This document shows, piece after piece, positions 1 through 5,938 of a stretch of 5,938 bases of DNA. The translations under genes and the position numbers were made by a program. The stretch spans positions 1-5,938 of the forward strand of contig PMDT01000197.1 of NCBI GenBank assembly GCA_003154555.1, written 5' to 3'. Positions within the stretch are counted from its first letter, which is position 1, and each line of letters starts with the position of its first letter. The notes beneath the pieces are model-generated. The model was given only the letters and a program-made list of their open reading frames with translations, made no database searches and was not told the DNA's origin. The DNA is from Spirochaetaceae bacterium. Its GTDB lineage: Bacteria; Spirochaetota; Spirochaetia; SZUA-6; Fen-1364.

Positions 1-1
1 T

Positions 2-142
2 CCAAGACCCCTGTCCGACGTGGATATCGCCGTATTCCTGCGGGACGCGGAGCGGGCGGCCAGAGACGAAAAATCAGGGCCTCGTTTTTCATTCAAGGGC
101 TGGGCAAATAGGACCTTGACAAATAGACCATGGACTGGTTAA
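2..142 (+). pseudogene. MNT-type nucleotidyltransferase fragment, truncated
   Basis: The frame is open from the window edge to a TAA at 140-142 and begins PRPLSDVDIAVFLRDAER. The SDVDIAV stretch is what I expect at the two metal-binding aspartates of small MNT/Pol-beta-like nucleotidyltransferases (GSxxxGxxxxxSDxDxAV). These often pair with a HEPN protein as a toxin-antitoxin module. Only about 24 residues after the left edge look like the family. From roughly base 72 the translation is a non-descript basic tail with no third catalytic aspartate or normal C-terminus. The natural protein is about 100-150 residues, so the 3' part seems lost and the frame simply runs to a chance stop inside the next operon's promoter. 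The identification rests on one short motif. Confidence 0.4.
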
Positions 143-145
143 CAT
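116..145 (+). promoter_or_regulatory. Promoter of the antitoxin-toxin operon
   Basis: A perfect -35 hexamer TTGACA (116-121) is followed after 18 bases by TAACAT (140-145), four of six matches to TATAAT. The expected transcription start falls six to seven bases downstream, at about 151-152, on or next to the ATG of the antitoxin gene. No Shine-Dalgarno sequence lies between the -10 box and the ATG, so a leaderless transcript is the simplest reading. The promoter is predicted by eye only. Confidence 0.55.
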
Positions 146-150
146 GGTCT
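125..150. promoter_or_regulatory. Inverted-repeat operator over the -10 box
   Basis: AGACCATG (125-132) and CATGGTCT (143-150) are perfect 8-base inverted copies separated by 10 bases. The element covers the spacer and -10 box of the predicted promoter and ends one base before the antitoxin ATG. Phd-family antitoxins, usually with their toxin, repress their own operon by binding such palindromes, so this is a likely autoregulatory operator. The repeat is seen directly; its function is inferred. Confidence 0.55.
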
Positions 151-151
151 T

Positions 152-397
152 ATGAAACAAGATTTGCCAGTCAAGGTTTCCAAGTCCAGCTTCAAGCCGA
201 AAGCATTCGAGTATTTCCGGTTCGTCGAGGAAAAACGTCGGGAAATCCTGATCACCGACCACGGCCGGCCGGTTGCACGGATCTCGCCCGTCGATAAGGC
301 CGATGAGCGCGAGCTCTCCACGCTGCGAGGTCTCCTGGTGAAATACATCAACCCGCAAGAGCCCGTTGGAGCGGATGACTGGGAAGCGGCGCGGTGA
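152..397 (+). CDS. Phd/YefM-family antitoxin
   Basis: An 81-residue protein with the layout of Phd/YefM antitoxins that partner PIN toxins. The N-terminal DNA-binding part contains the family's characteristic ILITDHGRPVARISPV stretch (about residues 32-47). A short charged linker follows, then a C-terminal toxin-binding tail ending GADDWEAAR, whose DWE pattern is typical of antitoxins next to COG3744-type PIN proteins. It would bind and inhibit the downstream RNase and repress the operon. The ATG at 152 was chosen because the whole domain follows it and the operator and promoter end immediately before it; there is no ribosome-binding site. The stop TGA overlaps the GTG start of the toxin gene (394-397), indicating translational coupling. 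Length is normal and no damage is visible. Confidence 0.85.
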   Translation: MKQDLPVKVSKSSFKPKAFEYFRFVEEKRREILITDHGRPVARISPVDKADERELSTLRGLLVKYINPQEPVGADDWEAAR

Positions 398-804
398 TCA
401 TACTCGACACTCACATCTGGATTGGATACATCGACCATCCATCAGATCTGCCGACGCCGGCACTCGATGCCATCCGGGGCGGGCGGGAGCCGATCGGTAT
501 CTCTTCAATCAGCGTCTGGGAGGTCTTCATGCTCGAGCGGAGGGGACGGCTTGAACTGCGCATCCCCGCGGCCCTGTGGGTGGAGAAATGCGAACGACTG
601 GCACTTTTCCACTTCGTACCGGTGGATAATACGATAGCCCGGCTTTCCGTCGAATTGCCTGAGCCAATCCATGCCGACCCTGCAGATAGGATCATTATTG
701 CCACAGCCTTGTCGCTTGGAGCGACTCTCGTCACCAAGGATCGGAAGATCCTCGCGTACCCGCATGTGAAAACTCTCCGCCTTGCATCCCCGGGCGACAA
801 ATAA
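394..804 (+). CDS. vapC: VapC-type PIN-domain toxin
   Basis: A 136-residue single PIN domain of the VapC (COG3744-like) group, expected to be a Mg2+-dependent endoribonuclease that cleaves RNA and stops growth when free of antitoxin. The acidic active site is complete: D5 in MIILDTHIWI, E43 in ISVWEV, D98 in the HADPADRIIIATA stretch, and D116 in LVTKDRKIL. Length is normal for the family. It starts at GTG 394, overlapping the antitoxin stop by four bases, the usual arrangement for this operon. The stop TAA (802-804) runs into an A-tract that, read on the other strand, is the T-tract of the structure at 808-903. RNA target specificity cannot be read from sequence. Confidence 0.88.
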   Translation: MIILDTHIWIGYIDHPSDLPTPALDAIRGGREPIGISSISVWEVFMLERRGRLELRIPAALWVEKCERLALFHFVPVDNTIARLSVELPEPIHADPADRIIIATALSLGATLVTKDRKILAYPHVKTLRLASPGDK

Positions 805-903
805 AAAAAGCCTGGCAACGACCTGCTCTCCCATCCCTCGGGCTGCTCTGCCGTCACTCGCGAGTCGAAATGAATGCGCGCCCGTTCAGGCTCTGCCAGG
901 CTT
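803..903 (-). terminator. Likely terminator behind the lacI remnant
   Basis: Read on minus, the 10-bp stem AAGCCTGGCA/TGCCAGGCTT is followed by an uninterrupted run of seven T (complement of A 803-809). It begins eight bases after the stop of the LacI-family remnant. The stem and T-tract form an intrinsic terminator, but the 76-base loop is unusually long unless inner helices fold first, as they do in 5S rRNA. It has no T-tract in the plus direction, so it would not stop transcription leaving vapC. Confidence 0.45.
808..903 (-). rRNA. 5S rRNA-like remnant, internally shortened
   Basis: On the minus strand this 96-base element starts AAGCCTGGCA (903 to 894) and ends TGCCAGGCTT (817 to 808), a perfect 10-bp closing helix like helix I of 5S rRNA. 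The bases before the 3' arm, complementary to 819-832, read GGGAGAGCAGGTCG, matching the conserved 3' portion of bacterial 5S rRNA. A complete 5S is about 115-120 bases. Here the centre is shorter, and I cannot find the CCGAAC...GGAAGT loop region. I read it as a degraded 5S copy or a 5S-derived element rather than a working gene. No 16S, 23S or tRNA sequence is next to it. An alternative is a long-loop terminator whose resemblance to 5S is coincidental. Confidence 0.45.
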
Positions 904-911
904 CCCGGACG

Positions 912-1505
912 CTATGTCGATTCTCGAAGGAGAAACTCGTCCTCAAGGACGATATGCCGCGGCTCGACCGCTTCCTCGCGATTCATCTGCTCCATGAGCA
1001 GGCGGACAGCTTCCTTTCCCATGTCATACGTGTTCTCTGAAACCACCGTCAGGGGCGGCGAGAGAAGCTCCGACCACGGCGTGTCGTCGAAGCCGATGAC
1101 TCCCACATCTTCGGGAATCCGGAAGTGGCGCTCCTTCAGGAGCTTGATCGCGATGGTCGTCTTGCCCTGCGTCGTGGCGATCACCGAATCGAATCGTGTG
1201 CCCGTGTTCAGGAATTGCTGAAAGGCCTCGGTGATCCGCGCGACATCGTGCTCTTTCACGACCACGGTCAGGTCCGCATCGAGCCCGCAATCGGCCCGCG
1301 CGGCATCGTAGCCGCGCTTCTTATCGAGATTGGTGAGAGTGGTGGGATCGTATCCCAGGAGCACGATACGGCGTCTCCCGCGCTTCACGAGGTGCTCCGT
1401 GGCCGCATAGGCCGCCTTGAAGTTGTCGGAGACGACCGAGCTCGCCTCCACACCCTCGACCCGCCCGGGTTCGAGCAGCAGCTCCTCCTGGGCACTGCCG
1501 GGCAC
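912..1505 (-). pseudogene. LacI/GalR-family regulator lacking its DNA-binding domain
   Basis: The 197-residue translation is the C-terminal sugar-binding part of a LacI/GalR repressor. SSVVSDNFKAAYAATEHLV, then a GRRRIVLLGYD strand (about residues 22-53), is the usual start of the second half of the domain. PEDVGVIGFDDTPWSELLSP (about 131-150) and LTVVSENTYDMGKEAVRLLM are the classic closing motifs. Family members run about 330-345 residues, so roughly 135-145 N-terminal residues are absent, including the helix-turn-helix and hinge helix. Family likeness stops near residue 15 (about base 1464). The first residues through the GTG at 1505 look like junction sequence. Without the HTH it cannot repress. 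It probably once controlled the neighbouring sugar genes. Its natural stop TAG (912-914) is intact. Confidence 0.85.
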
Positions 1506-1506
1506 T

Positions 1507-1725
1507 CCCCCCTACATACGGGTGCAGGCTGTGCGGAACGCGCTGAGCTTCTGCGGACCCGAAAGGCTCCTGTTCGGCTCCGATTCGGTCCTGCCGGGAG
1601 ACCTCGCTCACCAGAAGGAGGTGCTCGCCTCAGACATCCAGTTGTATCGGGACGCGGGTCTGAAAGACGATCAGATAGTGACGATCCTCTCTGGTACGGC
1701 GGATTCGCTTTTTCCCATTCATTAG
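1507..1725 (+). pseudogene. Amidohydrolase (Amidohydro_2) C-terminal remnant
   Basis: About 72 residues beginning PPYIRVQAVRNAL are the C-terminal end of a TIM-barrel amidohydrolase of the Amidohydro_2 (PF04909) group. FCGPERLLFGSDSVLPGD carries the conserved aspartate at the end of the last barrel strand. LKDDQIVTILSGTADSLFPIH matches the usual closing helix (consensus like EExxxIlxgNAxxLF). A whole enzyme is about 260-350 residues, so some 200 or more residues and all N-terminal metal ligands are missing. The frame stays open upstream to an ATG at 1417, but that part is antisense to lacI and has no family likeness. The stop TAG (1723-1725) overlaps the ribosome-binding region of the GH172 gene, so the two were one operon. 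The remnant cannot be catalytic. Confidence 0.75.
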
Positions 1726-1731
1726 AAGGAG
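1726..1731 (+). promoter_or_regulatory. Ribosome-binding site of the GH172 gene
   Basis: AAGGAG lies eight bases before the ATG at 1740 and directly behind the amidohydrolase stop codon. It decides the start: the same frame is open for another 600 bases upstream, but that extension is antisense to lacI and crosses the amidohydrolase remnant in another frame. Confidence 0.8.
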
Positions 1732-1739
1732 CACGCGTC

Positions 1740-2843
1740 ATGGACAAATTCAACGGGCTTGGCATGAGCCTGGGGAATCTCCCCCGGCTTTCACGGGCAA
1801 AGTCCAGGTCGATCAACGCGGAAAATCCCACCGGGGGCAAAGGCATGGCCGCCATGGCCGAGCCCGAGCCTGGAAGCGCGTCAGAGCCTCTTGGACGCGG
1901 CTGGAAGTGCCGGCCCACCGTGACCGCAAGGGCAGGAGAGACGGTGGTGCTCGCCGATATCGAAGGACCTGGCGCCGTTCAGAGTATATGGATGACCACC
2001 GAGCCGGGCCGGGACCTCATCCTCCGCGTGTACTGGGAAGACCAGGACCGACCCTCGGTCGAATGTCCCGTGCCGGACTTCTTTGCCGTCCCCTGGTCCT
2101 ATTCTGGCCGCGGGACCCTGCCATCGGCGCCCTTTGCCCAGCTCACATCGTTTCCCGTGTCTGTGAATCCCAGTTTCGGCATGAATTGTTTCTGGGAGAT
2201 GCCCTTCCGCGCGAGGTGCCGGATCACGCTTGAGAACCTCCACCCCACGGAGGACAAGTTTCTTTATTATCAAATCAACTACACCCTCACAGAGATCCCG
2301 GAGGACACGGGGTACTTCCATGCCCAGTTCCGTCGCGTGAATCCCCTCCCCAGGGGCGAGGTGTACAGGATCCTCGACGGCGTCGTCGGGCAAGGCCATT
2401 ATATCGGTGTTTCCATGGGCTGGGGCATCACCCACAACGGCTGGTGGGGCGAAGGAGAAATCAAGTTCTATATCGATGGCGACAAGGAGTTTCCCACGAT
2501 ATGCGGCACCGGCCTTGAAGACTACTTCGGCGGCGCCTGGGATTGGGAGGTCGACAAGCAGTACCGGACCTACTCAACGCCGTTTGTAGGAATGCACCAG
2601 GTGATCCGGCCTGACGGCCTCTACAGCGCCCAACTGCGGCACAGCATGTACCGCTGGCACGTCCAGGACCCTATCCGGTTTGAAAAGGACCTCAGGGTCA
2701 CCATCCAGGCGCTGGGCCATGGAGGGGGGGGAGGCTTTCAGCTCGGTCAGCACGACATTTGCTCCACCGCCTACTGGTATCAGACCCTTCCCGGGGCTCC
2801 CTTCCCCCCGCTCCAGAAGCGTGGGGATCTGCTTGTGCAGTGA
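1740..2843 (+). CDS. GH172-family (DUF2961) glycoside hydrolase
   Basis: This 367-residue protein is a full-length member of the DUF2961 family, now glycoside hydrolase family 172. Characterised members act on difructose dianhydride I / alpha-D-fructofuranosides and on alpha-D-arabinofuranosides. The N-terminus GLGMSLGNLPRLSRAKSRSI, the RGWKCRPT and GPGAVQSIWMT segments (about 53-85) and the block WWGEGEIKFYIDGDKEFP...GTGLEDYFGGAW (about 235-267) are all recognisable. The family's catalytic glutamates are expected in this block; E240 (or E238) and E260 are my candidates, assigned from memory of the family. I see no signal peptide, so it is probably cytoplasmic. Its partners (LacI regulator, amidohydrolase) are broken, and its upstream promoter was probably lost in the same deletion, so expression is doubtful. 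The actual sugar cannot be assigned. An 8-G run (2724-2731) lies within a Gly stretch but keeps frame. Confidence 0.9.
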   Translation: MDKFNGLGMSLGNLPRLSRAKSRSINAENPTGGKGMAAMAEPEPGSASEPLGRGWKCRPTVTARAGETVVLADIEGPGAVQSIWMTTEPGRDLILRVYWEDQDRPSVECPVPDFFAVPWSYSGRGTLPSAPFAQLTSFPVSVNPSFGMNCFWEMPFRARCRITLENLHPTEDKFLYYQINYTLTEIPEDTGYFHAQFRRVNPLPRGEVYRILDGVVGQGHYIGVSMGWGITHNGWWGEGEIKFYIDGDKEFPTICGTGLEDYFGGAWDWEVDKQYRTYSTPFVGMHQVIRPDGLYSAQLRHSMYRWHVQDPIRFEKDLRVTIQALGHGGGGGFQLGQHDICSTAYWYQTLPGAPFPPLQKRGDLLVQ

Positions 2844-2999
2844 GCGAGGGCAGGGATCGGGAATCATGGCTTGCACCAGCTTCAAGGGCACGGTCGGGTT
2901 GGAAGGCCGGCAATCTACCAAATCCGGGCGGGCTATCAATTGAGTTCGTCCGCAAATCCGCCGCTGATGCCGGCAACAAACGGGCAATGGCCGGGCACG
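2844..2999. other. Convergent intergenic gap
   Basis: These 156 bases lie between the ends of the GH172 gene and the MFS gene, which face each other. I read all frames and found no domain-like peptide, and I see no strong hairpin with a T-tract on either strand. A short GGCCG...CGGCC pairing (2989-3007) overlaps the MFS stop but lacks a T-run. Confidence 0.5.
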
Positions 3000-4160
3000 T
3001 CACGGCCTGGCGATGGATGACGAGGCCGCGACCGCCAGAACCATGAGCGCCACCAGCCCCAGCCCGATGCTGAGGCTGGAGGCCTTGGCCACGCCGCCAA
3101 TGATGGCCGGGCCCAGGAGCACCCCGGTGTAGGCGAGGGTGCTCGCCACGGAGACCGCCTGGCTGGCTGGCATCAGCTTCTGCCTCCCGCACAGGGAGAA
3201 GAGCACCGGCACGACATTGGACAGCCCAAGCCCGATCAGGCCGAAGCCGATGAGCATCACCCAGAGTGGCGTCGTGAAGATGACGACCAGGAAGCCCGCC
3301 GCACCGATCAGGCCTCCGAAGAGGAGGACGCGAAAGCCGCCGAGCCTCCGTACAATAGCGTCACCGGTCACCCGGCAGATGACCATGACGACAGAAAGGG
3401 CGATGTAGCCCGAGCCCGCCATGGTAATGGGGACTCCTTTGTTCGACGACAGAAAGACCGCCCCCCAATCCAGCACAGAGCCTTCAGACAGGAAGCCGAT
3501 GAACATGAGCGCCCCGACGGCCAGGACGAAACCGCGGGGAAAGACCAGCTTCTCCTTCCCGGAGGAGCGGCCCGCGTACGTCAGCAGCCCCTTCGAGAAC
3601 GAGAAGTGGAGGACAATCATCAAGACGATGGCCACGACGACCGCCGTCCAGGGGGCGGCGCGCAGGGAAAGCATGCCCGTGAGCAGGGCGGCTCCCGCGA
3701 ACCCACCGATGCTCCAGCCCGCGTGAAACCCCGACATTAAAGGGCGGCCGCTCGCCTTCTCCACGATGACGCCCTGGATGTTAACGACGACGTCGATGGC
3801 GCCGATCGCGGAGCCGAACAGGAGCAGCGCCACGACCATGCCGGGGACGGTGTCCAGCGTTGCCAGGAGGGGAAGGACTGCGCAGGCGAGCAGAGATCCG
3901 AACCGGAGGACCTTGCGGCACCCGAACCGTCCCGCCGCCCAGCCTGAAAGGAACATGGTTGCGAGGGACCCCAGGCCGAAGCAGAGGATAAGGAGGCCCA
4001 GGCCGCCGTCGTCCATGTGGAGCCGCTGCTTCGCGAACGGGATCAAAGGCGCCCATACGGCGCAAGCGAAGCCTCCAATGAAAAAGGCGACGCGCGTCGC
4101 GTATCGTTCGGCCCTGCCGGGGGCCGGGCGCTCCCCGGCCGTCTCGTCCAATTCACTCAC
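3000..4160 (-). CDS. MFS transporter, MosC/YbjJ-like
   Basis: A 386-residue inner-membrane protein with twelve predicted helices (roughly residues 23-43, 53-73, 84-102, 106-128, 148-165, 170-187, 209-227, 247-263, 277-294, 298-320, 338-358, 362-383). The loop between helices 2 and 3 carries the MFS signature [29 protein letters not shown] at the start of the second half is characteristic of the MosC/YbjJ branch, whose substrates are mostly unknown; MosC is linked to rhizopine and others are suspected sugar carriers. The start is GTG at 4158-4160, with AGGAG ten bases upstream (complement of 4171-4175). Length is normal and the frame undamaged. It converges on the GH172 gene, so they are not one operon, but a role in the same sugar pathway is plausible. 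Confidence 0.88.
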
Positions 4161-4197
4161 AGCGTGGTTGCTCCTGTTGCTTCGGGATCAGACGGTA

Positions 4198-4227
4198 TTG
4201 ATATCGCAGACATTCGTGGGCTTTCAA
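4198..4227 (-). promoter_or_regulatory. Possible promoter of the MFS gene
   Basis: On the minus strand TTGAAA (complement of 4222-4227) and TATCAA (complement of 4198-4203) are 18 bases apart and would start an mRNA about 30 bases ahead of the GTG, leaving room for the AGGAG site. Each box has four or five consensus bases. This is a by-eye prediction. Confidence 0.35.
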
Positions 4228-4315
4228 GGGGAGGCCCGCTACGACAATCCCCGTGCCGCGAGACGGCTCTGACTGCAACGCTGCCCGCCCCGCGGCGGCG
4301 GGGAGTCCCGCATCC

Positions 4316-4604
4316 TTGCCTCACGTCATTCATCGGCTTCACGGGCACGCCGATCGAAAGAGTCGATGCGAACACACGCCAGGTCTTCGGCGACTACATT
4401 TCCGTCTACGACATCCGCAAAGCCGTTGAAGACGGGGCGACGGTTCCCATCTACTATGAAGGTCGGCTGGCAAAGCTCGAGCTGAAGGAAACCGAGAGGC
4501 CCCATATCGATCCGAGGTTCAAGGAAGTGACCGAGGGAGAGGAGATCGAACGCAAGGAAAAGCTCAAGAGCCAGTGGTCGCGCCTTGAAGCCCTGGTCGG
4601 AGCG
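4316..4604 (+). pseudogene. hsdR: hsdR fragment A: helicase region (plus strand)
   Basis: This is part of the motor domain of a type I restriction endonuclease R subunit, the ATP-dependent translocase and nuclease of the HsdRMS complex. [11 protein letters not shown] (from base 4326) is the TGTP helicase motif. It is followed by [36 protein letters not shown] and [13 protein letters not shown], all hallmark HsdR blocks in the right order. The likeness ends at about 4601-4604. Just upstream, TTG CCT CAC (4316-4324) reads LPH, expected before (A)SFIGF, but in another frame, which suggests a 2-base deletion at about 4325. A complete HsdR is roughly 800-1,100 residues; about 95 remain here. The N-terminal nuclease domain and Walker motifs are absent, and no hsdM or hsdS is in the window. 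Confidence 0.85.
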
Positions 4605-4862
4605 GGCATCGTAGAATGCGAGCTCATCTTCCGTTGAGTCCCAGCTTCTCACCGCGCGCCCCTGCCGCATTCATTTCCTTGGCAAAGCGATGAGCTCCTC
4701 GATGACCTGGGCGGTCTGGATTGTACGGCTCTGGTACTTCTTTAGAGCGGTCTGGAGCATCTCGGCGAAGGAGCGCGCAACCACGACATTCTTGCGGAAA
4801 CGCGTCTTGATCTCTCCGGCGAGAAGCTTCTGCAGTAGCTCGACCGCGAGATTCTTCAGCGG
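4605..4862 (-). pseudogene. hsdR: hsdR fragment B: inverted C-terminal segment (minus strand)
   Basis: On the minus strand the region gives [18 protein letters not shown], then [14 protein letters not shown] and the [11 protein letters not shown] stretch. It continues after a shift as [16 protein letters not shown], and after a second shift as [11 protein letters not shown]. These are consecutive blocks of the C-terminal region of HsdR, but in the opposite orientation to fragments A and C on either side. Two indels break the frame: one base missing at about 4681-4683 (TTGCCAAG where TTGGCCAAG would keep AKEMN in frame) and another at about 4636-4639. The segment ends at FYDA (base 4605) on one side and at PLKN (base 4862) on the other. 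It is non-functional. No start codon or ribosome-binding site belongs to it. Confidence 0.85.
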
Positions 4863-4943
4863 CCGCCGGACAAGCAGGAAAAGGCAACGGAAACGGTTCT
4901 GGAACAAGCGGCTGTTCTGTCAGAGGAATGGGCCGTCGCCTGA
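4863..4943 (+). pseudogene. hsdR: hsdR fragment C: native C-terminus (plus strand)
   Basis: On the plus strand [20 protein letters not shown], then EEWAVA and a TGA stop at 4941-4943, is the extreme C-terminus of HsdR (family ends commonly read like YGYPPDKQ...TVLxQAexL). It is in the same orientation as fragment A and on the other side of the inverted fragment B. The usual fifty or so residues between FYDA and the PPDK motif are missing. The immediate left boundary is the codon at 4863, where plus-strand PPDK and minus-strand PLKN meet back to back. It was identified from a 26-residue peptide only, but the order, orientation and stop position all agree. Confidence 0.75.
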
Positions 4944-4947
4944 TATC

Positions 4948-4971
4948 AAGGCCAATCAACCCGCCTTTTTT
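4948..4971 (+). terminator. Probable intrinsic terminator of hsdR
   Basis: AAGGC (4948-4952) pairs with GCCTT (4963-4967), with a 10-base loop, and the right arm runs into six T (4966-4971). It starts five bases after the hsdR stop, which fits a native terminator left with the gene's tail. The stem is short, so strength is uncertain. Confidence 0.4.
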
Positions 4972-5124
4972 GCTGTCTCTGTTATTCGGCCCTGGCTGAA
5001 TCTTGACGAAGCCTTAGCGGTTCGGCGATTCGCTTCGGGCAAACAAATCGACATTCCCGTCATTTTATCATTGACCGCGTCGTCCGAGTTGAACCTCCCG
5101 TCAAATCGTCGCCGGCATCACAGA
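4972..5124. other. Intergenic gap behind two convergent units
   Basis: These 153 bases lie between the hsdR tail and the end of the small DUF4258 partner gene. Composition is less GC-rich around 5041-5080. A CGAAGC...GCTTCG pairing (5007-5012 with 5032-5037) has a 19-base loop and no T-tract. I see no coding signal that I trust here. Confidence 0.4.
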
Positions 5125-5337
5125 TCACGACACCGGGGTCAAGGAAAAAACGCGCGAAGATCGGGATGCTGCGGTGATATCGCCCCGCCGCAAGGCTTCC
5201 CTCACATCATCGAGTTTGTACGCATCATCTAAGGAAAGATATGGCGACCATCCGGTCTCGTCTTGCAAAAGCTCTATATCGACTTCGGCCATATACTTGC
5301 CTTCGTGAACGATCTTGGTTCGCTTGCGCGTTGTCAT
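5125..5337 (-). CDS. Small partner protein of the DUF4258 gene
   Basis: A 70-residue protein of a small conserved family without an established function. The N-terminus TKIVHEGKYMAEVDIELL looks beta-stranded. TGWSPYLSLDDAYKLDDVRE, then ALRRGDI, looks like a helix, with a basic end RVFSLTPVS. I recall close relatives as short genes sitting directly after DUF4258 genes. Here its ATG overlaps the upstream stop in an ATGA (5334-5337), and a strong AGGAGG (complement of 5343-5348) lies five bases before the start, inside the upstream gene. Such coupling suggests obligate partners, most likely an antitoxin-like protein, but that is inferred from arrangement and size only. No DNA-binding motif is obvious. 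Confidence 0.75.
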   Translation of the reverse strand: MTTRKRTKIVHEGKYMAEVDIELLQDETGWSPYLSLDDAYKLDDVREALRRGDITAASRSSRVFSLTPVS

Positions 5338-5657
5338 TTCGCCCTCCTGGAAAAGTCGTCAACCCAACGTTCCGGGTCGGGCCGATATGCGGTGATTAAA
5401 ACTGCCGGAGAAAGCTCATGCCTCGGGATGCCCCAGACGGCATGGACGGCGTTCCCTCGGTTGTCTCTCTGACGGACAAGGACGCACGGCCCTTTGGTGA
5501 AAGACGGATACTCTTCTATCAGAAACGCATCCTGAAGCCCTTCCACTATTTCTCGTGCGGAGATCCCATCGGCAGCCAACTCATCGTATCCATGTTCCGA
5601 GATCTTCACCGTGCCGGCCCCAACGAGCTCACGGATGCGTTGAAGGGTGTCACCCAT
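5334..5657 (-). CDS. DUF4258-domain protein, putative toxin partner
   Basis: A 107-residue protein that fits DUF4258 (PF14076): an N-terminal helix (LQRIRELVGAG), KISEHGYDELAADGIS (about 18-33) with the family histidine (H22), a central beta region ending in NAVHAVWGI (H72), and the closing strand and tail VLITAYRPDPERWVDDF (about 86-102). The size and pairing resemble small RNase toxins of RelE-like modules, but I know of no proven activity and treat toxin function as inference. The start ATG at 5657 has AAGGAG directly abutting it with no spacer, too close for normal use. The predicted promoter would begin transcription within a few bases of the ATG. The start is supported by domain length rather than by the ribosome-binding site. 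Confidence 0.8.
   Translation of the reverse strand: MGDTLQRIRELVGAGTVKISEHGYDELAADGISAREIVEGLQDAFLIEEYPSFTKGPCVLVRQRDNRGNAVHAVWGIPRHELSPAVLITAYRPDPERWVDDFSRRAK
5343..5348 (-). promoter_or_regulatory. Ribosome-binding site of the small partner gene
   Basis: AGGAGG on the minus strand, five bases before the ATG at 5337, lies inside the last codons of the DUF4258 gene (encoding its Arg-Arg). It supports independent re-initiation and the chosen start. Confidence 0.75.
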
Positions 5658-5664
5658 CTCCTTG

Positions 5665-5697
5665 AGAATACAGCCTCAAGTGATCTTCGACAATCAC
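5665..5697 (-). promoter_or_regulatory. Possible promoter and operator of the DUF4258 operon
   Basis: On minus, TTGTCG (complement of 5688-5693) and TATTCT (complement of 5665-5670) are 17 bases apart, each with four consensus bases. An inverted repeat GTGAT/ATCAC (5680-5684 and 5693-5697, 8-base spacer) overlaps the -35 box and could be an operator. Transcription would start almost at the ATG. This is a weak by-eye call. Confidence 0.3.
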
Positions 5698-5825
5698 AAG
5701 CGGAGCCTGAACACCGACGACGGTGACCGGGAAGCCCATCACCCCTGCCGGGGCAACTGCGCACCCCCCGGGAACTGGCGGCGCATGGGCTTGCTGAATC
5801 CTGACTTTGCCGGCAAGCTTATCGG
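5698..5825. other. Gap upstream of the DUF4258 operon
   Basis: These 128 bases separate the operon from the minus-strand gene that enters from the right edge. The plus strand holds an open frame, VIFDNHKRSLNTDDGDREAH continuing to a TAG at 5827-5829, with high G/C at third positions, so it could be the tail of a lost plus-strand gene. I recognise no family in it. Confidence 0.3.
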
Positions 5826-5938
5826 CTAGGAGCACTCCGGGTTCTCGATCGAGAGCGGTACTCGCATCTGGAACCGGGAATCGCGCGCGTCCTCGGATTC
5901 GGCCACATGCACGTCAAAGCTGTAACTCCCATTTCCAC
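5826..5938 (-). CDS. Unrecognised protein, C-terminal part only
   Basis: A minus-strand frame enters from the right window edge and ends at TAG (complement of 5826-5828). Its visible 36 residues read GNGSYSFDVHVAESEDARDS, then RFQMRVPLSIENPECS. Alternating hydrophobic and polar residues suggest beta strands, and about three quarters of third codon positions are G or C, higher than in the competing plus-strand frame. I cannot name the family. It is on the same strand as the DUF4258 operon but about 170 bases upstream, so it is probably a separate unit. Confidence 0.45.
   Translation of the reverse strand, partial: GNGSYSFDVHVAESEDARDSRFQMRVPLSIENPECS

Follow-up and report, generated by a model that had tools for sequence, protein, structure and literature searches.

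The window, by which we mean the whole 5,938-nucleotide stretch of DNA that was analysed, comprises positions 1 to 5938 of contig C366 in a binned assembly of a Spirochaetaceae bacterium (GCA_003154555.1, here G000). The assembly totals 3.47 Mb in 418 contigs and is 69% complete with 2.8% contamination, and the contig itself ends at 6263, with NN at 5939-5940. Pfam searches identified a Phd/YefM-like antitoxin paired with a PIN-domain toxin at 152-804, with both reading frames open, as well as a minus-strand pair of small open reading frames (ORFs) at 5125-5657, one of which contains DUF4258 and the other of which, at 70 amino acids, has no Pfam match. A segment of 31 bases at 803-833 is 97% identical to contig C342 of the same-genus genome G001 (L171:2580-2610); no Rfam family was detected up to E 0.5, this segment included. 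Separate from that similarity, the interval 912-1725 holds the C-terminal half of a LacI-family regulator gene on the minus strand, and its homology to the G001 copy ends after 1465, the G001 contig having only 69 bases beyond the match. Head to head with this fragment is a weak C-terminal amidohydrolase match on the plus strand (approximately 1500-1725; 24.1 bits against a cut-off of 26.4). Judged from these matches, the junction between the two is likely a second gene-breaking join in the contig, in addition to the broken gene described below.

Between these features lies a remnant of hsdR in three pieces, designated A, M and C (Table 1). Our reference was the intact 1048-residue HsdR of the same-order genome G004 (L020:3587-6730); a second intact gene of the same order, a 1045-residue open frame, is found in G014. 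Searching with the G004 protein (tblastn) gave exactly three matches on the contig, and the same three places, with no others, in the entire assembly. Piece A is 77% identical to G004 HsdR from 4326 to its end (E 2e-40) and contains a SWI2_SNF2 domain (Pfam, E 4e-24). Piece M, read on the minus strand from 4856 down to 4605, is 60% identical to residues 882-965 (E 7e-23) and matches positions 164-223 of the T1RH-like_C profile (E 6e-21); over the whole piece this profile, PF11867, scores 91 bits, with one TGA inside. Piece C is 83% identical to the reference over 4863-4931 (E 4e-7) and 91% identical over 23 residues to the HsdR of same-genus G001, and it matches T1RH-like_C weakly (E 0.0025, profile 308-328, 17.7 bits, below the curated cut-off of 26.8). 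The PADLOC model REase_I (PDLC03040), applied to pieces A and M, matches both. The three parts are collinear with HsdR, and only the middle one is on the minus strand. In the G004 gene the same parts occupy one strand in the normal order, approximately 990 bp and 174 bp apart. Measured against this intact gene, approximately 990 bp (330 codons) are absent at the left join and 174 bp (58 codons) at the right join, meaning that there is a deletion at each end of the inverted piece if the ancestor resembled the intact homologues. An earlier sequence-only reading of this DNA had proposed three HsdR parts in these orientations, and aligning all three to a single full-length HsdR agrees with it. Its description of the locus as an inversion plus deletions is likewise upheld by those alignments and by the join mapping below, and it was right that residues are lost at both joins, although its sizes of about 400 and 50 residues need correcting to the values given here.

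Table 1. Features of the hsdR remnant, in window coordinates.
Feature	Position	Strand	Description	Basis
Piece A	4316..4604, secure from 4326	+	hsdR helicase-domain remnant, HsdR 457-549	tblastn, Pfam
Left join A/M	4603..4606		crossover between C4603 (A side) and G4606 (M side); 0-2 shared bases, without filler	base frequencies, 81 A-side and 74 M-side homologues
Piece M	4605..4862	-	inverted hsdR remnant, HsdR 880-965, 86 codons	tblastn, PF11867, codon comparison
Frame change in M (offsetting)	4633..4635	-	apparent 1-base gain	tblastx frames, MAFFT alignment
Frame change in M	4677..4689	-	apparent 1-base loss	tblastx frames, MAFFT alignment
Palindrome GCGGCCGC	4859..4866		8 bp, centred on right join	repeat search
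Right join M/C	4862..4864		crossover between G4862 (M side) and C4864 (C side); 0-1 shared base, without filler	base frequencies, 74 M-side and 73 C-side homologues
Piece C	4863..4943	+	hsdR C-terminus, HsdR 1024-1046, then on to TGA stop	tblastn

The joins were mapped from the frequency of the window base at the matching sites of homologues (81 on the A side, 74 on the M side and 73 on the C side, of 82 loci), and each could be narrowed down to roughly three bases. On the left, C4603 occurs in 86% of A-side homologues and in 0% of M-side homologues, G4606 is found in 11% and 100%, respectively, and the two bases between them are compatible with either side (G4604, 47% A and 85% M; G4605, 77% A and 34% M). 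At the right join, G4862 is present in 77% of M-side and 0% of C-side homologues and C4864 in 0% and 100%, respectively, with C4863 compatible with either side (88% M, 100% C). A repeat search found no inverted repeats bridging 4604/4605 and 4862/4863, where the sequence-only reading had suggested looking for them; the sole bridging feature is the palindrome GCGGCCGC, which arises because both joined ends start with CCGC and which may be there by chance.

These results bear on invertase action, one of the origins put forward for the flip by that reading, in which a site-specific recombinase would reversibly turn the segment over. Intragenic kinds of bacterial invertons exist, and an in-place flip within a gene resembles one at first sight. 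However, invertons have inverted repeats of 10-40 nt on their flanks, as described in the available sections of one report (PMC11892184), and there are none at this flipped piece, on which ground a phase switch was rejected as a candidate. Furthermore, turning the piece back would not restore the gene, as approximately 990 and 174 bp would still be missing, and no recombinase is present among the window ORFs scanned with Pfam, a set that takes in some of the small ORFs. We consider the probability of an inverton here to be negligible. The same near-absence of shared sequence weighs against one form of the assembly artefact that had also been suggested: misassembly driven by repeats requires long shared words and is unlikely at joins that share at most 2 bases, leaving a chimera formed during amplification as the version that has to be weighed.

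The flip is not the only damage to the gene. HsdR residues 1-456 are also absent from the remnant. The correct frame of piece A starts at 4326, and translation from 4316 runs into three stops; the residues LPH encoded at 4316-4324 are in a different frame, giving an apparent indel near 4325. The translation of piece M has one stop and is not a single open frame, in addition to the two frame changes listed in Table 1. Searching the flanks at 4150-4330 and 4925-5135 for more of hsdR gave weak matches only, the best at E 0.002 and outside hsdR. The ten codons upstream of piece A (4292-4321) were considered as hsdR with E 0.014 in L020 and L021, but with 17 of 30 bases identical to L020 they were not counted. 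The missing first 456 codons and the frameshifts would represent damage separate from the flip. By homology the locus is an hsdR pseudogene, as every piece corresponds to HsdR at the expected residues and there is no intact frame. Reduced to approximately 202 of 1048 residues, with one part inverted, the remnant as it reads cannot encode an R subunit.

Signs of how long the gene has been decaying are modest. Differences between piece M and G004 at first plus second versus third codon positions number 32:32, compared to 16:34 for the intact pair G001-G004 (Fisher p 0.059), which is suggestive of relaxed constraint in piece M on the branch leading to the window. Conserved columns are violated at 3 of 58 sites in piece A, 2 of 21 in piece M and 0 of 11 in piece C, counts that are equalled or exceeded by 18 of 83, 12 of 76 and 75 of 75 homologues, respectively. 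Because these counts are within the range of intact genes, the decay, if neutral, would be young. Overall, the sequence hints weakly that the gene was already decaying before the event.

Given this additional damage, the view taken in the sequence-only reading, that the inversion put a type I restriction system permanently out of action, is plausible as to the outcome but less certain as to the cause. No match to the HsdM and HsdS domains PF02384 and PF01420 was found in the 69%-complete G000 or in same-family G002, and both have matches in same-genus G001. With the gene broken in several other ways and the partner subunits not found in an incomplete assembly, the system was not necessarily disabled by the flip.

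A gene in this condition might have acquired its arrangement in several unrelated steps, a simple inversion in a dead gene with ordinary deletions before or after. The missing N-terminus and the frameshifts would suit such a history, as would the existence elsewhere of hsdR remnants produced by plain loss (G016, P0214, L137 and L138, described below). Nevertheless, both deletions stop exactly at the ends of the inversion, a coincidence that separate events do not require, and we regard this explanation as decidedly unlikely. It is even harder to credit that piece M came from another hsdR copy and was inserted between A and C by chance. The best-matching homologues of A and M do differ, and the correlations of bit scores between pieces (rho 0.70 for A-M, 0.55 for A-C and 0.45 for M-C) are lower than those between the corresponding parts of the G004 gene (0.85, 0.71 and 0.67). 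On the other hand, no second hsdR is seen in the assembly, the same-genus gene ranks second (tied) for M and first for C, and M fits the correct gap without overlap, a weak argument given that, on a rough estimate, about 40% of random pieces would fit equally well. Insertion from another copy is extremely unlikely on this evidence.

We examined whether the arrangement occurs elsewhere. Among hsdR loci from named records, none of 80 (the best 80 of at least 566 confirmed) has pieces on both strands; more than 950 residues are covered in 64 of 81 loci when the window's own contig is counted in. Within the order, the C-terminal family is found in 13 of 26 genomes with no both-strand matches on one contig, a weak test of strand in that a lone match of this family cannot reveal a flip. 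When five partial same-order loci (L022, L059, L060, L061 and L062) were compared to full HsdR, more than one piece was seen only in L060 and L062, both on a single strand. Scanning the class gave a match in 183 of 394 genomes among the matches listed, a figure that does not reach weak pieces such as M and is hence not counted for recurrence. Same-genus G001 offers no control, since its hsdR is visible only as two pieces at contig ends.

At the protein level, neither join is shared by any of 222 related proteins. This set of limited-length proteins was assembled from all 102 matches of one search and the best 120 of 1079 of another, with P0001, one of 223 proteins in all, removed as it is itself window sequence. 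Nine of the 222 were flagged as running past a join, and seven of these nine are one stretch in HsdR order in which the join is not seen. P0214 has a plain internal deletion that joins the helicase region to the C-terminus. P0065 (115 amino acids) departs from HsdR at residue 964, near the edge of piece M at 965; its tail has no match to the window beyond the join, with 322 of 500 shuffles scoring equally high. Another short protein, P0002 (124 amino acids, from another assembly), is 87% identical to piece M over 77% of the query and departs from HsdR after residue 956. No near-identical relative was found among the relatives and matches listed. Remnants of a simpler kind were encountered. The hsdR of G016 (L060, G016:C27) retains residues 3-261, 614-798 and 1013-1033 on one strand, and an isolated middle with the rest of the gene missing is found at both L137:3426-3797 (residues 432-555) and L138:3432-3815 of Meiothermus luteus (residues 434-561), the latter at the end of a 1009-residue ORF that is in part a distant HsdR match. 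L137 and L138 were retrieved with piece A as the query, making this a set enriched for remnants that keep that region. In the literature searched, which covered few subscription journals and of which PMC2483231, PMC5869714 and PMC8149714 were available in part, we found no published hsdR in which a segment inside the gene has been flipped on the spot.

The failure to find either join in the 222 proteins examined is also what would be expected of an artefact, namely a chimera, such as can form when the DNA of few cells undergoes multiple displacement amplification (MDA), in which opposite strands became joined twice within 258 bp. In the available portions of one single-cell study, more than 85% of MDA chimeras were inverted with an intervening deletion; those sharing 0-1 bases made up roughly a quarter to a third, where the paper's own values of 76.8 and 33.2 percent do not total 100 (PMC1855051). 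That pattern resembles the window, and an assembly that is fragmented and incomplete, with NN immediately after the window, adds to the concern. Against this, a chimera would need two template switches 258 bp apart in one molecule that went on to reach the consensus. Furthermore, no other contig of the assembly, incomplete as it is, supplies the absent hsdR stretches, the search yielding the three matches only, and the frameshifts in M and the missing N-terminus are not expected from such a chimera. On balance an artefact is unlikely, though it has to be taken seriously.

The explanation that we favour, with moderate confidence, is that the flip is what remained after two double-strand breaks had been trimmed at their ends and religated, a repair predicted to involve the end-joining proteins that the assembly encodes. 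One break would have occurred in each of the lost stretches, the four broken ends would then have been trimmed back, and the freed middle piece would have been ligated in backwards, with the flip and both losses arising as one event. Ku and an NHEJ ligase, for both of which the assembly has genes, would have done the sealing, and hsdR would have been dispensable beforehand or from that moment on. Contig C308 of G000 encodes a 300-residue Ku (TIGR02772, 253 bits, cut-off 150), directly followed by an NHEJ ligase (TIGR02779, 231.8 bits, cut-off 227.75), and an 888-residue open frame with a ligase domain is present on contig C60. The joins are blunt or near-blunt (0-2 and 0-1 shared bases), as for an NHEJ product. 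It is these near-blunt joins, together with the Ku gene and its NHEJ-type ligase neighbour, that make an end-joining scar the best account, the repair step itself being what we infer. In the accessible text of work on Streptomyces, repair of induced breaks leaves scars that are called classical NHEJ, and fragments from elsewhere in the genome may end up within the repaired site (PMC5869714). The likely second gene-breaking join in the contig, at the LacI-family fragment, also speaks in favour of this explanation. Ku alone is no predictor of such a scar, since G004 and G014 have Ku together with an intact hsdR. In addition, there is no Ku match in same-genus G001 or same-family G002, which leaves room for the 5.4-kb Ku contig to be, in principle, a foreign sequence placed in this bin. 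The deletions could also be later than the inversion, and an overlap of as many as 2 bases on the left fits alternative end joining or template switching as well.

Template switching during replication, whether by fork stalling or by microhomology-mediated break-induced replication, is the main biological rival of end joining. Here the copying strand would cross over to the opposite strand and later return, leaving two stretches uncopied, and a deletion-inversion-deletion would result from a single pass. In favour of it, a 2-base overlap is possible at the left join and the right join is on the 8-bp palindrome. As far as the available sections go, the mechanism is the one favoured by the authors of a study of complex variants in human disease, but at the human junctions microhomology was 3 bp or more in 8 of 8 (PMC6286558), compared to at most 2 and at most 1 here, and we consider it rather unlikely at this locus. 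A more elaborate version of the end-joining explanation is that the breaks were self-inflicted: once the modification half had gone, the type I nuclease would have cut its own chromosome, now unprotected, at sites that included its own gene, and Ku and ligase would have sealed the trimmed ends with the middle backwards, leaving a locus that records both its destruction and its repair. This is very unlikely, yet if it were true, scars of cutting, trimming and flipping would be a recurring route of restriction-gene loss in NHEJ-proficient bacteria.

Returning to the end-joining scar, the locus is likely a real-looking deletion-inversion-deletion in a decayed hsdR, an accident of known kind in a known gene and no new system, as far as sequence comparison can tell. 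In-place inversion with loss on both sides has already been described in human disease genes, as in the sections available for CEP78 (PMC6286558). What the present case would add is a bacterial example with joins placed within about three bases and with Ku and an NHEJ ligase in the assembly, providing a testable picture of how bacterial end joining might scramble a gene. It also carries a caution, in that automated gene prediction may present a locus of this kind as two or three ORFs with no relation to one another.

Among known systems, the protein family is plainly the type I restriction subunit HsdR (SWI2_SNF2 plus T1RH-like_C; PADLOC REase_I PDLC03040), to which all three pieces of the window match. 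The plain-deletion remnants (G016 C27, P0214, L137 and L138) are likewise decayed and keep the helicase region or the C-terminus, but unlike the window they have all of their pieces on one strand. The available description of bacterial invertons (PMC11892184) shares with the window an inverted segment, here inside a gene; in contrast, the flipped piece has no inverted repeats at its ends, the ORFs scanned include no invertase, and with the flanking DNA lost a switch back to a working gene is impossible. MDA chimeras, as reported in the accessible part of PMC1855051, likewise have inverted joins, intervening deletion and little shared sequence, whereas the window has two joins 258 bp apart in a gene that is otherwise decayed. 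The same architecture is seen in the deletion-inversion-deletion of human CEP78, for which the sections available of PMC6286558 give a deletion of 5.7 kb, an inversion of 298 bp and a deletion of nearly 10 kb. The flipped piece is of like length (298 bp compared to 258 bp here), and the window differs in being a bacterial gene remnant, in its smaller deletions of approximately 990 and 174 bp, and in sharing at most 2 bp at its joins rather than 3 bp or more.
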